Positions 1 to 64,000 of a stretch of 64,000 nt of DNA are shown here, one piece after another; within the stretch, counting starts at the first letter, position 1; every line of letters begins with the position of its first letter. Source of the DNA: Streptomyces sp. NBC_00239 (GTDB lineage Bacteria; Actinomycetota; Actinomycetes; Streptomycetales; Streptomycetaceae); the NCBI RefSeq assembly GCF_036194065.1, contig NZ_CP108095.1, positions 5,766,001 through 5,830,000 on the forward strand. Direction: 5' to 3'. The notes under the pieces are model-generated. The model was not told the DNA's origin. It did no database searches and saw only the letters and a list, made by a program, of their open reading frames with translations. The translations under genes and the position numbers were made by a program.

Positions 1-1262
1 TTCTTCATCTGGTGGTTCGCGTTCTTCGACTCGAACCCGGCACCCAGCGTGTAGCCCTTGACGGTCTGCGCCAGGATGACCGTCGGCGCGCCCTTGTGCT
101 CCAGGGCGGCCTTGTACGCGGCGTAGACCTTGCGGGGCTCGTGGCCGCCGCGCGAGGTGTGGAAGCACTCGGCGATCTTCGCGTCGGACACCACCGCGGC
201 GAGCTGGACCAGCTCGGGGTTCGCACCGAAGAAGTGGTTGCGGATGTACGCCACGTCGCGGGTCGCGTACGTCTGGAACTGCGCGTCCGGCACCTCGCGC
301 AGGCGGCGGACCAGGGCGCCCGTGGTGTCGAGCCGGAACAGCTCGTCCCAGGCGGAGCCCCACAGCGTCTTGATGACGTTCCAGCCGGCGCCGCGGAACT
401 GCGCCTCCAGCTCCTGGACCACGCGGAAGTTGGCGCGGACCGGGCCGTCGAGGCGCTGCAGGTTGCAGTTGATGACGAAGGTCAGGTTGTCGAGCTGCTC
501 GCGGGAGGCCAGGGCCAGGGCGGCGGTCGACTCGGGCTCGTCCATCTCGCCGTCGCCCAGGAAGGCCCAGACGTGCGAGTTGGCGGTGTCCTTGATGCTC
601 CGGTTCTGCAGGTAGCGGTTGAAGCGCGCCTGGTAGATCGCGGAGAGCGGGCCGAGGCCCATGGAGACCGTGGGGAACTCCCACAGCCAGGGCAGGCGCC
701 GCGGGTGCGGGTAGGACGGGAGGCCGTTGCCGCCCGACTCCTGCCGGAAGTTGTCGAGCTGCTGCTCGGAGATGCGCCCGTCGAGGAAGGCGCGGGCGTA
801 GATGCCGGGGGAGGCGTGGCCCTGGATGTAGAGCTGGTCGCCCGAGCCGTCGGCCTCCTTGCCCCGGAAGAAGTGCTGGAAGCCGGTCTCGTAGAGCCAG
901 GCCGCCGAGGCGAAGGTGGCGATGTGGCCGCCGACGCCGTACTTCGAGCCGCGGGTCACCATGGCGGCCGCGTTCCAGCGGTTCCAGGCGGTGATCTTGG
1001 CTTCCATCGCCTCGTCACCGGGGAACTCCGGCTCCGCGGCGGTGGGGATGGTGTTGACGTAGTCCGTCTCCAGCAGCTTCGGCAGGGCGAGCCCGGCGGC
1101 CTCGGCGTGGTGGAGCGTACGGCGCAGCAGGTACTCGGCGCGGCGGGTGCCGGCGGCCTTGGCGACGGCGTCGAGGGACTGCGCCCATTCGGCGGTCTCC
1201 TCGCTGTCGCGGTCCGGGAGCTGGTCGAGCTCGCTCGGAAGCTTGGCTACGGGGTCGGACAT
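1..1262 (-). CDS. aceE: Pyruvate dehydrogenase E1 component, homodimeric type (partial, N-terminal part)
   Basis: Thiamine-diphosphate-dependent decarboxylase of the pyruvate dehydrogenase complex, which converts pyruvate and passes the acetyl group to lipoyl-E2. The reading frame begins with ATG at 1262 (protein starts [16 protein letters not shown]) and runs off the left window edge. About 420 residues of an expected roughly 900 are visible. Recognisable E1p stretches are [48 protein letters not shown], and the ThDP-binding region [12 protein letters not shown] followed by [14 protein letters not shown]. The E2 and E3 genes lie just upstream on the same strand, with a GntR regulator between. 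A 17-bp palindrome overlaps its predicted promoter (1360-1389), suggesting repression by that regulator. Family assignment is secure; the C-terminal half is unseen. Confidence 0.95.
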
Positions 1263-1359
1263 CGGTGTGCGCCGCCTTCCGGACTGGAAACGGGGGTGGA
1301 GAAAGGGGGTCCCTGACTGGGCAGGACAGGGCGGGCGGACCTGGTTGTGGTCCGCGAAG

Positions 1360-1389
1360 ACTGTAAGCGCCTGATCGATGATCGATCAA
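1360..1389 (-). promoter_or_regulatory. Predicted aceE promoter with overlapping palindromic operator
   Basis: On the minus strand a -35-like TTGATC (1384-1389) and a -10-like TACAGT (1360-1365) are separated by 18 bp, about 100 bp upstream of the aceE start. A perfect 17-bp palindrome (arms TGATCGAT and ATCGATCA around one central base, 1372-1388) covers the spacer and the -35. An extra half site TGATCGA is at 1408-1414. The surrounding sequence is unusually A+T-rich for this genome. The GntR/FCD gene next door is the natural candidate to bind it. The palindrome is seen directly; the promoter call and the regulator link are inference. Confidence 0.55.
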
Positions 1390-1499
1390 ACAATTGCCAC
1401 GAAAAACTGATCGAATTAGCAAAGTCGGCATTGCGTGCCGCTGAACCGGGCACGCGGTGCCACTTGATATCAGGGCAAGTCGGACACCCGCTGCACACC

Positions 1500-2138
1500 C
1501 TAGGCGCGCGGCGCACATCCGAGCACGTGCCGCTTGACCAGCAGACCGATCTCCGGATCGTTCCTCCGGAAGGCCTCGACCAGCATCTCGTGCTCCTCCG
1601 CGAAGGCCTTCTGCACGGTGCCCAGCCAGCGGATCGACAGCGCCGTGAACACCTCGATGCCCAGGCTCTCCCAGGTGTGCAGCAGCACGCTGTTGCCCGC
1701 CGCGCCCACCATCCCCCGGTGGAAGGCCACCGTGTGCCGCACCTGAGCGGTGCTGTCCTCCGTACGGTCGGCCTCGCGCAGGGCGATCACGTGCGGCTCC
1801 AGCAGCCGCTCCAGCAGGGCGGTGTCCGAGGCCAGCCGGGGAGCGGCCAGCTCCGCGGCGATCTGCTCCAGGCCGGCGCGCACCGGGTAGATCTCGTCCA
1901 GGTCGGACGCGGTCAGATTGCGTACCCGTACGCCCTTGTTCGGGGCGGATTCGATCAGCCGGAGGGTCTCCAGCTCACGCAACGCCTCCCGTACGGGGGT
2001 CTGGCTGACCTCCAGCTCCACCGCGATCCGGCGCTCCACGATCCGCTCGCCGGGCTTCCAGCGGCCGCTGACGATCCCCTCCACGATGTGCTCGCGGATC
2101 TGCTCGCGCAGCGAGTGCACGACGGGTGGGGTGATCAT
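1500..2138 (-). CDS. GntR-family transcriptional regulator (FadR/FCD type)
   Basis: A 212-residue DNA-binding regulator. The N-terminal winged helix-turn-helix (about residues 8-75) shows the GntR signature GRWKPGERIVE, then VSQTPVREALRELETLRLIE. The C-terminal all-helical FCD ligand domain (about 80-205) has the spaced Asp/His residues typical of metal- or acid-binding members (DEIYPVRAGLEQ, HTVAFHRGMV, EEHEMLVEAF, VKRHV). It lies between aceE and the E2 gene on the same strand, so it probably senses a carboxylic acid of central metabolism and controls aceE through the 1372-1388 palindrome. FCD regulators usually repress until the ligand binds. The ligand is not identifiable from sequence. 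A -10/-35 for the gene itself was not recognised in the 142-bp gap upstream. Confidence 0.85.
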   Translation of the reverse strand: MITPPVVHSLREQIREHIVEGIVSGRWKPGERIVERRIAVELEVSQTPVREALRELETLRLIESAPNKGVRVRNLTASDLDEIYPVRAGLEQIAAELAAPRLASDTALLERLLEPHVIALREADRTEDSTAQVRHTVAFHRGMVGAAGNSVLLHTWESLGIEVFTALSIRWLGTVQKAFAEEHEMLVEAFRRNDPEIGLLVKRHVLGCAPRA

Positions 2139-2216
2139 CGGGGCTTCATCTCCTGGGGGCGCGCAGGGACAGGTCGTGGGGCCTGGGGGAGTGTCTTGGC
2201 GTAGACAATACGGCGG

Positions 2217-2249
2217 CGCCCCCGCCCGGAAGTGCTCCGGGCGAGGGCG
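2217..2249 (-). terminator. Hairpin terminator after the E2 gene
   Basis: Arms at 2217-2230 and 2236-2249 pair over 14 bp with one mismatch around the 5-nt loop AGTGC, about 30 bp beyond the E2 stop codon. No U-tract follows, as is usual in Streptomyces. It probably ends the lpd/E2 transcription unit before the GntR gene. Confidence 0.6.
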
Positions 2250-2280
2250 TCGAGGTGAGGCTCGTTACAAGCGCGGGGCT

Positions 2281-4029
2281 CTACAGGCCCAGCTCGACCT
2301 CGAACTCGCCGGCCTCGAGGATCTCCTTGACCGCCGTCAGGTAGCGGGCGGCGTCCGCGCCGTCCACCAGACGGTGGTCGTAGGAGAGCGACAGGTAGGT
2401 CATGTCGCGCACGGCGATGGTCTCGCCCAGGTCCGGGTGGTTGATGACCACGGGACGCTTGACGGTGGCACCGATGCCCAGGATCGCGACCTGGTTCGGC
2501 GGCACGATGACCGTGTCGAACAGCGCACCGCGCGAGCCGGTGTTGCTGATCGTGAAGGTCGCGCCCGACAGCTCGTCCGGCGTGATCTTGTTGCCGCGGA
2601 CCTTGCCGGCCAGATCGGCGGTGGCCTTGGAGATGCCGGCCAGGTTGAGGTCGCCCGCACCCTTGATGACCGGGGTCATCAGGCCCTTCTCGGAGTCCAC
2701 GGCGATGCCGATGTTCTCCGAGTCGAAGTAGGTGATGGTGCCCTCGTCCTCGTTGATCCGGGCGTTGACGACCGGGTGGGCCTTCAGCGCCTGGGCCGCG
2801 GCCTTGACGAAGAACGGCATCGGCGAGAGCTTGACGCCCTCACGGGCCAGGAACGAGTCCTTGGCCTTGCCGCGCAGCTTCATGATCTTGGTGATGTCCA
2901 CCTCGACCACGGAGGTCAGCTGCGCCTGCGAGTGCAGGGCCTTCATCATGTTGTCGCCGATGACCTTGCGCATGCGGGTCATCTTGACCGTCTGGCCACG
3001 CAGCGGGGACGCCTCGACGGCGGCCTTCGCGGCGGGGGCGGCAGCGGCGGCCGGCGCGGCGACGGCGGCCTTGGCGGCCTCCGCGGCGGCGACGACGTCC
3101 TGCTTGCGGATCCGGCCACCGACACCGGTGCCCGTGACCTGCGCCAGGTTGACGCCGGACTCCGAGGCGAGCTTGCGCACCAGCGGGGTCACGTACGCGC
3201 CCTCGTCACCGGCCGGAGCCGGGGCGGCGGGGGCGGCCGGGGCGACCGGAGCCGGAGCGGCCACCGGAGCCTGCGCGGCCGGAGCCGGAGCCGGAGCCGG
3301 AGCAGCGACCGGGGCCGGAGCCTGCGGCGCCACCGGAGCCGGGGCGGCCGGAGCCGGGGCCGGGGCGGCCGCCGGGGCCGGGGCGGCGGGAGCGGCCGCA
3401 GCCGCCGGAGCCGCACCGGCAACGCCGATGACGGCGAGACGGGCGCCGACCTCGGCGGTCTCGTCCTCGCCGACCAGGATCTCCAGCAGGGTGCCGGAAA
3501 CCGGCGCCGGGATCTCGGTGTCGACCTTGTCGGTCGAGACCTCGAGCAGCGGCTCGTCGGCCTCGACCGTCTCGCCGACCGACTTCAGCCAGCGGGTGAC
3601 GGTGCCCTCGGTGACGGACTCGCCCAGCGCGGGGAGCACGACATCGGTGCCGGAAGCGGCCGGGGCCGGAGCCGCGGCCGCAGGGGCCTCGGCCACGGGA
3701 GCCGGAGCCGCGGGGGCCTCGGCGGCCGGGGCCGGAGCCTCGGCCACGACCGTCTCGGCGGTCGGGGAGGCGGCCGCGGCCGGCGCGCCCGAGCCGTCGT
3801 CGATGACGGCCAGCTCGGCGCCGACCTCGACGGTCTCGTCCTCGGCCACCTTGATGGACGCCAGAATGCCGGAGACGGGCGAGGGGATCTCGGTGTCGAC
3901 CTTGTCGGTCGACACTTCGAGAAGCGGCTCGTCGGCCTCGACGCGCTCGCCCTCGGCCTTCAGCCAACGGGTGACAGTGCCCTCAGTGACGCTCTCGCCG
4001 AGCGCCGGAAGGGTTACGGAAACCGCCAT
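2281..4029 (-). CDS. sucB: Dihydrolipoamide acyltransferase (E2), two lipoyl domains
   Basis: Core acyltransferase of a 2-oxo acid dehydrogenase complex, 582 residues. Two lipoyl domains are visible with lipoylated lysines in [10 protein letters not shown] (K43 and K168). They are joined by long Ala/Pro linkers of repeated AP/APA units (about 80-127 and 205-280). A peripheral-subunit binding domain (about 285-325; [23 protein letters not shown]) and the catalytic domain follow, ending with the active-site motif [16 protein letters not shown]. Actinobacterial proteins of this type are annotated succinyltransferase (SucB), but the mycobacterial relative (DlaT) serves pyruvate dehydrogenase. Next to aceE and lpd, the acetyltransferase role is likely. 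The lpd gene is 53 bp upstream, so the two are probably cotranscribed. The RBS is AAGGAG-like before ATG 4029. Confidence 0.93.
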
Positions 4030-4082
4030 GGTTTCTGTTGCTCCTTACGAAAGTGCGGAAGTGGTCGTCGCGCCCGGGACGA

Positions 4083-5471
4083 TTAGTCGTGTGCGTGCAG
4101 CGGCTTGCCGGCGAGGGCCAGGTGGGCCTCGCCCATCGCCTCGTTCTGCGTGGGGTGCGCGTGGATGAGCTGCGCGACCTCGGCCGGCAGGGCTTCCCAG
4201 TTGTAGATCAGCTGGGCCTCGCCGACCTGCTCGCCCATCCGGTCACCGACCATGTGGACGCCGACCACGGCACCGTCCTTGACCTGGACGAGCTTGATCT
4301 CGCCCGCGGTCTTGAGGATCTTGCTCTTGCCGTTGCCCGCAAGGTTGTACTTCAGGGCCACGACCTTGTCCGCGCCGTAGATCTCCTTGGCCTTGGCCTC
4401 GGTGATGCCGACGGAAGCGACCTCGGGGTGGCAGTACGTGACGCGCGGGACACCGTCGTAGTCGATCGGGACGGTCTTGAGACCGGCCAGACGCTCCGCG
4501 ACCAGGATGCCCTCGGCGAAGCCGACGTGCGCGAGCTGAAGGGTGGGGACGAGGTCACCGACGGCCGAGATGGTCGGCACGTTGGTCTGCATGTACTCGT
4601 CGACCAGGACGTAGCCGCGTTCCGTCGCGACGCCCTGCTCCTCGTAGCCGAGGCCCTGCGAGACCGGGCCGCGGCCGATGGCGACCAGCAGCACCTCGGC
4701 CTCGAAGGTCTTGCCGTCGGCGAGGGTGACGCGCACACCGTTCTCGGTGTACTCGGCCTTCTCGAAGAAGGTGCCGAGGTTGAACTTGATGCCGCGCTTA
4801 CGGAACGCGCGCTCCAGGATCTTCGAGCTGTTCTCGTCCTCGACCGGCACGAGGTGCTTGAGGCCCTCGATGACGGTGACGTCGGTGCCGAAGGACTTCC
4901 ACGCCGAGGCGAACTCGACGCCGATGACGCCGCCGCCCAGGATGATCGCGGACTGGGGCACGCGGTCCAGGACCAGCGCGTGGTCCGAGGAGATGATGCG
5001 GTTGCCGTCGATGTCCAGGCCCGGCAGCGACTTCGGCACGGAGCCGGTCGCCAGCAGGACGTGGCGGCCCTGGATGCGCTGGCCGTTGACGTCGACGGAG
5101 GTCGGCGAGGAAAGGCGGCCCTCACCCTCGATGTACGTCACCTTGCGGGAGGCGACCAGACCCTGCAGACCCTTGTACAGGCCCGCGATGATCTCGTCCT
5201 TGTACTTGTGCACACCCGCGATGTCGATGCCCTCGAAGGTGGCCTTGACGCCGAACTGCGCGGCTTCGCGGGCCTGGTCCGCGATCTCGCCCGCGTGCAG
5301 CAGAGCCTTCGTGGGGATGCAGCCGTTGTGCAGGCAGGTGCCGCCGAGCTTGTTCTTCTCGATCAGGGCAACGTCCAGACCCAGCTGGGAAGCGCGCAGC
5401 GCCGCGGCGTAACCGCCACTGCCACCGCCGAGGATCACTAGGTCGAAAACGGTGCTGGCGTCGTTCGCCAC
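4083..5471 (-). CDS. lpdA: Dihydrolipoamide dehydrogenase (E3)
   Basis: Flavoprotein that reoxidises dihydrolipoyl-E2 with NAD+, 462 residues from the chosen start. The N-terminal FAD-binding GGGSGGYAAA is followed by the redox disulfide GGTCLHNGCIPTK (C46 and C51). The NAD-binding ILGGGVIGVEFAS lies mid-protein, and the C-terminal dimer domain carries the active-site His-Glu pair in HAHPTQNEAMGE. I chose GTG at 5471 because it follows GGAGG (5479-5483) by 7 nt and gives the normal family N-terminus. The open frame runs upstream to 5663, but that extension has no similarity to the family. It heads a two-gene unit with the E2 gene and is separated from pepA by a strong terminator. Confidence 0.94.
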   Translation of the reverse strand: MANDASTVFDLVILGGGSGGYAAALRASQLGLDVALIEKNKLGGTCLHNGCIPTKALLHAGEIADQAREAAQFGVKATFEGIDIAGVHKYKDEIIAGLYKGLQGLVASRKVTYIEGEGRLSSPTSVDVNGQRIQGRHVLLATGSVPKSLPGLDIDGNRIISSDHALVLDRVPQSAIILGGGVIGVEFASAWKSFGTDVTVIEGLKHLVPVEDENSSKILERAFRKRGIKFNLGTFFEKAEYTENGVRVTLADGKTFEAEVLLVAIGRGPVSQGLGYEEQGVATERGYVLVDEYMQTNVPTISAVGDLVPTLQLAHVGFAEGILVAERLAGLKTVPIDYDGVPRVTYCHPEVASVGITEAKAKEIYGADKVVALKYNLAGNGKSKILKTAGEIKLVQVKDGAVVGVHMVGDRMGEQVGEAQLIYNWEALPAEVAQLIHAHPTQNEAMGEAHLALAGKPLHAHD

Positions 5472-5702
5472 GTCACGTCCTCCATGCATGTGCGCCGGGC
5501 ACCGGTCCTCTGTGACCGGGCGGCGGCTGGTATTCGGCCGCTGTTTCTTCGGCCCTGTGGTGGGGGCCCTGTCCTGCCGAGAACCCATCTTCGCATTTGT
5601 CGAGGGAACGCGGGACGCCGGGCCCGGGGTGCAGCAGGTCGTTATGCCCGAAGGCACGGCCACCGCCGCGTGGAAACCTACGGATTTCGTCGAGAGTGAA
5701 CA

Positions 5703-5732
5703 CGGCCCCGGACCGTCTCCGGTCCGGGGCCG
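5703..5732 (-). terminator. Strong hairpin terminator after pepA
   Basis: Two perfectly complementary 13-nt arms (5703-5715 and 5720-5732, core CGGCCCCGGACCG) flank the loop TCTC, 31 bp past the pepA stop. It isolates pepA from lpdA. Confidence 0.85.
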
Positions 5733-5763
5733 AGATCACGACGAAAAGTTACGGGCGGACCCG

Positions 5764-7293
5764 TCAGCCCAGGTCGCCGGTGGCGGTGCGCTCGGCGAGC
5801 CGGACCAGGGTGCGCACGGCGGAGCCGGTGCCGCCCTTCGGGGTGTAGCCGTACGGCGCGCCCTCGTGGAAGGCCGGGCCGGCGATGTCGAGGTGCGCCC
5901 AGGTGATGCCCTCGCCCAGGAATTCCTGGAGGAAGATGCCGGCGACCAGGCCGCCGCCCATCCGCTCGCCCATGTTGGCGAGGTCGGCGGTGGGGGAGTC
6001 GAGGCCCTTGCGCAGGTCCGCGGGGAGCGGCATCGGCCAGGAGGCCTCGCCGACCTCCTCGGCGATCTCGTGGATCGACGTGCGGAAGGCGTCGTCGTTG
6101 GCCATGATGCCGAAGGTGCGGTTGCCCAGGGCCAGCACCATCGCGCCGGTCAGGGTCGCCACGTCGACGATCGCGTCCGGGTTCTCCTCGGAGGCCTTGG
6201 TCAGGGCGTCGCCCAGGACCAGGCGGCCCTCGGCGTCCGTGTTCAGGACCTCGACGGTCTTGCCGTTGTACATGCGCAGCACGTCGCCGGGGCGGGTGGC
6301 GGAGCCGGAGGGCATGTTCTCGGCGAGCGCCAGCCAGCCGGTCACGTTGACCTGGAGGCCGAGGCGGGCGGCGGCGACGACGGCGGCGAACACGGCGGCC
6401 GCGCCCGACATGTCGCACTTCATCGTCTCGTTGTGGCCGGCCGGCTTCAGGGAGATGCCGCCCGAGTCGTAGGTGATGCCCTTGCCGACGTAGGCGAGGT
6501 GCTTCTCCGCCTTCGGGTGGGTGTAGGCGATCTTGACGAGGCGGGGCTGGTTCTCCGAGCCCTTGCCGACGCCCATGATGCCGCCGTAGCCGCCCTTGAG
6601 CAGGGCCTTCTCGTCCAGGACCTGGACCTTGAGGCCGAGCTCCTTGCCGGTCGTGGAGGCGACGGCGGCGAAGGCCTCGGGGGTGAGGTCGTTCGGCGGG
6701 GTGTTGATCAGGTCACGGGCGATGTTGACCTCGCCGGCGACGATCTTGGCGCGCTCGACGGCGGCCTTGTGCTCCTTGTCGCGCGGCTTGGCGCCCAGCA
6801 GGGCGGCCTCGGCCAGCGGGAGGCGGGCGCCGTTGTCGGCCTTGCCCTTCTTGTCCATGCCCTGGTAGGCGGTGAAGGCGTACGCGCCGAGCAGCGCGCC
6901 CTCGGCGACGGCCGTGACGGCGGAGGCGTCCTCCAGCGGCAGGGCGAAGCCGGCCTTCTTGGCGCCGGTCAGGGCGCGGGCGGCGACGCCGGCGGCGCGG
7001 CGCAGCGCGTCCTCGTCGTAGGACTCGGCCTTCTCCGGGACGGCGCCGAGGCCGACCGCCAGCACGACCGGCACCTTGAGGCCGGACGGAGCCGGCAGCT
7101 TGGTGACCTCGCCGTCCGCGCCCGAGGCGCCCAGGGCGTCGAGGACGGCGGCGAGCTTGCCGTCGAACGCCTGGTCCACGGCCTCGGCGCCGGGGGCGAC
7201 GACGGGGCCCTTGGCGCCCTTCGCGACGCCGACGACGAGGGCGTCGGCGCGCAGCGTGGCCGCGCCGGCAGTGCTGAGAGTCAGAGCAGTCAC
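5764..7293 (-). CDS. pepA: Leucyl aminopeptidase (M17)
   Basis: Cytosolic two-metal aminopeptidase that removes N-terminal residues, important in peptide turnover, 509 residues. The N-terminal macro-like domain is followed by the M17 catalytic domain with the hallmark NTDAEGRLVLGDAL. Metal-binding segments are VGKGITYDSGGISLKP and KCDMSGAAA, and the C-terminal part has MERMGGGL-like glycines (ANMGERMGGGLVAGIFLQEF). Length and motif order match the family. It is a single-gene unit with a terminator downstream and a 342-bp gap upstream shared with the divergent deacetylase gene. Mycobacteria also have a leucine aminopeptidase gene (pepB) beside the E2 gene, so the neighbourhood is conserved. 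Confidence 0.93.
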   Translation of the reverse strand: MTALTLSTAGAATLRADALVVGVAKGAKGPVVAPGAEAVDQAFDGKLAAVLDALGASGADGEVTKLPAPSGLKVPVVLAVGLGAVPEKAESYDEDALRRAAGVAARALTGAKKAGFALPLEDASAVTAVAEGALLGAYAFTAYQGMDKKGKADNGARLPLAEAALLGAKPRDKEHKAAVERAKIVAGEVNIARDLINTPPNDLTPEAFAAVASTTGKELGLKVQVLDEKALLKGGYGGIMGVGKGSENQPRLVKIAYTHPKAEKHLAYVGKGITYDSGGISLKPAGHNETMKCDMSGAAAVFAAVVAAARLGLQVNVTGWLALAENMPSGSATRPGDVLRMYNGKTVEVLNTDAEGRLVLGDALTKASEENPDAIVDVATLTGAMVLALGNRTFGIMANDDAFRTSIHEIAEEVGEASWPMPLPADLRKGLDSPTADLANMGERMGGGLVAGIFLQEFLGEGITWAHLDIAGPAFHEGAPYGYTPKGGTGSAVRTLVRLAERTATGDLG

Positions 7294-7635
7294 GGTGGTG
7301 AGGTCTCTCTTCCGGTTGTCTGTGAAGGCCGTGGGGTGGCCGGCCGTACTCCCGCGATCGTATTCGGGCCCGGCGGCCGCCGGAAATGAGCCTACGCGCC
7401 CGCACTCATCCGTACGGCACTCGAAGGTTGGTCAGGTTGTTCGATCACCGGGCCGTGCGGTTCACCCATCTGTGGTTTCTGCTCCAGGTTTGCCGCCTAC
7501 ACAGGAGGCCGTGGGCAACACTCGAGCCACTCTCGCAAGGGGACGCGGGGTTCCTTTGCATGATTTCCACAGAGCCTCACCCTTTCGGCCTCCCCACGGC
7601 CGCCGGGTCGGGCTGCTGCGGGGGGAAAGGCCACC
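7294..7635. other. Divergent intergenic region, pepA / CE18 cluster
   Basis: This 342-bp gap between divergently transcribed genes must carry the pepA promoter and that of the exopolysaccharide cluster. The half nearer the cluster (about 7420-7600) is less G+C-rich than its surroundings, as regulatory DNA often is. I found no convincing -35/-10 pair, no clear inverted repeat and no gene. A purine run (GGGGGAAAGG, 7620-7629) just before ATG 7636 can serve as its ribosome binding site. Confidence 0.5.
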
Positions 7636-9669
7636 ATGGTCAACAGGAACCGGATGAACCGCGCTGCCGCCGCATGCGTTGCGGCAGCGCTCGTCTCGGT
7701 AGCAGTACCCGCGGTGTCGGCGCAGGCCGCGGAAGAGGCGCTCACGCCCCGGATCGACCTGAAGGTGCTGGTCGTCGACGACGGGGGCAGCGCCGTCGAG
7801 GCCGTCACCGCCGAACTGCGCGACACCGGGGTGCCGTACACCCGGATCGGCCTCGGGGAGGGCGGCCGGCCGGTGATCGACGCGGCGTTCCTCAGCGACA
7901 CGGTCGACGGCCGGCCGCGCGCCAAGTACCAGGGCGTGGTGCTGCCCAGCGAGGACCCGTTCGGCGCGGGCTCCGCCGAGATGGCCGCCCTGGCCGCGTA
8001 CGAGAGCGCGTTCGGCATCCGCCAGATCGACGCGTACACGTGGGCCCACCCGGGCGTCGGCCTGGAGTACACCGACAACGGCGGGTACGCGGGCACCCTC
8101 GACGGCACGCAGGCCGCCGTCACCGCCGCCGGGAAGGCCGGCCCGTTCGGCTACCTCGGCGGTCCGGTCACTTTCGAGGACAACTCCGCCCTGATTCCGG
8201 AGAGCTACGGGTTCATGGGCAGGCCGCGCCCCGGCTACACCAGCTACCTGGACGCGCCGGTCGGCTCCGGACGGGCCTCGCTGGTCGGCGAGTACGTCCA
8301 CGACGGGCGCACCGAACTGGTCGTCACCTTCGGCTACAACCAGTACCAGCGGCAGTACCGGCTGCTGGCCCGCGGCATGGTCGAGTGGCTCACCCAGGGC
8401 GTCCACCTCGGCCAGAGCCGCAACTACTTCGCCGTGCACGTCGACGACGTCTTCGCGCCCGACGCCCGCTGGAACCCGGACCTCGACTGCACGCCCGGCG
8501 ACTACGCCTGCGCCGGCGGCGAGGGCCAGGAGAGCACCATCCGGATGACCGCCGCCGACGCCCAGTACGCGGCCCAGTGGCAGCAGACCAAGGGCTTCAC
8601 GCTCGACATGGTCTACAACGCGGGCGCCGGGGAGGAGTGGAAGACCGAGAACGGCGGCGCCGACGCCCTCACCGCGCAGCTCGTCGCCGACCGGGCCAAG
8701 TACCGGTGGATCAACCACACCTTCACGCACCCCTTCCTCGGCTGCGTCCAGGACGTCACCACAGTGCCGTGGACCTGCACCGTGAACGCCCAGGGCGGCA
8801 CCCAGTGGATGGGCCGCTCCGAGATCTCCGCGCAGATCCGCGACAACCACAACTGGGCCGTCGGCAAGGGCATCTCCGTCGACCGCAGCGAACTCGTCAC
8901 CGGCGAGCACTCGGGCCTCAAGACCCTGCCGCAGCAGGCGCAGGACAACCCCAACCTGGCCGGCGCGCTCGCCGACAACGGGGTCAAGTGGATCGCGAGC
9001 GACAACTCGCGCGAGCCCCGGCAGCGGGCCGTGGGCAGCGCCCTGACCGTGCCCCGGCACCCGATGAACGTGTACTACAACACGGGCACCCGCGCCGAGA
9101 TGGCCGACGAGTACAACTGGATCTACAGCAGCAGCGAGGACGGCGGCAGCGGCATCTGCGAGTCCAACCCGGCCTCCACCTGCCTGCCCCAGCCGCTGGA
9201 CACCGCCACCGGCTACACCTCGTACATCGTGCCCCAGGAGGCCCGCACCGCGCTGCGGCACGTGCTCGCCAACGACCCGCGCCCGCACTACGTGCACCAG
9301 TCCAACCTGGCCGAGGACCGGATCCTGTACCCGGTGCTCGACGAGGTCATCGACACCTACCGCACCCTGTTCGCCGCCAACACCCCGCTGGTGAACCAGC
9401 GCCAGCGCGACCTCGGCACCGAACTCGGCCGCCGCGCCGCCTGGGACCAGGCCCTCGCCGCCGGCAAGGTCACCGCCTACCGGATCGGCACCACGGTCAC
9501 CGTCAAGGCGCCCGCCGGGGTCACCGCCCCGGTCACCGCCCCCGAGGGCACCCGCAAGCAGCTGTTCCTGGGCACCGCCGTCTACGGCAGCGCCTACGCC
9601 GGAGCCCGCTCGGCGTGGACCGAGCCCGAACTGCTCCAGTCGGCCGTGACCCTGAAGCTGCCCAGCTGA
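7636..9669 (+). CDS. Secreted polysaccharide deacetylase, CE18 (Agd3)-like
   Basis: A 677-residue exported protein. The signal peptide (MVNRNRMNRAAAACVAA, cleavage near SAQA-AEE) leads into a beta-rich N-terminal half. A CE4-type deacetylase core follows with the metal-binding motifs HVDDVF (H268, D270, D271) and NHTFTHPFLGC (H361, H365). The large size, domain layout and this motif pair fit family CE18, founded on Aspergillus Agd3, which deacetylates N-acetylgalactosamine in galactosaminogalactan. The product would be a cationic, adhesive polymer. It heads a five-gene block with PelF, a multi-spanning membrane protein, GH135 and GH114 proteins, which supports the same substrate class. ATG 7636 follows a purine-rich RBS; ATG 7654 is an alternative. 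CE18 membership is from memory of the family; a generic CE4-like deacetylase is the fallback. Confidence 0.78.
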   Translation: MVNRNRMNRAAAACVAAALVSVAVPAVSAQAAEEALTPRIDLKVLVVDDGGSAVEAVTAELRDTGVPYTRIGLGEGGRPVIDAAFLSDTVDGRPRAKYQGVVLPSEDPFGAGSAEMAALAAYESAFGIRQIDAYTWAHPGVGLEYTDNGGYAGTLDGTQAAVTAAGKAGPFGYLGGPVTFEDNSALIPESYGFMGRPRPGYTSYLDAPVGSGRASLVGEYVHDGRTELVVTFGYNQYQRQYRLLARGMVEWLTQGVHLGQSRNYFAVHVDDVFAPDARWNPDLDCTPGDYACAGGEGQESTIRMTAADAQYAAQWQQTKGFTLDMVYNAGAGEEWKTENGGADALTAQLVADRAKYRWINHTFTHPFLGCVQDVTTVPWTCTVNAQGGTQWMGRSEISAQIRDNHNWAVGKGISVDRSELVTGEHSGLKTLPQQAQDNPNLAGALADNGVKWIASDNSREPRQRAVGSALTVPRHPMNVYYNTGTRAEMADEYNWIYSSSEDGGSGICESNPASTCLPQPLDTATGYTSYIVPQEARTALRHVLANDPRPHYVHQSNLAEDRILYPVLDEVIDTYRTLFAANTPLVNQRQRDLGTELGRRAAWDQALAAGKVTAYRIGTTVTVKAPAGVTAPVTAPEGTRKQLFLGTAVYGSAYAGARSAWTEPELLQSAVTLKLPS

Positions 9670-9684
9670 CCCGGCCCCGCCGCC

Positions 9685-9714
9685 GCCCGGTCGGCCACCG
9701 CCGCCCGACCGGGC
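9685..9714 (+). terminator. Hairpin between the deacetylase gene and pelF
   Basis: Perfect 10-bp arms GCCCGGTCGG (9685-9694) and CCGACCGGGC (9705-9714) with a 10-nt loop, 16 bp past the deacetylase stop. It may terminate or attenuate transcription before pelF. The following 70 bp repeat CGTACG-centred words several times (9729-9774) and have no gene. Confidence 0.5.
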
Positions 9715-9869
9715 ACCACGTCCGACCCCGTACGCCCGGCCCGTACGTCTGACACGTACGTCCGACCCGTACGCAGCACCGCCACAACAGCACACTGCCG
9801 CACCATGCGCCGGCGCTCTTCCCGCTCAGACGGGCGCCGGCACCTTTCCGTCCTGGGGGGACACACCGC

Positions 9870-11387
9870 ATGAGTCATGGGCGTCACGTCACCATGCTCA
9901 CCGAAGGCACCTACCCGCACGTCCACGGGGGCGTCAGCACCTGGTGCGACCAACTGGTGCGCGGCATGCCGGAGGTCGACTTCAACGTCGTCGCCCTCAC
10001 CGGCACCGGTCGCGAGCCCGTCACCTGGGAACTCCCGCGCAACGTGTACCGGCACAGCGCCGTACCGCTCTGGGGCCCGCCGCCGCACCGCAGCCGCCGC
10101 GCACCCCTCCGGGGCCGCGCCCACCGCCGGTTCACCGAGACGTACGAGCGGTTCCTGCACTCCCTGCTCGATCCCGGCACCGACGGCTTCTCGGCGGCGC
10201 TGTACGAACTCGCCGAACTCGCCCGCGCCGGGCGGCTCTCGACGGCCATGCGCTCCGAGTCCGTCCTGCGCACCCTGATGTCCGTCTGGGTGCGGCCGGG
10301 GCTGGCCACCGCCGCCGCCCGCCCCACCATCCACGACGCGCTCACCGCCACCGACCTGCTGGAACACGCGCTGCGGCCGCTGTCCGTGCGCATCCCGCAG
10401 GACTGCGTCGCGCACGCCGTCAGCAGCGGCCTCGCCACCCTGCCCGCGCTCGCCGCCAAACGCCTCGACGGGGTGCCGTTCCTCCTCACCGAGCACGGCA
10501 TCTACCTGCGCGAGCGCTACCTCGGCTACCGCAGCGCCGCCCAGCGCTGGCCGGTCAAGGCGCTCATGCTCGGCTTCTACCGCGAGCTCAACTCCGAGGG
10601 CTACCGGCAGGCCGACCTCATCACCCCGTGCAACCAGTACAACCGCCGCTGGGAAGAGCGCGGCGGCGCGCCCGCCGACCGGATCCGCACCGTCTACAAC
10701 GGCGTGGACCCGCACGTCTTCCCCGAGGCCGGGGCCGAACCGGAAGTCCCCACCCTCAGCTGGTGCGGCCGGATCGACCCCATCAAGGACCTGGAGACCC
10801 TCGTCCGGGCGTACGCGCTGATGCGCGCCGAGCTGCCCGCCCTGCGGCTGCGGCTGTTCGGCCCGGTCCCGGCCGGCTGCGAGGACTACCGCACGCGCCT
10901 GGAGAAACTCGCCGCCGAACTCGGTGTGAGCGACGGAATCACGTACGAAGGAAGGATCAGCCAGGTCGCCAAGGCGTACGCGGCCGGCAGCATCGTGATG
11001 CTCTCCAGCATCAGCGAGGGCTTCCCCTTCAGCATCATCGAGGCCATGTCCTGCGGCCGCACGACCGTCTCCACGGACGTCGGCGGAGTCCGCGAGGCCG
11101 TCGGCGACACCGGCCTCGTCGTCCCGCCCCGCGAACCCGAACTGATGGCCCGCGCCACCCTCGCCCTGCTGCGCGACGACGAGCGAAGAGCCGAGCTCGG
11201 CCGGCTCTCCCGGCAGCGCGTGGTCGAGAAGTTCACCCTGCACCGCTCGGTCGACGGCTTCCGCCACATCTACCGCGAACTCGCCCGCGGCCCCGTGCCG
11301 GTGGACCCGCCGCGCGCCTCGCAGGACGCCTGGACCATGGCCGACCCCTGGTACCGGGAGCTCGCCGCCGACGGGAGCGCCTGGTGA
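9870..11387 (+). CDS. pelF: PelF-type GT4 glycosyltransferase
   Basis: Cytosolic retaining glycosyltransferase, 505 residues, predicted to polymerise a hexosamine-containing exopolysaccharide from UDP-sugars. The N-terminus has the PelF hallmark TEGTYPHVHGGVSTWCDQLV, then the family insert and LLTEHGIYLRER. The GT4 C-terminal Rossmann half shows WCGRIDPIKDLETLVRAYAL and the nucleotide-sugar E-x7-E motif SEGFPFSIIEAMSCG. In Pseudomonas PelF uses UDP-GalNAc/GlcNAc and works with the flippase-like PelG. Here the next gene overlaps it by 4 bp (GTGA) and encodes a protein with about 12 membrane segments. No PelD-like c-di-GMP receptor or PelE is present. The neighbouring GH114, GH135 and CE18 genes point to a galactosamine-type polymer. 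Confidence 0.85.
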   Translation: MSHGRHVTMLTEGTYPHVHGGVSTWCDQLVRGMPEVDFNVVALTGTGREPVTWELPRNVYRHSAVPLWGPPPHRSRRAPLRGRAHRRFTETYERFLHSLLDPGTDGFSAALYELAELARAGRLSTAMRSESVLRTLMSVWVRPGLATAAARPTIHDALTATDLLEHALRPLSVRIPQDCVAHAVSSGLATLPALAAKRLDGVPFLLTEHGIYLRERYLGYRSAAQRWPVKALMLGFYRELNSEGYRQADLITPCNQYNRRWEERGGAPADRIRTVYNGVDPHVFPEAGAEPEVPTLSWCGRIDPIKDLETLVRAYALMRAELPALRLRLFGPVPAGCEDYRTRLEKLAAELGVSDGITYEGRISQVAKAYAAGSIVMLSSISEGFPFSIIEAMSCGRTTVSTDVGGVREAVGDTGLVVPPREPELMARATLALLRDDERRAELGRLSRQRVVEKFTLHRSVDGFRHIYRELARGPVPVDPPRASQDAWTMADPWYRELAADGSAW

Positions 11388-12919
11388 GCGGCGGGCTGTG
11401 GCTGACGCCCGGCAGCCGCTCCGGCGACGACACCCTGGCGCTGATCCCGCGCCCGCGCCGCGGCGCCCCGGCGGCGGCCGCCGACCCGATGGAGGAGCTC
11501 GCCACCCGGCTGGAACGGTTCGTCGAGGCGGCCGTCCACCCCGACGAGATCGCCGCCATCCTGGAATCCGACGGGATGACCGACGAGCACATCCGCCTCA
11601 CCTACGGCCGCCACGACTCCTTCGCCCTCGCCGAGGCGCTGTACGCGCGGGTGCCGCGGGCCTTCCCCGAACCGGAGGGCGGCGGCGACCCCTGGAAGGT
11701 CTCGCTCGTCGCCTGCCTCCTGCGGGGAGTCGTCTTCGCGCTGCCCGGACTGGCGTACGTGCTGGGGGCGCCGCTGCTCGAAGGCCCCCCGGACCGCCTC
11801 GGGCTGCCCTCGGGCACCCTCACCCTGCTGGCGGGCGCGCTCATCGGCTGGGTCTGGGACCAGACCCTCTCCCACCGGGCGTACTCCTGGCTGGGCCTGG
11901 GCGACCGGGCCGCCGCCGGACGCACCCTGCTGGTCGGCGCCCCCGCCGGGGCGCTGCTCGGCGGCGCGGCCGCCCTCGCCGTGCCCGGCCCGGGCTTCTC
12001 GGTGGCCTTCGCCGCCGGCCAGGCCTGCTACGTCGGCGCGGCCACCGTCCTGCTGGTGCTCGGCCGCGAACGCCTGCTGCTGTGCGCGCTCGCCCCGATG
12101 GCCGTGGGCTCCCTCGTGGCCCTCGCCGTCGGCCTGCCCACACCGGTACGGGTGGCCCTGCTGGCCCTCTCGCTGCTGGCCGCCTGCACGCTGGCCGTCC
12201 GCGAACTCCCGGTCGCCGAAGGGGCCCGGGCCGCGGCCGCCCGGCTGCGCGACCGGCGAGCGGCCCGGGTGCCGGGCGGCGCGGTGCGCTGGCGGATGCT
12301 GCGGGGCGCGGAGGACGAGTTCGTGCCGCGCGGCCCCCGCTTCACCGACTCCGTGCCGTACGGGGTGTTCGGGCTGGGCACCGGCGTGCTCGTGCTGTAC
12401 GCGGCGCTGGGCGAGGTGCTGGCGGGCGGGCCCGCGGCGGCCGCCGCCGCCCCCTCCGCGGTCGCGCTCACCCTCAGCATGGGCCCGGCCGAATGGCTGC
12501 TGCACCGTTTCCGCAGCGGCAGCCTGGCCGGCCTGCGCTCCGCCCGCACCCCCGCCGGCTTCCGGCGGCAGATGGCGCTGACCCTCGCCCGCTGCCTGGC
12601 GGTCTACCTGTGCGTGCTGCTGGCCCTCGGCGTCACCGGCACCCTGCTGTGGCCCGGCGCGCCCGGCCTCGGCGGGGTCCGGCTGGCCACGCTGCTGCTG
12701 CTCGGCGCGGTCATGTGGACCGGGCTGCTGCTCCAGTCGTTCGGCGCGGTCCGGCTCGCGGCCGGGGTGTGCGCGCTGGCCGCGGCCGCGCAGAGCGCCG
12801 CGTTCCTGACCGGCGCCGGACACCCGAGGCTGGTGCAGGCGGCGGTGGCGGCCGTGGCCGCCGCGGTGCTGTCCGCCCTGGTCTGCGTACTCCTCGGCCG
12901 CGCGACGGCCCACCGCTGA
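11384..12919 (+). CDS. Multi-spanning membrane protein, candidate polysaccharide exporter
   Basis: A 511-residue protein starting at GTG 11384, which overlaps the pelF stop (GTGA), so it is translationally coupled. The first 100 residues are soluble, with a helical segment around LERFVEAAVHPDEIAAILE and TYGRHDSFALAEALY. About 12 hydrophobic helices follow in two blocks of six, separated by a charged loop (around residues 275-325). Twelve helices in 6+6 is the layout of MOP-superfamily flippases such as PelG, but I do not recognise the sequence as PelG and no motif proves transport. By position it is the likely membrane partner of PelF, carrying the nascent polymer across the membrane. This is inference from topology and operon context. 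Confidence 0.7.
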   Translation: MSGGLWLTPGSRSGDDTLALIPRPRRGAPAAAADPMEELATRLERFVEAAVHPDEIAAILESDGMTDEHIRLTYGRHDSFALAEALYARVPRAFPEPEGGGDPWKVSLVACLLRGVVFALPGLAYVLGAPLLEGPPDRLGLPSGTLTLLAGALIGWVWDQTLSHRAYSWLGLGDRAAAGRTLLVGAPAGALLGGAAALAVPGPGFSVAFAAGQACYVGAATVLLVLGRERLLLCALAPMAVGSLVALAVGLPTPVRVALLALSLLAACTLAVRELPVAEGARAAAARLRDRRAARVPGGAVRWRMLRGAEDEFVPRGPRFTDSVPYGVFGLGTGVLVLYAALGEVLAGGPAAAAAAPSAVALTLSMGPAEWLLHRFRSGSLAGLRSARTPAGFRRQMALTLARCLAVYLCVLLALGVTGTLLWPGAPGLGGVRLATLLLLGAVMWTGLLLQSFGAVRLAAGVCALAAAAQSAAFLTGAGHPRLVQAAVAAVAAAVLSALVCVLLGRATAHR

Positions 12920-12967
12920 GCGACATCGATGCGCACACCGAAACGGACCCGGAGACAGAAGGACGCC

Positions 12968-13615
12968 ATGCTGCTGGTGCCGCTCTACGAGCACCCCGCC
13001 GACCGGCCCGAGGCCTGGGAGGCCGTCATCCGGTCCGCCGACCGGCTGTACGCGGTCGTGCTCAACCCCGACAGCGGCCCCGGCGCCGCGCCCGACGAGC
13101 GGTTCGCCGCGGTCTCGGAGCGGCTGCGGGCCGCCGACGTGCCGGTGCTCGGCTACACCGACACCGACTACGGGCGCCGCCCGCACCCCGACGTCGTCCA
13201 AGACCTGCTGCGCTACCGGGACTGGTACGGCGCCGACGGCGCCTTCCTCGACCAGGCGGCCGCCGAACGGGAGCTGCTGCCGCACTACCGGCGGCTGTCG
13301 GTGGCCGCCCGCGCCGCGGGTGCCCGTACGGTCGTGCTCAACCACGGTGCCCACCCGCACCCCGGATTCGCCGAACTCGCCGACCTGCTGGTCACGTTCG
13401 AAGGCCCCTGGGACGCCTACCAGGAGGCGGTGGTGCCCGAGTGGACGGCGGGCCACCCCGCCGAGCGGTTCTGCCACCTCGTGTACGCGGTCCCGGCGGG
13501 CGCCCCCACCGCCGAACTCGCCCTGGCCCGCCGGGCCGCCGTGCACTGCGCGGTGCCCGGCGCGGGCACCCACCCGTGGGGCACCCTGCCGCACACCCTG
13601 GAGCCCGCCGGATGA
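12968..13615 (+). CDS. Spherulin-4 family glycoside hydrolase (GH135, Sph3-like)
   Basis: A 215-residue single-domain protein with the spherulin-4 pattern in order: LLVPLYEHP at the N-terminus, VVLNPDSGPG, VLGYTDTDYG, the acidic YGADGAFLDQAA, VVLNHGAHPHP and LVTFEGPW. Aspergillus Sph3 (GH135) cleaves galactosaminogalactan and is needed to make it. I chose ATG 12968 because GAAGGA lies 4 nt upstream and it gives the family N-terminus; an in-frame ATG at 12929 adds 13 basic residues. No signal peptide or membrane helix is visible with either start, so unlike its fungal relative it appears cytosolic. Its stop overlaps the next gene (ATGA). Confidence 0.82.
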   Translation: MLLVPLYEHPADRPEAWEAVIRSADRLYAVVLNPDSGPGAAPDERFAAVSERLRAADVPVLGYTDTDYGRRPHPDVVQDLLRYRDWYGADGAFLDQAAAERELLPHYRRLSVAARAAGARTVVLNHGAHPHPGFAELADLLVTFEGPWDAYQEAVVPEWTAGHPAERFCHLVYAVPAGAPTAELALARRAAVHCAVPGAGTHPWGTLPHTLEPAG

Positions 13616-14472
13616 GCCGGCGGGCCGCGCGGCGGCTGCCCGTCCTCCTGCCGGTCCTGCTGGCCCTGTTGCTCGCGGCCTGCACCGCGCCGCCGCCGGA
13701 CCGGCAGCAGGGCCGGCAGCAGGATCCGAAGCAGGGCCGGGACGGGGACGGGGGCCGGGAGCGGCCGGCCGGCGGGCACTGGCAGCCGCGCCCGGGACTG
13801 GCCTGGCAGTGGCAGTTGAGCGGGCGCCTCGACCGCTCGGTGGACGTGCCCGTCTACGACGTCGACGGGTTCACGACCGGCGCCGCCGACGTGGCCGCCC
13901 TGCACCGGGACGGCCGCCGGGTCATCTGTTACCTGTCCACCGGCGCCTGGGAGGACTTCCGGCCGGACGCCGGGGACTTCCCGCGGGCGGTCGTCGGCCG
14001 CCCCAACGGCTGGGAGGGCGAACGCTGGCTCGACATCCGCCGGATCCGCGTGCTGGAGCCGCTGATGGCCCGCCGCCTGGACATGTGCCGGGCGAAGGGC
14101 TTCGACGCGGTCGAGCCGGACAACATGGACGGCTACCGCAACCGCACCGGTTTCCCGCTGACCGCCGCCGACCAGCTCCGCTACAACCGGCTGGTCGCCC
14201 GCCTCGCGCACGAGCGCGGCCTGGCCGTCGGCCTGAAGAACGACCTGGACCAGATCCCGCAGTTGGTGGGCGACTTCGACTTCGCGGTCAACGAGCAGTG
14301 CGCCGAGTACGCCGAGTGCGAGCGGCTGACGCCCTTCGTCCGCGCGGGCAAGGCCGTCTTCCACGCCGAGTACGAGCTGCCCGTGGCCCGCTTCTGCGCG
14401 CAGAGCCGGCGCCTGGGCCTGAGTTCCCTGCTGAAGGAGTACGAACTGGGCCCCTGGCGCCGCACCTGCTGA
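13612..14472 (+). CDS. GH114 endo-alpha-1,4-polygalactosaminidase-like lipoprotein (Ega3-like)
   Basis: A 286-residue exported glycosidase. The N-terminus is a lipoprotein signal peptide with lipobox LLAAC, then a Gln/Gly/Asp-rich linker and one GH114 TIM-barrel domain starting near WQWQLSG. Family motifs are VPVYDVDGF, VICYLSTGAWEDFR, the acidic pair region FDAVEPDNMDGY (D165, E168, D170, D173) and FAVNEQC (E228). GH114 enzymes cut alpha-1,4-linked galactosamine; fungal Ega3 is the characterised example. It is coupled to the GH135 gene by ATGA overlap and closes the exopolysaccharide block. Anchored outside the membrane, it could trim or release the deacetylated polymer. Assignment to GH114 is strong; the exact substrate is inferred. 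Confidence 0.88.
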   Translation: MSRRAARRLPVLLPVLLALLLAACTAPPPDRQQGRQQDPKQGRDGDGGRERPAGGHWQPRPGLAWQWQLSGRLDRSVDVPVYDVDGFTTGAADVAALHRDGRRVICYLSTGAWEDFRPDAGDFPRAVVGRPNGWEGERWLDIRRIRVLEPLMARRLDMCRAKGFDAVEPDNMDGYRNRTGFPLTAADQLRYNRLVARLAHERGLAVGLKNDLDQIPQLVGDFDFAVNEQCAEYAECERLTPFVRAGKAVFHAEYELPVARFCAQSRRLGLSSLLKEYELGPWRRTC

Positions 14473-14523
14473 CGCACGCCCCGCCGGCCGTCGGCGCTCG
14501 GCGCGTCGGCGGTCAATCGTCGC

Positions 14524-14579
14524 CGTCAGCCGTCAGCCGTCAGCCGTCAGCCGTCAGCCGTCAGCCGTCAGCCGTAAGC
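14524..14579. repeat. Heptanucleotide tandem repeat (CGTCAGC)7 plus one variant
   Basis: Seven perfect copies of CGTCAGC (14524-14572) followed by CGTAAGC (14573-14579), lying in the 121-bp gap between the convergent GH114 and cobS genes. A further CGGTCAGCC sits next to the cobS stop codon. Copy number of such an array is likely to vary between strains. Confidence 0.95.
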
Positions 14580-14593
14580 CGTCGCGTCGGCGG

Positions 14594-15409
14594 TCAGCCG
14601 AAGGTCAGCACCACCAGGGCGGCCGTCGCGGAGCACTCGGCGGTGGCGCCGAACACGTCCCCGGTCACCCCGCCGAACCGGCCCACGCACCGCCGCAGCA
14701 CGAACTCGGCCATCGCCAGCCCCGCGAGCACGGCGGCCCCGCTCTGCGCGGCCGCCGGGATCCCGAACGGCAGCGCCGCCGCCGCGCAGCCGGCCGTCAC
14801 CGCCACGGCCGCCGCCAGCGCGGCCCGTACCGGCACCGCACCCGCCACCGTCGCGCCCAGACCCTCGGGCCGGGCCGGCGGGACGCCCGCCCGCGAGGCC
14901 AGGGTGAGGGCGAGCCGCGCGGTCACCCCCGCGACGACGGCCGCGAGCGCGCCGTGCGCCCAGCCCTCCCCGTACAGCTCGGTGAGTGCCGCGGTCTGCA
15001 GGCCCAGGACCAGCAGCAGGGCGATGACGCCGAACGGCCCGATGTCGGACTGCTTCATGATGCGCAGCGCGTCCTCGGCGGGCTTGGCGCTGCCGAGGCC
15101 GTCCGCGGTGTCGGCGAGCCCGTCCAGGTGCAGCCCCCGCGTCAGCAGGGCGGGTACCGCCGTGGTGGCCACCGCGGCGAGCAGCGGACCGGACCCGAGC
15201 AGCAGCAGGGCGCAGCCCAGCGCGGCCGAGCCCAGGCCGACGACCAGCCCGGCCACCGGGGCGCAGGCCATGCCGGTGCGGGCGGCGGGCCGGTCCCAGC
15301 GGGTGATCCGGGCGGGCAGCACGGTCAGGGTGCCGAAGGCGAAGCGGAGGCCGTCGACGAGGTGCGCCCGCTCGGCGGGCGGGGGCGTGGGTGGAGGCGT
15401 TTCGGTCAT
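14594..15409 (-). CDS. cobS: Adenosylcobinamide-GDP ribazoletransferase (cobalamin synthase)
   Basis: Integral membrane enzyme that joins adenosylcobinamide-GDP and alpha-ribazole in the last stage of cobalamin assembly, 271 residues from ATG 15409. Recognised from LRFAFGTLTVLPAR near the N-terminus, the acidic catalytic motif RGLHLDGLADTADGLG, KQSDIGPFGV and the C-terminal GGVTGDVFGATAE. Five to seven hydrophobic segments follow. A GTG at 15436 would add nine residues; no good ribosome binding site decides between them. cobU and cobT are 4-6 kb away on the other strand, so the nucleotide-loop pathway is split in this chromosome. No cobalamin riboswitch was recognised upstream. Confidence 0.92.
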   Translation of the reverse strand: MTETPPPTPPPAERAHLVDGLRFAFGTLTVLPARITRWDRPAARTGMACAPVAGLVVGLGSAALGCALLLLGSGPLLAAVATTAVPALLTRGLHLDGLADTADGLGSAKPAEDALRIMKQSDIGPFGVIALLLVLGLQTAALTELYGEGWAHGALAAVVAGVTARLALTLASRAGVPPARPEGLGATVAGAVPVRAALAAAVAVTAGCAAAALPFGIPAAAQSGAAVLAGLAMAEFVLRRCVGRFGGVTGDVFGATAECSATAALVVLTFG

Positions 15410-15479
15410 CGCCGCGAACGCTACCCGGCCCGCCACCCGGGTAAGTTACGCATTACGCACCAAAACGGGAGCTGGTGGT

Positions 15480-16259
15480 ATGGGTCACTGGTGGTATCGG
15501 AACATCATCGAACCGGGCAAGCTCCCACTGTTGCTGGCGCTCGTGTCGTTCGTGATGTCCTTCCTGGTCACCCGTACGATCACCCGCCTGATCCGGGCCG
15601 GCCGGGGCCCCTTCAAGAACATCACCCCGGGCGGTGTGCACGTCCACCACGTGGTCCCCGGCGTGATCCTCACCGTCATCGGCGGGTTCGGCTCGATCGG
15701 CAGCGCCCACCACAGCGTCGGGGGGATGGTCTCCGCCGTGCTCTTCGGCCTCGGGGCGGGTCTGGTCCTCGACGAGTTCGCCCTGGTGCTGCACCTGGAC
15801 GACGTCTACTGGAGCGAGCAGGGCCGCAAGAGCGTGGAGATCGTGGTGCTCACCGCCGCGCTGGTGGCCCTGGTGCTCGGCGGTTTCCTGCCGTTCGGCG
15901 TGAACGAGCTGACCCAGGAGGAGCGGCACAGCCGCGGGCTGGTCGTCTTGAACACGGCCACGAACTTCTTCCTCGCCCTGATCGCCCTGTGGAAGGGGAA
16001 GGCGCGCACGGCCCTGTTCGGCACCGTGATCCCCTTCGTGGCGCTGGTCGGCGCGGTCCGGCTGGCCCGGCCCGGTTCCCCGTACGCCAGGAAGTTCTAC
16101 GCGAACCGCCCGCGGGCCCGCGCGAAGGCGGGACTGCGGGCGTACCGCCACGACCGGCGGTGGGCGGGGCCCGGCCGCAAGATCCACGACTGGATCGGCG
16201 GCGCCCCGGACCCGGCCCCCGACCGGAGCGTCAGCCCGGAATCAGACCGTCGTCATTGA
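15480..16259 (+). CDS. Conserved actinobacterial membrane protein
   Basis: A 259-residue protein of unknown function starting at ATG 15480, 8-9 nt after GGGAG. An N-terminal helix (PLLLALVSFVMSFLVTRTI) is followed by an invariant-looking stretch FKNITPGGVHVHHVVPG. Three or four more hydrophobic helices follow, separated by an acidic segment ALVLHLDDVYWSEQGRKSVE. The C-terminus is basic and cytoplasmic-looking (FYANRPRARAKAGLR). The His-rich HVHHVVPG and LHLDDVYW could bind metal, but that is only a suggestion. Its last 29 bp overlap the 3' end of the convergent pspAA gene. I do not recognise a characterised family. Confidence 0.75.
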   Translation: MGHWWYRNIIEPGKLPLLLALVSFVMSFLVTRTITRLIRAGRGPFKNITPGGVHVHHVVPGVILTVIGGFGSIGSAHHSVGGMVSAVLFGLGAGLVLDEFALVLHLDDVYWSEQGRKSVEIVVLTAALVALVLGGFLPFGVNELTQEERHSRGLVVLNTATNFFLALIALWKGKARTALFGTVIPFVALVGAVRLARPGSPYARKFYANRPRARAKAGLRAYRHDRRWAGPGRKIHDWIGGAPDPAPDRSVSPESDRRH

Positions 16260-16509
16260 GCATCCGGCGGACCTCTTCGAGGCCCGCGTCGGGCGCCGGC
16301 AGGATCAGCTCGGAGGGTTCCAGCGCATCGTCCGGCAGTGCCGAGCCGAGCTCGCGCACCCTGTCGAGCAGCGCGTGCAGGGTGCGCCGGAAACCGTCCT
16401 CGTCGCCGCTCTCCATCTCGGCGAGGAGCTCGTCGTCCAGGGTGTTGAGCTCGGCGACGTGCGCGTCGGCGAGCTCGACCTGGCCTTCCCCCATGATGCG
16501 GACGATCAT
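16231..16509 (-). CDS. pspAA: PspA-associated protein PspAA
   Basis: A 92-residue protein beginning MIVRIMGEGQVELAD, the form of the small PspA-associated partner found next to PspA in actinobacteria. It has a beta-rich N-terminal part (VELADAHVAELNTLDDEL) followed by acidic helices and a C-terminal MLNDDGLIPG tail. It begins 15 bp after the pspA stop codon, so the two are one operon. It probably modulates PspA assembly in envelope stress; its biochemical role is not established to my knowledge. The 3' end overlaps the convergent membrane-protein gene by 29 bp. Confidence 0.78.
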   Translation of the reverse strand: MIVRIMGEGQVELADAHVAELNTLDDELLAEMESGDEDGFRRTLHALLDRVRELGSALPDDALEPSELILPAPDAGLEEVRRMLNDDGLIPG

Positions 16510-16524
16510 GACGGGCCCCGTTCC

Positions 16525-17316
16525 CTACTGCTTGTCGAAGCGGTGGGGCTGCGCGGGACGGGTGCCGCCGTTCTGCGCGCCGCCCTCGATGGCCGGTGCC
16601 TGCGGGGACCCGCCGGCCAGCTCGGCCTTCATGCGCTGGAGCTCCAGCTCCACGTCGGTGCCGCCGGAGAGCCGGTCCAGCTCGGCCTGGATGTCGTCCT
16701 TGGAGCCGAGGCCCGACCGGTCGTCGAGGGCGCCGGAGGCCAACAGCTCGTCGATCGCGCCGGCGCGGGCCTGGAGCTGCGCCGTCTTGTCCTCGGCGCG
16801 CTGGATCGCCAGACCGACGTCGCTCATCTCCTCCGAGATGCCGGAGAAGGACTCGGCGATCCGGGTCTGCGCCTGGGCCGCCGTGTACGTGGCCTTGATC
16901 GTCTCCTTGCGGGTGCGGAAGGCGTCGACCTTGGCCTGCAGGCGCTGGGCGGCGAGGGTGAGCTTCTCCTCCTCGCCCTGGAGCGTCTGGTGCTGCACCT
17001 CGAGGTCGCTGACCTGCTGCTGGAGCGATGCGCGGCGGCTGAGGGCCTCACGGGCCAGGTCCTCGCGGCCGAGCGCGAGCGCCTTGCGGCCCTGGTCCTC
17101 CAGCTTGGCGGACTGGCCCTGCAGCTGGTTCAGCTGGAGTTCCAGGCGCTTGCGCGAGGTCGCGACGTCGGCGACACCGCGGCGCACCTTCTGCAGCAGT
17201 TCCAGCTGCTTCTGGTACGAGTAGTCGAGGGTCTCGCGAGGGTCCTCGGCCCGGTCAAGGGCCTTGTTCGCCTTCGCGCGGAAGATCATCCCCATACGCT
17301 TCATGACACCGCTCAT
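16525..17316 (-). CDS. pspA: Phage-shock protein A / IM30 homologue
   Basis: Peripheral membrane ESCRT-III-like protein that stabilises a damaged cytoplasmic membrane, 263 residues. The start ATG 17316 gives the family N-terminus MKRMGMIFRAKANKALDRAEDP, an amphipathic helix plus the dimer region. Long coiled-coil helices follow (YSYQKQLELLQKVRRGVADV and on, to about residue 205). The Streptomyces-type C-terminal extension LSGGTDVELELQRMKAEL ends in a Pro/Gln-rich tail. The open frame extends 14 residues upstream to 17358, but that part is not family-like. GAAGGGGG lies 11-18 nt upstream of ATG. It is the first gene of a two-gene operon with pspAA. Confidence 0.9.
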   Translation of the reverse strand: MSGVMKRMGMIFRAKANKALDRAEDPRETLDYSYQKQLELLQKVRRGVADVATSRKRLELQLNQLQGQSAKLEDQGRKALALGREDLAREALSRRASLQQQVSDLEVQHQTLQGEEEKLTLAAQRLQAKVDAFRTRKETIKATYTAAQAQTRIAESFSGISEEMSDVGLAIQRAEDKTAQLQARAGAIDELLASGALDDRSGLGSKDDIQAELDRLSGGTDVELELQRMKAELAGGSPQAPAIEGGAQNGGTRPAQPHRFDKQ

Positions 17317-17570
17317 GGGCTTCGCGCGCCCCCTTCTCGACGGACTTCGGCTCGGCACTCACACAGCACCCACAGTACGCGGGCCCTGCTTCCATTAGCT
17401 CACTGTTCCACTGCTTCTGCGCTCCTCCTGGAGGACGAGCATGGTGCCTCCGTCCTCCGGCTTGAGGATTAGGTGCGACCCGCAGTCACACCCGTGAAGA
17501 CGCCCGTCGTTGCCGGATCGTTCCCCGCGGGGGTGGGGTCCGTGCTCCGTAGCCCGTACCCTTGGGTTTT

Positions 17571-18170
17571 GTGTTTGGTAGCCGTTCCTCCAAGGAAGAG
17601 AAGGTCCCCACCGACAAGGTGACTGCGGACCTCTCCAAGCAGCCCCGTGACCCGCAGGCCCCCAAGGGCCGCCCCACGCCGAAGCGCGCTGAAGCACAGT
17701 CTCAGCGCCGCAGCGTGGCGGCTTCTACCGGAGACCGTAAGGAGGACGCCAAGCGCGCTCGCGAGCGGCGCCGGACGGAGATGGCCCGTCAGCGTGAGGC
17801 CTTGGCCAGCGGCGACGAGCGCTATCTGCCGGCCCGCGACAAGGGACCGGTCCGCAAGTACGTCCGCGACTACGTGGACTCGCGCTTCTCGGTCGCCGAG
17901 ATGTTCCTGCCGCTCGCGGTGATCATCCTCGTGATGAGCATGATCAACGTGCCCGTCCTGAAGAGCGTCTCCCTGCTCCTGTGGCTCGTGGTCATCGCCC
18001 TGATCCTCCTGGACTCGGTCGGCCTCGTGTTCCGCCTGCGCAAGGCGCTCAACCAGCGCTTCCCGGACCAGCCGAAGCGCGGCGCCGTCGCGTACGGCCT
18101 GATGCGCACCCTCCAGATGCGCCGACTGCGGCTTCCGAAGCCGCAGGTCAAGCGCGGAGAGCGGCCCTGA
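17571..18170 (+). CDS. DUF3043 membrane protein
   Basis: A 199-residue actinobacterial protein of unknown function. The N-terminal 95 residues are very basic and probably disordered (GRPTPKRAEAQSQRR, KRARERRRTEMARQREAL). Then LPARDKGPVRKYVRDYVDSR leads into two membrane helices (FLPLAVIILVMSMINVPVL and SVSLLLWLVVIALILLDSVG) and a basic tail. This is the DUF3043 pattern. GTG 17571 gives the usual start (MFGSRSSKEEK); an in-frame TTG at 17562 is the alternative. No ribosome binding site is present, but a -10-like TACCCT ends 8 nt before GTG, suggesting a leaderless mRNA. The next gene starts inside its stop codon. Confidence 0.82.
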   Translation: MFGSRSSKEEKVPTDKVTADLSKQPRDPQAPKGRPTPKRAEAQSQRRSVAASTGDRKEDAKRARERRRTEMARQREALASGDERYLPARDKGPVRKYVRDYVDSRFSVAEMFLPLAVIILVMSMINVPVLKSVSLLLWLVVIALILLDSVGLVFRLRKALNQRFPDQPKRGAVAYGLMRTLQMRRLRLPKPQVKRGERP

Positions 18171-18961
18171 CCGGAGCGGACGGCTTCGCGGGGGGCGCAG
18201 GCCCCTGGCTGTCGGGTCTCGGCGGCCTCCGCAACGCCGTCCGCCAGGAGCTCGTCGCCCGTCAGGTCGACGAGCAGGTGGGACAGCGCTTCCCGGTCGG
18301 GCAGCGGCTGCGGATACTCGACGTCGGCATGGGCCAGGGCACCCAGGCGCTCCGCCTGGCCCGGGCCGGTCACCGCGTGACCGGGCTGGAGTCCGACCCC
18401 GACATGCTCGCGGCCGCCCGCGAGGCGCTGGCCGGCGAGCCGGCCGGGATCCGCGAACGGGTCCGCCTGATGGAGGGCGACGGCCGGGAGACCGGCGCGC
18501 ACTTCCTGCCGGGCAGCTTCGACGTGGTGCTCTGCCACGGCGTCCTCATGTACGTGCCCGAGCCGGACGCGATGCTGGCCGGACTGGCGCGGATGCTGGC
18601 GCCCGGCGGGCTGCTGTCCCTGCTCGTACGGAACGCGGACGCGCTGGCGATGCGGCCGGGGCTCGGCGGCGACTGGGCGGCGGCGACCGCCGCCTTCGAC
18701 TCGGCCGAGTACACGAACCGGCTGGGGCTGCCGGTGCGGGCCGACCGGCTCGCGCACCTCACGAACACGCTTTCGGGGATCGGTGCGCCGCTGCAGGCGT
18801 GGTACGGGGTGCGGGTCTTCACCGACACCGTCGGGGACGGTGCGGGGCTGCCGGAGGAGCCTGAGCGGAGTCGGCTGCTGGCCGCGGAAGACCGAGCCGG
18901 CCGGACCGACCCCTACCGCGCGGTAGCCGCCCTCCTCCACCTCTGCGGCGTCCGCGGCTGA
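18167..18961 (+). CDS. SAM-dependent methyltransferase (class I), probable CTG start
   Basis: A 264-residue Rossmann-fold methyltransferase. Motif I is LRILDVGMGQGTQALRLA, motif II is HRVTGLESDPDML, the acidic motif is LMEGDGRE, and motif IV is FDVVLCHGVLMYV followed by LAPGGLLSLLVRNAD. The substrate cannot be read from sequence. The conserved N-terminus (GLGGLRNAVRQELVARQ) begins before any ATG, GTG or TTG codon in frame: the first such codon is GTG 18278, inside the conserved region. CTG 18167 overlaps the upstream stop (CTGA) and follows GGAGAG, so a coupled non-canonical start is proposed. Function is secure at family level only. Confidence 0.8.
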   Translation: MTGADGFAGGAGPWLSGLGGLRNAVRQELVARQVDEQVGQRFPVGQRLRILDVGMGQGTQALRLARAGHRVTGLESDPDMLAAAREALAGEPAGIRERVRLMEGDGRETGAHFLPGSFDVVLCHGVLMYVPEPDAMLAGLARMLAPGGLLSLLVRNADALAMRPGLGGDWAAATAAFDSAEYTNRLGLPVRADRLAHLTNTLSGIGAPLQAWYGVRVFTDTVGDGAGLPEEPERSRLLAAEDRAGRTDPYRAVAALLHLCGVRG

Positions 18962-19466
18962 CCCCCCTCCGCCCACCCCGGAACCCGCCCACCCGCGACG
19001 CGCGTACGTCAACCCCTCCGGCGCGTGAGGAGCGGGCCCGGGCAGGGCCCGGCACCCCCTTCAGCGCCTCCGGCGCTTGCGGGCGGGTCCGGGCGGGGCC
19101 AGGCACCCCCGCGCATCCTTGGCCCCTCCGGCGTTTGAGGAGCGGGTCAGGGCAGAGCCCGGCAACCCCCTCGCCCTCTCCAGCCCCTCCGGCGTTTGAG
19201 GAGCGGGTCCGGGCAGGGCCCGGTGCCCGGCGTCAGCCGGGTTGCTTGGGGCTCCACCCCAAACCCCGCGCCTCAAACGCCGGCGAGGCTGGAAGTTGCC
19301 GGCCAGGCGGGGTGCGCCGCCCGGGCGCAGCAAGGCTGGGGGTTGCGCCCCAGGGCACCGGCGAGGCCGGAGCGGGCTGCGGCTCGGGGTGCCGCCACGG
19401 CGGGGGTTGGGGTACCGGCCCCCAGGGGATGGGGCTGGGGGCCGGTTTTGGGCGCGCGGGTGCGCG
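18962..19466. repeat. Gene-free region filled with palindromic GC-rich repeats
   Basis: This 505-bp stretch between a methyltransferase and a convergent small gene contains no supported gene. It holds about four direct copies of the unit CTCCGGCGTTTGAGGAGCGG with variants (near 19010, 19065, 19125 and 19183). One inverted copy (CCCGCGCCTCAAACGCCGG) at 19265-19283 makes 19181-19292 a large imperfect palindrome. A degenerate CACCGGCGAGGC copy follows near 19357. The same family recurs at 21060, 25100, 35480, 57330 and 61440. Confidence 0.85.
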
Positions 19467-19679
19467 TCAGGCGTTGAGGGCCTCGCGCAAGCTCATCGTG
19501 TAGATCGCCGCCCCCTCGTCATCGGACAGTTTCACCCGCTCGACGCCGCCGTCGAGGAGCTCCTTCCACACCTCGCCGATCCAGGACTCCGCGTCGCCCT
19601 GGGTCGTGAACTCCTCCGGCTCCACCGCCGGTGAGGTCTCCGATCCGTCGGCCGTCTCGAACCGCCACGTCCACGCCAT
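19467..19679 (-). CDS. Small conserved hypothetical protein
   Basis: A 70-residue acidic protein starting MAWTWRFETADG at ATG 19679, 5 nt after GGAGG. An open frame upstream adds four residues but lacks the RBS. It contains a Trp-rich start, TTQGDAESWIGEVWKELLDG and VKLSDDEGAAIYTMSL, suggesting a small alpha/beta fold. I do not recognise a family beyond a Streptomyces hypothetical of this kind. It is divergent from cobU, 93 bp away, and transcribed toward the repeat region. Confidence 0.72.
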   Translation of the reverse strand: MAWTWRFETADGSETSPAVEPEEFTTQGDAESWIGEVWKELLDGGVERVKLSDDEGAAIYTMSLREALNA

Positions 19680-19772
19680 GTCCGCCTCCACAGGTCAGAT
19701 GGGTCCGCCGTAAGCTTGCCCGCAGCGTAGCCGGGCGCGCACCACTCGCGCCGACGCGGGAGGATCTTCCTC

Positions 19773-20978
19773 GTGGAACTGACTCTCCTCGGCACCGGCG
19801 CCCCCGAAGGCCTCCCCCGTCCCGGCTGTCCCTGCGCCGCCTGTGCGGTATCCGTCGGCGGCCGCAGCCGCGCGGCCACCGCCGTGCTCGTCGACGGCTC
19901 CGTCCTGCTGGACCTCACCCCGGGGGCGGTGCTGGCCGCGGCCCGTGCCGGACACTCGCTGGCCGGGGTGCGGCAGGTGCTGTTGACCCATCCGCACGGC
20001 GGGCCCGCCGTGGAACTGCCGCCGGGGCTGCCGGCCGCGGGACGCGTCCCGGACGGACGGGAGCTGGCGGTGATCAGCGGGCACCGGGTGCGGGCCGTGC
20101 CGATGGACGCGCCCGGCACCGGGTACGAGGTGACCGGACCGGACGGCGACCGGCTGCTGTACCTGCCGCCCGGCGGTTCCCCGGCAGGCGCCCGCGGCAA
20201 CCACACGGCCCCGTACGACATGGTCCTCGCGGACGTCACCGGCCGCCCGGACGGGCTGGCCCTGTTGCGGGAGACCGGCGCGGTCGGCCCGACCACCGAC
20301 GTCGTCGCCGTCCACCTCGGCCACGACGCCCCGACCGGCCAGGAGCTGCACCGGCGGCTCGCGGCGGCCGGCGCCCGCGCGGTGCCCGACGGCACCACCC
20401 TGGTGGTGGGGGAGTACCACGCGGTGCCGGACCTGCCGCGCCGCACCCTGGTGCTCGGCGGCGCCCGCTCCGGCAAGTCCGTGGAGGCCGAGCGGCGGCT
20501 GGAGGCCTTCCCGACGGTCGAGTACGTGGCCACCGGCGGCACCCGCGAGGGCGACCGGGAGTGGGCCCAGCGGGTCTCGCTGCACCGCGAGCGCCGCCCC
20601 GGCAGCTGGCGGACCACGGAGACCTGCGAGCTGGTGCCGCTGCTGGCGGCGGACGGCCCGCCGCTGCTGATCGACTGCCTGGCGCTGTGGCTCACCGACG
20701 CCATGGACCGGGCCGGCGCCTGGTCGGACGAGACCTGGACGGGCGGCGGCCGCGAGCAACTCGCCGAGCGCGTCGCGGAGCTGGTGGCGGCCCTGCGCGC
20801 CACCTCCCGGCAGGTCGTCGCGGTCAGCAACGAGGTCGGCTCCGGAGTCGTCCCCGCGACCGCGTCGGGGCGCCGGTTCCGCGACGAGCTGGGTCGGCTC
20901 AACGTGGCTGTGGCGGGCGAGTGCGAGCACGTCCTCCTGGTCGTGGCCGGCCAAGCGCTCGTCCTGAAGGACGGCTGA
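19773..20978 (+). CDS. cobU: Bifunctional cobinamide kinase/guanylyltransferase with N-terminal metallo-beta-lactamase-fold domain
   Basis: A 401-residue fusion. The N-terminal half (about 1-215) has the metallo-hydrolase start MELTLLGTGAPEG, a cysteine pair PGCPCAAC and a reduced metal motif LLTHPHGG where active enzymes have HxHxDH, so catalysis is doubtful. The C-terminal half (about 222-401) is CobU: P-loop GGARSGKS (229-236), VEYVATGGTREGD, LIDCLALWLTD and VSNEVGSGVVPATASGR. CobU phosphorylates adenosylcobinamide and adds GMP in cobalamin nucleotide-loop assembly. cobT follows 386 bp downstream. The N-terminal domain may be structural or act in pathway channelling, which is inference. 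ATG is not used; the start is GTG 19773, preceded by GGAGG-like sequence. Confidence 0.88.
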   Translation: MELTLLGTGAPEGLPRPGCPCAACAVSVGGRSRAATAVLVDGSVLLDLTPGAVLAAARAGHSLAGVRQVLLTHPHGGPAVELPPGLPAAGRVPDGRELAVISGHRVRAVPMDAPGTGYEVTGPDGDRLLYLPPGGSPAGARGNHTAPYDMVLADVTGRPDGLALLRETGAVGPTTDVVAVHLGHDAPTGQELHRRLAAAGARAVPDGTTLVVGEYHAVPDLPRRTLVLGGARSGKSVEAERRLEAFPTVEYVATGGTREGDREWAQRVSLHRERRPGSWRTTETCELVPLLAADGPPLLIDCLALWLTDAMDRAGAWSDETWTGGGREQLAERVAELVAALRATSRQVVAVSNEVGSGVVPATASGRRFRDELGRLNVAVAGECEHVLLVVAGQALVLKDG

Positions 20979-21364
20979 AGGGTCACCCGCCCCAGCCCCT
21001 CTGACCCCCGTAGTACCACCAGCCTCGCCTGGGGGCCCCCGGAACCCCGCGCACCCGTCAGCCCCTCCGGCATTTGAGGAGCGGGTCCGGCCGGAACCCG
21101 GCAACCCCGCGTGCATTCCAGCCTCGCCGGCGTTTGAGGCGCGGGTCCGGGCGGAGCCCGGTGCCCGGCGGAGCCGGGTTGCCTTGGGGCTCCGCCCCAA
21201 ACCCCGCGCCTCAAACGCCGGCGAGGCTGAAAGTTGCCCCCAAGGCGCCGGCGAGGCTGGAATTCGCGCCCGCGGGGGCGGCGACGCCGGGGCTCGGGCC
21301 CCGCCCGGCCGGGACCCCCGCCGGGACCCCCGGGCACCGCCTGACCGCCTGTACTGTTCGGCAG
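20979..21364. repeat. cobU-cobT intergenic region with a 111-bp palindromic element
   Basis: The 386-bp gap contains one solitary repeat unit (about 21060-21106) and a complete element at 21119-21229. Its terminal 27-bp arms (21119-21145 and 21203-21229) are perfect inverted complements. The interior carries secondary stems (CCGGGCGGAGCCCGG and TTGGGGCTCCGCCCCAA). This would fold into a very stable cruciform or RNA structure. Only about 100 bp before cobT lack repeats. No gene is supported. Confidence 0.88.
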
Positions 21365-22438
21365 ATGGACAGGCTGAACCTCGACGACTTCTCCGATCTG
21401 ATCGAACGCCCCGACGCGGGCGTACGGCGTGACGCCGAAGAACGCCGCGACCGGCTGACCGTGCCCCCGGGCGCCCTCGGCCGGCTCGACGAGCTGGCCG
21501 ACTGGCTGTCCGCCGCACAGGGCTCGGTGCCGGTGCGCCCGGTCGAGCGGCCGCGGGTGCTGCTGTTCGCCGCCGACCACGGCGTCTCCTCCCTCGGCGT
21601 CTCGGCCCGCCCGGCCGCCGGCGCCCACCTGCTGGTGCGCGCCGTCCTCGACGGCGAGAGCCCGGTCGCGGTGCTGGCCCGCCGCTTCGGCGCGGGCGTC
21701 CGCGTGGTCGACGTGGGCGTGGACTGCGACCCCGAGCTGCTGCCCGCCGACGTCGTACGCCACCGGGTGCGCCGCGGCAGCGGCCGTATCGACATCGAGG
21801 ACGCGCTGACCGCCGAGGAGGCCGAGGCCGCAGTGCGCCTCGGCATGGCGATCGCCGACGAGGAAGCCGACTCCGGCACCGACCTGATCGTGCTCGGCGA
21901 CCTCAGCGTCGGCGGCACCACGGTCGCCGCCACCCTGATCGCCGCCCTGTGCGGCACGGACGCGTCCGTGGTGACCGGCCGCGGCGGCGCCCCCATCGAC
22001 GACCTGGCCTGGATGCGCAAGTGCGCGGCGATCCGCGACGCGCTGCGCCGCGCCCGGCCGGTGCTGGGCGACCAGCTGGAGCTGCTGGCCGCGGTCGGCG
22101 GCGCCGACGTGGCCGCCATGACGGGTTTCCTGCTCCAGTGTGCGGTGCGCCGGATGCCGGTGATCCTCGACGGCGTGGTCGCCGCGGCCTGCGGACTGGT
22201 GGCCCAGCGGGCCGCGTTCCGGGCCCCGGACTGGTGGCTGGCGGGGCAGGCGAGCGGTGAGCCGGGCCAGGCCAAGGCGCTGGACCGGATGGCACTCAAC
22301 CCTCTGCTCGACCACGGCGTCACTGTGGGAGAAGGAACCGGGGCGTTGCTGGCGCTCCCGCTCGTCCAGGCGGCTGCCGCACTCGCGGCCGAGCTGCCGG
22401 TCCGCGAGGACGACGAGACGGCTGAGCCGGTGGTCTGA
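21365..22438 (+). CDS. cobT: Nicotinate-nucleotide:dimethylbenzimidazole phosphoribosyltransferase
   Basis: Makes alpha-ribazole phosphate, the lower ligand precursor of cobalamin, 357 residues. Features: PPGALGRLDELADWL at the N-terminus, LLFAADHGVSSLGVS, LGDLSVGGTTVAATLI, VTGRGGAP and the catalytic-glutamate motif TVGEGTGALLALPL near the C-terminus (VGEGTGA). The start ATG 21365 follows a -10-like TACTGT (21352-21357) by 7 nt with no ribosome binding site, so the mRNA may be leaderless. The open frame continues upstream through the repeat region, but that part is not coding. It completes the cobS/cobU/cobT set within 8 kb. Confidence 0.93.
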   Translation: MDRLNLDDFSDLIERPDAGVRRDAEERRDRLTVPPGALGRLDELADWLSAAQGSVPVRPVERPRVLLFAADHGVSSLGVSARPAAGAHLLVRAVLDGESPVAVLARRFGAGVRVVDVGVDCDPELLPADVVRHRVRRGSGRIDIEDALTAEEAEAAVRLGMAIADEEADSGTDLIVLGDLSVGGTTVAATLIAALCGTDASVVTGRGGAPIDDLAWMRKCAAIRDALRRARPVLGDQLELLAAVGGADVAAMTGFLLQCAVRRMPVILDGVVAAACGLVAQRAAFRAPDWWLAGQASGEPGQAKALDRMALNPLLDHGVTVGEGTGALLALPLVQAAAALAAELPVREDDETAEPVV

Positions 22439-22511
22439 GCTTCGGGGACGGCCCTGACCCCGCCGTGCCCTGCTCCTCTACGGACTGAGATGCCCCATAT
22501 CATCGCTTTTT

Positions 22512-24422
22512 ATGGGAGAAGTCCGTTTGGCTACCGTCGAGTCCAGTCGAGAAGCAGGCCGCGAACCCGGCCGTGACAGTGGCCGGGAACCGGGACGGGG
22601 CGGCGGCCGGGAGACCCCCGGCCGCAGTACCGACCACGGCCCCGGCCGCAGCACCGACCCGAGCACCGACCGCGGCGCCGGCCCGAGCGCCCGCCGCAGC
22701 ACCGCCCGGTCGCGCCGCAGCGCCGGCTTCGCCGTGTGGTACCTCCGAGCGGTCACCTTCGTCAACTTCCTGAGCGCCGTGTGGGTGTCGCTGGGCCAGG
22801 ACCTGCGCCAGCACAACATCGACGACTTCTACACCCCGTACATGCTCACTGCGGGCTTCGCCTCCGGGATGTTCACGCTTCTGCTCGCCGTGACCATGGG
22901 CCGCCGCAAGCGGGCCTCCTGGATCCTCAACCTGGTCCTCAGCGGCCTCCTGCTGCTCGGACTCGGCTACGGATTCAGCGACGAGGACATCAGCCGGCAC
23001 CCGCAGAACTGGGTGTCGCTCGTCCTGACCGGCGCCTTCTTCCTCGCCCTGCTGCTGGGCCGCCGCGAGTTCTACGCCAAGGGCGACCGCTCCAACCCCA
23101 AGCTCGCCGCCGCAGTCGGCGTGTTCGGCCTGCTCTTCACCTCGCTGGCCGCCGCCGTCCTGGTCGGCCTCACCAACCAGGCACACGGCGCCGGATCCTC
23201 CTTCATGGACCGCTGGCGGTACGGCGTCATGCGGCTGGTCACCCTGGCCGCCGACGACTCCGCCTACCGCGGCATCAGCACCCCCGCCTGGGTGGACGTC
23301 ACCATCAACGTCCTGTCCATGCTGCTCCTCGTCGCCGTGCTGTTCGCCGCCTTCCGCTCCCGCCGGGCCGTCGACCCGCTCACCGAGGAGGACGAGGAAC
23401 GGCTGCGCGCCCTGCTCGCCCGGCAGGGCGACCGCGACTCCCTCGGCTACTTCGCGCTGCGCCGCGAGAAGAGCGTCATCTGGTCGCCCACCGGCAAGGC
23501 CGCCGTCACCTACCGCGTGGTCGGCGGCGTCTCGCTCGCCTCCGGCGACCCCATCGGCGACCCCGAGGCCTGGCCCGGCGCCATCGAGCCCTGGCTGGCC
23601 GAGGCCCGCGTGCACGGCTGGGTCCCCGCCGTCATGGGCGCGAGCGAGGAAGCCGGCACCGTCTACGCCCGGCACGGCCTGGACGCGCTCGAACTCGGCG
23701 ACGAGGCCATCGTCGAGACCGCCGAATTCACCCTCGAAGGCCGCGCCATGCGCACGGTCCGGCAGGCCTACAACCGGGTCAAGCGGGCCGGATACGACGT
23801 CCGCATCCGCCGCCACGCCGACATCCCGGCCGCCGAGATGGACGAACTGCTGCGCCGCGCCGACGACTGGCGCGACGGCGCCACCGAACGCGGCTTCTCG
23901 ATGGCGCTGGGCCGGCTGGGCGACCCCGCCGACGGCCAGTGCGTGATGCTGGAGTGCACCGACGGCAACGGCGACCTGCGCGCCGTGCTCTCCTTCGTCC
24001 CCTGGGGACCCAAGGGCCTCTCCCTGGACCTGATGCGCCGTGACCGCGACTCCGAGAACGGCCTCATGGAGTTCATGGTCATCGAACTCCTCGAACGCTC
24101 CCGGGAGATCGGCGTCACCCAGGTCTCGCTGAACTTCGCGATGTTCCGCTCCGTCTTCGAGCGCGGCTCCCGGCTCGGCGCCGGCCCCGTCCTGCGGATG
24201 TGGCGCTCCCTGCTCAGCTTCTTCTCGCGCTGGTGGCAGATCGAATCCCTCTACCGGGCCAACGCCAAATACCGGCCGATCTGGGAACCGCGGTTCATGC
24301 TCTTCGAGAAGAGCTCGGACCTGCTGCGCATCGGCATCGCGGCGGGCCGCGCCGAAGGCTTCCTGGAGGCTCCAGGACTCCCGAAGTGGCTGCACCGCAA
24401 GCACCTGGAGACCAAGCGTTGA
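22512..24422 (+). CDS. MprF-like aminoacyl-phospholipid synthase (DUF2156)
   Basis: A 636-residue membrane enzyme. The N-terminal 60 residues are low complexity, rich in GRE/GRST units. About five to six membrane helices follow (FVNFLSAVWVSL; GMFTLLLAVTMG; ILNLVLSGLLLLG; WVSLVLTGAFFLALLLG; AAVGVFGLLFTSLAAAVLV; VTINVLSMLLLVAVLF). A cytosolic double-GNAT (DUF2156) domain occupies about 295-636 with FALRREKSVIWSPTGKAAV, YNRVKRAGY, FVPWGPKGLSLDLMRRD and the end KYRPIWEPRFML. Such proteins transfer lysine or alanine from aminoacyl-tRNA to phosphatidylglycerol, lowering membrane charge. TATCAT ends 8 nt before ATG and no RBS is present. The next gene overlaps its stop codon. The amino acid used is not predictable. 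Confidence 0.85.
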   Translation: MGEVRLATVESSREAGREPGRDSGREPGRGGGRETPGRSTDHGPGRSTDPSTDRGAGPSARRSTARSRRSAGFAVWYLRAVTFVNFLSAVWVSLGQDLRQHNIDDFYTPYMLTAGFASGMFTLLLAVTMGRRKRASWILNLVLSGLLLLGLGYGFSDEDISRHPQNWVSLVLTGAFFLALLLGRREFYAKGDRSNPKLAAAVGVFGLLFTSLAAAVLVGLTNQAHGAGSSFMDRWRYGVMRLVTLAADDSAYRGISTPAWVDVTINVLSMLLLVAVLFAAFRSRRAVDPLTEEDEERLRALLARQGDRDSLGYFALRREKSVIWSPTGKAAVTYRVVGGVSLASGDPIGDPEAWPGAIEPWLAEARVHGWVPAVMGASEEAGTVYARHGLDALELGDEAIVETAEFTLEGRAMRTVRQAYNRVKRAGYDVRIRRHADIPAAEMDELLRRADDWRDGATERGFSMALGRLGDPADGQCVMLECTDGNGDLRAVLSFVPWGPKGLSLDLMRRDRDSENGLMEFMVIELLERSREIGVTQVSLNFAMFRSVFERGSRLGAGPVLRMWRSLLSFFSRWWQIESLYRANAKYRPIWEPRFMLFEKSSDLLRIGIAAGRAEGFLEAPGLPKWLHRKHLETKR

Positions 24423-25144
24423 TCAGTGGCACGGCCGCAGGTTTCGCCCGCCGCGAGTGGGGGCCGCTGTACGGGACGGTCCGGGACGCGCTCGTGCGCC
24501 GCAGGTGGCGGGCCGCCCCCATGACCCTCGGCGCGGTGGCCCTCACCTCGGTCTTCCAGGTCGTGCAGAACCAGCCCTGGGGCTTCCAGTTCGTCCAGAA
24601 CCTGGGCTCCGTCCGGGCCACCGACCCGCTGTGGCTGGCCCTCCTGCGCACTCCGCTGTCGCTGTTCGTGCCCGCCCTGGACCTGCCGGTCTGGGGCGCC
24701 CTCGCCCAGATCCTGCTGGTCTTCGGCATCGCGGAGATCTGCATCGGCTGGTGGCGGACCCTGCTGATCGGCTACGTCGCCACCCTCGCGGGCACCACGT
24801 ACGCGCGCGTCGGCCTGGGCATGGGCGCCGTCCATCCGCTGGGCCTGCCCGACTCGGACCGCCTCGTCAACGACACCGGCCCCTCCGCCGCGGTCGTCGG
24901 CCTCGCGGTGTACGTCTGCTGGCGCTACCGGGCGTACTGGACCGGCGGCCTGGTCGTCCTGGTGATGGTCATCGAAGTGCTGGTCAAGAACAACCTCGCG
25001 GGCAAGGAGCACCTGGCGGCCATCGCCGCGGTCCTCGCCCTGTGCGGGGTCCTGGCGCTCCGCGGGCGTCCCCGCCAGGCCTCCGGGGCTCTGCCCCCGG
25101 CCCCGCGCCTCAAACGCCGGCGGGGCTGGGAGTTGCCCCCGTAG
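24419..25144 (+). CDS. Rhomboid-like membrane protein with repeat-derived C-terminus
   Basis: A 241-residue polytopic protein starting at TTG 24419, which overlaps the preceding stop (TTGA). Six hydrophobic segments are visible. The pair TGPSAAVVGLA (S156) and KEHLAAIAAVL (H198) matches the Ser/His dyad layout of rhomboid-like proteins, so an intramembrane protease or pseudoprotease is possible. It is coupled to the MprF-like gene and may act on its product or environment. The last 17 codons (ending LKRRRGWELPP) are encoded by a copy of the dispersed palindromic repeat (about 25093-25141), so the natural C-terminus seems to have been replaced or extended by the repeat. Family call is moderate. 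Confidence 0.68.
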   Translation: MISGTAAGFARREWGPLYGTVRDALVRRRWRAAPMTLGAVALTSVFQVVQNQPWGFQFVQNLGSVRATDPLWLALLRTPLSLFVPALDLPVWGALAQILLVFGIAEICIGWWRTLLIGYVATLAGTTYARVGLGMGAVHPLGLPDSDRLVNDTGPSAAVVGLAVYVCWRYRAYWTGGLVVLVMVIEVLVKNNLAGKEHLAAIAAVLALCGVLALRGRPRQASGALPPAPRLKRRRGWELPP

Positions 25145-25275
25145 CCGGTCGGCGGACAGCAGCCACATCGAGCCGGCGCGGCGGGGTCCGGGGCGGAGCC
25201 CCGGTTCCGGGTGGGGGAGCGGCCCCGCGCAGCGGCCCGCCACCGCCCGACCGCCACCGCGTACCGTGGTGCCCC
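25145..25275. promoter_or_regulatory. Short gap upstream of the two-component operon
   Basis: 131 bp of G+C-rich sequence that includes the tail of a palindromic repeat (GGGGTCCGGGGCGGAGCCCC, about 25184-25203). A -10-like TACCGT (25262-25267) lies 8 nt before the kinase GTG, suggesting a leaderless transcript. No operator was recognised. Confidence 0.4.
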
Positions 25276-26511
25276 GTGACGGCGACACCCCCAGGCACCC
25301 GAACGGCCCGCATCCGCGACTGGCTCTGCGCGCACCCCCTCGCGACCGACGCCATGCTCGCCGTCGCGGTCCTCGCCGCGATGGTGATGGGCTCCTTCGC
25401 CGACCCGCACGGCGCCAACGGGCCCGTCTTCGGCACCCGCACCCCCGACCTGCCCAGCCTCGGGCTGATGCTGCTCGGCGCGGCCGTGCTCGTGTTCCGG
25501 CGCTGCCGCCCCCGCACGGTCCTCGCCGCGAGCTGCGCCGTCTCCCTGGTCGAACTCCTCGCCGGCCCGCCCCGGGCGCCCGTCGCCATGTGCGCCGTGG
25601 TCGCCCTGTTCACCGTGGCCGCCCGCACCGACCGCCCCACCACCTGGCGGGTCGGCCTGCTCACCATGACCGGCCTGACCGGCGCCGCCATGCTCGCCGG
25701 CCCCATGCCCTGGTACGCGCAGGAGAACCTCGGCCTCTTCGCCTGGACCGGCATGGCCGCGGCCGCCGGAGACGCCGTCCGCAGCCGCCGCGCCTTCATC
25801 GACGCCATCCGCGAACGCGCCGAACGCGCCGAACGCACCCGCGACGAAGAAGCCCGCCGGCGCGTCGCCGAGGAGCGCCTGCGCATCGCCCGCGACCTCC
25901 ACGACGTGGTCGCCCACCACATCGCCCTGGTCAACGTCCAGGCCGGCGTCGCCGCCCACGTCATGGACAAGCGGCCCGACCAGGCCAAGGAAGCCCTCGC
26001 CCACGTCCGTGAGGCCAGCCGCTCCGCACTGGGCGAACTCCGCGCCACCGTCGGCCTGCTCCGCCAGTCCGGCGACCCCGAGGCCCCCACCGAACCCGCC
26101 CCGGGACTGGCCGTACTCGACGAACTCGTCGACACCTTCCGGCACGCCGGCCTCCCCGTGGACGTCGCCCGCGACCCCGGCCAGCCCCCGCTGCCCGCCG
26201 CCGCCGACCTCGCCGTCTACCGGGTGATCCAGGAAGCCCTCACCAACGTCCGCAAGCACGCCGGCGCCGGCGCCCGCGCCGAGGTCAGCGTCGTACGGGT
26301 GGGCCGCGCCCTGGAGGTCACCGTCATCGACGACGGCGGCACCGCACTCGCCGTCCCCGCCCCCGCCGACCCCGGCGGCGGCCACGGCCTCCTCGGCATG
26401 CGCGAACGGGCCGGGGCGCTCGGCGGCAGCTGCGCGGCCGGACCCCGTTACGGAGGCGGCTGGCGGGTCCATGCGATCCTGCCCCTCGACAACGTCAGGG
26501 AGGACGCATGA
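25276..26511 (+). CDS. Sensor histidine kinase, NarL/DesK-type (HisKA_3)
   Basis: A 411-residue kinase from GTG 25276. The N-terminal 150 residues hold about four to five membrane helices (ATDAMLAVAVLAAMVMG; LGLMLLGAAVLVF; APVAMCAVVALFTVAA; LLTMTGLTGAAMLAG). A coiled-coil of RERAERAERTRDEEARRR leads to the dimerisation and phosphoacceptor motif RIARDLHDVVAHHIALVNVQ, and then a HATPase domain with VIQEALTNVRKHAGAG, TVIDDGG and GGGHGLLGMRERAGAL. It has no extracellular sensor domain, so it probably senses a membrane or intracellular signal. The response regulator gene overlaps it by 4 bp (ATGA). The RND pump gene lies 155 bp beyond, a plausible target. Confidence 0.92.
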   Translation: MTATPPGTRTARIRDWLCAHPLATDAMLAVAVLAAMVMGSFADPHGANGPVFGTRTPDLPSLGLMLLGAAVLVFRRCRPRTVLAASCAVSLVELLAGPPRAPVAMCAVVALFTVAARTDRPTTWRVGLLTMTGLTGAAMLAGPMPWYAQENLGLFAWTGMAAAAGDAVRSRRAFIDAIRERAERAERTRDEEARRRVAEERLRIARDLHDVVAHHIALVNVQAGVAAHVMDKRPDQAKEALAHVREASRSALGELRATVGLLRQSGDPEAPTEPAPGLAVLDELVDTFRHAGLPVDVARDPGQPPLPAAADLAVYRVIQEALTNVRKHAGAGARAEVSVVRVGRALEVTVIDDGGTALAVPAPADPGGGHGLLGMRERAGALGGSCAAGPRYGGGWRVHAILPLDNVREDA

Positions 26512-27215
26512 GCACCGAACGCCCCATCAGGGTGCTGCTCGCCGACGACCAGGCCCTGCTGCGCAGCGCCTTCAAGGTCCTCGTGAACTCCGAGCCGGAC
26601 ATGGAGGTCGTCGGCGAGGCCTCCGACGGCGCCCAGGCCGTCGAACTCGCCCGCGAACACCGCGCGGACATCGTCCTCATGGACATCCGGATGCCCGGCA
26701 CCGACGGCCTCGCCGCCACCCGCATGATCAGCGCCGACCCCGACCTCGCCCACGTCCGCGTCGTGATGCTCACGACCTTCGAAGTCGACGAGTACGTGGT
26801 CCAGGCGCTGCGCGCGGGCGCCTCCGGCTTCCTCGGCAAGGGCGCCGAACCCGAGGACCTGCTCGGCGCCATCCGCATCGCCGCAGCCGGCGACGCCCTG
26901 CTCTCCCCGGCCGCCACCAAAGGGCTGATCGCCTCGTTCCTCGCCCAGAGCGGCGGCCCCGGACCCGCCCCGGCCGCCGCCGGCCACGCCGAACGCCTCG
27001 CCGCGCTCACCGTCCGCGAACGCGAGGTCCTCGTCCACGTGGCCGCGGGCCTGTCCAACGACGAGATCGCCGAGCGGCTGGAGGTCAGCCCGCTCACCGT
27101 CAAGACCCACGTGAACCGGGCCATGGCCAAGCTCTCGGCCCGCGACCGCGCCCAACTGGTGGTCATCGCCTACGAATCGGGCCTGGTGCGCCCGCGCGGC
27201 GAGCGGGCGCAGTAG
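26508..27215 (+). CDS. NarL/FixJ-family response regulator
   Basis: A 235-residue regulator with receiver domain (about 6-120: VLLADDQALLRS, phosphoacceptor D59 in VLMDIRMPGTDG, MLTTFEVDEYV, GFLGKGAEPEDLL). The C-terminal LuxR helix-turn-helix (about 160-225) shows LAALTVREREVLVHVAAGLS, EIAERLEVSPLTVKTHVNRAMAKL and RDRAQLVVIAYE. It is cognate to the overlapping upstream kinase. The phosphorylated dimer is expected to bind a promoter; the divergence-free layout and the RND gene immediately downstream make that pump the first candidate target. Confidence 0.94.
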   Translation: MSTERPIRVLLADDQALLRSAFKVLVNSEPDMEVVGEASDGAQAVELAREHRADIVLMDIRMPGTDGLAATRMISADPDLAHVRVVMLTTFEVDEYVVQALRAGASGFLGKGAEPEDLLGAIRIAAAGDALLSPAATKGLIASFLAQSGGPGPAPAAAGHAERLAALTVREREVLVHVAAGLSNDEIAERLEVSPLTVKTHVNRAMAKLSARDRAQLVVIAYESGLVRPRGERAQ

Positions 27216-27370
27216 TCCGCGGCCCCCCGCGTACTCCGATCGCTGTATGCGGGCGGTAAAGGAAGGGACCTGCGGGCGAGGCGGCGGACACCGGGGTCCG
27301 ACAGGGTGGGGTTACCCCCGGTCTCACCACCGGGGCGGCCCCCAGTCTCACAGCAGAGAGATCACCGCCC

Positions 27371-30300
27371 ATGTCCTGGCTGTCCCGCTTCAGCCTCGCA
27401 CAACGTGCCTTGATCGGACTCGTCTCGATCGTCGCGCTCGTGTTCGGCGCCATCGCGATACCGCAGCTCAAGCAGCAGTTGCTGCCGTCCATCGAGCTGC
27501 CCGTCGTCTCCGTCATCGCGCCCTACCAGGGCGCCTCGCCCGACGTGGTCGAAAAGCAGGTCGTCGAACCGCTCGAAGCCACCATCAAGGCCGTCGACGG
27601 CATCACGGGGGTCACCTCCACCGCCAGCGAGGGCAACGCCCTGATCATGGCGACCTTCGACTACGGCGACTCCGGCACCAAGCAGCTCGTCGCCGACGTC
27701 CAGCAGGCCGTCAACCGGGCCCGCGTCCAACTCCCCGCCGACGTCGACCCGCAGGTCGTGGCCGGCTCCACCGACGACATCCCGACGGTGATCCTCGCCG
27801 CCAGCTCCGGCAAGGACCAGCAGGCACTCGCCGACCAGCTGGAACGCACCGTCGTCCCGGTCCTGGAGGACATCGACGGCGTCGGCCTGGTCAGCATCGA
27901 CGGCGTCCGCGACCTGCTCGTCACCGTCACCCCCGACGACGCCAGGCTCGCCCGGGCCGGACTCGACACCGAGGCCCTCGGCCAGGCCCTCCAGGCCGGT
28001 GGCGCCACCGTCCCGGCCGGCGCCTTCGACGAGGAGGGCAAGAACCGCACCGTCCGCGTCGGCACCGGCTTCACCTCGCTCGCCCAGCTCGAAGACCTGC
28101 GGGTGCCCGTCGGCCGCGGCAAGCCCGCCGTCCGCCTCGGCGACGTCGCCGAGGTCGCCCAGCGGCCCGCCCCCGCCGACGCCATCACCCGTACCGACGG
28201 CAAGCCCAGCCTCGCCCTCGTCATCACGATGGACAAGGACGGCAGCGCCGTCGCCATCTCCGACGCCGTCAAGGACAAGCTCCCCGAGCTGCGCGCCGAC
28301 CTCGGCGCCGGCGCCGCCCTGACCGTCGTCAGCGACCAGGGCCCGGCCGTCGCCAAATCGATCTCCAGCCTCACCACCGAAGGCATGCTCGGCCTGGCCT
28401 TCGCCGTGATCGTGATCCTGGTCTTCCTCGCCTCGCTGCGCTCGACCCTGGTCACCGCGGTCTCCATCCCGCTCTCGGTCGTGCTCGCGCTGATCGTGCT
28501 GTGGACCCGCGACCTGTCGCTCAACATGCTCACGCTGGGCGCCCTGACCATCGCCATCGGCCGGGTCGTCGACGACTCGATCGTGGTCCTGGAGAACATC
28601 AAGCGCCACCTCGGCTACGGCGAGGAGCGCGAGTCCGCGATCATCACCGCGGTCAAGGAGGTCGCCGGCGCGGTCACCTCCTCCACCCTCACCACCGTCG
28701 CCGTCTTCCTGCCGATCGGCCTGGTCGGCGGCATGATCGGCGAGCTCTTCGGCTCGTTCTCGCTGACCGTCACCGCGGCCCTGCTCGCCTCGCTGCTGGT
28801 CTCGCTGACCGTCGTCCCGGTCCTGTCGTTCTGGTTCCTGCGGGCCCCGAAGGGCATCGACCCGGCCGACGCCGAGAGCGCGGCCGAGGCCCGCCGGGCC
28901 GCCGAGGAGAAGGAGGCCCGCAGCCGCCTCCAGCGCGGCTACGTGCCGGTGCTGCGCTTCGCCACCCGGCGCCGGCTGACCAGCGTCGCCATCGCCCTCG
29001 TGGTGCTCGTCGCCACCTTCGCCATGGCCCCGCTGCTCAAGACCAACTTCTTCGACCAGGGCGAGCAGGACATCCTGACGGTCAAGCAGGAACTCCCGGC
29101 AGGCACCAGCCTGTCCGCGTCCGACGCGGCGGCCCGCAAGGTCGAGCAGGTCCTCGCCGAGACCGACGGCGTCAAGACGTACCAGGTACGGGTCGGCTCC
29201 GCCGGCTTCCTCGCGGCCTTCGGCGGCGGCACGGACTCCAACCAGGCCCAGTACAACGTGACGCTGGAGGACTCCTCCTCGTACGAGCGGACCCGGGACA
29301 GCATCGCGAAGTCCCTGGCCGGCCTCGACGGCATCGGCGAGACGACCATCGCCGCCGGCGACGGCTTCGCCAACCAGGACCTGAAGGTCGTGGTCAAGGC
29401 CGGCGACGCGGCCGTGCTCAAGCAGGCGGCCCAGCAGGTACGGGACATGGTGGCCGGTCTCGACGACGTCAGCGACGTCCAGAGCGACCTTTCCCAGTCG
29501 GTGCCCCGGATCTCCGTGAGCGCCGGCCCCAAGGCGGCGGACGCGGGCCTGAACCAGGCCGCGCTGGGCCGGATCGTCGCCCAGGCGGTGCGCGGCACGA
29601 CCGTCGGCAAGGCGGTCCTCGACGACACCGAGCGGGACATCGTCATCACCTCCACGCACCCGGCGCGGACCCTCGCCGAGCTGCGGGCGCTGCCGGTCGG
29701 CCCCGCGAAGCTCGGCGACCTCGCCCGGGTCGAACTCGTCCCCGGCCCGGTCGCGATGACCCGGATCGACGGCAACCGCGCCGCCACCATCTCGGCGAAG
29801 CCCGACGGCGAGAACACCGGCGCCGTCAGCTCGGCGCTGCAGACGAAGCTGAAGGCCCTGGACCTGCCCGAGGGCGCCACGGCCTCCCTCGGCGGCGTCT
29901 CGGAGGACCAGGACGAGGCCTTCGCCTCGCTGTTCCTGGCCATGTTCGCGGCCATCGCGATCGTCTTCATGCTGCTGGTCGCGACCTTCCGCAGCCTGGT
30001 CCAGCCGCTGATCCTGCTGGTGTCGATCCCGTTCGCGGCCACCGGCGCCATCGGCCTGCTGCTCGTCACCGGCACCCCGATGGGCGTCCCGGCGATGATC
30101 GGCATGCTGATGCTCATCGGCATCGTGGTCACCAACGCCATCGTGCTGATCGACCTGATCAACCAGTACCGGGCCCAGGGCCTGGGCGTGGTGGAAGCGG
30201 TCGTCGAGGGCGGCCGGCACCGGCTGCGCCCGATCCTGATGACGGCACTGGCGACGATCTTCGCGCTGCTGCCGATGGCGCTCGGCGTCACCGGCGAGGG

Positions 30301-30514
30301 CGGCTTCATCTCCAAGCCGCTCGCGATCGTGGTGATCGGCGGCCTGGTCACCTCGACCCTGCTGACGCTGCTGCTGGTGCCGACGCTCTACGCGATGGTC
30401 GAGCTCCGCAAGGAGCGCCGGGCGGCCAGGCGCGCCGCGAAGCGGGCCACCCGCCTCGCGGTGGTCCCGGCGCAGGCGGCGCCGGACGACGACGAGGCTT
30501 CGGCCAAGGTCTGA
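27371..30514 (+). CDS. RND-superfamily efflux permease (AcrB/HAE1-like)
   Basis: A 1047-residue proton-driven exporter. The first helix (RALIGLVSIVALVFGAIAIPQL) and the periplasmic-type PN/PC domain (VVSVIAPYQGASPDVVEKQV) are typical of AcrB relatives, as are LGALTIAIGRVVDDSIVVLE (motif with the charged TM4 residues) and TTVAVFLPIGLVGGMIGELF. The second half repeats the pattern (VFMLLVATFRSLVQPLILLV, GIVVTNAIVLIDLINQYRAQG, RPILMTALATIFALLPMAL). No membrane-fusion protein or outer-membrane channel gene is nearby, as in other Gram-positive HAE1 proteins, so it would export alone or with unlinked partners. It lies downstream of the two-component operon in the same direction. Substrate unknown. 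Confidence 0.9.
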   Translation: MSWLSRFSLAQRALIGLVSIVALVFGAIAIPQLKQQLLPSIELPVVSVIAPYQGASPDVVEKQVVEPLEATIKAVDGITGVTSTASEGNALIMATFDYGDSGTKQLVADVQQAVNRARVQLPADVDPQVVAGSTDDIPTVILAASSGKDQQALADQLERTVVPVLEDIDGVGLVSIDGVRDLLVTVTPDDARLARAGLDTEALGQALQAGGATVPAGAFDEEGKNRTVRVGTGFTSLAQLEDLRVPVGRGKPAVRLGDVAEVAQRPAPADAITRTDGKPSLALVITMDKDGSAVAISDAVKDKLPELRADLGAGAALTVVSDQGPAVAKSISSLTTEGMLGLAFAVIVILVFLASLRSTLVTAVSIPLSVVLALIVLWTRDLSLNMLTLGALTIAIGRVVDDSIVVLENIKRHLGYGEERESAIITAVKEVAGAVTSSTLTTVAVFLPIGLVGGMIGELFGSFSLTVTAALLASLLVSLTVVPVLSFWFLRAPKGIDPADAESAAEARRAAEEKEARSRLQRGYVPVLRFATRRRLTSVAIALVVLVATFAMAPLLKTNFFDQGEQDILTVKQELPAGTSLSASDAAARKVEQVLAETDGVKTYQVRVGSAGFLAAFGGGTDSNQAQYNVTLEDSSSYERTRDSIAKSLAGLDGIGETTIAAGDGFANQDLKVVVKAGDAAVLKQAAQQVRDMVAGLDDVSDVQSDLSQSVPRISVSAGPKAADAGLNQAALGRIVAQAVRGTTVGKAVLDDTERDIVITSTHPARTLAELRALPVGPAKLGDLARVELVPGPVAMTRIDGNRAATISAKPDGENTGAVSSALQTKLKALDLPEGATASLGGVSEDQDEAFASLFLAMFAAIAIVFMLLVATFRSLVQPLILLVSIPFAATGAIGLLLVTGTPMGVPAMIGMLMLIGIVVTNAIVLIDLINQYRAQGLGVVEAVVEGGRHRLRPILMTALATIFALLPMALGVTGEGGFISKPLAIVVIGGLVTSTLLTLLLVPTLYAMVELRKERRAARRAAKRATRLAVVPAQAAPDDDEASAKV

Positions 30515-30555
30515 CGGGTCCGGGTCCGGGTCCGGCGGCAGCGGGCCCGGACACG

Positions 30556-30593
30556 CCGAAGGGGCGCCCCTCACCGGAGGGGCGCCCCTTCGG
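30556..30593. terminator. Bidirectional terminator between the RND gene and nadA
   Basis: Perfect 17-bp stem (30556-30572 with 30577-30593, core GAAGGGGCGCCCCTC) around the loop ACCG, midway between the convergent RND gene and nadA. It can serve both strands. Confidence 0.88.
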
Positions 30594-30662
30594 GCGTTGC
30601 GTGTGCGCGGTGCCGCCCGCGTACGCGGACGGGGCCCGTACGGGGACGGGGCCGTGCGCGGG

Positions 30663-31841
30663 TTACGGGAGGGCGAGCATCCGCTCCAGCGCGAGCTTCG
30701 CGAAGCTCTCCGTCTCCTTGTCGACCTGGATCTGGTTGACGAGGTTGCCCTCGGCCAGCGACTCCAGCGTCCACACCAGGTGCGGGAGGTCGATGCGGTT
30801 CATCGTGGAGCAGAAGCAGACCGTCTTGTCGAGGAAGACGACTTCCTTGTCCTCGGCGGCGAAACGGTTCGCCAGACGCTGGACCAGGTTCAGCTCCGTG
30901 CCGATGGCCCACTTGGAGCCGGCCGGGGCCGCCTCCAGCATCTTGATGATGTACTCCGTCGAGCCGACGTAGTCCGCGGCCGCGACGACCTCGTGCTTGC
31001 ACTCCGGGTGCACGAGGACGTTCACCCCGGGGATGCGGGCCCGCACGTCGTTGACCGAGTCGACCGAGAACCGGCCGTGCACCGAGCAGTGGCCGCGCCA
31101 CAGGATCATCTTCGCCGCGCGCAGCTCCTCGGCGGTCAGACCGCCGTTGGGCTTGTGCGGGTTGTAGAGCACGCAGTCGTCCAGGGACATGCCCATGTCG
31201 CGGACGGCGGTGTTGCGGCCCAGGTGCTGGTCCGGCAGGAAGAGGATCTTCTCGCCCTGCTCGAAGGCCCAGTCCAGGGCCTTCTTCGCGTTGGACGACG
31301 TGCAGATCGTGCCGCCGTGCTTGCCGGTGAAGGCCTTGATGTCGGCGGAGGAGTTCATGTACGAGACGGGGACGGTGACACCCGCCACACCCGCCTCGGT
31401 GAGCACGTCCCAGCACTCGGCGACCTGCTCGGCGGTGGCCATGTCGGCCATCGAGCAGCCCGCGGCCAGGTCCGGCAGGACCACCTTCTGGTCGTCGGTG
31501 GTGAGGATGTCCGCCGACTCGGCCATGAAGTGCACGCCGCAGAAGACGATGTACTCGGCCTCCGGCTTGGCGGCCGCGTCCTTGGCCAGCTTGAAGGAGT
31601 CGCCGGTCACGTCCGCGAACTCGATGACCTCGTCACGCTGGTAGTGGTGGCCGAGGATGAAGACCTTGTCCCCGAGCTTCTCCTTGGCGGCGCGGGCGCG
31701 CGCCACGAGGTCCGGGTCGGACGGCGAGGGCAGGTCGCCCGGGCACTCGACGCCGCGCTCGCTCTTGGGGTCGGCCTCGCGGCCGAGCAGCAGCAGGGCA
31801 AGGGGCGTCGGCTGGACGTCCAAAGGCTGGGCGGTGGTCAC
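30663..31841 (-). CDS. nadA: Quinolinate synthase
   Basis: 4Fe-4S enzyme of de novo NAD synthesis that condenses iminoaspartate with dihydroxyacetone phosphate, 392 residues from GTG 31841. GAAAGGG lies about 8 nt upstream; the frame is open to a TTG at 31874. Family features: VFILGHHYQRDEV, FADVTGDSFKLAKDA, the first cluster cysteine in IVFCGVHFMAES, then LAAGCSMADM, TSSNAKKALDWAFEQG, LVHPECKHEV with the second cysteine, and FLDKTVCFCSTMNRIDLPHL with the third. The nadB and nadC genes are not in the window. The divergent gene is the Fe-S carrier erpA, a fitting neighbour for a cluster enzyme. An A+T-rich palindrome in the shared gap may be the operator. Confidence 0.94.
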   Translation of the reverse strand: MTTAQPLDVQPTPLALLLLGREADPKSERGVECPGDLPSPSDPDLVARARAAKEKLGDKVFILGHHYQRDEVIEFADVTGDSFKLAKDAAAKPEAEYIVFCGVHFMAESADILTTDDQKVVLPDLAAGCSMADMATAEQVAECWDVLTEAGVAGVTVPVSYMNSSADIKAFTGKHGGTICTSSNAKKALDWAFEQGEKILFLPDQHLGRNTAVRDMGMSLDDCVLYNPHKPNGGLTAEELRAAKMILWRGHCSVHGRFSVDSVNDVRARIPGVNVLVHPECKHEVVAAADYVGSTEYIIKMLEAAPAGSKWAIGTELNLVQRLANRFAAEDKEVVFLDKTVCFCSTMNRIDLPHLVWTLESLAEGNLVNQIQVDKETESFAKLALERMLALP

Positions 31842-32147
31842 GACACGCACCCTTTCTGTTTCTGCGACTGGCAAGTCTGCAATCAGCGACTACACGACTT
31901 CTCGTCTAGTTGACGTTATCTATCATAACTGCTTCACGTCACTTTGACGATGCCGATAGTGTCGATGTGACGAATTCGGGTCCGGCCCGCGAGGGGGTCC
32001 ACCCCTGTGCCCCGGTGTGCGAGCATGAATGTCTGAGACATGCGTCAGGCCCGGAATGAATCCGCGGCCCCGTCGGTTGCCACCGACGGCAAGAGTCCGA
32101 CGTTTCCTCCCCCGCCGGGGAGCCGCCCACTTCGGGAGTGAATGCAG
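31842..32147. promoter_or_regulatory. Divergent nadA/erpA regulatory region with inverted repeat
   Basis: This 306-bp region holds the only markedly A+T-rich stretch nearby (31895-31975). An inverted repeat GTTAT-N5-ATAAC lies at 31915-31929. Read on the minus strand it contains TATGAT, a good -10 for nadA. TTGACG at about 31944-31949 could be a -35 for the plus-strand erpA transcript. NAD-pathway regulators exist in actinobacteria, but I cannot name the one acting here. The rest of the gap has no gene. GGGAG (about 32134-32138) is the erpA ribosome binding site. Confidence 0.5.
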
Positions 32148-32504
32148 ATGTCCGTTCAGGACGACAAGACCACTGTGACCGACGGCATCCTCCTGTCCGA
32201 CGCCGCTGCGGCCAAGGTCAAGGCGCTGCTGGAGCAGGAAGGCCGGGAAGACCTGGCGCTGCGCGTCGCCGTTCAGCCCGGCGGCTGCTCCGGCCTGCGC
32301 TACCAGCTCTTCTTCGACGAGCGCTCGCTCGACGGCGACGTCCTGAAGGACTTCGACGGCGTCAAGGTCGTCACCGACCGCATGAGCGCCCCGTACCTGG
32401 GCGGCGCCTCCATCGACTTCGTCGACACCATCGAGAAGCAGGGCTTCACGATCGACAACCCGAACGCCACCGGCTCCTGCGCCTGCGGCGACTCGTTCAG
32501 CTAG
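32148..32504 (+). CDS. erpA: Iron-sulfur cluster insertion protein (A-type carrier, HesB/IscA family)
   Basis: A 118-residue A-type carrier that hands Fe-S clusters to apo-proteins. The three conserved cysteines are present in the family pattern: PGGCSGLRYQLFFDE and the C-terminal SCACGDSFS. The hydrophobic core SAPYLGGASIDFVDTIEKQG also matches. ATG 32148 is preferred because GGGAG is about 9 nt upstream; ATG 32142 is too close. It is divergent from the cluster enzyme nadA. The mycobacterial chromosome keeps the same carrier near adoK and ctaC. A strong terminator follows. Confidence 0.93.
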   Translation: MSVQDDKTTVTDGILLSDAAAAKVKALLEQEGREDLALRVAVQPGGCSGLRYQLFFDERSLDGDVLKDFDGVKVVTDRMSAPYLGGASIDFVDTIEKQGFTIDNPNATGSCACGDSFS

Positions 32505-32543
32505 TCGGACCGGCCCCCGCGCGGGGCCGCTCCGCACGCACGC

Positions 32544-32580
32544 CGGAGGGGCGGTGCCGATTTCCGGCACCGCCCCTCCG
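32544..32580. terminator. Terminator between erpA and the convergent membrane protein gene
   Basis: Perfect 16-bp stem (CGGAGGGGCGGTGCCG at 32544-32559 with its complement at 32565-32580) around loop ATTTC, lying between convergent genes and usable by both. Confidence 0.88.
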
Positions 32581-32613
32581 ACGTACCCGACGTCCCCGCG
32601 GGCGAGGCCGCCC

Positions 32614-34035
32614 CTACTGCCGGGGCAGCGCCTCGCCCGTCGTGGCGTCGACGACCCGGCGGGTGCCGAGCGGCTCGTCCAGCGTCGCCGTCAGGGTCAT
32701 TTCCTTGGCGATCAGGATGCAGGCCCGGTCCGGGTCGGTCGGGGTGTCGATCACCCGCACCGCCACCGTCCGCGGGTGCTCCCGCACCTCCAGTGCGTAG
32801 GTGCTGCACACCCCGCCCCAGAAGTTCACCGTCAGCTTCCGGCCGTTCTCCGCGTACGAGAAGCCGGGCACGGTACGGGTCTCCGGCGGGGTCCGCGGCC
32901 CGTCCGCCGCGGCCGGCTGGGCCACGACGTGCCCCGGCCCGCCGTCCTGGCCCGCCACCGAGAACAGCCACGCCGGCACCAGCTGCCGGACCCCGCCCTC
33001 GGTGCCCGGGGTGAGCCCCAGCACGGCCCCCGTGACCTTCTCGGTCCGCGTGGGCTCCGCCGGGCCGGTGCCGTCGGGCAGGCACGGCACCTGCGGGGTG
33101 TCCTGCGCCGCGTCCGGCGCGATGTCCCGCGCCGCGCCCTCGTCGGTGATGCCCGCGCGGTCCGGCACCGGGGTGGCGCAGCCGCCGATCCGGGGCCTGG
33201 GCGCGGCCGCGTTCAGCCGCTCCAGCGCCTGCTCCGCCGTCAGCACGTCGCGGACGGGCCCGCGGACCGGCGCCGCCAGCTCGCCGCTGCCGCCGACCAC
33301 CTGCCCGTCCGGCCCGATCTGCACCTTGGTCTGCCAGTTGTGGGTGGGCAGTCCGCCGACCACCGGATCCGCGGCCACCACCCGTACGGCGCCCGCCACC
33401 AGCGAGGCGTCGAGCTTCGCGCCGCTCAGGCCGGCCGCCTTCAGCACCGGCTGCGCGGCCGCCTTGGCCGCCGCCTCGCCCACCGGTGCGCCGGAGCCCG
33501 GGTCGGCGCCGCCCTCCTGGGGCGCCACGGGTCCGCAGGTGTCCTTGCCGCGTGCGCAGTCGTCCCCGCCGCCCGCCTGGTAGCGCGTGTACGTCCAGGC
33601 GCCCGGGGCCTCCCGGTTCACCTGGAGGCGGGGGCCGGACGGGTCCTTGAAGACCCCGGCCCGCCACATGCCGCCGGACAGCCGGGGCGCGCCGTCGATG
33701 CCGAGGGCGGCGGCCAGCCGGGCCACCTCGGCCCCGGTCACCTCCGCGGCGAACCGGTAGTCGGGCGCCGATCCCGGCCCCTGCGGCAGTGCCACCGCGG
33801 CCCGGTAGGCGACCCCGCCGCCGCCCGGGTCCGGCTCGCCGGGCGCGATGCCCGGCGGGGGAGTGGTGGGCCCCGGGGCGGGCGTCCGCGCGGCCGCCGG
33901 AGCGGCGCTCTGGCCGCCGTAGGCCGTGGTCGCCCAGTACGCCGTACCGCCGCCCGCGAGCAGCACGGCGGCCGCGATCGAGGCGACGGTCAGGGAGGGC
34001 CGCCGTTTCCGTGAGGTGGTGCGTTCACCGGTCAC
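32614..34035 (-). CDS. Membrane-anchored extracytoplasmic protein of unknown function
   Basis: A 473-residue protein starting at GTG 34035, 7 nt after AAGGAG (34043-34048). One N-terminal membrane anchor (SLTVASIAAAVLLAGGGTAYWA) follows a short basic cytoplasmic tail. The rest is a large external domain with Pro-rich entry (TPAPGPTTPPPGIAPG), paired cysteines (DDCARGKDTCGPV, GGCATPV, VPCLPD, GGVCSTY, DRACILI) and a two-domain alternating beta appearance. Position between erpA and adoK matches a membrane protein in mycobacteria (Rv2203 region), which supports orthology by location only. Function unknown; possibly a cell-envelope or signalling scaffold. The frame is open to 34416, but the upstream part is not coding. 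Confidence 0.75.
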   Translation of the reverse strand: MTGERTTSRKRRPSLTVASIAAAVLLAGGGTAYWATTAYGGQSAAPAAARTPAPGPTTPPPGIAPGEPDPGGGGVAYRAAVALPQGPGSAPDYRFAAEVTGAEVARLAAALGIDGAPRLSGGMWRAGVFKDPSGPRLQVNREAPGAWTYTRYQAGGGDDCARGKDTCGPVAPQEGGADPGSGAPVGEAAAKAAAQPVLKAAGLSGAKLDASLVAGAVRVVAADPVVGGLPTHNWQTKVQIGPDGQVVGGSGELAAPVRGPVRDVLTAEQALERLNAAAPRPRIGGCATPVPDRAGITDEGAARDIAPDAAQDTPQVPCLPDGTGPAEPTRTEKVTGAVLGLTPGTEGGVRQLVPAWLFSVAGQDGGPGHVVAQPAAADGPRTPPETRTVPGFSYAENGRKLTVNFWGGVCSTYALEVREHPRTVAVRVIDTPTDPDRACILIAKEMTLTATLDEPLGTRRVVDATTGEALPRQ

Positions 34036-34139
34036 CGCATCGCTCCTTCGCCGTCCTTGGTGCCGGTGGGACGGACCCGGACGCCATCCGGTTCCCGCGA
34101 TGGGGCCGGGCGGGGGTCGGCCGGGGCCCGGGCGGCGGG

Positions 34140-34355
34140 TCAGTCCCCGTACGCGGCCGTGCCGGCGATCAGCCGGGCCGAGGAGGGCGGGACGCTGATC
34201 CCGTGGATCTGGGAGGGCGCCACCCGGACGGGCGCCGGCCCGGCGGGCACCGCCCAGTGCGGGGCCATCCGCGCGCAGTCGCCGAGCAGCTGCGCGAGAC
34301 CGGATTCGGCCGTCCGGTCGGCGGTGGACGTGGCGGAGTCGGGGTATGTCCTCAT
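34140..34355 (-). CDS. Small hypothetical protein
   Basis: A 71-residue open frame starting ATG 34355 (MRTYPDSATSTADRTAE). It contains one helical stretch GLAQLLGDCARM and VRVAPSQIHGISVPPSSA, and no recognised family. The upstream mini-frame MLTVPA ends in the ATGA overlap with this start, and CATAGA lies just before it, so the start region may be leaderless or translationally coupled. It precedes the membrane-anchored protein gene by 104 bp on the same strand. It is plausible from position, but codon evidence alone is modest. Confidence 0.45.
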   Translation of the reverse strand: MRTYPDSATSTADRTAESGLAQLLGDCARMAPHWAVPAGPAPVRVAPSQIHGISVPPSSARLIAGTAAYGD

Positions 34356-34396
34356 GCGGGCACCGTAAGCATGTCGCTCTATGCGAAGAAAGAGCT

Positions 34397-34409
34397 ACTA
34401 CGGGGTAGT
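34397..34409. promoter_or_regulatory. Palindrome in the divergent region before adoK
   Basis: ACTAC-GGG-GTAGT, a perfect 5-bp inverted repeat with a 3-bp centre. It lies in a locally A+T-richer stretch between the small minus-strand gene and adoK, where divergent promoters are expected. It may be a regulator site; the binding protein is unknown. Confidence 0.4.
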
Positions 34410-34487
34410 TTCGCACCGTCCACGAACGCAGTTCCGAGCGGGTAGCTTTGACTGTCCCCTTCCGCCCGACGCAGGAGCATCCACGCC

Positions 34488-35465
34488 GTGCGTATCGCTG
34501 TCACCGGCTCCATCGCCACCGACCACCTCATGACCTTCCCCGGCCGATTCGCCGACCAGCTGGTCGCCGATCAGCTGCACACGGTCTCCCTCTCCTTCCT
34601 CGTCGACAACCTCGACGTCCGGCGGGGCGGTGTCGGACCGAACATCTGCTTCGGGATGGGGCAGCTGGGCGCCCGCCCGATCCTCGTCGGCGCCGCGGGA
34701 TCCGACTTCGACGAGTACCGCGCCTGGCTCGACCGGCACGGCGTCGACACCGACTCCGTCCGCATCTCCGAGGTCCTGCACACCGCGCGCTTCGTGTGCA
34801 CCACGGACGTCGACCACAACCAGATCGGCTCCTTCTACACCGGCGCCATGAGCGAGGCCCGGCTGATCGAGCTGAAGTCGGTCGCCGACCGGGTCGGCGG
34901 CCTCGACCTGGTGCTGATCGGCGCCGACGACCCCGAGGCGATGCTCCGCCACACGGAGGAGTGCCGTACCCGCGGCATCCCCTTCGCCGCGGACTTCTCG
35001 CAGCAGATCGCCCGTATGGACGGCGAGAACATCCGCACCCTCATGGAGGGCGCCACCTTCCTCTTCTCCAACGAGTACGAGAAGGGCCTGATCGAGTCGA
35101 AGTCCGGCTGGACCGACGCGGAGATCCTCGCCAAGGTCGGCACCCGGGTCACCACCCTCGGCTCGCAGGGCGTCAAGATCGAGCGCGCCGGCCACGAGCC
35201 GATCACCGTCGGCTGCCCGGAGGAGACCGCCAAGGTCGACCCGACCGGTGTCGGCGACGCCTTCCGCGCCGGCTTCCTGACCGGCCTCGGCTGGGGCGTC
35301 GGCCTGGAGCGGGCCGCGCAGGTCGGCTGCATGCTGGCCACCCTGGTCATCGAGACCCTGGGCACCCAGGAGTACACCCTGGCCCGGGCGCACTTCATGG
35401 AGCGCTTCACCAAGGCCTACGGGGACGAGGCCGCCGCCGAGGTCCAGGCCCACTTCGCCGTCTGA
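34488..35465 (+). CDS. adoK: Adenosine kinase, PfkB-type (AdoK)
   Basis: A 325-residue ribokinase-family enzyme phosphorylating adenosine to AMP. It begins MRIAVTGSIATDHLMTFPGR and closely follows the remembered sequence of Mycobacterium tuberculosis AdoK (Rv2202c), including SLSFLVDNLDVRRGGVGPNI, LVGAAGSDFDEYR, HTARFVCTTDVD, GAMSEARLIELK, FAADFSQQIAR and the catalytic anion-hole motif DPTGVGDAFRAGFLTG. The usual PfkB motif DTxGAGD appears here as DPTGVGD, as in AdoK. GTG 34488 is the start, with AGGAG about 10 nt upstream. Gene position next to ctaC and erpA is conserved in actinobacteria. Many annotations call it only a carbohydrate kinase. Confidence 0.88.
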   Translation: MRIAVTGSIATDHLMTFPGRFADQLVADQLHTVSLSFLVDNLDVRRGGVGPNICFGMGQLGARPILVGAAGSDFDEYRAWLDRHGVDTDSVRISEVLHTARFVCTTDVDHNQIGSFYTGAMSEARLIELKSVADRVGGLDLVLIGADDPEAMLRHTEECRTRGIPFAADFSQQIARMDGENIRTLMEGATFLFSNEYEKGLIESKSGWTDAEILAKVGTRVTTLGSQGVKIERAGHEPITVGCPEETAKVDPTGVGDAFRAGFLTGLGWGVGLERAAQVGCMLATLVIETLGTQEYTLARAHFMERFTKAYGDEAAAEVQAHFAV

Positions 35466-35556
35466 TCCCGGGGGCGCCGCCCCGGACCCCGCGCCTCAAA
35501 CGCCGGCGAGGCTGGACATCCCAGCCTGCGCCGCGTTTGAGCGCGGCCCCGCAGGG
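35466..35556. repeat. Dispersed palindromic element between adoK and the cysteine desulfurase gene
   Basis: The entire 91-bp gap between these convergent genes is a copy of the GC-rich repeat family: CCCGCGCCTCAAACGCCGG (35489-35507) followed by the diverged inverted half GCCTGCGCCGCGTTTGAGCG (35524-35543). It probably acts as the transcription end for both genes; no other terminator is present. Confidence 0.8.
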
Positions 35557-36942
35557 TCACACCAGGCGGCGCACCCGGTAGGCCACGCCCCCGGCCGCGG
35601 GGGACTCGCCCAGGTACTCCTGGCCCCGCATCGCGCACCACGCCGGGATGTCCAGCCGCGCCACCTCGTCGTCCGACAGGACGGTGACGGTGCCGCCCAC
35701 CGGCACGCCGCCGATCGTCTTCGCCAGCTCGATCACCGGCTGCGGGCAGCGCATCCCCAGGGCGTCCACGACCAGCGCGTCCGACACCGGGACGGTGTCC
35801 GCGGCCCCCGCCGACGGCACGCCGAGCCGCTCCCGGACCCCGGCCACCGCCGCCGGCAGCACGTCGAGGAAGCGGTTGACGTCCGCCGCGGTCGTCCCCG
35901 GCGGCAGCGAGACCCGCACGTTCCCCTCGGACAGCACCCCCATCGCGCTCAGCACGTGGCTCGGGGTCAGCGTCGAGCTGGTGCACGAGGAGCCCGACGA
36001 GACGGAGAAGCCCGCCCGGTCCAGCTCGTGCAGCAGGACCTCCCCGTCGACATAGAGACAGGAGAAGGTGACCAGGTGCGGCAGCCGCCGCTCGGCGTCG
36101 CCCACCACCTCCACGTCCGGCACCAGCCGGGCCACCCGGCGCCGGATCCGGTCCACCAGGACCCGCAGCCGCCGGCCCTCCTCCTCGGCCTCCGCCCGTA
36201 CCGCCCGCAGCGAGGCGGCGGCCGCGACGATCGCCGGGATGTTCTCGAAGCCGGCCGAACGCCCCGACTCCCTTTCGTCCACGGCCCCTTGGGGCGCGAA
36301 GCGGACCCCCTTGCGGACCGCGAGCAGTCCGACTCCGGCCGGACCGCCCCATTTGTGCGCGCTCGCGGCCAGCAGCGACCAGCCCTCAGGCACCGGACCC
36401 CACGGCAGCGACTGCGCCGCGTCCACCAGCAGCGGCACGCCCGCCGCCCGGCACACCTCCGCGGCCCCGGCCACCGGCTGCTCCGTGCCCACCTCGTGGT
36501 TGGCCGACTGCAGGCAGGCCAGCGCCGTGTCCGGGCGCAGCGCGGCGGCGAAGGAGTCCACGGCGACGGCGCCCGTACGTTCCACCGGCACTTCGGTGAC
36601 GCTCCCGCCCTCCGCCTCGTGGGTCTGGGCCGCATGGAGTACGGAAGAGTGCTCCACCGCCGATACGACCAGATGCCCGCCGACGCGCCGACGTCCTGCG
36701 AGGGTTCCCGCCATGCCCGTGTGAACTGCGCGCGTCCCCGAAGGAGTGAACACGAGCTCGTCGGGGCGGCATCCCACCACCTCCGCCGCGGCCTCGCGCG
36801 CCGCGTCGAGCAACAGCCTGGCCCGGCGCCCCTCCCGGTACAGGCGGGCCGGGTCCGCCCAGCCCTCGTCGAGCGCCGCCACGAGGGCCTGACGGGCCAC
36901 GGGGTGCAGCGGAGCGGAGGAAGCGGAGTCGAAGTACGGCAT
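35557..36942 (-). CDS. Cysteine desulfurase fused to a TusA sulfur-carrier domain
   Basis: A 461-residue fusion. Residues 1-375 are an IscS/NifS-type PLP enzyme: the PLP lysine K197 in SAHKWGGPAGVG, QSANHEVGTEQPV, and the sulfur-accepting cysteine C320 in SVSSGSSCTSST. Residues 388-461 form a TusA-like domain with the carrier cysteine C399 in DALGMRCPQPVIELAKTI and a C-terminal GQEYLGE strand. The enzyme would move sulfur from cysteine to its own carrier domain, for tRNA thiolation or other sulfur transfer. It is monocistronic and divergent from the cytochrome oxidase operon. It sits in the region where erpA and Fe-S consumers cluster. Domain calls are strong; the recipient is unknown. Confidence 0.9.
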   Translation of the reverse strand: MPYFDSASSAPLHPVARQALVAALDEGWADPARLYREGRRARLLLDAAREAAAEVVGCRPDELVFTPSGTRAVHTGMAGTLAGRRRVGGHLVVSAVEHSSVLHAAQTHEAEGGSVTEVPVERTGAVAVDSFAAALRPDTALACLQSANHEVGTEQPVAGAAEVCRAAGVPLLVDAAQSLPWGPVPEGWSLLAASAHKWGGPAGVGLLAVRKGVRFAPQGAVDERESGRSAGFENIPAIVAAAASLRAVRAEAEEEGRRLRVLVDRIRRRVARLVPDVEVVGDAERRLPHLVTFSCLYVDGEVLLHELDRAGFSVSSGSSCTSSTLTPSHVLSAMGVLSEGNVRVSLPPGTTAADVNRFLDVLPAAVAGVRERLGVPSAGAADTVPVSDALVVDALGMRCPQPVIELAKTIGGVPVGGTVTVLSDDEVARLDIPAWCAMRGQEYLGESPAAGGVAYRVRRLV

Positions 36943-37225
36943 ACGGGCACGCTAACCCGCCGCCGAAGCTCCTCAGGTCAGGGGCCGTCAGATGGCCCTA
37001 CCGGCCTGCCGGTCGGGGCTGTTGGAGGCATCCCCCGGAAGAAGGAACCATCCCTTCGGGGGCTGTCGCGGCGCGTTGGGCACCCTCCCCGCGCGACCCC
37101 AAATAGCGTCCAGTAGGGTTTGGTCCGCATAAACATCCAAACCCCTGCCCGTGTCAGGGCCGGCGACCGACCCGAGAGACGGCCGCAGCCGGCCGCGCGG
37201 GCCGAGACTCTCGGGAAGGCGCTAC

Positions 37226-38278
37226 GTGAGTCCCTACGGCTCCGACCGCTCGCCGCGGCGCCCGATGCGGCGGAAGCTGCTGCAGGCGCTGACTGCGGGT
37301 GTGGTCCTGGCGACCGCCACTGGTTGCTCGTATACCTGGAAAGACTTTCCCCGCCTCGGAATGCCCACTCCGGTCACCGAGGAGGCGCCGCGCATCCTCT
37401 CCCTGTGGCAGGGCTCCTGGGCGGCTGCACTCATTACGGGCATCCTGGTCTGGGGCCTGATCCTGTGGAGCGTCATCTTCCACCGGCGCAGCCGCAGCAA
37501 GGTGGAGGTTCCTCCGCAGACCCGGTACAACATGCCCATCGAGGCGCTGTACACCGTGGTCCCGCTCATCATCGTCTCGGTGCTCTTCTACTTCACCGCG
37601 CGTGACGAGTCGAAGCTGCTCGCCCTCTCCGAGAAGCCGAAGCACACGATCAACGTGGTCGGCTTCCAGTGGAGCTGGGGCTTCAACTACATCGAGAACG
37701 TCGACGGCGACCTCGCCACTCCGAAGCTTCCCCTGGTGGCCGAGGAAGAAGCGGGTCATGCCGAGGACGGCAAGGCCCACGGGGCGAAGGGCGAGGCCAA
37801 GAAGGCTCCCCGGGTTCCCAAGGAGCTCTCCTCGATCCCGGACAAGTACACCAAGGACTTCCCCGCGGGCGCCGAAGGCGTCTACACCAAGGGCGTCCCC
37901 GGTGACCGGAACCCGCAGACCGGCAACCCGGGCCCGACCCTGTGGCTGCCGAAGGGCGAGAAGGTCCGCTTCATCCTGTCGTCGAACGACGTCATCCACT
38001 CCTTCTGGGTGGTTCCCTTCCTGTTCAAGCAGGACGTCATCCCCGGCCACACCAATGTCTTCGAGGTGACCCCCACCCGTGAGGGCACCTTCATGGGCAA
38101 GTGCGCCGAGCTCTGCGGCGTCGACCACTCCCGGATGCTCTTCAACGTGAAGGTCGTCTCCCCGGAGCGCTACCAGGCGCACCTCAAGGAGCTGGCCGAG
38201 AAGGGGCAGACCGGTTACCTCCCGGCCGGTATCAAGCAGACCGACCCGGCCCGGAACTCGGAGACGAACAAACTGTGA
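37226..38278 (+). CDS. ctaC: Cytochrome c oxidase subunit II
   Basis: CuA-bearing subunit of the aa3 oxidase, 350 residues from GTG 37226 after GGGAAGG. Lipoprotein-type signal ([11 protein letters not shown]) is followed by two membrane helices ([19 protein letters not shown] and [19 protein letters not shown]), then the external cupredoxin domain. CuA ligands are H258, C293, E295, C297, H301 and M304 in [15 protein letters not shown] charged, Gly/Lys-rich insertion (about residues 172-230) is typical of actinobacterial proteins. It begins a three-gene operon with ctaD (GTGA overlap) and ctaF. The preceding 283-bp gap contains no recognised operator. Confidence 0.94.
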
Positions 38279-40011
38279 GCATCCTCAACGAACCTCAGGG
38301 TGCCGCGGCAGCTGACGCCTCGTACGAGAACGAGCTGCCGGTACGGCGCAAGCAGCCGGGCAACGTGGTCGTGAAGTGGCTTACCACCACCGACCACAAG
38401 ACCATCGGCACGATGTACCTGGTCACGTCGTTCGTGTTCTTCATCATCGGCGGGATCATGGCGCTCTTCATGCGCGCCGAGCTGGCCCGTCCGGGCACGC
38501 AGATCATGTCGAACGAGCAGTTCAACCAGGCGTTCACGATGCACGGCACGATCATGCTGCTGATGTTCGCGACGCCGCTGTTCGCCGGATTCGCGAACTG
38601 GATCATGCCGCTGCAGATCGGCGCGCCCGACGTGGCGTTCCCGCGGCTGAACATGTTCGCGTACTGGCTGTACCTCTTCGGCTCCTCCATCGCGGTGGCC
38701 GGCTTCGTCACCCCGCAGGGTGCCGCCGACTTCGGCTGGTTCGCCTACTCCCCGCTGTCGGACGCCGTCCGCTCGCCGGGCATCGGCGCCGACATGTGGA
38801 TCATGGGTCTGGCCTTCTCCGGCTTCGGCACGATCCTCGGCTCGGTCAACTTCATCACCACGATCATCTGCATGCGCGCGCCCGGCATGACGATGTTCCG
38901 CATGCCGATCTTCACCTGGAACGTGCTGCTGACCGGTGTGCTGGTCCTGCTCGCCTTCCCGGTGCTCGCCGCGGCGCTCTTCGCGCTGGAGGCGGACCGC
39001 AAGTTCGGTGCGCACGTGTTCGACTCCGCGAACGGCGGAGCGCTGCTGTGGCAACACCTCTTCTGGTTCTTCGGACACCCAGAGGTGTACATCATCGCGC
39101 TACCGTTCTTCGGCATCATTTCCGAGGTCATCCCGGTCTTCTCCCGCAAGCCGATGTTCGGTTACATCGGCCTGATCGGTGCGACGATCGCGATCGCCGG
39201 CCTCTCCGTGACGGTGTGGGCGCACCACATGTACGTCACCGGCGGTGTGCTGCTGCCCTTCTTCTCCTTCATGACCTTCCTGATCGCGGTACCGACCGGT
39301 GTGAAGTTCTTCAACTGGATCGGCACCATGTGGAAGGGCTCGCTGTCCTTCGAGACCCCGATGCTCTGGGCCGTCGGCTTCCTGATCACCTTCACCTTCG
39401 GTGGTCTGACCGGCGTCATCCTGGCCTCGCCCCCGATGGACTTCCACGTCTCCGACTCGTACTTCGTCGTCGCGCACTTCCACTACGTCATCTTCGGCAC
39501 CGTGGTCTTCGCGATGTTCTCCGGCTTCCACTTCTGGTGGCCGAAGTTCACGGGCAAGATGCTGGACGAGCGCCTGGGCAAGATCACCTTCTGGACCCTG
39601 TTCGTGGGCTTCCACGGCACCTTCCTGGTGCAGCACTGGCTGGGTGCCGAGGGCATGGCGCGCCGTTACGCCGACTACCTCGACGCCGACGGCTTCACCG
39701 CGCTGAACACGATCTCGACGATCAGCTCCTTCCTGCTCGGCCTGTCGATGCTTCCGTTCATGTACAACGTCTGGAAGACCGCCAAGTACGGCAAGAAGAT
39801 CGAGGTCGACGACCCGTGGGGCTACGGCCGTTCGCTCGAATGGGCGACGTCCTGCCCGCCGCCGCGGCACAACTTCCTCACGCTGCCCCGGATCCGTTCC
39901 GAATCCCCGGCGTTCGACCTGCACCACCCGGAGATCGCCGCTCTCGACCACCTCGAGAACCACGGCGAGCCGGCCAAGGCCGTCACCGGTGACAAGGAGG
40001 CCGGCAAGTGA
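38275..40011 (+). CDS. ctaD: Cytochrome c oxidase subunit I
   Basis: Catalytic haem-copper subunit, 578 residues, from GTG 38275 overlapping the ctaC stop. It has the 12-helix pattern of subunit I, the low-spin haem ligand segment [16 protein letters not shown], and the high-spin haem/CuB motif [19 protein letters not shown] (cross-linked His-Tyr). The second CuB histidine pair is in [10 protein letters not shown] and the haem ligand is in [12 protein letters not shown]. The C-terminal tail [19 protein letters not shown] is typical of actinobacteria. Reduces O2 to water and pumps protons in the bcc-aa3 supercomplex encoded here. Confidence 0.96.
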
Positions 40012-40406
40012 AGGTCCAGGGCAAGATGTTCCTCTGGCTCTCGCTGTTCATCCTGATCATGGCCATCGTGTATGGCGTGTGGTCCAAGGAGCCGGCGGGC
40101 ACCACGGCGCTCTTCCTCGCCTTCGGGCTGAGCGTCATGATCGGCTACTACCTGGCCTTCACCGCCAAGCGCGTGGACGCCATGGCCCAGGACAACCTGG
40201 AGGCCGACGTCGCGGACGAGGCCGGCGAGCTGGGGTTCTTCTCCCCGCACAGCTGGCAGCCGCTGTCCCTGGCCGTCGGTGGCGCGTTCGCGTTCTGCGG
40301 CGTCATCTTCGGCTGGTGGCTGCTGTACTTCTCCGCGCCGCTGATCCTCGTGGGTCTGTGGGGCTGGGTGTACGAGTACTACCGCGGTGAGAACCAGAAC
40401 CAGTAG
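40008..40406 (+). CDS. ctaF: Cytochrome c oxidase subunit IV, actinobacterial type
   Basis: A 132-residue accessory subunit with four membrane helices ([76 protein letters not shown]). It starts at GTG 40008, overlapping the ctaD stop, and matches the small membrane subunit of the actinobacterial bcc-aa3 supercomplex. A terminator follows, so the operon ctaC-ctaD-ctaF ends here. Confidence 0.92.
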
Positions 40407-40453
40407 CACCTGAGCCGTACGGCCCAGGCCGGACGGCACACCGCACCACACGT

Positions 40454-40490
40454 GGGGCCCGGACACCTCGTCAGGAGGAGTCCGGGCCCC
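40454..40490 (+). terminator. Terminator after ctaF
   Basis: 11-bp arms GGGGCCCGGAC (40454-40464) and GTCCGGGCCCC (40480-40490) with a 15-nt loop and a TCGTTTG tail, 48 bp past ctaF. Confidence 0.8.
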
Positions 40491-40538
40491 TCGTTTGCAG
40501 TCATCCGGCGCGCCGTTACGGGCATATCTTCATAGCGT

Positions 40539-41798
40539 GTGCTCATGAGCCACTCACCGCGTCTTTGGACCGTCATCAGCTGCTCGATGCTGGTCGCGTC
40601 CCTCGGAGCCGGCGCCACGGCGTGCGGGTCCGGAGGCGACGACCCGCTGGCCGACCGCCCCTACGACGCGGCTGACCAGGTCACCTTCAACCAGCGCGAC
40701 GGCGGCCGCCCCGTCGACCCCGACCGGCCGCTGGAGGTGACCGCCAAGGGCAAGGACGGCCGGATCACCGACGTCACCGCCGTCGACACGCACGGCCGCC
40801 GCCTCGCCGGCGAACTCTCCGCCGACGGCGACCGCTGGCACAGCACCGTGCCGCTGGCGGCCGGCGTCCGCTACACCGTCGTCGTCGGCACCGAGGACGC
40901 GGACGGCTCCCCGGGGCAGCGCACGCTGTCGTTCGACACGACCCCCGCCCAGAAGGTCCTCAAGGTCGAATTCGGCCCGGACGCGGGCAAGTACGGGGTC
41001 GGCCAGCCCATCACCGCCGACCTCAGCGAGCCGGTCAAGGACAAGGCGGCCCGGGCGGTCGTCGAGCGGGCCCTGGTGGTGCGCTCCACCCCCCGCGCGG
41101 ACGGCGCCTGGTACTGGGTCGACGACAAGAAGCTCCACTACCGGCCGAAGGACTACTGGGCCGCCCACTCCACGGTCTCGGTGGAGAGCAACCTGGAGGG
41201 CATCAAGGTCGCCCCCGGCCTCTACGGAGCCGCCGGCAAGGCCCTGAAGCTGGAGATCGGCGACCGGGTGGAGGTCGTCACCGACGCCTCCTCGCACTCC
41301 CTGACGTTCCGCCGGAACGGCGAAGTGATCAACACCATTCCGGTGACCACCGGCAAGCCCGGCTTCTCCACCCGCAACGGCTACAAGGTCGTGCTCGGCA
41401 AGCAGTACTACGTCCAGATGCGCGGCGACACGGTCGGCATCTCGCAGGGCAGCAGCGAGTACTACAACCTGCCCGTCTACTACGCGACGCGCGTCACCTG
41501 GAGTGGTGAATACGTGCACGCCGCGCCGTGGTCCGTGGGCTCCCAGGGCTACGAGAACGTCAGCCACGGCTGCACCGGCATGAGCACCGGCAACGCCGCC
41601 TGGTTCTACGAGAACATCACCGAGGGCGACATCGTCCGCGTCGTCAACAGCTACGGCGAGGACATGGACCCGTTCGGGAACGGCTTCGGTGACTGGAACG
41701 TGCCCTGGAAGAAGTGGCGCGAGGGCAGCGCCCTGCTCTCCGGCACCCAGGACGGCCGCACCCCCGTCGACACGGCCAGGCTTCGCCCGCAGGTCTAG
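40539..41798 (+). CDS. L,D-transpeptidase lipoprotein
   Basis: A 419-residue exported cell-wall enzyme making 3-3 peptidoglycan cross-links. The lipoprotein signal peptide has lipobox GATAC. Two Ig-like domains (about 45-245) precede the YkuD catalytic domain (about 250-385). The catalytic pair lies in YVHAAPWSVGSQG and the cysteine motif SHGCTGMSTGNAAWFY. A Trp-rich tail (GDWNVPWKKWREGS) follows. The layout is that of mycobacterial LdtMt2-like proteins. GTG 40539 (TATCTT ends 8 nt upstream) or ATG 40545 (TAGCGT ends 6 nt upstream) could be a leaderless start. It sits between ctaF and ctaE, an unusual place for a wall enzyme. Confidence 0.92.
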   Translation: MLMSHSPRLWTVISCSMLVASLGAGATACGSGGDDPLADRPYDAADQVTFNQRDGGRPVDPDRPLEVTAKGKDGRITDVTAVDTHGRRLAGELSADGDRWHSTVPLAAGVRYTVVVGTEDADGSPGQRTLSFDTTPAQKVLKVEFGPDAGKYGVGQPITADLSEPVKDKAARAVVERALVVRSTPRADGAWYWVDDKKLHYRPKDYWAAHSTVSVESNLEGIKVAPGLYGAAGKALKLEIGDRVEVVTDASSHSLTFRRNGEVINTIPVTTGKPGFSTRNGYKVVLGKQYYVQMRGDTVGISQGSSEYYNLPVYYATRVTWSGEYVHAAPWSVGSQGYENVSHGCTGMSTGNAAWFYENITEGDIVRVVNSYGEDMDPFGNGFGDWNVPWKKWREGSALLSGTQDGRTPVDTARLRPQV

Positions 41799-41817
41799 CG
41801 CACGTCACGCACACGTC

Positions 41818-41857
41818 AGGAGGCGTTCAGAGCCCCGTGGGGCCCTGAACGCCTCCT
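41818..41857. terminator. Terminator between the L,D-transpeptidase and receiver genes
   Basis: 13-bp arms AGGAGGCGTTCAG and CTGAACGCCTCCT with an inner GCCCC/GGGGC pairing make a nearly continuous 18-bp hairpin. It lies between convergent genes and is usable on both strands. Confidence 0.9.
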
Positions 41858-41868
41858 TGGTGATCCAA

Positions 41869-42270
41869 CTACCGCGTCACGGCCAGCCGGGCCCGCAGAA
41901 GCCCCGCCAGGGCGTCCGCGAACTCCACCGGGTCCACCGGAAGGGTGACCGCGCGGTCCGCGCGGCTCCAGGTGGCCAGCCAGGCGTCCTGCGGACGCCC
42001 GATCAGCAACAGCACCGGCGGACACCGGAAGATCTCGTCCTTGATCTGGCGGCAGACGCCCATCCCGCCAGCCGGGACGGTCTCCCCGTCCAGCACGCAC
42101 ACGTCGATGCCGCCCTCTTCCAGGGCCGCCAACACGGCGGGCAGCGTGGCGCACTCAAGGAACTCCACCGGCGGAACGTCCGCGGCAGGCCGCTGTCCGG
42201 ACGCCAGCCGCACCTGCTCCCTGGTGTTGGCGTCGTCGCTGTAGACCAGAACCCTCGCAGTCGCCCGCAT
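41869..42270 (-). CDS. Stand-alone receiver-like (CheY-fold) protein
   Basis: A 133-residue single-domain protein from ATG 42270, four nt after GGAGG. The pattern VLVYSDDANTREQVR (acidic pair at the phosphorylation pocket), IDVCVLDGETVPAGGMGVC (candidate phosphoacceptor D), VLLLIGRPQDAW and the end VDPVEFADALAGLL fits a response-regulator receiver fold without an output domain. The usual pocket Lys is not obvious, so phosphorylation is uncertain. It lies in the otherwise respiratory cluster, divergent from ctaE with about 200 bp between. It may be a sensor-coupling or degenerate receiver controlling that operon. Function unknown. Confidence 0.78.
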   Translation of the reverse strand: MRATARVLVYSDDANTREQVRLASGQRPAADVPPVEFLECATLPAVLAALEEGGIDVCVLDGETVPAGGMGVCRQIKDEIFRCPPVLLLIGRPQDAWLATWSRADRAVTLPVDPVEFADALAGLLRARLAVTR

Positions 42271-42450
42271 CGTTCCTCCACGCGTCACAGGAATCACAGT
42301 GATAGTGATGATGCGCGGGATCGTACTCCTCCCGACGTCCTGTCAGCATCGGTTCGGACGGCCCGACGAGGACCGTTTGATGGGCCGTTCGGGCCTTGCA
42401 GACCCCCCTGACACTCCGAACGGCACCCCCCGGGGTGAGGGCGGGATAAG

Positions 42451-42471
42451 CGACCGACATAATGTCGGTCG
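42451..42471. promoter_or_regulatory. Perfect palindrome over the predicted ctaE promoter and start
   Basis: Arms CGACCGACAT (42451-42460) and ATGTCGGTCG (42462-42471) are exact inverted repeats around one central A. The palindrome contains the -10-like CATAAT (42458-42463) and ends on the first base of the ctaE GTG codon. A weak -35-like GTGAGG is at 42435-42440. A protein bound here would block the promoter, so an operator is likely. I do not recognise the binding protein. Confidence 0.6.
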
Positions 42472-43082
42472 TGGCGACAGCAACGACAGTAGATACCGGG
42501 CACGCGCACCCGACGGTCAACAGGCCGAACCTCGTCAGCGTCGGAACCATCATCTGGTTGAGTTCCGAGCTGATGTTCTTCGCGGCCCTTTTCGCGATGT
42601 ACTTCACCCTGCGATCGGTGACGGGCACCGAGTTCTGGACTGAGAAGGCGGACCTTCTCAACCTCCCGTTCTCGGCGACGAACACCACGATCCTGGTGCT
42701 CTCCTCGCTCACCTGCCAGCTCGGCGTCTTCGCCGCCGAGCGCGGTGACGTGAAGAAGCTCCGCACCTGGTTCGTGATCACCTTCGTGATGGGTGCGATC
42801 TTCATTGGCGGCCAGGTGTTCGAATACACCGAGCTGGTCAAGCACGAGGGCCTCTCGCTCTCGTCTGACGCGTACGGCTCGGTCTTCTACCTGACCACCG
42901 GATTCCACGGTCTGCACGTGACGGGCGGTCTCATCGCCTTCCTGCTGGTCCTGGGCCGGACGTACGCGGCCAAGAGGTTCACCCACGAACAGGCCACCTC
43001 GGCCATCGTCGTGTCCTACTACTGGCACTTCGTCGATGTCGTCTGGATCGGCCTCTTCGCCACGATCTACCTGATCAAGTAG
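42471..43082 (+). CDS. ctaE: Cytochrome c oxidase subunit III
   Basis: Third core subunit of the aa3 oxidase, 203 residues with five to seven helices. Signature pieces are [28 protein letters not shown] (the acidic residue in WLSSELMFF), [30 protein letters not shown] and [24 protein letters not shown] 42471 is favoured as a leaderless start because CATAAT ends 7 nt upstream; ATG 42462 in the same frame is the alternative. It starts the ctaE-qcrC-qcrA-qcrB run. Confidence 0.93.
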
Positions 43083-43160
43083 CGATCACGTCGCCGGGCC
43101 CAAGCCCCGGCAACCATCCAGCAAGCACCGACGCAGAAAATCCTGACACCGGGGTAATCC

Positions 43161-43970
43161 GTGAAAAAGCTCTCCGCACGACGACGCCATCCGCTGGCGG
43201 CGGTCGTCGTTCTACTCCTCGCGCTGGCGGCCACTGGGGGGCTGTACGCCGCGTTCGCGCCTGCGGGCAGGGCGCAGGCCGACGAAACCGCCCAGTCCCT
43301 CGCCATCGAGGAGGGCCAGAAGCTCTACGCCGTGGGCTGCGCAAGCTGCCACGGAGCCGGGGGTCAGGGTTCCACTGACGGCCCGAGCCTGGTGGGCGTC
43401 GGTTCTGCCGCCGTCGACTTCCAGGTGAGCACGGGCCGTATGCCCGCCCAGCAGCCCGGCGCCCAGGTGCCGAAGAAGAAGGCCATCTACACCCAGGCGC
43501 AGATCGACCAGCTCGCCGCGTTCATCAGCTCCCTCGGAGCCGGCCCGATCACGCCGACCGAGAAGCAGTACGACCCGGCCGGCGCGGACATCGCCCGCGG
43601 TGGTGTGCTCTTCCGCAACAACTGCGCGCAGTGCCACAACTTCACCGGTGAGGGCGGCGCGCTGACGCACGGCAAGTACGCCCCCAACCTTGAGGGTGTC
43701 GAGCCGAAGCACATCTACGAGGCCATGCTCACCGGCCCGCAGAACATGCCCTCCTTCCCGGACAGCACCATGCCGGAGAAGGAGAAGAAGGACATCATCG
43801 CGTACCTCCAGACCGTCAACGGCGACAAGTCGGAGAGCCCCGGCGGGCTCAAGCTGGGCGGCCTCGGCCCCGTCAGCGAAGGCCTGTTCGGCTGGATCTT
43901 CGGTCTGGGAACGCTCATCGCTGTCGCCGTCTGGGTCGCGGCCCACACCGCTAAGGCCAAGAAGTCATGA
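43161..43970 (+). CDS. qcrC: Cytochrome bcc complex dihaem cytochrome c subunit
   Basis: Dihaem c-type cytochrome that carries electrons from the bc1 complex to aa3, replacing a soluble cytochrome c in actinobacteria. 269 residues from GTG 43161. An N-terminal membrane anchor/signal (LAAVVVLLLALAATGGLYA) precedes two haem domains: YAVGCASCHGAGGQG (first CxxCH) and FRNNCAQCHNFTGEGG (second CxxCH), with later methionines. A C-terminal membrane helix (GWIFGLGTLIAVAVWVAAH) follows. It lies 78 bp after ctaE and overlaps qcrA by 4 bp (ATGA). Confidence 0.95.
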   Translation: MKKLSARRRHPLAAVVVLLLALAATGGLYAAFAPAGRAQADETAQSLAIEEGQKLYAVGCASCHGAGGQGSTDGPSLVGVGSAAVDFQVSTGRMPAQQPGAQVPKKKAIYTQAQIDQLAAFISSLGAGPITPTEKQYDPAGADIARGGVLFRNNCAQCHNFTGEGGALTHGKYAPNLEGVEPKHIYEAMLTGPQNMPSFPDSTMPEKEKKDIIAYLQTVNGDKSESPGGLKLGGLGPVSEGLFGWIFGLGTLIAVAVWVAAHTAKAKKS

Positions 43971-45025
43971 GTAGCCAAGACATTCCCGAAGACAAGCACC
44001 TGCCGAGCGAGCAGGGCGACGCGCACCACGGTGGTGTGGCGGTGGCGGACGACCCGTTCGCCGACCCCGGTCTGCCGGCCCACAAGCCGCGCATCCAGGA
44101 CATCGACGAGGCTGCGGCCCGGCGCTCCGAGCGCACGGTCGCACTGCTCTTCACCCTGTCGATGCTGGCCACGATCGGCTTCATCGCCGCCTACGTGGCC
44201 ATCCCGGTCGACAAGATCGTCTTCATCTGGCCCTTCGGCCACGTGAGCGGTCTGAACTTCGCCCTGGGCCTGACCCTCGGCGTCGCCCTCTTCTGCATCG
44301 GCGCGGGCGCGGTCCACTGGGCCCGCACCCTGATGTCCGACGTCGAGGTCGCCGACGAGCGCCACCCGATCGAGGCCGCGCCCGAGGTCAAGGCGAAGGT
44401 CCTCGCGGACTTCGCCGACGGCGCGCGCGAGTCCGCCATCGGCCGCCGCAAGCTGATCCGCAACACGATGATCGGCGCGATGGCCATGGTGCCGCTCTCC
44501 GGCGTCGTCCTGCTGCGCGACCTGGGCCCGCTGCCCGAGGACAAGCTCCGCAAGACGATCTGGGCCAAGGGCAAGCTGCTCATCAACCAGAACACGATGG
44601 AGCCGCTGCGTCCCGAGGACGTCGCCGTCGGTTCGCTGACCTTCGCCATGCCCGAGGGCCTGGAAGAGGACCAGCACGACTACATGCAGCAGATCGCCAA
44701 GGCTGCCCTGATGATCGTCCGTATCCAGCCGGAGAACATCAAGGACAAGCAGGAACTCGAGTGGTCCCACGACGGCATCGTGGCCTACTCGAAGATCTGC
44801 ACCCACGTCGGCTGCCCGATCAGCCTGTACGAGCAGCAGACCCACCACGTGCTCTGCCCGTGCCACCAGTCCACTTTCGACCTCTCCGACGGCGCCCGCG
44901 TCATCTTCGGCCCGGCCGGTCACGCCCTCCCGCAGCTGCGGATCGGCGTGAATGACGAAGGCTTCCTCGAGGCGCTCGGCGACTTCGAAGAGCCCGTCGG
45001 TCCTGCCTTCTGGGAGCGCGGATGA
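43967..45025 (+). CDS. qcrA: Rieske iron-sulfur subunit of the bcc complex
   Basis: 352 residues. An acidic N-terminal extension (ends with VADDPFADPGLPAHK) precedes three membrane helices, as in actinobacterial QcrA. The C-terminal [2Fe-2S] domain carries the ligand motifs ICTHVGCPISL and LCPCHQSTFDLSDG. Starts ATG 43967 inside the qcrC stop; overlaps qcrB by 4 bp. Transfers electrons from menaquinol to QcrC. Confidence 0.95.
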   Translation: MSSQDIPEDKHLPSEQGDAHHGGVAVADDPFADPGLPAHKPRIQDIDEAAARRSERTVALLFTLSMLATIGFIAAYVAIPVDKIVFIWPFGHVSGLNFALGLTLGVALFCIGAGAVHWARTLMSDVEVADERHPIEAAPEVKAKVLADFADGARESAIGRRKLIRNTMIGAMAMVPLSGVVLLRDLGPLPEDKLRKTIWAKGKLLINQNTMEPLRPEDVAVGSLTFAMPEGLEEDQHDYMQQIAKAALMIVRIQPENIKDKQELEWSHDGIVAYSKICTHVGCPISLYEQQTHHVLCPCHQSTFDLSDGARVIFGPAGHALPQLRIGVNDEGFLEALGDFEEPVGPAFWERG

Positions 45026-46650
45026 GCACTGCCACTGCCACCGACAAGCGCAAAGCGCCGGCGGGCGAGCGCGTAGCCGACTGGGCGGACGGCCGCCTGG
45101 GCATCTACAGCCTCGCCAAGTCGAACATGCGCAAGATCTTCCCGGACCACTGGTCCTTCATGCTGGGTGAGATCTGCCTCTACAGCTTCATCATCATCAT
45201 CCTCACGGGTGTGTACCTGACGCTGTTCTTCCACCCGAGCATGAACGAGGTCGTGTACCACGGCTCGTACGTGCCGATGCAGGGCGTCCGGATGTCCGAG
45301 GCGTACGCCTCGACCCTGGACATCAGCTTCGACGTCCGCGGCGGTCTGCTCATCCGGCAGATCCACCACTGGGCGGCGCTGATCTTCGTCGCCGCGATGC
45401 TCGTGCACATGATGCGCGTGTTCTTCACCGGCGCGTTCCGCAAGCCGCGCGAGGTCAACTGGGTCTTCGGCTTCCTGCTGCTGGTCCTCGGCATGTTCAC
45501 CGGCTTCACCGGTTACTCCCTGCCGGACGACCTGCTCTCGGGCACCGGTGTCCGCTTCATGGAGGGCGCGATCCTGTCCGTGCCGATCGTGGGCACGTAC
45601 CTGTCGATGTTCCTCTTCGGCGGCGAGTTCCCCGGCCACGACTTCGTGGCCCGGTTCTACTCGATCCACATCCTGCTGCTGCCGGGCATCATGCTCGGCC
45701 TGCTGGTGGCGCACCTGATCCTGGTCTTCTACCACAAGCACACGCAGTTCGCGGGTCCCGGCCGGACGAACAACAACGTCGTCGGCATGCCGCTGCTGCC
45801 GGTCTACATGGCCAAGGCCGGAGGCTTCTTCTTCCTGGTCTTCGGTGTCATCTCGGTCGTCGCGGCGATCGCCTCGATCAACCCGATCTGGGCGCTCGGC
45901 CCGTACATCCCGGACCACGTGTCCACCGGTGCGCAGCCCGACTGGTACATGGGCTTCTCCGAGGGCCTGATCCGTGCGATGCCGGGCTGGGAGATCAACC
46001 TCTGGGGCCACACGCTCGTCCTGGGCGTGTTCATCCCGCTGGTGATCTTCCCGCTGGTGCTGGCCGCGATCGCCGTCTACCCGTTCATCGAGTCCTGGGT
46101 CACCGGCGACAAGCGCGAGCACCACATCCTGGACCGCCCGCGCAACGCCCCGACCCGTACCGGCTTCGGTGTGGCGTGGCTGACCTGGTACGTCATCCTG
46201 CTCATCGCGGGTGGCAACGACATGTTCGCGCAGTACTTCCACCTGTCGATCAACTCGATCACGTGGTTCGCGCGGATCGGCTTCTTCGTCGGCCCGGTCA
46301 TCGCCTTCATCATCACCAAGCGGATCTGCCTGGGCCTCCAGCGCCGGGACCGCGACAAGGTGCTGCACGGTCGCGAGACCGGCATCATCAAGCGCCTGCC
46401 GCACGGTGAGTTCGTCGAGGTCCACGAGCCGCTGTCGCCGGGCCAGCTCCACACCCTCACCTCGCACGAGCAGTACAAGCCCGCCGAGATCGGCCCGACG
46501 GTCGACGAGAACGGTGTCGAGCGCAAGGTGAAGCTCATGGAGAAGCTCCGCGTGAAGCTCAGCAAGGGCTACTACGGGCAGGACAACCAGATTCCGAAGG
46601 CCTCGGCCGAGGAATACAAGGAGATCCAGAGCGGCCACGGCCACCACTGA
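45022..46650 (+). CDS. qcrB: Cytochrome b subunit of the bcc complex
   Basis: Quinol-oxidising subunit, 542 residues, starting ATG 45022 inside the qcrA stop. Transmembrane haem-binding helices include HHWAALIFVAAMLVHMMRVFF and FYSIHILLLPGIMLGLLVAH, which carry the histidine pairs. The quinol site region GFTGYSLPDDLLSGTG and GPYIPDHVSTGAQPDWYMGF (with the PDW variant of the PEWY loop) are characteristic. The C-terminal soluble tail (VEVHEPLSPGQLHTLTSHEQ) is actinobacterial. Ends the operon with a terminator at 46717. Confidence 0.95.
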   Translation: MSTATATDKRKAPAGERVADWADGRLGIYSLAKSNMRKIFPDHWSFMLGEICLYSFIIIILTGVYLTLFFHPSMNEVVYHGSYVPMQGVRMSEAYASTLDISFDVRGGLLIRQIHHWAALIFVAAMLVHMMRVFFTGAFRKPREVNWVFGFLLLVLGMFTGFTGYSLPDDLLSGTGVRFMEGAILSVPIVGTYLSMFLFGGEFPGHDFVARFYSIHILLLPGIMLGLLVAHLILVFYHKHTQFAGPGRTNNNVVGMPLLPVYMAKAGGFFFLVFGVISVVAAIASINPIWALGPYIPDHVSTGAQPDWYMGFSEGLIRAMPGWEINLWGHTLVLGVFIPLVIFPLVLAAIAVYPFIESWVTGDKREHHILDRPRNAPTRTGFGVAWLTWYVILLIAGGNDMFAQYFHLSINSITWFARIGFFVGPVIAFIITKRICLGLQRRDRDKVLHGRETGIIKRLPHGEFVEVHEPLSPGQLHTLTSHEQYKPAEIGPTVDENGVERKVKLMEKLRVKLSKGYYGQDNQIPKASAEEYKEIQSGHGHH

Positions 46651-46716
46651 TCCCCGAACGGCTGAAACCGGCCGGGCCGTGTGAACGGTCTGGCTGAAAA
46701 CTGATCGCCACGGTGA

Positions 46717-46745
46717 GAGCCCCGTCCAGCGTATGGACGGGGCTC
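46717..46745 (+). terminator. Terminator after qcrB
   Basis: Perfect 12-bp arms GAGCCCCGTCCA and TGGACGGGGCTC around loop GCGTA, followed by TTCG, 66 bp past the qcrB stop. Confidence 0.87.
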
Positions 46746-46812
46746 TTCGCCGTCCCGGGCGGCTGGATAGGCTGAAGCCCTTCGTATTCGGCTGTGGACC
46801 CAGGAGTGGACC

Positions 46813-47925
46813 ATGAACGTTGTGACCCCGGTCGGCGGCGACAGCGTGGCGGCCCGGTCCTGGCCGGTCGTCCTCGAATCGCTGCTCACCGGCAACGACC
46901 TTTCCGCCGACGAGACGGCGTGGGCCATGGACCGGATCATGCGCGGCGAGGCCACGGACGCGCAGATCGCGGGCTTCGCCGTGGCCCTGCGGGCCAAGGG
47001 CGAGACGGTCGCCGAGATCAGCGGCCTGGTGCGCGCGATGTACGCTCACGCCAACCTCATCGAGGTGCCCGGCCGGACCGTGGACATCGTGGGCACCGGC
47101 GGCGACGGCGCGAAGACCGTCAACATCTCGACCATGTCGGCCGTGGTGGTCGCCGGGACCGGCGCCAAGGTCGTCAAGCACGGCAACCGGGCCGCCTCCT
47201 CGGCGAGCGGCGCCTCGGACGTCCTGGAGAAGCTGGGCGTCAACCTGGACCTCACCCCGGCCCGGGTGGCCGAGGTGGCGGAGGAAGCCGGGATCACCTT
47301 CTGCTTCGCCGTGAAGTTCCACCCCGCCCTGCGCTTCGTGGCCGCGGCCCGCAAGGAACTGGGCATTCGCACCACCTTCAACTTCCTCGGCCCGCTGACC
47401 AACCCGGCACGGGTGCGCGCCCAGGCCACCGGCGTCGCGGACGCCCGGATGGCCCCGATCGTGGCGGGCGTGCTGGCGGAGCGCGGCTCCTCGGCCCTGG
47501 TGTTCCGCGGGGACGACGGCCTCGACGAACTGACCACGACGGCCACGTCCCGGGTCTGGTGGGTCCGCGACGGCAAGGTGCAGGAACAGCCCTTCGACCC
47601 GCGCGACGTCGGCATCGGCCTGGTCGACGTCTCCGCGCTGCGCGGCGCGGACGCCTCGTACAACGCGGACGTGGCGCGCAGGCTGCTGGCCGGCGAGACC
47701 GGCCCGGTCCGGGACGCGGTCCTGCTGAACTCGGCGGCGGCGCTGGTGGCGCTGGACGCGGATGCCTCCGGCGGGGACGCGGCGGACTCGCTGGGCGGGG
47801 GATCGCTCGGCGGGGGGTCGCTGGAGGAGCGGATCCGCGGCGGGATCGCGCGGGCGGCCGAGGCCATCGACTCCGGCGCGGCGCGCGCGGCGCTGGAGCG
47901 GTGGGTGGCTTGCAGCAATCGGTGA
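46813..47925 (+). CDS. trpD: Anthranilate phosphoribosyltransferase
   Basis: Second enzyme of tryptophan synthesis, 370 residues, ATG 46813 after AGGAG. Motifs: [20 protein letters not shown] (PRPP-binding GTGGD), [42 protein letters not shown] and the C-terminal [11 protein letters not shown] low-complexity insertion [20 protein letters not shown] just before the last helix is not part of the usual family core and is encoded by a GC-rich repeat. No other trp genes are nearby; its position after qcrB is conserved in actinobacteria. Confidence 0.93.
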
Positions 47926-48157
47926 TCTGGTTCCCGGTTCCCGGTTCCGGGGGGCGGGGGGTGCGGTGATCCGGTTCCCGGTTCCGGGGGCGCGGCGATC
48001 CGGTGACGCGGTTATCCGGTGGTGCGGTGACGCGGTGGGTGGGCGGGCGGCTGCGGTCGTCTGCCCGGCCTCGCCGGGCTGTGTGATCTCCGGGTGCAAC
48101 TGCCTTCGGTCTGACTAGAGTTGACCCCTCGTTGGCCTCATCTTCGCGGGGGAAGAC
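47926..48157. repeat. trpD downstream gap with GGTTCCCGG repeats
   Basis: This 232-bp region holds two copies of GGTTCCCGGTTCCGGGGG and several GTGATCCGGT / GTGACGCGG words in tandem (47921-48045). Their translation in one frame gives no recognised protein. A likely promoter and the GGGGGAAGAC ribosome binding region for the next gene lie at its end. Confidence 0.6.
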
Positions 48158-49087
48158 ATGGGCGATCAGCACGCGCCTCAGGGTGGGCCCGGGGGCGGTC
48201 CGGGCGGGGGTCTGGGCGGGGGTCCGGGGCCTGGTCCGGGCGGGGGGCGTCCGTTGGGGCCGGGAGGATCCGGCGGCGGTTCGGGTGGCGGTTCCGGTGG
48301 CGGTCCGGCCGGCGGCCCGGCTCCGGGGGCCGGTGGTGGCCTGCGCAAGCTCGCCGCCTGGTACCGCAGGCAGGACACCTCGGTGAAGGCGGCGCTCATC
48401 GCCCTCGTCGGCAGTCTCCTCGCCTCGCTGATCGGCCTGGTGGGAACCCTCGTCGTCGTGATGAACGCGCCGGACGGCGATTCGTCCGCCATGACCGAGT
48501 CTCCCCGGCCGTTTCCCTCCCAGTCCTCGCCGCCCGCGGGCGGGACGGCCGGAGGGCCGGATTCGTCGTCCGAGGAGTCCGACCCGCCCTCCCCGTCCCC
48601 GTCCCCGTCCAGGGCCTCCCTGTCTCCGACCCCGCCGTCGCCCGCCCCGACCCCCGACGCCCCGCCGGACCCGCCGGATCCGACCCTGCCCGACCCGCCG
48701 CCCGTGGAGCCCCCCGTCCCCGCTCCGCGGCCCGCGCGTGAGCAGTGGAGCGGCAGTCTGACCCTGGACGGCAGCGCCGGGGTCCGCGGCTGGTTCCTGG
48801 ACGGCGTGCCGCCGTCCCGGGCGCCGGTCGGCGACCTCGCCATCCGTGGGGCGTACGAGATGTACAGCAACTACGGGCTCGCCGCGTGGACCGGCGGCGG
48901 CGCTGCCACCCGGCAGCAGTGCGCCGCCCTGCTGAACAGCCAGCCGGGCGGGCGCGGGCTGTCCGTACGGGTGGGGGACCGGGCCTGCTTCGGTACGGAG
49001 GGCGGCCGCGTCGGCTACGCGCGGGTGGTGGACGCGCCGGACTCCCAGACGCTCACTCTCGGCGTGCGGGTCTGGGAGCGCGGCTGA
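48158..49087 (+). CDS. Gly- and Pro-rich single-pass membrane protein, unknown function
   Basis: A 309-residue protein from ATG 48158 after GGGGGAAGAC. Four parts are visible. Residues 1-65 are almost entirely Gly/Pro repeats (GGGPGGG, GSGGG). A basic Trp/Arg segment (LRKLAAWYRRQD) precedes a membrane helix (LIALVGSLLASLIGLVGTLVVVM). A Pro/Ser/Asp-rich extracytoplasmic stretch of about 105 residues follows. The C-terminal domain is about 110 residues with two cysteines (QQCAALLNSQ, GDRACFGTEG) and a beta-rich look ending TLTLGVRVWERG. This resembles actinobacterial surface proteins with a sensor-like end domain, but I do not recognise the family. No neighbour indicates its role. Confidence 0.7.
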   Translation: MGDQHAPQGGPGGGPGGGLGGGPGPGPGGGRPLGPGGSGGGSGGGSGGGPAGGPAPGAGGGLRKLAAWYRRQDTSVKAALIALVGSLLASLIGLVGTLVVVMNAPDGDSSAMTESPRPFPSQSSPPAGGTAGGPDSSSEESDPPSPSPSPSRASLSPTPPSPAPTPDAPPDPPDPTLPDPPPVEPPVPAPRPAREQWSGSLTLDGSAGVRGWFLDGVPPSRAPVGDLAIRGAYEMYSNYGLAAWTGGGAATRQQCAALLNSQPGGRGLSVRVGDRACFGTEGGRVGYARVVDAPDSQTLTLGVRVWERG

Positions 49088-49228
49088 CCCCGCCCCCGGG
49101 GTGCCGGGGTGGTCTGGCCCACCCCCCCGGTGCCGGGGTGGACTGACCCGCCCCCCGGGTGGCCTGATGTCGACGGGCGGAATTCGGCCACCGGTGGTGC
49201 CCTATAAGTCCGGCATGCGGACAGCCGC

Positions 49229-49256
49229 TTGCGGGCCGCGGATCATGTGGCAGGAT
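49229..49256 (+). promoter_or_regulatory. Predicted promoter of the SAM-IV leader
   Basis: TTGCGG (49229-49234), a 16-bp spacer and CAGGAT (49251-49256) fit a vegetative Streptomyces promoter. The predicted start (about 49263) is just before the riboswitch. The gap from 49088 to here holds CCGGGGTG-type repeats and no gene. Confidence 0.55.
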
Positions 49257-49264
49257 GCTGACCA

Positions 49265-49412
49265 GGTCACGAGTGACAGCGTTTAGGCCCCGGCTTGCTG
49301 TCCGGCAACCCTCCTTCCGTGGCGGGGTGCCCCGGGTGATGACCAGGTCGTAGGCAGCGAGGTCTACGGCAAGCGCGGATCCCTCGACACCAGGGATCCT
49401 GGTCTCTCGAGG
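49265..49412 (+). ncRNA. SAM-IV riboswitch
   Basis: The sequence follows the actinobacterial SAM-IV consensus: an outer stem GGTCA (49265-49269) with TGACC (49340-49344), the internal segment CCCCGGCTTGCTGTCCGGC and GGCGGGGTGCCCCGGG. After the core come GTAGGCAGCGAGGTCTACGG and a hairpin (GGATCCCT/AGGGATCC, 49377-49399). SAM-IV senses S-adenosylmethionine in sulfur metabolism. The regulated gene would be the class V aminotransferase at 49694, about 280 nt downstream of the aptamer. Assignment is by sequence pattern; no structure was computed. Confidence 0.85.
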
Positions 49413-49421
49413 AGCGTTTCC

Positions 49422-49442
49422 GTGAGCAAGCGAATGCGATAG
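49422..49442 (+). CDS. Six-codon leader ORF after the riboswitch
   Basis: GTG AGC AAG CGA ATG CGA TAG, with GAGGAG about 6-11 nt upstream. Its product would be MSKRMR. It lies between the SAM-IV element and a 250-nt untranslated stretch before the aminotransferase ATG. It could be a translated leader that couples riboswitch state to downstream translation, or a chance short frame. Confidence 0.4.
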   Translation: MSKRMR

Positions 49443-49693
49443 GCGCCTGGCGCCCTTTCTTCACCCCTCCGCACAGACCGGGTCGGGCGGCTGATTCGTC
49501 CGGTCCATCCCGTCCCGTCCGTGGATTCCGTCGTTTCCCGTCAGCGCAGAGCTGTCTTGGTTCGGTGGCGGATCCCCGTCTGTGTGTCGAGGCAACTCCC
49601 GTACCTGCGTGCCGCGTTCGGCGTACCCGCCGCGGTGTCCTCGCGTACGGGCCGCACGAAGCCATTCAGACCTGCCTGCCGGGAGATACCGCC

Positions 49694-51118
49694 ATGTCCT
49701 CGTACCCGAACTCCGCCTCCGCCGATGCCACCCGTGCCACCGCCGCCGTTCACGCCGACACCTCCGAAGCCGCCGGTGAGTCCGTTTGTGCCGGGCAGCC
49801 GTTGCCCGTGCTGGGGCGCGACGTCACGGTGCCGCTCGTCACCGGCGGCGAAGTCACGTACGCGGCCCTCGACTACGCCGCCAGCGCGCCGGCCCTCCAG
49901 CGGGTCTGGGACGACGTGGCCGCGTACGCCCCGTACTACGGCAGCGTGCACCGCGGCGCCGGGTACCTCTCGCAGCTGTCGACGGACCTGTTCGAGCAGA
50001 GCCGGGTCACGGTCGCCGAGTTCCTCGACTGCCGCGCCGACGACCAGGTGATCTTCACCCGGTCCACCACCGACAGCCTGAACCTGCTGGCCCAGGCGCT
50101 CCCCGCCGACTGCCAGGTCTTCGTGTTCGAGACCGAGCACCACGCCTCGCTGCTGCCGTGGCGCGACGCCCGGGTCACCTACCTCAACGCCCCCCGGACG
50201 CCCGGGCAGGCCGTCGCCACCCTGGAGCGGGCGCTCGCCGACCGCGACCCCTACGGCCCGGCCCTGGTCTGCGTCACCGGCGCGTCCAACGTCACGGGCG
50301 AGCTGTGGCCGGTACGGGAACTCGCCGCGGCGGCGCACGCGCACGGCGCCCGGATCGTGCTCGACGCCGCCCAACTGGCCCCGCACCACCCTGTGTCCGT
50401 ACAGGAGCTGGACGTGGACTGGGTGGCCTTCTCCGGCCACAAGCTGTACGCGCCCTTCGGCTCCGGAGTCCTGGCCGGACGCTCCGACTGGCTGCAGGCG
50501 GCGGAGCCGTACCTGGCCGGCGGCGGCGCCTCCCGCAAGGTCGCCCGGCGCGAGGACGGCGGCGTGGACGTCGAGTGGCACACCACCGCCGCCCGCCACG
50601 AGGCCGGCTCGCCGAACGTCATCGGCGTCTACTCCATCGCCGCCGCCTGCCGGGCGCTCACCGAAGCCGGCTTCGACGGCCTGGTCGCCCGCGAGCAGGA
50701 GCTCGTGCGCAGGGTGCGCTCCGGGCTGGCGGAAGTCCCCGAGGTGAAGGTCCTCTCGCTGTTCGGCGACGACGCCCCGCGGGTCGGCGTCATCTCCTTC
50801 GTGGTCGAAGGCTGGAACAGCTCCCACTTCGCGGCCGCGCTGTCCGCGGAGTACGGGATCGGAGTACGCGACGGCCTGTTCTGCGCGCACCCGCTGGTAC
50901 GGACCCTCCTCGGCAGCGAGCCGCAGGAGCCGGGCGAGTGCGGTGCGCCGGAAGCCGCGCCGGGCGAGCGGTCCCTGAACGCCATCCGCGTCAGCTTCGG
51001 CGCGGGCACGCCGGACGAGCACGTCGAGCGGTTCGTGGGCGCGGTGCGCGAACTCGTCGCCGACGGCGCCCGGTGGCAGTACCGCACGGAGGACGGAAGG
51101 TGCGTGCCGGCGGTGTGA
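49694..51118 (+). CDS. Class V aminotransferase / cysteine desulfurase-like PLP enzyme
   Basis: A 474-residue PLP enzyme of the NifS/class V fold from ATG 49694, 8 nt after GGGAG. Features are YYGSVHRGAGYLSQ, FLDCRADDQVIFTRSTTDSL, TGASNVTGELWPV, IVLDAAQLAPHHPV and the PLP lysine in VAFSGHKLYAPFGSGVL. The sulfur-accepting cysteine of desulfurases has no clear counterpart in the corresponding C-terminal loop, so it may act on another substrate or be a lyase. The SAM-IV riboswitch upstream links it to methionine/cysteine or SAM homeostasis. The frame is open to 49565, but the earlier part lies in the leader. Exact reaction unknown. Confidence 0.85.
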   Translation: MSSYPNSASADATRATAAVHADTSEAAGESVCAGQPLPVLGRDVTVPLVTGGEVTYAALDYAASAPALQRVWDDVAAYAPYYGSVHRGAGYLSQLSTDLFEQSRVTVAEFLDCRADDQVIFTRSTTDSLNLLAQALPADCQVFVFETEHHASLLPWRDARVTYLNAPRTPGQAVATLERALADRDPYGPALVCVTGASNVTGELWPVRELAAAAHAHGARIVLDAAQLAPHHPVSVQELDVDWVAFSGHKLYAPFGSGVLAGRSDWLQAAEPYLAGGGASRKVARREDGGVDVEWHTTAARHEAGSPNVIGVYSIAAACRALTEAGFDGLVAREQELVRRVRSGLAEVPEVKVLSLFGDDAPRVGVISFVVEGWNSSHFAAALSAEYGIGVRDGLFCAHPLVRTLLGSEPQEPGECGAPEAAPGERSLNAIRVSFGAGTPDEHVERFVGAVRELVADGARWQYRTEDGRCVPAV

Positions 51119-51901
51119 GGGGTGGGGATGGGGGCGGGGGCGGGGGTTGTCGGCGGGCGGGGTTGTGAGGGTTCCGGTGGCTGCCCGCCAGTCCAGTGTC
51201 CGTCCGGGTCGGGTCGTGGCGTCAAGGGCGCTCCCTTCGGTCGCGTCGCTGCGCGATGGCCCTTCGGGCCACCCTTGACACCACGCCCCGCCCCGGAAGG
51301 CCCCAGGCCTTGCGACCACCCCCCGGGGGAAGAAGCGGCATGGGGGACGGCCCACCCTTCGACTCCCTTGTGGATAGGCGCGCGGGATGACGGCTAGGCC
51401 CGCCCTCCGGGCGAAGGACCCGCATCAGATCGCTGCTCCCACCACTCGTCTCGGCGGCAGCCGGACCGTCCGTGCCTGGACACAGGCACGCGTCGGATGG
51501 CTGCTCCCACCACTCGTCTCGGCGGCAGCCGGACCGTCTGCGGTTCAGGCCTCTGACCTGCGGTTTTGTGGAGGGGTGATTGCTCTGGGCGAGGAGGGTG
51601 GGGGATCTCGGAAACGAATCGTGTCCCAGCCGCTCAGCGGCCCCGAATCGTCGATCGAGGCGCGGGCAGCCGCCGACGGCGCCCCGGCCCCCACTGGAAA
51701 CCTCGGCAACTCGATGCCGCTGTACGGGTGGAGCAGGTGGGAGAACACCACCGCGCGGAGCGCGGGAACGCCCACCGGCGGTCAGCCGGACACGAAAGCC
51801 CCGCCCGGCACGGGCACAGCCGCGGCGGGAGCCGGGCACGTACGCCCCGCCCGGCGCGGGCGTGACACGTGGACCCGCCCGCCAAGCGCAGCGGACCGGT
51901 G
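51119..51901. repeat. Non-coding stretch with a long stem-loop and a direct repeat
   Basis: This 783-bp gap between the aminotransferase and the Lrp-type gene has no convincing gene. A stem-loop of about 70 nt spans 51215-51285: CGTGGCGTCAAGGG pairs with CCCTTGACACCACG with one mismatch, and a nested GGCCCTTCGGGCC lies inside. A perfect 39-bp direct repeat (starting GCTGCTCCCACCACTCGTCT) is at 51432-51470 and 51500-51538, 29 bp apart. The remaining sequence is moderately G+C-rich without repeats. A small RNA or rearranged DNA is possible. Confidence 0.6.
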
Positions 51902-52183
51902 CTAGGCGTCGAGGCCGATGGCGAAGGCCGCTTCGAGGTCGTGCTGGGAGTACGTGCGGAAGGCGACGTGCGTGTCGGTGCCCTCGACGCCGGGGATCTT
52001 GCTGATGCGGCCGGGGATGATGTCGGCCAGGTCGTCGTGGCGGGCGACGCGGACCAGGGCGATCAGGTCGTACGTACCCGTGACGGAGTAGACCTCGCTG
52101 ACGTTCTCCAGCGCGGCGATCGACTCGGCGATCTCGGGGATCCGGTCCACGCTGGTCTTGATGAGGACAAGAGCGGTGATCAC
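51902..52183 (-). CDS. Stand-alone Lrp/AsnC-type ligand-binding (RAM) domain
   Basis: A 93-residue protein from GTG 52183 that corresponds only to the RAM domain: TALVLIKTSVDRIPEIAESI, VSEVYSVTGTYDLIALVRV, ILR-like GRISKIPGVEGTDTHVAF. It lacks the DNA-binding helix-turn-helix. Such small proteins assemble into ring-like oligomers and bind amino acids; a regulatory or metabolic partner role is likely. It is coupled to the rhomboid protease gene by a 4-bp GTGA overlap, the rhomboid being upstream on the minus strand. Confidence 0.88.
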   Translation of the reverse strand: MITALVLIKTSVDRIPEIAESIAALENVSEVYSVTGTYDLIALVRVARHDDLADIIPGRISKIPGVEGTDTHVAFRTYSQHDLEAAFAIGLDA

Positions 52184-52899
52184 GGTGGAAAGTCTCCCTC
52201 GGTGGCCGGGGCTGGGTTCTTCACTCTAGTCGTATGGCGGTAGCGGACCCACGCGTAGCCGAAGCCGAGGGCGAAGCCCACCAGGTGGGCCAGGTAGGCG
52301 ACGCCGGGGCCGCTGCCGGCGCGGTGGGCGGCCAGGCCCTGGAGGGCGAACCAGAACACCAGCACGATCCACGCGGGGAAGCGCAGCGGGAGGAAGAAGA
52401 GGAAGGGGAACAGGCTGGTGACGCGGGCGCGGGGGAAGAGCAGCAGGAAGGCTCCCAGCACGCCGGAGATCGCACCGGACGCGCCGACCAGCGTCTGGTC
52501 GGAGTTCGCGTTGGCGGCCGCGTAGGCCACGAGGGAGAGGTAGCCGCAGACCAGGTAGAACGCGGTGAACTCCAGGCGGCCCATCCGCTCCTCGGCCATC
52601 ACGCCGAAGACGTGCAGGAAGAGCATGTTGCCCAGCAGGTGCAGCCAGCTGCCGTGGACGAACAGTGCGGTCAGGGGGGTGAGGGCGGTGCGGGCCGTGA
52701 CGGTGAAGAGCTCGTCCGGGATCACGCCCCAGCGGCGCAGGTAGGCGGTCTGGGCGGCGAGCAGTTCGTCCCCGGTGCCGTACAGCGGATTCATGCCCGA
52801 CAGCGGGCCGATCAGGAAGATCACGGAGCAGACGGCGATCAGGGAGTGGGTGATCACGGGGCCGGATCCCCGCTTCGTGGTCAGGTCCGGAGCGATCAT
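52180..52899 (-). CDS. Rhomboid intramembrane serine protease
   Basis: A 239-residue polytopic protease from ATG 52899. Rhomboid landmarks are HGSWLHLLGNMLFLHVFG (helix 2 His residues), the serine motif VGASGAISGVLGAFLL and the final histidine AHLVGFALGFGYAW. About six helices are visible. It cleaves transmembrane proteins in the membrane; substrates unknown. It overlaps the small RAM protein gene by 4 bp, so the two are coupled. The open frame extends to 52956, but that adds no family sequence. The start has a weak RBS. Confidence 0.88.
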   Translation of the reverse strand: MIAPDLTTKRGSGPVITHSLIAVCSVIFLIGPLSGMNPLYGTGDELLAAQTAYLRRWGVIPDELFTVTARTALTPLTALFVHGSWLHLLGNMLFLHVFGVMAEERMGRLEFTAFYLVCGYLSLVAYAAANANSDQTLVGASGAISGVLGAFLLLFPRARVTSLFPFLFFLPLRFPAWIVLVFWFALQGLAAHRAGSGPGVAYLAHLVGFALGFGYAWVRYRHTTRVKNPAPATEGDFPP

Positions 52900-53043
52900 G
52901 ACCAGAGCATGTCGTACGGGGGCGAAGGGGACGGGTTGCCCCGCCGTGTCTCGCATGCGGGACGGGGGCCCGCGCGGGGACGCCGGAAGGCCGTAGGGTT
53001 ACGAGCGGTACACAGGACGCGCCTTGAAGGAGACGACTTCCCG

Positions 53044-53283
53044 ATGACGGTTCCCCTCCCGACCGCCACGACCCGGTGGCGCTGCACGCTGTGCGGCAAC
53101 CTCACCCGGTTCGACGTCACCCGTTCGTCGAAGGTGGTGGAGTACGTGCACCTCGACCTTGCCGGGGAGCCGAAGGTCGAGGAGCGTGAGGTGGTGAGTG
53201 AGACCATCGAGTCGGTCCGCTGCCGCTGGTGCAACGCGGTGGACCAGATCGAACTCGTGGACAGGCCGGGCTCGGACTCCTGA
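53044..53283 (+). CDS. Small zinc-ribbon protein
   Basis: A 79-residue protein from ATG 53044, preceded by AAGGAG about 11 nt upstream. Two CxxC pairs (WRCTLCGNLTRFDVT and VRCRWCNAVDQIEL) flank a beta-rich middle (SKVVEYVHLDLAGEP), giving a zinc ribbon. Role unknown: it may be a structural or nucleic-acid/protein-binding module. It lies 45 bp before the NYN-domain gene in the same direction, likely one transcript. Confidence 0.8.
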   Translation: MTVPLPTATTRWRCTLCGNLTRFDVTRSSKVVEYVHLDLAGEPKVEEREVVSETIESVRCRWCNAVDQIELVDRPGSDS

Positions 53284-53328
53284 GGGAGTCGCGGCACGGA
53301 TGGTTTCTGACGGTAGGGGTGACGGATT

Positions 53329-54672
53329 GTGGAGCCTGCAAGCGGCGCCGGCGACGCCGCCGAGGCGCTCGACCGACCGTTGCCCGAGGGCGTACGGCGC
53401 CGGGTCGTCGCCTTCGTGTCGGACGCCTTCGGCGGACTGACGCTCGCCGACCTTCCGGCGCAGCTGCGCCAGTACGCCCGGTTCACCCCGACCCGGCGGG
53501 CCAAGTTCGCCGGCAACGCCATGGCCTCGGCGCTGGAGAGCGACCCGGTCTTCCGCGGGCGCATCGGGGAGAAGCTGAAGGAGGCCCAGCCGGAGCTGGC
53601 GGGCGCCCTGGACTCCGGCGCGCCGCCCGCGGCCGCCGACCCCCTCGACGTGGCGGCGGCCGCGTACGTGCTGCGCCCGGCGGGCTGGGTCAAGCTGGTC
53701 GCCGCCGCCGGTGAGGAGGCCCAGCGGGCCGACGCCGAGCGGGTGGGCGAAGAAGCGCAGCGGGAGCTGGAGCGGCTGCGCGAGGAACTCGCCGCCGTCC
53801 GCGAGCAGCACAAGTCCGGCGGCGAGCACCTGCGGCACGAGCTGGAGGCCGCCCGGAAGGAAGCGGAATCGCTTCAGCGCAAGCTGCGCAGCGCCCAGAG
53901 CGATGTGAAGCGGGCCGAAGCGGCGCTGCGCAAGGCGTCCGCGGAACTCGACGTGATCCGCACCGAGACCGCCCACCAGGTGGCCTCCGCCGAGAGCGAG
54001 AGCCGACGGCTCAAGTCCCGGCTGTCGGAGACCGAGGCGGCCCTGGAGGCCAGCAGGCGGGCCACCCGCGAGGGCCGCAGCGTCGAGGACATGCGGGTGC
54101 GGCTGCTGCTCGACACCGTGCTGGAGTCGGCGCAGGGGCTGCGGCGCGAACTGGCGCTGCCGCCGGTGTCGGTGCGCCCCGCCGAGACCGTCGACGCGGT
54201 CGAGCCGGGACGGATGACGCCGAAGGACATCGCGGCCCGGGCGCTGTCGGAGACCGACCCGGCGCTCCTGGACCAGCTGCTGGCGCTGCCGCAGGTGCAC
54301 CTGGTCGTCGACGGCTACAACGTCACCAAGACCGGCTACCCGACCATGCCGCTGGAGAAGCAGCGGCTGCGGTTGCTGGGCGGGCTGTCGATGCTGGCCG
54401 CCCAGACCGGCGCGGAGATGACCTGTGTCTTCGACGGCGCGGAGCTGGCCGCCCCGGTGCTGCTCGCACCGCCGCGCGGGGTGCGGGTGCTGTTCTCCAA
54501 GCCCGGTGTGACCGCGGACGAGTTGATCCGGCAGCTGGTGCGGGCCGAGCCCGCGGGCCGCCCGGTGGTGGTGGTGTCCACCGACCGCGAGGTCGCCGAC
54601 GGCGTGGCCAAATCGGGCGCGCGTCCGGTTGCTTCCGCCTTGTTGCTGAAGCGGCTTTCGCGCATCTCGTAA
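53329..54672 (+). CDS. NYN-domain (YacP-type) RNA-binding/nuclease protein with coiled coil
   Basis: A 447-residue protein from GTG 53329. The N-terminal region (about 10-120) starts LPEGVRRRVVAFVSDAFGGL. A long coiled coil (about 125-255) is rich in REELAAVREQ and LESAR-type heptads (ELEAARKEAESLQRKLRSA). The C-terminal NYN/PIN-like domain (about 320-447) begins HLVVDGYNVTKTGYP and has the acidic residues in MTCVFDGAEL and VVVSTDREVADGVA. YacP/NYN proteins are predicted RNA endonucleases. It is preceded by a small zinc-ribbon gene, consistent with an RNA-related pair. Direction and spacing suggest cotranscription. Confidence 0.85.
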   Translation: MEPASGAGDAAEALDRPLPEGVRRRVVAFVSDAFGGLTLADLPAQLRQYARFTPTRRAKFAGNAMASALESDPVFRGRIGEKLKEAQPELAGALDSGAPPAAADPLDVAAAAYVLRPAGWVKLVAAAGEEAQRADAERVGEEAQRELERLREELAAVREQHKSGGEHLRHELEAARKEAESLQRKLRSAQSDVKRAEAALRKASAELDVIRTETAHQVASAESESRRLKSRLSETEAALEASRRATREGRSVEDMRVRLLLDTVLESAQGLRRELALPPVSVRPAETVDAVEPGRMTPKDIAARALSETDPALLDQLLALPQVHLVVDGYNVTKTGYPTMPLEKQRLRLLGGLSMLAAQTGAEMTCVFDGAELAAPVLLAPPRGVRVLFSKPGVTADELIRQLVRAEPAGRPVVVVSTDREVADGVAKSGARPVASALLLKRLSRIS

Positions 54673-54931
54673 CTCCTGGGTGTAATGCCCGATTTCACGG
54701 AACAGACGGTCAAGTGGCCGCTACTGCGCGTGCGGAGTGCGTAAATAACCTGGTCGAGCGGCGAGATTTTGCACAACAGGATTTGAACTGATCACAAGAA
54801 GGTCACTAGGGTCTGGGCTCAAACCTTCGTGCGGTTGATCACCCATTCGGGGTGACGGGCGGAGGACCGCCGAGTCTGTGTTCTCCGGGGTTGTCCCGGT
54901 CGGCGGCTCTAGGAAGAAGGAGCTCGCCCCC
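54673..54931 (+). ncRNA. Probable c-di-AMP (ydaO/yuaA) riboswitch leader
   Basis: The 259-bp gap before the first NlpC/P60 gene contains a structured leader. GGGCTCAAACC and TGCGGTTGATCACCC (about 54815-54845) are followed by GACGGGCGGAGGACCGCCGAG and CCCGGTCGGCGGCTCTAGG. These resemble the ydaO class reported before cell-wall hydrolases of Streptomyces. The 3' helix ends next to AAGGAG (54917-54922), so the ribosome binding site is within reach of riboswitch folding. The upstream 120 bp (54673-54790) are A+T-richer and carry the promoter. The class call is pattern-based. Confidence 0.6.
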
Positions 54932-55975
54932 GTGGCGTCCCACCGTCGACCCAAGCAGCCGACCCGCGCTCGTGTGACCGTGCTCACCGCTACTGCCGCC
55001 GCGGCCGTCGCCCTGTCCTCCCAGGGGGCCTCCGCTGCCCCCGCGCAGCCGAGCAAGGGTGAGGTCAAGGCCAAGGTCGACGCCCTCTACGAGCAGGCGG
55101 AGCAGGCCACCGAGAAGTGGAACGCCGCCAAGGAGCAGCAGGCCAAGCTCGAAAAGCAGATCGGCCAGCTCCAGGACAAGGTCGCCCGCGGCCAGGGCGA
55201 GCTCAACGACCTGCGTTCCACGCTCGGTTCGATGGCCAGCGCCCAGTACCGCTCCGGCGGCATGGACAGCTCCATACAGCTGTTCCTCTCCGCTGACCCG
55301 GACGACTACCTGTCGAAGGCCTCGGTCCTCGACCAGTTGAGCGCCAAGCAGGCCGACGCCGTCACCCAGATCCAGGCCAAGCAGCGGACCCTCGCGCAGC
55401 AGCGCCAGGAGGCCGCCGGCAAGCTGAAGGACCTCGCGGAGACCCGCAAGGAACTCGGCGAGAAGAAGAAGCAGGTCCAGGCGAAGCTCGGCGAGGCGCA
55501 GCGCCTCCTCAACACCCTGACCGCCGCGGAGAAGGCCAAGCTCGACGAGCAGGAGAACCGCGCCAGCCGTGCCGGCGGCGGTGGCGGCGGCGAGCGCCCC
55601 GACCTCGGCAACGTCAAGGCCTCCGGCCGGGCCGGCGCCGCCCTCGCGGCCGCGCAGACCAAGATCGGCTTCCCGTACATCTCCGGCAACGAGGGCCCCA
55701 ACTCCTTCGACTGCTCGGGTCTGACCCAGTGGGCGTACCGGCAGGCCGGCGTCGACATCAGCCGTGTCACCTTCACGCAGGTCAACGACGGCAAGCGGAT
55801 CGGCCGCAGCGAGCTCCAGCCCGGCGACCTCGTCTTCTTCTACGGCGACCTGCACCACGTCGGCCTGTACGCGGGCAACAACATGACGCTGCACGCCTCG
55901 AACCCGCGCAGCGGCGTCAAGTACGAGTCGATGGACAACATGCCGTTCCAGTTCGGCGTCCGCGTCGGGGGCTGA
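54932..55975 (+). CDS. NlpC/P60 peptidoglycan endopeptidase (first copy)
   Basis: A 347-residue secreted cell-wall hydrolase from GTG 54932, 9 nt after AAGGAG. The signal peptide (ending GASAA) is followed by a long coiled coil (about 45-210; LEKQIGQLQDKVARGQGEL, QQRQEAAGKLKDLAETRKEL). The NlpC/P60 domain (about 230-347) has catalytic C in NSFDCSGLTQWAYRQ, His in DLHHVGLYAGN and the second His in LHASNP. It cleaves D-glutamyl-mesodiaminopimelate peptide bonds. The coiled coil may position it at the envelope, as in RipA-type hydrolases. The next gene is a paralogue, and a terminator separates them. Confidence 0.93.
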   Translation: MASHRRPKQPTRARVTVLTATAAAAVALSSQGASAAPAQPSKGEVKAKVDALYEQAEQATEKWNAAKEQQAKLEKQIGQLQDKVARGQGELNDLRSTLGSMASAQYRSGGMDSSIQLFLSADPDDYLSKASVLDQLSAKQADAVTQIQAKQRTLAQQRQEAAGKLKDLAETRKELGEKKKQVQAKLGEAQRLLNTLTAAEKAKLDEQENRASRAGGGGGGERPDLGNVKASGRAGAALAAAQTKIGFPYISGNEGPNSFDCSGLTQWAYRQAGVDISRVTFTQVNDGKRIGRSELQPGDLVFFYGDLHHVGLYAGNNMTLHASNPRSGVKYESMDNMPFQFGVRVGG

Positions 55976-56041
55976 CCTCCTCGGTCCCCACACGCCGACA
56001 CCGCCCATCCGGGCGAATTAACGCGCCTTTCGCTGACCTCG

Positions 56042-56076
56042 CGCCCCGCCGGTGACCTGTGTTCTCCGGCGGGGCG
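56042..56076 (+). terminator. Terminator between the two NlpC/P60 genes
   Basis: 11-bp arms CGCCCCGCCGG (56042-56052) and CCGGCGGGGCG (56066-56076) with a 13-nt loop. It separates the two paralogues, which probably have individual promoters. Confidence 0.82.
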
Positions 56077-56210
56077 TCACTCTCTGTGGCTGCTGGGGTC
56101 TTTGGTGGGGGTGTGCTCCCGGGGCTACTGTCGGCCAGCGCGGCACCCGGACACGGCCGTCCACGGGGGCGGACACGGGGCCCGCACCGCGGAAGGGAGT
56201 GGGGCTTCCT

Positions 56211-57251
56211 GTGACGTCCCATCGCCGGCCCGTGTCATCGGGCGCGGACCGCAGCACCACGATCACGGTCCTGTCCGCCGCCGCTGCCACCGCGGCGGCC
56301 GCTCTGGCCGCCGCCCCCGCGAGCGCGGCGCCGCACGACCCGGCCGACAGCGCCCGGGCGCGGGTGGACCGGCTCTTCGAGGAGGCCGAGCAGGCCACCG
56401 AGCGTTTCAACGAGGCCGGTGAGAAGGCCGCCCGGGTGCGCGCCGAGATCCGCCGCGTGCAGGACGCCGTGGCCCGCGGCCAGGACCGGATCAACACCAT
56501 GCGGGGCCTGCTCGGCAGCTACGCCGGGGCCCAGTACCGGTCCGGCGGGGTGGACCCCGCGGTCGAGCTGATGCTGTCCGAGGACCCCGACCACTACCTG
56601 GAGAAGGCCGCCGCCCTGGACCGGCTGACCAGCCGCCAGACCGGCAAGCTCGCCGAACTCCGCGAGGCCCAGCGCGAACTCGCCCAGCAGCGCCACGAGG
56701 CCTCCCACAAGCTGGCCGAGCTCGACGCGCTGCGCGCCGACGTGGCCCGCCAGAAGCGCGCGGTCACGGCGAAGCTGGCCGCGGCGCGGCGGATCCTGAA
56801 CGCGATGCCGACCGAGGAGCGGGCGGCGTTCGAGCGCGCGAACCGGTCCTCCGACCGTGGCCAGTCGATGGCGATGCCCGAACTGTCCGGTGCGGGCGCG
56901 CCGTCGGGCCGGGCCGCGGCCGCCGTGGCGGCCGCGCGGGCCGCCGTCGGGCGCCCGTACGTCTGGGGTGCCACGGGTCCCTCCGGCTTCGACTGCTCCG
57001 GGCTGATGGTCTGGTCGTACCGGCAGGCGGGTGTCGCGCTGCCGCGCACCTCGCAGGCGCAGCGGCACGCGGGTCGGCACGTGTCCCTCTCCGAGGCCCG
57101 CCCCGGTGACCTCGTCACGTACCGGTCCGATGCGAGCCATGTGGGCATGTACGTCGGCAACGGCCAGGTCGTGCACGCGCCGTATCCGGGGGCGCCGGTG
57201 CGGTATGACCCCGTCGGGATGATGCCGGTCTCCGCGATCACCCGCGTCTGA
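56211..57251 (+). CDS. NlpC/P60 peptidoglycan endopeptidase (second copy)
   Basis: A 346-residue paralogue of the preceding gene, from GTG 56211. It has the same plan: signal peptide ending APASAA, coiled coil (about 40-215; EQATERFNEAGEKAARVRAE) and a C-terminal NlpC/P60 domain (about 230-346). The catalytic C is in SGFDCSGLMVWSYRQAG, His in DASHVGMYVGN and the second His in VVHAPYPG. GGAAGGGAG lies about 11 nt upstream of the start and can pair with CTTCC just before it, weakly masking the RBS. It shares a 5' leader with structure resembling the first gene only loosely. The pair probably arose by duplication. Confidence 0.92.
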   Translation: MTSHRRPVSSGADRSTTITVLSAAAATAAAALAAAPASAAPHDPADSARARVDRLFEEAEQATERFNEAGEKAARVRAEIRRVQDAVARGQDRINTMRGLLGSYAGAQYRSGGVDPAVELMLSEDPDHYLEKAAALDRLTSRQTGKLAELREAQRELAQQRHEASHKLAELDALRADVARQKRAVTAKLAAARRILNAMPTEERAAFERANRSSDRGQSMAMPELSGAGAPSGRAAAAVAAARAAVGRPYVWGATGPSGFDCSGLMVWSYRQAGVALPRTSQAQRHAGRHVSLSEARPGDLVTYRSDASHVGMYVGNGQVVHAPYPGAPVRYDPVGMMPVSAITRV

Positions 57252-57773
57252 CCCGCCCGCCCGCACCGCCCCCAGCCCGCCTTCCCGGTGCCCGGGCGGC
57301 ACAGCCCGCCTGGGCGGCAACATCCAGCCCCGCCGGCGTTTGAGGCGCGGGTCCGGGCGGAGCCCGGTAACCCCCCCCCGCACCTTTCAGCCCCTCCGGC
57401 GTTTGAGGAGCGGGTCCGGGCAGGGCCCGGTGCCCGGCGGAGCCGGGTTGTTCTTGGGGCTCCGCCCCAAACCCCGCGCCTCAAACGCCGGCGAGGCTGG
57501 ATGTTGTGCCCCGGGGCACCGGCGAGGCTGGGGGTTGCGCCCCGGGGCGCCGGCGAGGCTGGGATGCCGCACGTAGCGCCGACAAGGGCTGGAAGTTGCA
57601 CCCCAGGGCACCGGCGAGGCTGGGATTGCCGCACGTAGCGCCGACAAGGGCTGGGGGTTGGGCCCCGGGGCACCGGCGGGGCTGGGGGTTGGGCCCCGGG
57701 GCACCGGCGGGGCTGGACGTCGCACCGCAGGGCGCCGGCGAGGGGGCCCGGGGGGCGGACGTACGATCGGGGT
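57252..57773. repeat. Palindromic element plus a 31-nt tandem array before the metalloprotease gene
   Basis: The 522-bp gap holds one repeat unit (about 57327-57365) and a complete element (57388-57499) with arms like those at 21119. Eight tandem units of 30-32 nt follow (57501-57742). Six units contain CCCCGGGGCACCGGCGAGG or variants. Two units contain GCCGCACGTAGCGCCGACAA. Then a -10-like TACGAT (57762-57767) lies 6 nt before the next GTG. There is no gene. Confidence 0.88.
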
Positions 57774-58970
57774 GTGGCGGCAGAGCGGCGTGGGGTGGGG
57801 CGGGCGGCGATCGCGGTGGTGCTCGCTCTGGCCCTCACCGGGTGTGCCGGAACCGCGGGGTCGGACGGCGGCGAGCGGGGGGAGGTCCGGGCGGTGCTCG
57901 GCCGGTGGTCGGCCGCGCTGCTCGCCCGCGACGCGGCGGGGTACCTCGCCGAGGACGCCCGGCCCACCGCCCGGCAGGACTTCGCCCGGCCGGCCGCGCT
58001 GCCCCTGGACTCCTGGGAGTACGCCCTCACCTCGCTGCGTACGGAAGGCGGCGGCCGGGCCTTCGCCGCGGCCGAGCTCCGCTACCGGCTCGCCGGGTAC
58101 GACACCGTCCCCGCGACCACCGCCCGGGACCTCGAACTCGCCCGTACCGGCGGCCGCTGGCGGATCGTCGCCGACCGGCCCGGCCCCGGCGCGCACCCCC
58201 AGTTGTGGGACCAGGGCCGGGTGACCGCCGTGCGCGGCGCGCACAGCCTGGTCCTGGGCGTCGAGGGCGGCGGCGCCGCCCGCCGGGAACTCCTCGCGGA
58301 CGTCTCGGCCGCGGCGGAGCGGGCCGTTCCGGCGGCGTCGGCGGCCTGGCCGCGCCCGTGGGCCCGCAAGGCCGTCGTCCTGGTGCCCGGCTCGCTGGAC
58401 GCGATGGCGGCGCTGCTCGGCGAGCCGCCGGCCACGTACCGGGGGATGGCGGCCGTGACCACCGGCCGGGTCGGCGACGGCCCGGTCCCGGCGGACCGGG
58501 TGACCGTCAACCCGCAGGCGTACGGGGAGCTCGGCGCGCTGGGCCGCCGGGTGGTGCTCGCCCACGAGGTCACGCACGTCGCGACCCGGGCGGCGACCTC
58601 GGCCGCGACCCCGCTGTGGCTGTCCGAGGGGTTCGCGGACTGGGCCGCGTACCGGGGGAGCGGGCGGACGCCCGAGGAGGCGGCGCCGGCGCTGGCGCGC
58701 GCCGTGCGCCGCGGCGATCCGCCGGGCGCCCTGCCGGCCGACCGGGACTTCGCCTTCGGCGGCGACGCGGACGCGCTGGCCGCCTCGTACGAAGGGGCCT
58801 GGCTGGCCTGCCGGATGATGGCGCAGCGGTGGGGCGAGCGGGCCCCGGCCGACTTCTACGCGGCGGTGTCGCGGTCCTCCCCGGCGGCGGCCTTCGCGTC
58901 GGTGCTCGGCACCGACGAGCGGGAGTTCACCGCGTCCTGGCGGGCGTACCTGCGCGAGCTGTTCGGCTGA
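57774..58970 (+). CDS. Lipoprotein with HExxH zinc-metallopeptidase-like domain
   Basis: A 398-residue exported protein from GTG 57774. Signal peptide with lipobox LALTGC, an NTF2-like N-terminal domain (about 35-135) and then a gluzincin-like region with LAHEVTHVATRAATS (HEVTH) and a downstream glutamate in LSEGFADWAAYRG, the zinc ligand arrangement of M1/MA peptidases. The middle (MAALLGEPPATYRGMAAVTTGR) is variable. It probably cleaves peptides outside the cell, or is a relic; substrate unknown. The final 115 bp overlap the convergent glycosyltransferase gene. No RBS, so a leaderless mRNA is likely. Confidence 0.78.
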   Translation: MAAERRGVGRAAIAVVLALALTGCAGTAGSDGGERGEVRAVLGRWSAALLARDAAGYLAEDARPTARQDFARPAALPLDSWEYALTSLRTEGGGRAFAAAELRYRLAGYDTVPATTARDLELARTGGRWRIVADRPGPGAHPQLWDQGRVTAVRGAHSLVLGVEGGGAARRELLADVSAAAERAVPAASAAWPRPWARKAVVLVPGSLDAMAALLGEPPATYRGMAAVTTGRVGDGPVPADRVTVNPQAYGELGALGRRVVLAHEVTHVATRAATSAATPLWLSEGFADWAAYRGSGRTPEEAAPALARAVRRGDPPGALPADRDFAFGGDADALAASYEGAWLACRMMAQRWGERAPADFYAAVSRSSPAAAFASVLGTDEREFTASWRAYLRELFG

Positions 58971-60115
58971 CCGGGGGCGGCCCGGGCGCCGGGCACCGTG
59001 TCGCGCCACAGTGCCCGGCACGCCGTGAGGGTGGCCGCGACCAGGAGCGCGTTGCGCAGGAACAGCGCCGTCACGCCCGGCCAGTCGCCGTGCACCACCC
59101 CGGAGAACCAGACCGGGAACTCAAGCAGCGTCAGCGGAGCGGCGAGCAGGACCAGCCGCGCCGGCCGCTCCATGCGCGTGGAGCGCAGCGTCAGGCACAC
59201 CGCGGCCAGCCCCACCAGCCACACCAGGTACTGCGGGCTGAGCACCCGGCTGGTCGTCGTGAAGAGCAGCACGGCGGTCAGCGCCGCGTCCGCCACCGTG
59301 TGCTCGCCGAACACCCGGGCCCGCAGCCGCCAGTACACGAGCCACCCCAGGGCCACCGCGGTCAGCGCCAGCGCGGCCCGGCTGACCAGGGGCACGTACG
59401 GGCCGAGGAACTCCACCGAGCCGTAGTTCAGCTGCACCCGTCCCGACCAGCCGTGCCACCGTGCCACGTGGAAGACCATCGCGCCCAGCGACTCCACCTC
59501 GGTGCCGCGGTCCCGCTGGAAGGTCAGGAACGACAGCGCCCCCGGCATCGCCAGCACGAGGCCGAGCAGCAGCGCGGCGCCGGTGGCCGCCGCCGCAGCC
59601 GGGGTGCGGCGGCCGCGCACGCCGGCGAGCAGCAGCGCCGGCCACACCTTGAGCAGCGCGCCCAGCCCCACCAGCGGCCCGCGGGCCCGCGGCAGCAGGA
59701 GCGCGGCCACCGCGACCGCCGTGACCATCAGGTCGTAGCGGGCGTACCCGGTGGGGCCCAGCAGAGGCAGGCCCGTGGTCCACGCCCAGGCGCCCAGGCG
59801 CCGCCGCCCGGTCCGGCGGCCCTCGCGGACCAGCAGCCAGGTGACCAGCGCGTCGGCGGCCAGGCAGAGCGCGAAGAAGGCGGCCGCGTAGCCGAGGAAG
59901 GGCAGGAGGGCGGGGGAGAGGATCGCGAGCGCCGCGCCCGGCGGGTACTGCCAGGTGACGTCGTCCAGCGGGAACGTGCCGGTGCGGAGCACCTGGTACC
60001 AACCCTGGTAGATCACGTGGACGTCGGTGGTGACGTCCGGACCGGGTACGACGAGCACCCGGAAGACGCAGAGCAGCAGCACGGCCCGGCTCGCGGTCCA
60101 CGCGGTGATGAGCAT
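58856..60115 (-). CDS. GT87-type integral membrane mannosyltransferase-like protein
   Basis: A 419-residue membrane protein with about eleven hydrophobic helices, GT-C-like. The first periplasmic loop holds the acidic VVPGPDVTTDVHVIYQGWYQ (catalytic Asp region of DUF2029/GT87). Other features are FPLDDVTWQYPPGAALAIL and PTGYARYDLMVTAVAVAALL. Such enzymes move mannose from polyprenyl-phosphate-mannose onto lipids or glycans in actinobacteria. Next to pimB' it is probably part of phosphatidylinositol mannoside or lipomannan-like synthesis. The C-terminal 38 codons overlap the metalloprotease gene on the opposite strand (58856-58970). The start is GTG or ATG at 60115. Confidence 0.8.
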   Translation of the reverse strand: MLITAWTASRAVLLLCVFRVLVVPGPDVTTDVHVIYQGWYQVLRTGTFPLDDVTWQYPPGAALAILSPALLPFLGYAAAFFALCLAADALVTWLLVREGRRTGRRRLGAWAWTTGLPLLGPTGYARYDLMVTAVAVAALLLPRARGPLVGLGALLKVWPALLLAGVRGRRTPAAAAATGAALLLGLVLAMPGALSFLTFQRDRGTEVESLGAMVFHVARWHGWSGRVQLNYGSVEFLGPYVPLVSRAALALTAVALGWLVYWRLRARVFGEHTVADAALTAVLLFTTTSRVLSPQYLVWLVGLAAVCLTLRSTRMERPARLVLLAAPLTLLEFPVWFSGVVHGDWPGVTALFLRNALLVAATLTACRALWRDTVPGARAAPGQPNSSRRYARQDAVNSRSSVPSTDAKAAAGEDRDTAA

Positions 60116-60183
60116 CGCGCCATGATGCCGGTCGGAAGGGGCCCGCAGCGATCAGGCGCGGCCGTTCGGTACTGTCGCAGACG

Positions 60184-61326
60184 ATGCACAAGACGCTGAT
60201 CGTGACCAATGACTTCCCGCCCCGCCCCGGCGGCATCCAGGCCTTCCTGCACAACATGGCACTGCGCCTGGACCCCGAGCAGGTCGTCGTCTACGCCTCC
60301 ACGTGGAAGCGCGGCGCCGAGGGCCGGGAGGCGACCGCCGCCTTCGACGCCGAGCAGCCGTTCCGGGTGGTCCGGGACCGTACGACGATGCTGCTGCCCA
60401 CGCCCGCGGTCACCCGGAAGGCCGCCGGGCTGCTGCGCGCGCACGGCTGCGAGTCGGTGTGGTTCGGCGCGGCGGCCCCCCTCGGGCTGATGGGCCCGGC
60501 GCTGCGCCGGGCCGGTGCGAAGCGGCTGGTGGCCACCTCGCACGGGCACGAGGCGGGCTGGGCGCAGCTGCCCGCCGCCCGGCAGCTGCTCCGCCGGATC
60601 GGCGAGGGCACGGACACGATCACCTATCTGGGTGAGTACACCCGGTCCCGGATCGCGGGCGCGCTGACGGACCGTGCGGCGGCCCGGATGGTGCAGCTGC
60701 CGCCGGGCGTCGACGAGAAGACCTTCCACCCGGAGTCCGGCGGCGCCGAGGTGCGCGCCCGGCTGGGCCTGACCGACCGGCCCGTGGTGGTGTGCGTGTC
60801 GCGGCTGGTGCCGCGCAAGGGCCAGGACACGCTGATCCTGGCCATGCCGCGGATCCTGGCCGAGGTGCCGGACGCGGTGCTGCTGATCGTCGGCGGCGGC
60901 CCGTACGAGCAGGACCTGCGCCGGCTCGCGGCCGAGACGGGCGTCGGGGACTCGGTGCGCTTCACGGGCGCCGTGCCGTGGGCGGAGCTGCCGGCGCACT
61001 ACGGGGCGGGCGACGTGTTCGCGATGCCCTGCCGGACCCGGCGCGGCGGCCTGGACGTGGAGGGCCTGGGCATCGTGTACCTGGAGGCGTCGGCGACCGG
61101 TCTGCCGGTGGTGGCGGGCGACTCCGGCGGTGCGCCGGACGCGGTGCTGGACGGGGAGACCGGCTGGGTGGTGCGCGGTGGTGACGCCGAGCAGAGCGCC
61201 GACCGGATCGTGAGCCTCCTCCAGGACCCGGAGCTGCGCTCCCGGATGGGCGAGCGGGGGCGCGCCTGGGTCGAGGAGAAGTGGCGCTGGGATCTGCTGG
61301 CGGAGCGGCTGCGCGACCTGCTCTGA
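60184..61326 (+). CDS. pimB': GDP-mannose-dependent phosphatidylinositol mannosyltransferase PimB'
   Basis: A 380-residue GT4 enzyme that adds the second mannose to phosphatidylinositol monomannoside. The N-terminus LIVTNDFPPRPGGIQAFLHN is the PimB' hallmark. HGHEAGWAQLPAARQLLRRI follows, then ITYLGEYTRSRI, LPPGVDEKTFHP, VCVSRLVPRKGQDTLILAM and the sugar-nucleotide motif EGLGIVYLEASATGLPVVAG. A -10-like TACTGT ends 8 nt before ATG 60184 and no RBS is present. Its divergent neighbour is the GT87-like protein, 68 bp away. Mycobacteria keep pimB' next to NlpC/P60 and fadD15, as here. Confidence 0.92.
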   Translation: MHKTLIVTNDFPPRPGGIQAFLHNMALRLDPEQVVVYASTWKRGAEGREATAAFDAEQPFRVVRDRTTMLLPTPAVTRKAAGLLRAHGCESVWFGAAAPLGLMGPALRRAGAKRLVATSHGHEAGWAQLPAARQLLRRIGEGTDTITYLGEYTRSRIAGALTDRAAARMVQLPPGVDEKTFHPESGGAEVRARLGLTDRPVVVCVSRLVPRKGQDTLILAMPRILAEVPDAVLLIVGGGPYEQDLRRLAAETGVGDSVRFTGAVPWAELPAHYGAGDVFAMPCRTRRGGLDVEGLGIVYLEASATGLPVVAGDSGGAPDAVLDGETGWVVRGGDAEQSADRIVSLLQDPELRSRMGERGRAWVEEKWRWDLLAERLRDLL

Positions 61327-63324
<1,998 letters not shown>

Positions 63325-63359
63325 CCGCCTGATCCGGAAGGGGAGTCCGCGCGCCGCGG

Positions 63360-64000
63360 TCAGCCGCGGTAGAGGGCCTCGATCTCGTCCGCGAAGTCCT
63401 TCGCCACCACGTTCCGCTTCAGCTTCAGCGACGGCGTGATGTGGCCCGACTCCTCCGTGAACTGGGAGCCGAGAATCCTGAACTTCCGCACCGACTCGGC
63501 CTTGGAGACCGCCGCGTTGCCGTCGTCGACGGCCTTCTGCACGGCGGCGAGCAGGTCCGCGTCCTCACGCAGCGAGACGGCCGTGGCATCGGCCGGCTTG
63601 CCGTTCTCCTTGGCCCAGCGGCCCAGGAACTCCTCGTCCAGGGTGACCAGCGCGCCGACGAACGGCCGGGCGTCGCCCACCACCATGCACTCCGCGACCA
63701 GCGCGTGTGCCCGGATCCGGTCCTCGATCACCGCGGGAGCGACGTTCTTGCCGCCCGCGGTGACGATGATCTCCTTCTTGCGGCCGGTGATCGCGAGGTA
63801 GCCGTCCTCGTCGAGGGTGCCGACGTCACCGGTGTGGAACCAGCCGTCGGTCAGCGCCTCGGCGGTCGCCGTCTCGTTCTGCCAGTACCCCGAGAAGACG
63901 TGCTCGCCGTGCAGCAGCACCTCGCCGTCGTCCGCGATCCGCACCACGGACCCCGGCAGCGGCTGGCCGACCGTACCGATCTTCTGCCGGTCCCACGGGT
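63360..64000 (-). CDS. Long-chain fatty-acid-CoA ligase (partial, C-terminal part)
   Basis: ANL-superfamily adenylate-forming enzyme, FadD15-like; the right window edge cuts the frame and the visible part is the last 213 codons. The hinge and C-terminal domain are recognisable: [77 protein letters not shown] and [14 protein letters not shown] near the end, with the final catalytic lysine (LKLKRN). It activates fatty acids as acyl-CoA for lipid synthesis or oxidation. Convergent to choA, 35 bp away. Confidence 0.93.

Follow-up and report, generated by a model that had tools for sequence, protein, structure and literature searches.

A conserved Streptomyces gene block with a predicted role in making a partly deacetylated galactosamine polymer

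INTRODUCTION

Operons with homologs of the fungal deacetylase Agd3 have been described bioinformatically in actinobacteria (Bamford et al. 2020, PMC7229062). In the section that presents them, they encode a glycosyltransferase, a multi-spanning membrane protein, a GH114 enzyme, and sometimes a spherulin-4 protein. An earlier note on the DNA analyzed here, made from its sequence, had known of no experimentally described actinobacterial version; we likewise found no experimental study among open-licence papers, but a bioinformatic description exists in these operons.

Related machinery occurs in three other systems. The fungal galactosaminogalactan (GAG) cluster consists of uge3, gtb3, sph3, agd3, and ega3, and the part of PMC4817252 that treats it describes Gtb3 as one transmembrane glycosyltransferase. 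The Gram-positive Pel operon, pelDEADAFG, combines a PelF-type GT4, a MOP-type exporter, an extracellular deacetylase, and a separate glycosidase, as outlined in the relevant section of PMC7112168. In Pseudomonas, enzymes encoded in the Pel operon deacetylate and hydrolyze an alpha-1,4-GalNAc polymer, and PelA is assigned to CE21/GH166 (PMC12022489, in the passage cited).

RESULTS AND DISCUSSION

Organization and conservation of the gene block

The window is a 64,000-nucleotide stretch of the Streptomyces sp. NBC_00239 genome. The features considered are listed below by position in the window.

7555..7570, + strand: upstream element TTTGCATGATTTCCAC, 65 bp 5' of the CE18 start codon
7636-9669, + strand: Agd3-type CE18 deacetylase, 677 aa, predicted to be secreted
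9870-11387, + strand: PelF-type GT4 glycosyltransferase, 505 aa, predicted to be cytoplasmic
11384-12919, + strand: predicted MOP-fold membrane exporter of an unnamed family, 511 aa, GTG start
Residues about 35-89 of the exporter: N-terminal helical cytoplasmic domain
12968-13615, + strand: leaderless spherulin-4 (GH135-type) glycosidase, 215 aa, predicted to be cytoplasmic
13612-14472, + strand: GH114 endo-alpha-1,4-galactosaminidase-type lipoprotein, 286 aa

Both the coordinates of the five ORFs, all on one strand, and the two 4-bp overlaps reported in the earlier note were reproduced (11384-11387 between GT4 and exporter, 13612-13615 between spherulin-4 and GH114). Conservation was surveyed in the best 80 of 313 related exporter loci, 78 of which are titled Streptomyces and six of which are cut by contig ends. 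Gene order is identical in all 80 of these best 80 of 313 and the full five-gene set is present in 64, so the block is not a chance arrangement, and the genes stay together in other genomes as the earlier note had expected. Among the same best 80 of 313, nine untruncated loci lack GH114 and one lacks spherulin-4; neither is therefore strictly required. In an unanchored sample of 21 same-genus genomes common to two listings, nine genomes contain CE18, in 13 copies overall, and for 12 of these a spherulin-4 gene lies no more than about 7 kb away (tables compared by eye). Spherulin-4 genes are also frequent without this block (72/101 family genomes). Streptomyces lavendulae CCM 3239 (L033) is among the strains with the block.

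A second cluster type (type II), found on plasmids too, adds sugar-nucleotide genes, namely an SDR, a nucleotidyltransferase, and a second SDR. In another class of the same phylum, one genome has CE18 next to a PelF-profile GT4 (183 bits) and a true PelG. GT4 matches occur in 17 of 24 short loci (L090 and L105 are the same place). Five of the remaining seven were extended, which revealed GT4 in L117, L118 (read by plain ORFs), and L122 and none in L121; L119 is a 5-kb contig, and L098 and L089 were kept as short loci. No UDP-glucose 4-epimerase was identified among the five proteins or in the flanking genes scanned; four galE-family genes score above cut-off elsewhere in the source genome.

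Enzyme families and catalytic residues

The CE18 protein by itself stays under the Pfam Agd3_CE cut-off (21.5 bits against 27.6), a point against the function proposed below. The same model matches all 20 aligned relatives at E<=0.1, and CBM87 matches 11 of the 20. Agd3 went unmatched in PDB searches that started from a single CE18 sequence or a narrow Streptomyces profile, while a profile from 11 bacterial relatives recovered the Agd3 crystal sequence 6nwz (E 4.1e-40) over two stretches, 26-270 and 376-679 of 684. Residues D270, D271, H361, H365, R474, and H554 are invariant (76/76 loci among the best 80 of 313). In the 6nwz alignment they fall at chain positions 255/256, 388/392, 491, and 546, each 122 below the published numbers of Agd3 motifs CM1-4 (D377/D378, H510/H514, R613, and H668). 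The N-terminus is hydrophobic in 76/76 loci among the best 80 of 313 by a lenient window test. Across 296 genomes of the phylum, Agd3_CE has matches in four and misses the source genome; the model therefore undercounts this group.

The GT4 protein matches DUF3492 (Pfam, 199 bits) and the NCBIfam PelF equivalog (168 bits, cut-off 100). Its residues E383 and E391, which we take to be the GT4 E-x7-E pair, are invariant in 78/78 loci among the best 80 of 313. The GH114 protein matches PF03537 with 287 bits and Ega3 (6oj1) with E 9.8e-55. D170 and E228 are invariant (69/69 loci among the best 80 of 313), and their spacing of 58 equals that of Ega3 D189/E247. An LLAAC lipobox is present in the translation, with a lipobox-like motif in 59/69 loci among the best 80 of 313. 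A further GH114 gene lies elsewhere in the source genome.

Spherulin-4 matches PF12138 with 114 bits (cut-off 30.2) at profile positions 2-197 of 239, the last 42 being unmatched, and a profile search reached Sph3 (5c5g, E 1e-22). D95 and E145 are invariant (77/77 loci among the best 80 of 313) and align with D116 and E172 of chain 5c5g, whose separation of 56 fits what we take to be the Sph3 pair, Asp166/Glu222 (166 being our assumption). The part of PMC12054363 that names the catalytic pair gives Asp196/Glu222. Taken together, the assignments in the earlier note were borne out: a CE18-like deacetylase with correctly numbered D270/D271 and H361/H365, placed within CE18 by the wide profile; a PelF-type GT4; a GH135 spherulin-4 protein; and a lipoprotein GH114 glycosidase.

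Location of the spherulin-4 protein

A hydrophobic leader is absent from spherulin-4 in 77/77 loci among the best 80 of 313, and starting from an alternative in-frame ATG at 12929 likewise gives no leader. It is also absent in L116, L117, L118, and L119, which belong to other families. A hydrophobic N-terminus is present on spherulin-4 of L122 and on relatives outside such blocks, and a leader-bearing paralog is found elsewhere in the source genome. Because the leader is absent in the block while the leader-bearing paralog sits elsewhere, we predict a cytoplasmic location for an intact GH135-type enzyme; on present evidence, the block's GH135-type protein does not appear to be a secreted enzyme. 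A spherulin tree has long branches for L116, L118, L117_1, and L123 and serves only to picture leader versus no leader. A fusion of the membrane protein and spherulin (P0174) appears frameshifted and was set aside as evidence.

As a separate observation, type II loci L114 and L132 have an in-frame stretch 5' of spherulin-4 with a hydrophobic window (2.11 and 1.87, respectively). The annotated start in L132 falls downstream of this hydrophobic segment, and the start in L114 is ambiguous.

The membrane exporter

The exporter has zero matches to any Pfam or NCBIfam model. A hydropathy scan alone gives 11 segments, with a possible 12th near residues 355-372 by our own reading. Twelve long helices are seen in the AlphaFold2 model, in keeping with the 12-helix protein coupled to PelF by a 4-bp overlap that had been proposed from the sequence. 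The model structurally matches 12-helix MOP exporters (MATE, WzxE, and MurJ), so that the protein is predicted to fold like a member of the MOP superfamily (MATE/Wzx/MurJ) and to represent an unnamed family. A PDB sequence search returned six matches (E 0.56-1.3) that were judged to be chance.

Pfam, a search of the genome, and a comparison of profiles each spoke against PelG, and that identity was rejected; at the level of the superfamily, the predicted fold is common to both. PF16933 (PelG) is unmatched by the window exporter and by the L115, L116, L117, L120, and L131 proteins. The PelG search of the source genome found none; the same model scores 459 and 471 bits in two genomes of the phylum. 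Comparison of 21 exporter relatives with six PelG proteins by hhalign gave a probability of 0.1%. The L116 membrane protein, unmatched by the exporter profile, was left out of the profile compared with PelG and is one of the 16 sequences that went into the structure prediction.

Comparison with described systems

This locus is very probably of the same kind as the actinobacterial agd3 operons in the cited section of PMC7229062, with which it has in common an Agd3 homolog, a cytoplasmic glycosyltransferase, a multi-spanning membrane protein, and GH114, with spherulin-4 in some. Unlike the present account, that section text gives neither the family of the membrane protein nor the location of spherulin-4. 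Added here are the exporter fold and family, the leaderless spherulin-4, and the type II clusters with sugar-nucleotide genes.

The earlier note's match to the fungal GAG enzyme set holds in that CE18, GH135, GH114, and a glycosyltransferase occur together. It does not extend to the epimerase, which the fungal cluster has and this block lacks (type II clusters have epimerase-like genes), or to GH135, which is leaderless here. Glycosyltransferase and exporter are two proteins in the block instead of one, and identity of the polymer with GAG would be an inference.

A Pel-like layout, also suggested in the earlier note, stands for PelF and an exporter of the same superfamily as PelG. It fails in that no PelG was found in the genome, the exporter sequence is not that of a PelG, and the five proteins have no match to PelD or PelE, in which respects the block differs from the Gram-positive Pel operon. 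A PelD_GGDEF search gave no match in the source genome and none in any control genome. The deacetylase here is CE18-type, whereas Bacillus PelADA lies outside known CE families according to the section cited of PMC13254593. The enzyme families also differ from those of Pseudomonas PelA, and no outer-membrane parts are present here.

Proposed function and alternatives

The block probably synthesizes, exports, and partly deacetylates an alpha-1,4-linked GalNAc/GalN polymer. This is supported by the family and structure matches, the invariant catalytic residues, gene order (80/80 among the best 80 of 313), the exporter fold, and the differing N-termini of CE18 and spherulin-4, as well as by the unanchored genus sample, the sugar-nucleotide genes of type II, the galE-family genes elsewhere in the genome, and the neighboring CE18, GT4, and PelG in another class. 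The secreted, partly deacetylated galactosamine-type polymer of the earlier note is upheld as the best inference, along with the enzyme families and their co-occurrence; galactosamine content and linkage are read from the enzyme families. PelF would polymerize UDP-GalNAc in the cytoplasm, as its family suggests, with UDP-GalNAc presumably supplied by a general epimerase of the genome or, in type II, by cluster-borne genes. UDP-GalNAc need not be the substrate of PelF-type GT4 proteins. Also counting against this function are the loci that lack GH114 or spherulin-4, the frequency of spherulin-4 genes outside such blocks, the PelG search that found no counterpart, and the solitary CE18 gene of L121. 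The MOP-fold protein, judging from its fold and gene coupling, would carry the chain across the membrane, where secreted CE18, whose catalytic residues are in place, may strip part of the N-acetyl groups to leave a cationic polymer. The GH114 lipoprotein may trim deacetylated stretches at the cell surface. Leaderless spherulin-4 is proposed to act on acetylated chains from the cytoplasmic side, ending, shortening, or clearing stalled chains; without some control, however, an endo-glycosidase in the cytoplasm beside the synthase would break down what is made.

More tentatively, and with somewhat greater doubt than confidence, we suggest a wider group of PelG-less galactosamine-polymer machines in Actinomycetota and Deinococcus. 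In these, PelF would be coupled to an unnamed MOP-fold exporter and, in most actinobacterial sets read, to an intact GH135-type enzyme on the cytoplasmic side that determines how long chains become or removes stalled ones. No synthase system for an exopolysaccharide is known to us in which a dedicated endo-glycosidase works at the cytoplasmic face. Fungal Sph3 is extracellular.

The predicted exporter fold also suits flipping of a lipid-linked oligosaccharide. An undecaprenyl-linked chain extended by PelF might then be flipped by the MOP protein in the manner of Wzx, giving a wall or capsular galactosamine glycan and no free synthase-made polymer. The lipid-linked sugar flippases WzxE and MurJ are among the model's matches beside MATE, and Streptomyces walls with low galactosamine-containing polysaccharide are cited in the relevant part of PMC7229062. 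Such a pathway is nevertheless unlikely: the five proteins gave no match to families of initiating phosphoglycosyltransferases, polymerases, or ligases, and one glycosyltransferase is present where several would be expected. PelG, too, is placed in the MOP superfamily (PMC13254593, in the section cited), and the fold therefore does not favor flipping.

It is very improbable that secreted CE18 and GH114 mainly attack galactosamine polymers of fungal or bacterial competitors, with an unrelated product for GT4 and the exporter. GAG-degrading secreted enzymes could benefit a soil bacterium, the source genome has the leader-bearing spherulin-4 and further GH114 gene elsewhere, and L121, from another class, has CE18 with no GT4, exporter, spherulin-4, or GH114 match nearby in the 20 kb examined, which shows that a synthase need not accompany CE18. 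On the other side, the hydrolase genes here are packed closely on one strand with those for synthesis and export, with 4-bp overlaps, and GT4 accompanies most of the short loci, L117, L118, and L122 included. Least probable is export of spherulin-4 by a route that uses no recognizable leader, to act like secreted Sph3, which the cited part of PMC4817252 places within modification of the extruded polymer, since its relatives outside such blocks, and that of L122, do have a hydrophobic N-terminus and the block proteins (77/77 among the best 80 of 313, and L116-L119) do not.

If synthesis of a partly deacetylated galactosamine polymer is the correct reading, many Streptomyces make a cationic polymer of the kind that binds fungal and Pseudomonas biofilms, which would matter for adhesion, for the clumping of hyphae, and for contacts between fungi and bacteria in soil. 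The published idea of a bacterial origin of the fungal GAG cluster would gain a concrete bacterial system for comparison, and the leaderless glycosidase would make chain-length setting in synthase-dependent polymers directly testable.

Upstream element

An Rfam scan of 7250-9900 gave zero RNA family matches. The element TTTGCATGATTTCCAC occurs exactly once in the source genome, with two more sites at two mismatches. It recurs with <=2 mismatches within 600 bp at 66/76 loci among the best 80 of 313 and possibly has a regulatory role.

Gene content and enzyme families

Gene calls from GC-frame and ORF analysis placed five genes on the forward strand of the window (G+C content of 72%, in a 9.3-Mb genome). 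The single orientation and two overlaps given in the earlier note for 7636–14472 were recovered, and both overlaps are 4 bp long.

Genes of the block (GC-frame/ORF calls) and its flanks
5764–7293, minus strand, leucyl aminopeptidase (Peptidase_M17), 5' flank
7636–9669, plus strand, CE18 deacetylase
9870–11387, plus strand, PelF-type GT4
11384–12919, plus strand, membrane protein (putative exporter)
12968–13615, plus strand, spherulin-4
13612–14472, plus strand, GH114
14594–15436, minus strand, cobS-like gene, 3' flank

Upstream of CE18, a conserved element at 7555–7570, TTTGCATGATTTCCAC, is kept in 66 of 76 loci and is the only exact match in the window's genome. Between the end of GH114 and the cobS-like gene, positions 14518–14600 are taken up by 12.3 tandem copies of the 7-bp unit CGTCAGC.

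The enzyme families proposed from the sequence were borne out. The GT4 matched DUF3492 (199 bits) and PelF (168 bits, cut-off 100), with E383/E391 invariant in 78/78 loci. Spherulin-4 scored 114 bits against its family model, a 22-sequence profile matched Sph3 (5c5g, E 1e-22), supporting the GH135 assignment, and D95/E145 are invariant in 77/77 loci. GH114 scored 287 bits and matched Ega3 (6oj1) at E 9.8e-55, with D170/E228 invariant in 69/69 loci. CE18 was the least easy assignment: the window protein alone scored 21.5 bits against Pfam Agd3_CE, below the cut-off of 27.6, and neither the single sequence nor a narrow profile had a match in the PDB. Agd3_CE was matched by 20/20 aligned members at E ≤ 0.1 and CBM87 by 11/20, and once the profile had been broadened to take in Deinococcus and further actinobacterial relatives, it matched Agd3 (6nwz) at E 4.1e-40. 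In that alignment D270/D271, H361/H365, R474, and H554 are counterparts, at a constant offset of 122, of the Agd3 motif residues given in PMC7229062. All six are invariant in 76/76 loci, including the Asp pair and the His pair singled out earlier.

The same paper reports that Agd3 homologues occur in bacteria, with agd3 in or near carbohydrate-enzyme operons in 30 of 35 tree species. Every such operon encodes a cytoplasmic GT together with a multi-spanning membrane protein, GH114 is consistent, and spherulin-4 occurs in some Actinobacteria; galactosamine in Streptomyces walls and an S. griseus endo-galactosaminidase are also noted. Because these matching actinobacterial operons share an Agd3 homologue, GT, multi-spanning membrane protein, GH114, and in some cases spherulin-4 with the window, the five-gene set belongs to a kind already described there. 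The earlier note knew of no experimentally described actinobacterial version, and no such experiment was found in the open-licence literature. Added here are a predicted MOP-superfamily (MATE/Wzx/MurJ) fold for the exporter, and its distinction from PelG by sequence; a predicted cytoplasmic place for the clustered spherulin-4; a fixed chromosomal position; type II clusters; and the upstream element.

Conservation and distribution

A synteny survey of named-species genomes was anchored on the exporter, and the best 80 of 313 loci (78 titled Streptomyces, two titled Actinobacteria bacterium) were taken. Among these, gene order is the same in 80/80, the leucyl aminopeptidase adjoins the block in 76 (the remaining four are cut), and the complement is full in 64. 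The other 16 comprise nine without GH114, one without spherulin-4, and six cut by contig ends. An unanchored sample gave a similar picture, with CE18 in 15/246 class genomes and 10/22 same-genus genomes listed. In the subset searched for both CE18 and spherulin-4, CE18 was present in 9/21 same-genus genomes; a spherulin-4 gene lay within about 7 kb of CE18 in 12 of 13 copies in these nine (judged by eye), and 4 of 12 CE18-negative genomes had spherulin-4 matches, all ≤79 bits. Together, the two surveys indicate that the block is patchy within the genus, yet its genes remain together. Spherulin-4 is common across the wider family (72/101 genomes) and clearly not confined to such blocks. L121, a locus from another class (G101:C7:78001-98000), has a CE18 above the Pfam cut-off and no GT4, exporter, spherulin-4, or GH114 match within the 20 kb read around it, which counts against a strict rule that CE18 keeps company with the other four.

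Clustered spherulin-4 lacks a leader

Leaders were sought as hydrophobic 12-residue windows of 1.8 or more, considering every candidate start. None was found on the clustered spherulin-4 in 77/77 loci, and a start with a 4-bp overlap of the exporter stop is possible in 40 of them. CE18 has a hydrophobic N-terminus in 76/76 loci and GH114 a lipobox-like motif in 59/69. In three loci from other families (L116, L117, and L119) a leaderless spherulin-4 follows the membrane protein, although the exporter profile does not match that of L116, and in L118 it is present together with the gene set. Spherulin-4 has a hydrophobic N-terminus in L083–L086 and L122, in the second of the two L117 copies, and in L123, which is a paralogue from the same genome as the window; leader status is less clear in two type II loci, L114 and L132. 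Because the clustered protein is leaderless in all 77 loci while the leader-bearing paralogue L123 lies elsewhere in the window's genome, we infer that it is cytoplasmic, a placing for which no published statement was found in the open-licence literature. Outside the block, the window's genome holds this second, leader-bearing spherulin-4 and a second GH114 gene (L123 and L124; G000:C1:7236000-7244000 and 7559000-7569000).

Proposed function

Judged from enzyme families, invariant residues, gene order, leader status, and predicted fold, the block probably makes, exports, and partly deacetylates an alpha-1,4-linked GalNAc/GalN polymer. UDP-GalNAc would be the substrate, and the alpha-1,4-linked chain would leave through the MOP-fold protein and be partially deacetylated outside the cell; GH114 may trim the polymer and spherulin-4 may control the chain inside the cell. 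More tentatively, the block could represent a PelG-less branch that pairs PelF with an unnamed MOP-fold exporter, mostly with a cytoplasmic-side GH135-type enzyme.

Type II clusters and related loci

Several same-genus genomes hold a second, diverged set (type II) with CE18, PelF, exporter, SDR, nucleotidyltransferase, SDR, spherulin-4, and GH114; the gene caller did not recover all parts in each genome. One type II locus (L115) is without spherulin-4 and GH114. A complete set (L132, NZ_CP070243.1) is on a Streptomyces californicus linear plasmid, where the CE18, annotated as hypothetical, has 58% identity to the window CE18 and no Pfam match of its own. The nearest solved structures to the SDR of L113 include both 4,6-dehydratases and UDP-glucose 4-epimerases. 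Four galE-family proteins score above cut-off in the window's genome, all away from the block.

A Deinococcus grandis plasmid (L131, AP021850.1) encodes PelF, exporter, an annotated UDP-glucose 4-epimerase, a pyrophosphorylase, and CE18, with a weak GH114 (24.7 bits, below cut-off) and no spherulin-4 among the proteins scanned. Locus L120, from another family (G297:C1:2829000-2848000), combines CE18, GT4, and exporter with no spherulin-4 match; its block also encodes a protein resembling UDP-glucose dehydrogenase, a hint that the product may contain uronic acid. In L122 (G111:C1:1803001-1823000), from another class of the same phylum, GT4, a true PelG, and CE18 are consecutive, and the spherulin-4, on the opposite strand, has an N-terminal membrane segment.
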